A stretch of DNA of 9,746 bases, taken from Patescibacteria group bacterium (lineage in GTDB: Bacteria > Patescibacteriota > Minisyncoccia > Phycocordibacterales > SIBU01). The notes under the pieces are model-generated. The model made no database searches. It was not told the origin of the DNA and saw only the letters and a list, made by a program, of their open reading frames with translations. The translations under genes and the position numbers were made by a program. Of this stretch, positions 1 through 9,746 are shown in pieces (the first letter of the stretch is position 1; every line of letters begins with the position of its first letter). The stretch is from the NCBI GenBank assembly GCA_018968805.1, contig JAGWZX010000013.1:1-9746 (forward strand), given 5' to 3'.

Positions 1-330
1 GGTTTGCTGTGGTTGCCAGGGGCACGGGTTTCGCCCGTAAGATGTCATTCCTATGAAGCCTAGGGGGATCTCCGAAATACCTCCATTGGCCTCTAAACAC
101 AGGTTCTCACCTCGTTCAACATGCGGAGCCGAAAAAGTTTAGCCGTCCATTTTGGCCGGCTTTACTTTTTCGGCTCCCCGGGAGAAAGCCGCGGGGCGGC
201 TTTCGTTAGGATTCGAAGCCCCGTTGAGTATAAAATTTGAGTCTTGAAAAATTTTATCCAACGGGGGGTACTGGTCATGTAATGACCGAAAAGCGTACTC
301 GTGGTCCTACCCGGGGAGCCCAGTTGGACA
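1..330. other. Dense hairpin region; candidate structured RNA or mobile-element end, family unknown
   Basis: No convincing gene is seen here. Directly visible perfect inverted repeats are: a 5-bp stem at 24-28/34-38; a 14-bp stem at 125-138/164-177 topped by a further 5 bp (141-145/157-161); a 9-bp stem with GGG loop at 184-192/196-204; an 8+9 bp stem at 219-226/259-266 and 230-238/249-257; and a 6-bp stem at 273-278/282-287 flanked by GTAC/GTAC. An 11-bp long-range match (172-182 with 310-320) could close a multibranch loop around the last three hairpins, competing with the 3' arm of the 14-bp stem. I do not recognise the conserved cores of tmRNA, RNase P, SRP, 6S, or group I or II introns on either strand. 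The transcribed strand is unknown. It may instead be DNA-level structure at the edge of an integrated element. The left boundary may lie outside the window. Confidence 0.45.
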
Positions 331-459
331 CTTAGCCAGTTCTAGGGTGTTTAATCTTGTAACGATGCCCTTCAAATCGGCATTGATTCGATACCACGTT
401 CTATCAGTGCATCGCTTGCCATTCTTGTTGACGCTCGTAAAGACAATAAAATTGCTCAT
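307..459 (-). CDS. Possible small ORF, 50 aa, unknown function
   Basis: An ATG-to-TAG frame on the minus strand encodes about 50 residues beginning MSNFIVFTSVNKNGKRC and ending CPTGLPG. The composition is plausible for a protein fragment (WYRIN, LKGIVTRLNTLELAKC), but it has no recognised domain and no Shine-Dalgarno site. A terminator-like 6-bp hairpin (467-481) lies just upstream of its start. Its stop overlaps the 11-bp helix arm of the structured region. The opposite strand is also open here (about 355-487, no ATG), so coding sense is not established. It may be a decayed gene of the mobile element or a chance frame. Confidence 0.15.
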   Translation of the reverse strand: MSNFIVFTSVNKNGKRCTDRTWYRINADLKGIVTRLNTLELAKCPTGLPG

Positions 460-466
460 TCAAAAA

Positions 467-481
467 TACGCAGTCTGCGTA
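467..481. terminator. Small hairpin with T-run on the minus side
   Basis: TACGCA/TGCGTA forms a perfect 6-bp stem with a 3-nt loop. Read on the minus strand it is followed by TTTTTG, the shape of a weak intrinsic terminator. It could end a minus-strand transcript coming from the recombinase side, or be chance. Confidence 0.25.
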
Positions 482-522
482 GCTAAATTCCAAGGGCTTT
501 TATTTTCTCATCAATGAGAGCC

Positions 523-532
523 GACCCGTCAG
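523..532 (+). repeat. Short imperfect direct repeat, copy 1 (GACCCGTCAG)
   Basis: GACCCGTCAG here and GACTCGTCAG at 946-955 differ by one base. Both encode Thr-Arg-Gln in the same reading frame, and the second copy directly abuts the 3' end of tRNA-Glu. The pair brackets the recombinase remnant (423 nt apart) and could be a relic of attachment-site recombination, but ten bases can also recur by chance. Confidence 0.3.
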
Positions 533-945
533 ACTTTGGAACACCTAAATTACAGCACATCTGTTACTGATTTAGAAAGGAAAATAAAAACAAAGATTAC
601 GGAGTTAAAAGATAAAAAAAATAAACTGCTTGATTTGAGAATTGAGGGCAAACTATCTGATGAGGAATTTGCACCAGCCAACGAAAACTACAAATTCAGG
701 ATTTCAGAGTTGGAAAAAGAAGTGAGCAATCTTTCCACTCCAGAGCTAGGGTTGGATAATGTGATTGATTCAAGTGTTGAGTTTCTTAAACACCTTCCTG
801 AAAACTGGAAAAAATTGCATGTAAAAGACCTTAGAGTTTTAAGAACCCTGCTTTTCCCACAAAATCTCATTTATGCTTATCCAACTATTAAAACCCCTGA
901 ACTATGCTGTATCTACAACATAAAACCTGAATTCATAGATGAAAA

Positions 946-955
946 GACTCGTCAG
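946..955 (+). repeat. Short imperfect direct repeat, copy 2 (GACTCGTCAG), abutting tRNA-Glu 3' end
   Basis: This is the partner of the copy at 523-532. Its last base coincides with the CC that follows the tRNA-Glu discriminator, so it sits where an attachment-site crossover would be expected. Confidence 0.3.
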
Positions 956-956
956 G

Positions 957-1028
957 TGACCCTACCGGGAATCGAACCCGGATTTTAGGCTTGAAAAGCC
1001 CACGTCCTAACCGTTAGACGATAGGGCC
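957..1028 (-). tRNA. tRNA-Glu (anticodon UUC)
   Basis: The minus strand folds as a full cloverleaf: acceptor GGCCCTA/TAGGGTC, D arm with AACGGTTA loop, anticodon stem TGGGC/GCCTA with loop TTTTCAA (anticodon TTC), and T arm CCGGG-TTCGATT-CCCGG, then discriminator A. The genome continues CCT, so CCA is not completely encoded and must be added after transcription. Its 3' half overlaps the end of the recombinase frame, making it the likely integration target. Confidence 0.95.
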
Positions 1029-1045
1029 AAACTATCGTGAAAGAA

Positions 1046-1074
1046 ATGCTAGCATTTTTTGATGAAAAAGCCAA
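1046..1074 (-). promoter_or_regulatory. Putative promoter of tRNA-Glu
   Basis: On the minus strand, TTGGCT (1069-1074) is separated by 17 bp from TAGCAT (1046-1051), which is preceded by TGC, an extended -10 arrangement. It points at tRNA-Glu 18 bp downstream and overlaps the divergent tRNA-Ser promoter. Confidence 0.45.
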
Positions 1075-1087
1075 AAAGTGCTATAGT
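1059..1087 (+). promoter_or_regulatory. Putative promoter of tRNA-Ser
   Basis: TTGATG (1059-1064), 17-bp spacer, TATAGT (1082-1087). Expected transcription start is about 1094, just before the tRNA at 1098. Spacing is optimal and each box is close to the sigma-70 consensus. Confidence 0.6.
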
Positions 1088-1097
1088 CCTCGCTACT

Positions 1098-1187
1098 GGA
1101 GGCGTGGCAGAGTGGTCGAACGCGCCGCACTCGAAATGCGGTATGTCCGAAAGGGCATCGGAGGTTCGAATCCTCCCGCCTCCGCCA
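1098..1187 (+). tRNA. tRNA-Ser (anticodon CGA)
   Basis: A 90-nt class II tRNA: acceptor GGAGGCG/CGCCTCC, anticodon stem CCGCA/TGCGG with loop CTCGAAA (anticodon CGA, reading UCG), long variable arm (TGTCCGAAAGGGCA), T arm GGAGG-TTCGAAT-CCTCC, discriminator G and encoded CCA. The large variable arm and discriminator G are serine identity elements. Confidence 0.96.
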
Positions 1188-1244
1188 GATTACCAAGTTT
1201 GAACCGAGGTGAAGCAAGGCATTTAGGATCATTTTATCCTTTGG

Positions 1245-1253
1245 TGCTAAAAT
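1245..1253 (+). promoter_or_regulatory. Extended -10 promoter for the 1260 gene, predicts a leaderless mRNA
   Basis: TGCTAAAAT matches TGnTATAAT at 8 of 9 positions. The ATG at 1260 lies exactly 7 nt after the -10 hexamer, so transcription would start at or very near the start codon. No -35 box is obvious and no Shine-Dalgarno site precedes the ATG. Confidence 0.45.
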
Positions 1254-1259
1254 AAAATC

Positions 1260-2768
1260 ATGAATCACAAGCGTATAAGCTCATGGAATCGGGGGTTTGT
1301 GAGCGTTCCGCTTCTCGCGGCCATAATCTTCGCCGTACTCGCAATCGGCGCGGCCGCCTTTCTCGCGGGACGTTCAAGCGCTCCCGCAGTGGGATCGGGA
1401 CAGGGCTGGAACATATCGGGCCCGCGTCCGTCGATTGACGAGGTGATGCGGCAAATCGGATGCTCGGACGAAACGGCATGCACCGCAGTCTGTGCCGCGG
1501 CGCATCCGCCGGCTGAATGCGCGGAGCTTGAGACGCTTATGCGACAGCAAGGCACATGGCCTGCAGGGCATGTCGACGGCTCGGAGGTTGCCGCGACAAA
1601 CGGTAAACCGCCTGTTTCGGGCGCATCAGCGCCGCCCGCCGAGCGCGGCGCGCCGAGTGGACGGCAGGAGGTCGCGTACACGGGCGACGGTACCGCGACA
1701 AACGCGGGCGCGTTGCCGGATTGCCCGGCCGATACTAACGCGTTTTTTGATACGAACCCGCTCGGTGGAGATCTCGCAAACATTATCCCGCTTGGCAATA
1801 TGAACGGCGCGCATATTCTTCCGAATCAAGCCGATCATGTCTATTTTGTCGCTTCCTCGCCAGCCGCGACTAAAGTGTACGCGCCCGGGAAAGCGACCCT
1901 GCTCCAAGTGGTCACTCAAGTGGATTTGACGAACAGGGAAGGCAACAAAGCGACAATCTTCTTCTCTCCTTGTAAGAGCGTGATGTTCGCTTATCAGTTT
2001 GATTCTCTAAGTCCGGAACTTGCGCAGGCGATCGCGGGACGTACCCCGGACCAAGTGCAGGAAGGTTCCGTGATGCGCAATACCGTCTATGGCGGGCTTA
2101 GTATTCCGATTACGAGCGGCGAAGAACTAGGCACGATCACGGGAATGAACGGCATCGCGGGCGAACTTGATTTCGCGGCTGCCGATGTCCGCACGCCGTC
2201 CTGGCAGTTCATCGATCAAGGAGAAGCTACCGGCATGATCGCCGACAGCTACCTTCACGCGGTTTGCCCGCTTGATTATTTCAGTAACTCTATGCGCTTG
2301 ACGCTTCGTTCGATGCTCACCGCCAAGAATTCTGGAGCGAACGGCATACCGGCATGCGGCGCCATCATGCAGGACAAGGCGGGGACTGCTCAGGGCAATT
2401 GGTATAAGTTCGGCACCAGTCCCCGCAACGGCCTCGTGTTAAGCGATCTTCTCGCTCTGGTGCATTCCAACCTCGATCCTACGCAGGGCGTGGCGAGCTT
2501 CGGCACCGCGCTCGCGCCGTCGCCATGGTCCGGCACGCAGATCGTTTTCTCGCCGACGCACGACGGCGTCGTCAATCGGGAGCCGAGCGAGATTACCGCC
2601 GACGGGAAGGTGTATTGCTTCAACGGTCCCGCCGGAGCGGGCGGACAAGGGAGCGAAGGACATCTCAATATCCAAATGACGAGCGTGACCGAGCTTAAAG
2701 CGGAATATGGCGCAGGCGCGTGCGCGCCTGCGCCCGCGCTCTCAAATCCGATCACCTACGAAAGATAG
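1260..2768 (+). CDS. Secreted or membrane-anchored protein, degenerate M23-like, unknown function
   Basis: This 502-residue protein has a basic N-terminus followed by one hydrophobic segment (about 15-36), so it is exported and probably membrane-anchored. A linker holds a cysteine cluster C68-x5-C74-x3-C78-x8-C87, then low-complexity A/P/G sequence to about 150. The segment from about 165 to 255 (IIPLGNMNGAHILP, DHVYFV, KVYAPGKATL, IFFSPCKSV) resembles the beta-rich core of M23/LytM-type domains seen in Patescibacteria, but the usual HxH metal motif is not visible, so catalysis is doubtful. A C-terminal part carries HAVCPLDYF, P-x-CG and QDKAGTAQGNWY (371-382), a motif I associate with uncharacterised secreted proteins. 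There are ten cysteines in all, consistent with disulfides outside the cell. The start is fixed by the signal-like N-terminus and the adjacent -10 box. The function is not known. Likely a single-gene transcript. Confidence 0.8.
   Translation: MNHKRISSWNRGFVSVPLLAAIIFAVLAIGAAAFLAGRSSAPAVGSGQGWNISGPRPSIDEVMRQIGCSDETACTAVCAAAHPPAECAELETLMRQQGTWPAGHVDGSEVAATNGKPPVSGASAPPAERGAPSGRQEVAYTGDGTATNAGALPDCPADTNAFFDTNPLGGDLANIIPLGNMNGAHILPNQADHVYFVASSPAATKVYAPGKATLLQVVTQVDLTNREGNKATIFFSPCKSVMFAYQFDSLSPELAQAIAGRTPDQVQEGSVMRNTVYGGLSIPITSGEELGTITGMNGIAGELDFAAADVRTPSWQFIDQGEATGMIADSYLHAVCPLDYFSNSMRLTLRSMLTAKNSGANGIPACGAIMQDKAGTAQGNWYKFGTSPRNGLVLSDLLALVHSNLDPTQGVASFGTALAPSPWSGTQIVFSPTHDGVVNREPSEITADGKVYCFNGPAGAGGQGSEGHLNIQMTSVTELKAEYGAGACAPAPALSNPITYER
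2709..2734. repeat. Perfect 12-bp inverted repeat inside the 3' end of the secreted-protein gene
   Basis: GGCGCAGGCGCG and its exact reverse complement are separated by TG. It lies within codons for GAGACAPAP, 34 bp before the stop. It is all G and C apart from one A-T pair, and no T-run follows it, so it is not a standard terminator. Confidence 0.7.
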
Positions 2769-2833
2769 CGCGGTTGATTTTTAAGCAAAATATCACTTCC
2801 TCATTTTTCGCAAATTAGAATTTTATCGTTCAC

Positions 2834-2865
2834 AAAAACCGCTCCGCGCGTCCGCCACGCGAAGC
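2834..2865 (-). terminator. Putative intrinsic terminator of the peptidoglycan-binding protein gene
   Basis: On the minus strand GCT-x-CGCGT and ACGCG-xx-x-AGC form an imperfect 8-bp stem around a GGCGG loop, followed shortly by TTTTT. It lies 64-95 bp past the minus-strand stop. A smaller stem closer to the gene (ATTGCG/CGCAAT, 2908-2925) has no T-run. No good terminator for the convergent plus-strand gene is visible in 2769-2928. Confidence 0.4.
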
Positions 2866-2928
2866 AGTTATTGCGACGTGTTCAGCGTGATTTTCCAAAA
2901 TCTGATAATTGCGTCGCTCCGCAATCCG

Positions 2929-3651
2929 CTAGTTGTCTCCGCCCCCGCTATTGTCTCCTTGTTTATAACCGCCGTTTTCAGTCGAAGAGGCGTTGTTGTT
3001 TTCCAAGGCGGAAGTGCCGGATCCGTTTTCGTTTTCCGAATTGCCGATTTCTTTTGTTGTCGATGCCTCATTGCCTGATTGTTCAGAGTGCGTGTCGCCC
3101 TGTTCGCATTCCCGTTCAATTTCACTGTCAAGATTTTCCCGCGTCTTCGGACCGACTAGGCCGTAGCCCGTTGACGAGGTGTCTCCTCCGGAGACAATGC
3201 CGTGGGCCGCTTGCCAGCGCCGGACCGCGTCCTCGGTCGCTTTGCCGTAATAGCCGGTTACCAAGCCTTCCGGGTAAATGGAAGAATCACTCTTGAGAAA
3301 AGTCTGCAAGCGGGAGACATCGCCGCCCGTTTCCTGGTCGTTGGAACCGAGGTGCAGGCCGTTTGATATTGCCGCGCAGGAAGAGCTTGATCCGGTATTG
3401 GTTTCGCCGCCGGTGTTTGCGTTGGTTGAATAATCGGCCGGTGTGGTCGAGGCTGAGCCTTGGTTTCCCAAGTCGGTTTGAACCTGGCTGATGGTGGCCG
3501 GATCCACTCCGAACGACTGGAGAAGACCGATGACGGCTTCAACTTGCGCCGCGCTAAGCGCGGCGGCGTTCGCCGTTGCCGCGGCGCCGATAAAAATTAC
3601 GCCGACAATGACGCCCGAAAGCAACAAATACGTTTTTAGTTTGTTATGCAT
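2929..3651 (-). CDS. Secreted peptidoglycan-binding domain protein
   Basis: This 240-residue protein begins with a signal peptide (hydrophobic 8-24, likely cleavage after ATANA near 29). Residues 32-61 (LSAAQVEAVIGLLQSFGV followed by DPATISQVQTDL) form a small helical motif I associate with exported Patescibacteria proteins. Residues about 99-175 are a PF01471-type peptidoglycan-binding domain: LHLGSND, DVSRLQTFL, GYYGKATEDAVRRWQ and GLVGPKTRENL are its hallmarks, although an insertion (SGGDTSSTGY) splits the last helix. Cysteines 92 and 182 flank the domain and could form a disulfide. The tail (181-240) is E/N/S/G-rich low complexity. No catalytic domain is present, so it probably anchors at or decorates the cell wall. 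The start is chosen by the signal peptide. It is transcribed towards the convergent gene at 1260-2768. Confidence 0.85.
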   Translation of the reverse strand: MHNKLKTYLLLSGVIVGVIFIGAAATANAAALSAAQVEAVIGLLQSFGVDPATISQVQTDLGNQGSASTTPADYSTNANTGGETNTGSSSSCAAISNGLHLGSNDQETGGDVSRLQTFLKSDSSIYPEGLVTGYYGKATEDAVRRWQAAHGIVSGGDTSSTGYGLVGPKTRENLDSEIERECEQGDTHSEQSGNEASTTKEIGNSENENGSGTSALENNNASSTENGGYKQGDNSGGGDN

Positions 3652-3667
3652 GTGGTTGGTAAAATTA

Positions 3668-3719
3668 TTTATAATCGTGGCGGACCAAACTCAAACGACC
3701 GCCGTCCGAAATTATACCA
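3668..3719 (-). promoter_or_regulatory. Putative promoter(s) of the peptidoglycan-binding protein gene
   Basis: Two -10 candidates lie on the minus strand. TGGTATAAT (3711-3719) is a perfect extended -10 about 60 nt before the ATG, leaving a leader that contains GGCGG/CCGCC arms. TATAAA (3668-3673) lies closer, with a TTTGAG-like -35 about 16 bp upstream. Neither leads to a Shine-Dalgarno site. Confidence 0.4.
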
Positions 3720-3818
3720 TGCCTGTTTAAGCGAGCCAGTTCTTTTAAACAATTTGTCAAATTCCGCATCGGACGCGTTTTTTCCGGTGCGATTTTTCGG
3801 TCCCGCGCCGTCGGGTTT

Positions 3819-5201
3819 TCAGCTTTTCCATATTTTTTCCGCAAGACCGAGTTTTTCCGGCAGACGGTTGAGGTATGGTATGAAGGGAAACAGCACGAGC
3901 AGGGCGGCCAGCGCGCCGAGAATAATCACGCCGTCGCGGTCGCCGTTATCGTCGTTGGCCAGGATCGTATGATCAAGAAATCCCACGGGCGCCAGCCACC
4001 ACGCGCCGGGCGGCAGGGCGCCTTTTTCTTCGCGCATCATGCCCCATTGTCCGGTCGTGATATGGAGTTCCGATGCTTCGTTTTCCAGGACGCCGGTGTC
4101 GGCGAGGAAGCGCAGGGAATACTCCGGCCGGTTATCCGGCGCCTCGCTGTCGAGCGCCGATTCGTAAAGGCCGCTTTTGGCCATGATGACCAGCGCGCTG
4201 ATCGCCGGAATCAAGGGGTTGGCATCCGGCGCGATCGTAACAGTGCCGCCATTTTTGAAATAATCAGCGGCGTCGTTTATATTTTGTCGTCGCGTGGCCG
4301 CAGGCTCGTTGTCAAAAGCGGCAAGCTGGTCCGTTGTCTGGTTGGCGGCGATAAATTGTTCGTACGGTACCGTGACATAGACCGTGCGGGTGTCAAACTG
4401 ATAAGGATCGATTGAATCGAGGTATGTTGCCGTGCCGGACGCGCGCGTCAATTCGGCGATAAGCGCCCCCGCCATAAGGGACTGATTTTCTTTCGCCACT
4501 TCGGCTATGGTCGCCGGCGTGATCAAGGGCGAGGGAAAAGCGAAGGCTAGGACGATGATGATTGACATCAGTGCCAAACCGCGCGCGAAAAGCTTGCGGT
4601 GGTCTGCCGGCACCATCTTCACTTTTATGTCTTCGCGGTATGGCTTTGCGATACCGCGGATTTTTACCAGAAGGTAGTGGCAGAACAATATGATTAACAC
4701 GGCGAGCGGGATGTAAATCGCGTGAATTCCGAAAACCCGCCCGTAATCAAGAGTATTTACAATTTTGCCGACGAAGGCGCCATTGAAAAAATCGGCCGCT
4801 TGGAGAGCGCGGTATTGCGACGAAAAATCACCGCGCAGATCATAGCCGAATTCCGCTTCAAGCAGAATCAGAAAAAAAGCCGCCGCTCCCAAGATCCAAG
4901 TCAGCCGGCGCGGCGCTTTGAAGCCGCTAGTCAGGAACACGACCAGAACGTGTAGAATAACAATGAGAATGAGGGCTTGCGCCGCCCATAAGTGCACGCT
5001 ACGGAAGAACATTCCGGCGGGCGCGGCAAGCCACCAGGCCGGACCGAAGAAAACCATGAAGAGACCGGTAACGACAAGGGCTGTCAAACAAGTCAGCGCC
5101 AGAAAACCGAGTGAGTAAAAAAGCTTATTGCCGTAAGCCGGCACTTTCATTATCAGAATTTTCTTTTTGACCGCGTCCGCTAAATTCTTGGCGGTTTCCA
5201 T
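3819..5201 (-). CDS. Cytochrome b6-like di-heme membrane protein with extracytoplasmic domain
   Basis: A 460-residue protein. Residues about 25-230 match the four-helix cytochrome b N-terminal domain that binds two b hemes and oxidises or reduces quinones in bc1/b6f complexes. Helix B reads FFRSVHLWAAQALILIVILH, with GFKAPRRLTWILG after it, very close to cytochrome b6. Heme ligands are H70/H84 (14 apart) and H160/H175 (15 apart), the spacing of b6 rather than of bc1 (14/14). Helices are about 27-51, 69-92, 98-115, 158-181 and 207-228. Residues about 230-422 are a largely polar domain, then one TM (424-443) and a short tail LPFIPYLNRLPEKLGL-like (here FPFIPYLNRLPEKLGLAEKI). No PEWY quinol-site motif or normal three-helix C-terminal half is seen. 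No Rieske, cytochrome c/f or oxidase gene is nearby, so the electron partner is unknown. CPR bacteria usually lack respiratory chains, which makes this gene unexpected. Confidence 0.85.
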   Translation of the reverse strand: METAKNLADAVKKKILIMKVPAYGNKLFYSLGFLALTCLTALVVTGLFMVFFGPAWWLAAPAGMFFRSVHLWAAQALILIVILHVLVVFLTSGFKAPRRLTWILGAAAFFLILLEAEFGYDLRGDFSSQYRALQAADFFNGAFVGKIVNTLDYGRVFGIHAIYIPLAVLIILFCHYLLVKIRGIAKPYREDIKVKMVPADHRKLFARGLALMSIIIVLAFAFPSPLITPATIAEVAKENQSLMAGALIAELTRASGTATYLDSIDPYQFDTRTVYVTVPYEQFIAANQTTDQLAAFDNEPAATRRQNINDAADYFKNGGTVTIAPDANPLIPAISALVIMAKSGLYESALDSEAPDNRPEYSLRFLADTGVLENEASELHITTGQWGMMREEKGALPPGAWWLAPVGFLDHTILANDDNGDRDGVIILGALAALLVLFPFIPYLNRLPEKLGLAEKIWKS

Positions 5202-5222
5202 GGCTAATTGAATATGCCGTCA

Positions 5223-5231
5223 ATTTTATCA
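5223..5231 (-). promoter_or_regulatory. Putative extended -10 promoter of the cytochrome b gene
   Basis: The minus strand reads TGATAAAAT (TGn plus TAAAAT). The start codon at 5201 lies 21 bp beyond, giving a leader of about 15 nt with no Shine-Dalgarno site. The -35 match is weak. Confidence 0.4.
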
Positions 5232-5319
5232 GATCACGGGCTTTGAGCGAAAGTGCCGGCGTAAGATGAAAGCCGAAATAATTTCCAACGCCATAGCCGT
5301 GAGCATTTTTCCCAACTCC

Positions 5320-5328
5320 TGTTATAAT
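5320..5328 (+). promoter_or_regulatory. Extended -10 promoter of the deacetylase-amidase operon
   Basis: TGTTATAAT is a perfect TGnTATAAT. The predicted transcription start is about 5335, which rules out the earlier in-frame ATG at 5266 and supports the ATG at 5362. The -35 region (around 5300) matches poorly, as is common with an extended -10. Confidence 0.6.
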
Positions 5329-5361
5329 GGGGCACGCAATAACATCGAGTATTTATCTTTC

Positions 5362-6135
5362 ATGAACGGGAAAAGGATTGTTGCGTTGCTGGCGGTCATT
5401 TTAGCTGTCGCGGGAGGCGGCTATTTTTATCGGCGGGAAATTTTAGGCAGCCGACTTTCGGCCGTTCAAAAAGCCGGATCTGACCCCGCCGTTTTATCTC
5501 AGGCCACCGGCACGCCCCAAATTACAACCCAAGTATTAAGCGAAATTCGTCACGGTGATCGATCAAAGAAACAAGTTATTTTTACTTTTGATGGCGGTGC
5601 GGGCATTCAATCCGCAGACGCCATTCTCGCCATCCTTGCCAAGCATCATGTTAAGGGCACGTTTTTCTTGACCGGTAAAATGGTGTTGGGCCATCCGGAT
5701 CTTGTGAGGCGCATCGCGGCGGCAGGACATGAGATTTTCAATCACACTTACGACCACAAAGATTTGACCAAATTGACCGAGGCGGATATCAAGCGGGAGC
5801 TTTTAGATATGGACAGCGCGCTTGAGAAAACTGTCGGTTCTTCAACGCGGCCTTACTTTCGGACGCCATACAGCGCGGTCAATGCAAAGGTGCTTTCGGC
5901 CGCCGGCGCGATCGGTTACCGCTCGGTTGAGTACACTCTTGACGCTTTGGACTGGAGAGAGGGGCGGGGCGAAACGGCGGCGCAAGTGCAGAAAAGGGTA
6001 TTGTCGCACGTCGCACCGGGCGTGATCTATCTCATGCACCTTGGTGACAATATTACCGGTGAGATTTTGGACAAGCTCTTTAGCGATATTGAGGCTCGGG
6101 GATACAAAATAGTCTCTTTAACTCAAGGTCTATGA
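5362..6135 (+). CDS. Membrane-anchored polysaccharide deacetylase (CE4/NodB family)
   Basis: This is a 257-residue protein with an N-terminal anchor (about 5-22) and a NodB-homology domain at about 70-255. CE4 enzymes remove acetyl groups from N-acetylglucosamine or N-acetylmuramic acid in wall polymers using a divalent metal. The motifs are MT1 TFDGG (75-79, general-base D77), MT2 HTYDH (H128, H132), MT3 RTPY (167-170), MT4 DALDW (194-198) and MT5 LMH (H226). MT1 normally reads TFDD; the second Asp, a metal ligand, is Gly here, so metal binding may be altered. All the other active-site residues are present, so I expect an active enzyme. An in-frame ATG at 5266 would start upstream of the TATAAT box and add no signal-like sequence, so 5362 is preferred. 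Its stop overlaps the next start (ATGA), indicating translational coupling with the amidase. Substrate is inferred, not shown. Confidence 0.88.
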   Translation: MNGKRIVALLAVILAVAGGGYFYRREILGSRLSAVQKAGSDPAVLSQATGTPQITTQVLSEIRHGDRSKKQVIFTFDGGAGIQSADAILAILAKHHVKGTFFLTGKMVLGHPDLVRRIAAAGHEIFNHTYDHKDLTKLTEADIKRELLDMDSALEKTVGSSTRPYFRTPYSAVNAKVLSAAGAIGYRSVEYTLDALDWREGRGETAAQVQKRVLSHVAPGVIYLMHLGDNITGEILDKLFSDIEARGYKIVSLTQGL

Positions 6136-7349
6136 AAAGACGTTTTTTGGAGTTATTTATTTTGGTTCTGGCGGTCGGCGGCTGGTATGCCGCAAGCCAA
6201 TTTTATTCGTTTGCCGCGCTCGGTCGAATGACTATGTCAAAATTGAATACGGTCATGTTTCGCGAATCGGCCGCAGTCAGTAATCCATCGGCAGGTAACG
6301 CGGTCCCGGCCGATCCGAAGACGCGCGTTTTGATCGTGCCCGGTCACGAGCCGGACTATGGCGGGGCGCAGTTCGGCAATATTGATGAAAGGAATTTAGT
6401 GGCGGAAATAGGAGGAGATCTTGATCAATTTCTTTTAAGCAACAACCGTTATCAGGTTTTTATCACTAGGGGCGCGCAAGCGTGGAATCCTATTTTTGCC
6501 GATTACTTTGCTAAAAATTGGGCGAGCATCGTATCGTGGGAACAGGCTTCAAAAAAGAACGGTTCCAGATTGGCGGCTCTTGGTTCTAATGGACCGGTTG
6601 TAAAACATCACGGAACTCCGACTGACGTGGCGTTGCGTCTTTACGGAATAACCAAGTGGGCCAATGAAAATAACATCGACTTGATGATCCATCTCCATCT
6701 GAATGATTATCCCGGACATTCTTCGGCCCGAGCGGGAAAATATTCAGGTTTGGTCATTTACACTCCGGCTGATCAGTATAACAACGGCTCCAAGACCGAA
6801 GCCGTGGCGAAGGCCGTTTTTAAACGGCTCTCGTTATATAATCCGATTGACAATTTGCCGGTAGAATCACGCGGCATAATTGACGATCCGGAGCTGATTG
6901 CCGTCGGAGCGAACAATACCGCCGACGCCGCGAGCATGCTTATTGAGTACGATTACATCTACGAGCCGCAATTCGTCAATCCGGCCGTGCGCAGTCTCGC
7001 GCTGAAAGATTTGGCATACCAGACTTATTTAGGTCTGGATGATTATTTCAATCGCGGCGCTTCCACAACCGTAACTTATGATCCGAAAATTTTATACGAT
7101 TGGCGGAATCCGGTGTCAGGAAAAAATGCCAACCCCGAAGATATCTACGCGCTCCAGACGGCTCTCATTATGGACGGGGATTATCCGCCTTCGGGCAAAA
7201 GCAAAAATGATTGTCCTCACAGCGGAACTTTTGGCGCCTGCACTGCCGCCGCGTTATCGGCGTTCCAGCGCAGGAACGGTATTACGGATGAAGGGATTGG
7301 AGGAGTGAAAACCTTTGAACTGCTACGGAAAATTTATCAAGGAAGCTAG
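6132..7349 (+). CDS. N-acetylmuramoyl-L-alanine amidase with C-terminal peptidoglycan-binding domain
   Basis: This 405-residue exported protein has an N-terminal hydrophobic segment (about 7-30). Residues about 64-305 are an Amidase_3 domain, a zinc enzyme that cuts the bond between N-acetylmuramic acid and the first L-Ala of the peptide stem. Ligands and catalytic residues are visible: H72 in VPGHEPDYGG, E86 in DERNLV, H189 in HLHLND (the HxN motif), and catalytic E272 in LIEYDY. The family domain is usually about 180 residues; here an insertion of about 45 residues (115-160, WNPIFADYFAKNW and following) lies between the first and second zinc motifs. Residues about 333-402 are a PF01471-like wall-binding domain (EDIYALQTAL, FGACTAAALSAFQRRNGI, GGVKTFELLRKIY), with C361 and C370 able to form a disulfide. 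Start and upstream stop overlap by 4 nt, so it is co-translated with the deacetylase. Together they suggest coordinated wall trimming. Confidence 0.9.
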   Translation: MKRRFLELFILVLAVGGWYAASQFYSFAALGRMTMSKLNTVMFRESAAVSNPSAGNAVPADPKTRVLIVPGHEPDYGGAQFGNIDERNLVAEIGGDLDQFLLSNNRYQVFITRGAQAWNPIFADYFAKNWASIVSWEQASKKNGSRLAALGSNGPVVKHHGTPTDVALRLYGITKWANENNIDLMIHLHLNDYPGHSSARAGKYSGLVIYTPADQYNNGSKTEAVAKAVFKRLSLYNPIDNLPVESRGIIDDPELIAVGANNTADAASMLIEYDYIYEPQFVNPAVRSLALKDLAYQTYLGLDDYFNRGASTTVTYDPKILYDWRNPVSGKNANPEDIYALQTALIMDGDYPPSGKSKNDCPHSGTFGACTAAALSAFQRRNGITDEGIGGVKTFELLRKIYQGS

Positions 7350-7378
7350 AACTCATCTCAAAATGAATGGCGCAGCGA

Positions 7379-7480
7379 GGCGGTTTCCCGCCGTGCGAAC
7401 CGAAGCCCCGGAGGCCGAGGCGTATCCTGCGATACGAGCGGGGCCGAATGACAAGGCGGAGCCGGCGGTAAACCGCCGGC
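7379..7480. repeat. Cluster of three GC-rich hairpins between convergent genes
   Basis: Perfect stems occur at 7379-7383/7388-7392 (GGCGG, TTTC loop), 7421-7426/7431-7436 (CGTATC, CTGC loop, enclosed by GCCCCG/CGGGGC at 7405-7410/7439-7444) and 7461-7469/7472-7480 (GCCGGCGGT, AA loop). No ORF is supported here. The arrangement resembles REP-like or other intergenic palindromic repeats. Only one copy is visible in this window. Confidence 0.55.
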
Positions 7481-7487
7481 AGGAGCC

Positions 7488-7510
7488 AAGCCAGGAATCG
7501 GCTTTATTTT
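7488..7510 (+). terminator. Possible terminator of the deacetylase-amidase operon
   Basis: AAGCC (7488-7492) pairs with GGCTT (7500-7504) around a 7-nt loop, followed by TATTTT. The stem is short and its tail is interrupted by an A. It is the only plus-strand candidate before the convergent gene. Confidence 0.3.
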
Positions 7511-7523
7511 AGATGGGTTCCAG

Positions 7524-8447
7524 TCACTTCGCGCGCAAATAGAGATAAATATCTTCCAACGCCTTGACGGCATCGCCGACCGCGATGTTGTTTTGGTGAT
7601 AAAAACCGTTCGTGCAATCTCCGGCGGCCCAAACGCCTTCTGTGGATGTGCGTTGGTTGCGCGGGTCCACGACCACTTGGTTGAACCGGTCTCGTTCAAT
7701 AAGATTTTTGGCGTAATCAGTGGACGGCACCGAGCCGATTTCTACAAAGATGCCTTGGACGGGCAGTTCCACTTTTTTGTCGGTATCTTTTTCGCGATAA
7801 ACTATAGCCGTGACAAACTGCCGGCCTGTAACCTCCAAGATTTCCGCGTTCAGGATCGCGTGCATTTTGGGATTAGCCAGCACGGTTTTAACAGTCACAG
7901 GATCAGCCTTAAATTCTTCACTGCGGTGTAGTAGCACAACGCTTTTACAGTAGGCGAGGAGATTAGCGGCGGTGTCAAACGCGGCATTGCCTCCTCCCAC
8001 CACCGCCACATCCATATTGGCGAAGAGCGGTCCGTCGCACGAGGCGCAATAGACAATACCCCTGTTTTCATATTGGTCGGCGCCGGGCACGGCCAATTTG
8101 CGGCGGGCACTGCCACTTGTGATCAAGACGGTCCTGGTTTCGTAGGTTTCTGCGGAAGTTTTAACGGTAAATCCCGCGGCGGTTTTTTCCACATGCTCAA
8201 CAAGCGCGCCTTCTTTGACCGCGACCGAATCGGCCGCGTAGGCCAGCAAATGTTTTTTAAGATTAGCCGCCAAGTCCGCGCCGGAAAGGGAAACCGTGCC
8301 GATCCAGTTTTGGATTTCCGTGGACACTGCGCTTTGGCCGCCGAACTCTTTGGCGATGAAAATTGTTTTCAGGCGCTTGCGCGCGGCGTAAACTCCGGCC
8401 GCCACTGCCGCAGGTCCTCCGCCGATGATTGCCAAATCGTAAGTCAT
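7524..8447 (-). CDS. trxB: Thioredoxin reductase (TrxB-type flavoprotein)
   Basis: This 307-residue cytosolic flavoenzyme is expected to pass electrons from a nicotinamide cofactor through FAD to a thioredoxin-like disulfide. The FAD motif is IIGGGPAAVAAGVYAARK (7-24). The redox pair is C134/C137 in YCASCDGP. The cofactor-binding motif is VVGGGNAAFDTA (149-160). The second FAD motif GVWAAGDCTN is at 271-280. The length matches bacterial TrxB (about 310-320). At the site where E. coli TrxB has HRRxxxR for the NADPH 2'-phosphate, this protein has HRSEEFK (174-180): one Arg becomes Ser and another Lys, so NADPH preference may be weakened. No thioredoxin gene lies in the window. It stands downstream of ftsZ on the same strand but with its own promoter and a terminator between, so it is probably transcribed separately. 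Related ferredoxin/flavin-type reductases are an alternative, but the CxxC supports TrxB. Confidence 0.9.
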   Translation of the reverse strand: MTYDLAIIGGGPAAVAAGVYAARKRLKTIFIAKEFGGQSAVSTEIQNWIGTVSLSGADLAANLKKHLLAYAADSVAVKEGALVEHVEKTAAGFTVKTSAETYETRTVLITSGSARRKLAVPGADQYENRGIVYCASCDGPLFANMDVAVVGGGNAAFDTAANLLAYCKSVVLLHRSEEFKADPVTVKTVLANPKMHAILNAEILEVTGRQFVTAIVYREKDTDKKVELPVQGIFVEIGSVPSTDYAKNLIERDRFNQVVVDPRNQRTSTEGVWAAGDCTNGFYHQNNIAVGDAVKALEDIYLYLRAK

Positions 8448-8480
8448 ATGGTTTCTAAATTTTTTCGTCTGGACCTATAG

Positions 8481-8509
8481 AATATAGCGTATAATTCGCA
8501 AACGCAAGA
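8481..8509 (-). promoter_or_regulatory. Putative promoter of the thioredoxin reductase gene
   Basis: On the minus strand TCTTGC (8504-8509), 17-bp spacer, TATATT (8481-8486). The start codon is 34 nt beyond the -10, giving a leader of about 27 nt. No Shine-Dalgarno site is seen (AGAAA only). The -35 is weak. Confidence 0.4.
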
Positions 8510-8567
8510 GCTGTGCGGCGGTCGGCGGACGCTTAACAAGCGCGCATGACGCGCAAGCCGTTTACTC

Positions 8568-8598
8568 AAAATAAAAAATTCTATGGTATGCCGTAGAA
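8568..8598 (-). terminator. Intrinsic terminator of ftsZ
   Basis: On the minus strand TTCTACGG and CCATAGAA form an 8-bp stem (one C-A mismatch) with a CATA loop, followed directly by TTTTTTATTTT. It starts 37 nt after the ftsZ stop. It separates ftsZ from the thioredoxin reductase gene. A further small GCGCG/CGCGC stem lies at 8540-8554. Confidence 0.65.
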
Positions 8599-8634
8599 TC
8601 GTGTTACCAGCGCGAATATCGTACCCGGTCCGCG

Positions 8635-9746
8635 TTATTTTTTTGCCCGCCTCAAAAACGCCGGCACGGCGCTCCAGTCGTCATCTTCATCGGGAAGAGT
8701 TTTCTTTTCTTCCGCTTTCGGCGTTTCTTTTGCGGGTACAGGCACGGCGTTATAAATTTTGCCTTTTTCGGCCGGCGTTTCATGGCTGAACAGAGAACGT
8801 TTTACGCCGGGCATGTCGGGAAAACCGGAAGCGATTACGGTTATTTTTACCTCGCCTTTCTTGAGCTTATCATCGCGCACCGTGCCGAAAATAACCTTGG
8901 CATTCGGGTCAATTGATTCAGTTATGATTTTGGCGGCGTCTTGAATTTCAAACATAGTCAGGTCGTCGCCGCCTGCAATCGAGAACAATACGCCTTTGGC
9001 GCCGTGGATGGAAAGTTCCAGAAGGGGAGAGTTGATGGCGTTTTTGGCCGCCTCCTCGGCGCGTTTTTCCCCGGACGCCATGCCTATACCCATTAGAGCC
9101 GAGCCGGCATTTTCTAAAACTGAACGGATGTCGGCAAAGTCAACATTTATAACACCCGGCGTCGTGATTAGGTCGGAAATTCCTTCTACCGCCTGGCGCA
9201 GGACTTCGTCGCACATCGCAAAAGCGGCCCGCGCGGTGGTTTCTTTGCTTACCGTGGAAAGCAGACGGTCGTTTGGAATTATGATGATGGCATCCACCGA
9301 TTTGCGCAGATCTTCCAATCCTTGTTCGGCGAGCTTCATGCGCTGGGCGCCTTCAAAGAAAAACGGTTTGGTGCACACTGCCACGGTGAGCGCGCCTATT
9401 TCTTTGGCTGTTTTGGCTACGACCGGAGAGGCTCCTGTAAACGTGCCGCCGCCTTCGCCGCCGGCGATAAAGACCATATCGGCGCCTTTAATCGCTTCCT
9501 GGATTTCTTCTTTGGTTTCTTCCACCGCGCGCTTGCCGAGCTCGGGATTCATGCCGGTGCCGAGGCCGCGGGTCAAGTTTTTGCCGATGTGGATTTTTTT
9601 CTTGGCAAGAGTGTTGTGGAGATCTTGGGCGTCGGTATTGACCGCGATGAATTCAACCCCTTTGACTTTGGAGTTGATCATGTGGTTGATGGCATTCTTG
9701 CCGCTGCCGCCCACGCCCAAAACTTTGATTCGCGCGAATGCTTCTA
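8635..9746 (-). CDS. ftsZ: Cell division protein FtsZ, 5' end beyond the window
   Basis: FtsZ is the tubulin-like GTPase that polymerises into the cytoplasmic division ring. 369 residues are visible; the frame stays open to the window edge (EAFARIKVLGVGGSGKNA), so the TTG near 9720 is an internal Leu codon and the true start lies to the right. Landmarks in visible numbering are: VGGSGKNA with AVNTDAQDL after it; GLGTGMNPELG; the tubulin signature at 98-104; IPNDRLL at 156-162; the T7 synergy loop NVDFAD at 200-205; and a short acidic linker ending in VPAFLRR (360-366), the conserved peptide that binds membrane tethers such as FtsA. The signature reads AGGEGGGTFTG where the usual form is AGMGGGTGTG: Phe (codon 9439-9441) replaces a glycine in the nucleotide-binding loop and Glu replaces Met. 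The rest is canonical, so it probably still binds GTP, possibly with altered hydrolysis. A divergent FtsZ paralogue is an alternative. Confidence 0.95.
   Translation of the reverse strand, partial: EAFARIKVLGVGGSGKNAINHMINSKVKGVEFIAVNTDAQDLHNTLAKKKIHIGKNLTRGLGTGMNPELGKRAVEETKEEIQEAIKGADMVFIAGGEGGGTFTGASPVVAKTAKEIGALTVAVCTKPFFFEGAQRMKLAEQGLEDLRKSVDAIIIIPNDRLLSTVSKETTARAAFAMCDEVLRQAVEGISDLITTPGVINVDFADIRSVLENAGSALMGIGMASGEKRAEEAAKNAINSPLLELSIHGAKGVLFSIAGGDDLTMFEIQDAAKIITESIDPNAKVIFGTVRDDKLKKGEVKITVIASGFPDMPGVKRSLFSHETPAEKGKIYNAVPVPAKETPKAEEKKTLPDEDDDWSAVPAFLRRAKK

Follow-up and report, generated by a model that had tools for sequence, protein, structure and literature searches.

The window, meaning the whole 9,746-nucleotide stretch of DNA analysed, carries a gene for a cytochrome b with predicted helices A-F, a protein of a known kind whose enlarged-loop form and CPR setting are new. 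As modelled, this four-histidine cytochrome b with an outer E-F insertion may well carry electrons across the membrane between an outside partner and quinone, likely without a Rieske protein. CPR bacteria are held, in the available text of PMC7507113, to have lacked electron transport chains from the outset; excerpts of PMC8407418 describe soil CPR with bo3 oxidase operons and no quinone synthesis, and those of PMC5220378 one Parcubacterium with a complete chain including Rieske. Since a conserved two-heme membrane protein is kept here in small genomes in which no anchored Rieske protein was found and mostly no heme-copper oxidase, some CPR bacteria likely handle electrons at the membrane. The family also bears on whether a Rieske-free cytochrome b can do useful work. 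The open-licence literature, searched by titles and abstracts (a scope outside which most subscription papers lie), gave no published account of an enlarged-loop cytochrome b.

The cytochrome b gene and its heme core

The gene is read without interruption from ATG to stop. It and its heme core are laid out as follows.

3819..5201, minus strand: cytochrome b-like gene, 460 aa, encoding one chain in which helices A-F are predicted and the E-F loop is enlarged (ORF, Pfam, homologues, model)
4656..5120, minus strand: four-helix heme core, residues 28-182, model helices A-D at 28-59, 61-90, 99-125 and 153-182 (model and b6 alignment)
4992..4994, minus strand: H70, helix B heme ligand, kept in 120/120 (best 120 of 395 homologues)
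4950..4952, minus strand: H84, helix B heme ligand, 14 residues after H70, kept in 120/120 (best 120 of 395)
4722..4724, minus strand: H160, helix D heme ligand, kept in 120/120 (best 120 of 395)
4677..4679, minus strand: H175, helix D heme ligand, 15 residues after H160, kept in 120/120 (best 120 of 395)

Two Pfam families for the cytochrome b N-terminal part, PF13631 and PF00033, were matched with 53.1 and 40.6 bits (curated cut-offs 27 and 27.2, respectively), and b6 proteins were the top matches in a PDB search (E 1.3e-16). With these scores, four axial histidines and the four-helix bundle of a full-length cytochrome b fold, the protein belongs to the cytochrome b/b6 heme-core superfamily. 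The four heme ligands at 14/15 spacing reported by the sequence-only reading were confirmed: H70/H84 and H160/H175 are spaced as in the b6 they were aligned with, and this spacing recurs in 73 of 74 aligned heme cores, a plant b6 among them. The sole departure (14/16) is the PetB of genome G015, which has an adjoining Rieske gene. Because all four histidines are kept in the best 120 of 395 homologues, the heme-core observation is not due to chance, and a chance or dying gene was ruled out for the window on the same ground. R123, D125, G399, W401, W402 and the core glycines are likewise invariant in this set.

The description of the protein as b6-type holds for the heme core, the spacing and the PDB matches but is too narrow, as the chain has helices A-F, a cap-sized insertion and no heme c(n) cysteine. 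In cytochrome b6 a cysteine of helix A is the heme c(n) ligand; at the corresponding position, residue 30, the window's family has S, A or G (in 115, 3 and 2 of the best 120 of 395 homologues). Cytochrome b6 (PetB of b6f) thus shares with the window protein helices A-D, the 14/15 histidine spacing and the best PDB sequence match, whereas the window protein continues in a single chain into predicted helices E and F and scores 66.9 bits against the cut-off of 325 of the NCBIfam cytochrome b6 model. A plain truncated b6 gene was ruled out, since the conserved C-terminal half has homology to a distinct family and the model superposes over the full length. The NCBIfam models of ExtP (cytochrome b of a selenite/tellurite operon) and SoxC also match the heme core, with 61.9 bits against a cut-off of 290 and 38.5 bits against 740.

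The E-F insertion and the C-terminal part

The remainder of the chain holds the following features.

4539..4601, minus strand: predicted helix E, residues 201-221 (model; alignment with other cytochromes b in their helix E region)
4008..4538, minus strand: residues 222-398, an E-F loop insertion of 177 residues, all helical and predicted to be non-cytoplasmic (models; loop charge)
3996..4010, minus strand: PGAWW, in the slot of the PEWY Qo motif (sequence; slot from structural superposition)
3930..3953, minus strand: DxNxDxDG motif, residues 417-424, calcium-loop-like (D417 and D421 in 120/120, best 120 of 395)
3882..3944, minus strand: predicted helix F, the final membrane helix, at residues 420-440 (model; hydropathy segment 424-442)

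Four points are predictions: the protein's fold, its topology, the location of the insertion on the outer side and the placing of PGAWW in the PEWY slot. The E-F loop is net acidic and the cytoplasmic loops are basic, which served as a topology cue beside the models. Profile comparison with other cytochromes b ends at helix E, Pfam PF00032 (Cytochrom_B_C, the C-terminal cytochrome b domain) gave no match at E <= 1, and Foldseek alignments reached TM-scores of 0.33-0.50 with an rmsd of ~20 over all columns; the assignment of the E-F loop and helix F therefore depends on the VIA superposition.

The insertion, for which the PDB gave no match, ends directly ahead of the PGAWW segment. Neither PEWY nor a close variant is present; superposition puts PGAWW in that slot, with G399, W401 and W402 kept in 120/120 (best 120 of 395) and the PEWY glutamate not kept. 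The DxNxDxDG motif may be a calcium loop. The cytochrome b of bc1/bcc complexes (QcrB, mitochondrial) differs from the window protein in lacking the 177-residue insertion ahead of the Qo slot and in having PEWY for PGAWW; the window protein ends after helix F, and no membrane-anchored Rieske protein was found in its 20 carriers.

Distribution among CPR genomes

The gene had been called an orphan, which is right in that no Rieske, cytochrome c/f or oxidase gene adjoins it but wrong as to relatives: among 7995 candidates scored there were 395 homologues at E <= 0.001, the named close ones (best 120 of 395) being from Patescibacteria group bacterium, Candidatus Parcubacteria and Candidatus Levyibacteriota. 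A CPR origin is supported by these names, by the size of the assembly (0.65 Mb, 71% complete) and by the FtsZ encoded on the same contig, 53% and 47% identical to FtsZ frames of two other genomes. No second cytochrome b was found in this genome at its 71% completeness.

Counting the window's own genome, matches were found in 12/285 genomes of the class (4 of the window's form, 2 of the split form described below, 6 other cytochromes b), in 14/397 of the order (11 of the window's form) and in 15/379 of the phylum (8 of the window's form, 7 split or fused). None of three genomes of the same genus (98%, 99% and 89% complete) has the gene. The family is sporadic across whole genomes. One of the 11 in the order, G447 (98% complete), holds the C-terminal half only (L064:7694-8644), possibly a decaying copy.

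Genome size is 0.6-1.4 Mb in 19 of the 20 carriers of the window's form, and the 2 Mb genome of L002 (G285) may be mixed. Bin contamination is unlikely, since the gene was found on contigs as long as 219,520, 226,252 and 243,354 bases. A search of viral contigs with the alignment of either form gave no relative.

The split and fused sister family

A related form is often encoded by two genes (~200 and ~320 aa) and sometimes by one of 540-593 aa. Profile comparison shows its C-terminal halves to be homologues of the window's family over residues 193-460 (probability 100, E 3.7e-38). They gave no match in Pfam and have 149 relatives at E <= 0.001; those named among the best 120 of 149 come from Patescibacteria, Ferroacidibacillus organovorans and an Actinomycetes bacterium. 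The b6 half has 108 relatives, whose names include Acidibacillus, Alicyclobacillus ferrooxydans, A. tolerans, A. curvatus, Fodinisporobacter ferrooxydans, Thermaerobacter, Kitasatospora and Streptacidiphilus. Plasmids gave no match for the Ferroacidibacillus C-terminal half. Compared with the window's form this family (CPR, Alicyclobacillaceae, Thermaerobacter, Actinomycetes; some members named cytochrome B6) shares the 14/15 spacing, whereas its insertion is somewhat longer and it is often divided between two genes.

A tree was built from 74 heme-core sequences over 201 columns, with the window's form represented by 26 of 121 available sequences. Three groups come apart in the unrooted tree: the window's form with support 88, the split/fused form with bootstrap 100 and, also at 100, 8 other cytochromes b. 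When these eight serve as the root, the first two forms are one clade each and sisters; the support values are those of the unrooted tree. Inside the split/fused clade CPR members group apart from those of Firmicutes and Actinomycetes. Acquisition by transfer, as had been suggested, fits the patchy distribution, with 0/3 same-genus genomes having the gene, but the tree names neither a donor nor a direction.

Four CPR genomes (L028, L100, L101, L102) have, in addition, a small third gene that overlaps the split C-half gene at its end; these third genes belong to one family, two members of which gave no Pfam match.

Rieske proteins and the Qo end

Twenty distinct carriers of the window's form were compared, G288 and G899 being counted once for their identical proteins and equally long contigs; 13 of the 20 are at least 90% complete. 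The earlier statement that no Rieske, cytochrome c/f or oxidase gene stands beside the cytochrome b gene is correct for the window, and the genome-wide check agreed with it: PF00355, PF13442, PF00115 and PF01654 had no match anywhere in the 71% complete genome. With its relatives being CPR, and neither a second cytochrome b nor a Rieske gene found at 71% completeness, neither a non-CPR origin nor a complete bc/b6f complex elsewhere came to light.

Rieske PF00355 was not matched in 19 of the 20 carriers, the window's own included. The exception is G990, with one frame of 132 aa and another of 110 aa, and 4/8 split/fused carriers have five frames of 102-123 aa. Inspected by eye, none of the seven frames in these five carriers has a membrane anchor, and at 102-132 aa they resemble soluble ferredoxins; a membrane-anchored Rieske protein such as belongs to a Rieske/cytochrome b complex was not found with PF00355 in the 20 carriers. 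A Rieske protein that PF00355 does not recognise, or another one-electron partner, could be present. The only cytochrome b with an adjoining Rieske gene (172 aa) is the distant PetB of G015, of the same class. Its cluster resembles the Parcubacterium Rieske/PetB complex of PMC5220378, which, in the portion of that paper available, is likewise a cytochrome b in CPR but one with a Rieske protein, multiheme cytochromes and a full chain; it is only distantly related to the window protein.

The family could be what is left of a Rieske/cytochrome b complex, a relic or reduced form that continues to split quinol electrons with the help of a non-homologous or host-supplied one-electron acceptor at Qo. 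The invariance of the Qo end (R123, D125, G399, W401, W402 in the best 120 of 395), the Rieske-domain proteins of 1/20 window's-form and 4/8 split/fused carriers and the PetB with its Rieske gene in one class genome speak for this. It is nevertheless improbable, given the loss of the PEWY glutamate, the finding of a bc-type Rieske in none of the 20 carriers searched with PF00355 (0/20) and the anchorless, ferredoxin-like character of the seven frames.

In G990 the soluble Rieske ferredoxin gene at L107:489-821 stands close behind an ORF resembling, by eye, the end of an iron-sulfur cluster assembly protein, and a similar pair is present in L108 (G845).

Oxidases, quinone and other chain components

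Heme-copper oxidase COX1 was found in 5/20 carriers of the window's form and in 3/8 split/fused carriers; the COX1 operons of G285, G287 and G289 carry cyo-like genes. Cytochrome c of one family (PF13442) and cytochrome bd (PF01654) were each matched in 0/9 carriers. UbiA was present in 3/9, each having one copy adjoining COX1, where CyoE would be expected. G287 and G289 have a further UbiA gene at a distance from the oxidase, so quinone may be made or modified there. The ATP synthase a subunit was found in 12/16 carriers, including the window's genome. Three genomes that are 99-100% complete (G254, G231, G199) had no match for Rieske, COX1, UbiA, PF13442 or bd; it is these that carry weight, the absences in the window's genome being weak at 71% completeness.

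The oxidase count bears on another explanation, a dissipative or protective valve that would pass electrons from an outside oxidant or radical to quinone, or vent them, and so help to cope with oxygen. E. coli CybB, for example, takes electrons from superoxide. A thioredoxin reductase-like gene in the window (below the NCBIfam cut-off) would suit such a role. So would the oxidase excess of 5/20 carriers over the 3/492 single-cell genomes of Patescibacteria for which the available text of Beam et al. (PMC7507113) gives oxygen reductases; set against the corresponding 162 genome equivalents this yields Fisher p ~4e-4, a rough test confounded by kinship and habitat. Fifteen of the 20 carriers have no heme-copper oxidase, however, and the family of superoxide oxidase CybB (cytochrome b561), PF01292, scores 16.3 bits against a cut-off of 30.1. 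The valve is rated as low as the relic complex.

A heme store or sensor without any electron-transfer role would agree with the want of a recurring partner gene and with G254, G231 and G199 having none of the other chain components searched, but it is very improbable, as a mere heme holder would not need the invariance that the best 120 of 395 homologues show at both heme sites, in the core glycines and among the Qo-end residues.

Proposed mechanism

In the favoured reading, transmembrane transfer between an outside partner and quinone, the two b hemes would form an electron wire through the membrane and the insertion would cap the site where a Rieske protein would dock. In a Q cycle the Rieske cluster must take the first electron of quinol, as the available text of PMC9162462 has it. 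With a large insertion on the loop where docking would take place and no Rieske found, a Q cycle in which the electrons of quinol are split is unlikely. The wire would use quinone at one end, probably near the cytoplasmic heme, and the other would serve a soluble donor or acceptor outside, under or on the insertion. Mere quinone/quinol exchange at the two membrane faces would yield no net work, so one end would need a partner whose potential differs.

Since the near-complete carriers G254, G231 and G199 gave no match for UbiA prenyltransferase, quinone and heme would come from neighbouring cells; transfer of host quinone has been proposed, in the excerpts available, for CPR and nanoarchaeal quinol oxidases (PMC4508563, PMC6142677). 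In carriers with a bo3-type oxidase the two would share one quinol pool, to which the protein would add or from which it would take. A putative use of the host's electron chain, raised in the sequence-only reading, fits the lack of oxidase, PF13442 and UbiA matches in G254, G231 and G199.

It is also conceivable, though doubtful, that the enlarged-loop cytochromes b represent a third cytochrome b mode, a self-capped, Rieske-free, stand-alone wire which in CPR is plugged into the quinones and redox partners of a host cell and gives membrane potential. If so, an otherwise fermentative parasite would gain membrane potential. The same protein plan occurs in Alicyclobacillaceae, cultured species included, so these ideas are testable in laboratory strains.

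Gene neighbourhoods and the rest of the window

An all-against-all blastp of 21 distinct loci of the window's form, each spanning ~3 to 19 kb, showed no family common to more than 6/21. The commonest neighbours were P-type ATPases (6/21, of different subtypes, two loci being from one genus), followed by ABC transporter ATPases and efflux-adaptor-like proteins (5/21 each) and peptidoglycan-binding proteins (4/21). With sharing of at most 6/21 and counts taken without a background rate, none was called a partner. The P-type ATPase genes lie near the cytochrome b gene in L058, L060 and L025, and also in L002, L061 and L064, possibly by chance; in L058 and L060, of one genus, they are directly upstream on the same strand with gaps of 48 and 5 bases. 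In L098 tandem FAD/NAD reductase and ApbE flavin transferase genes (11903-13868) lie ~2 kb from the cytochrome b gene.

Other cytochrome b loci of CPR free of Rieske genes are L031, L032, L033, L034, L035 and L066 (five class genomes and G515). They encode a second form of 340-355 aa (four uncut copies) with PPWW or TPWW at the Qo slot in five readable copies, and their neighbours include a rubredoxin reductase-like flavoprotein in 5/6 loci and a protein with a TQIGLPDS-like start in 4/6. L031 additionally has a multicopper oxidase, together with a protein that scores below cut-off as DUF420-like, and G135, of the same set, has a Rieske frame of 133 aa elsewhere in the genome. One family of small membrane proteins, to which the DUF420-like protein of L031 (7098-7559) belongs, occurs near the second form there and in L035 (4524-5258) and near the window's form in L003 (7507-7947).

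In the window itself, 5266-7349 encodes a polysaccharide deacetylase and an N-acetylmuramoyl-L-alanine amidase that has a peptidoglycan-binding domain; the two genes share 4 bases and are likely a wall-remodelling pair. At 536-1028 an ORF of 150 aa, for which Pfam gave no family over cut-off, extends into a tRNA-Glu gene of the opposite strand and is perhaps the remnant of an element integrated at the tRNA.
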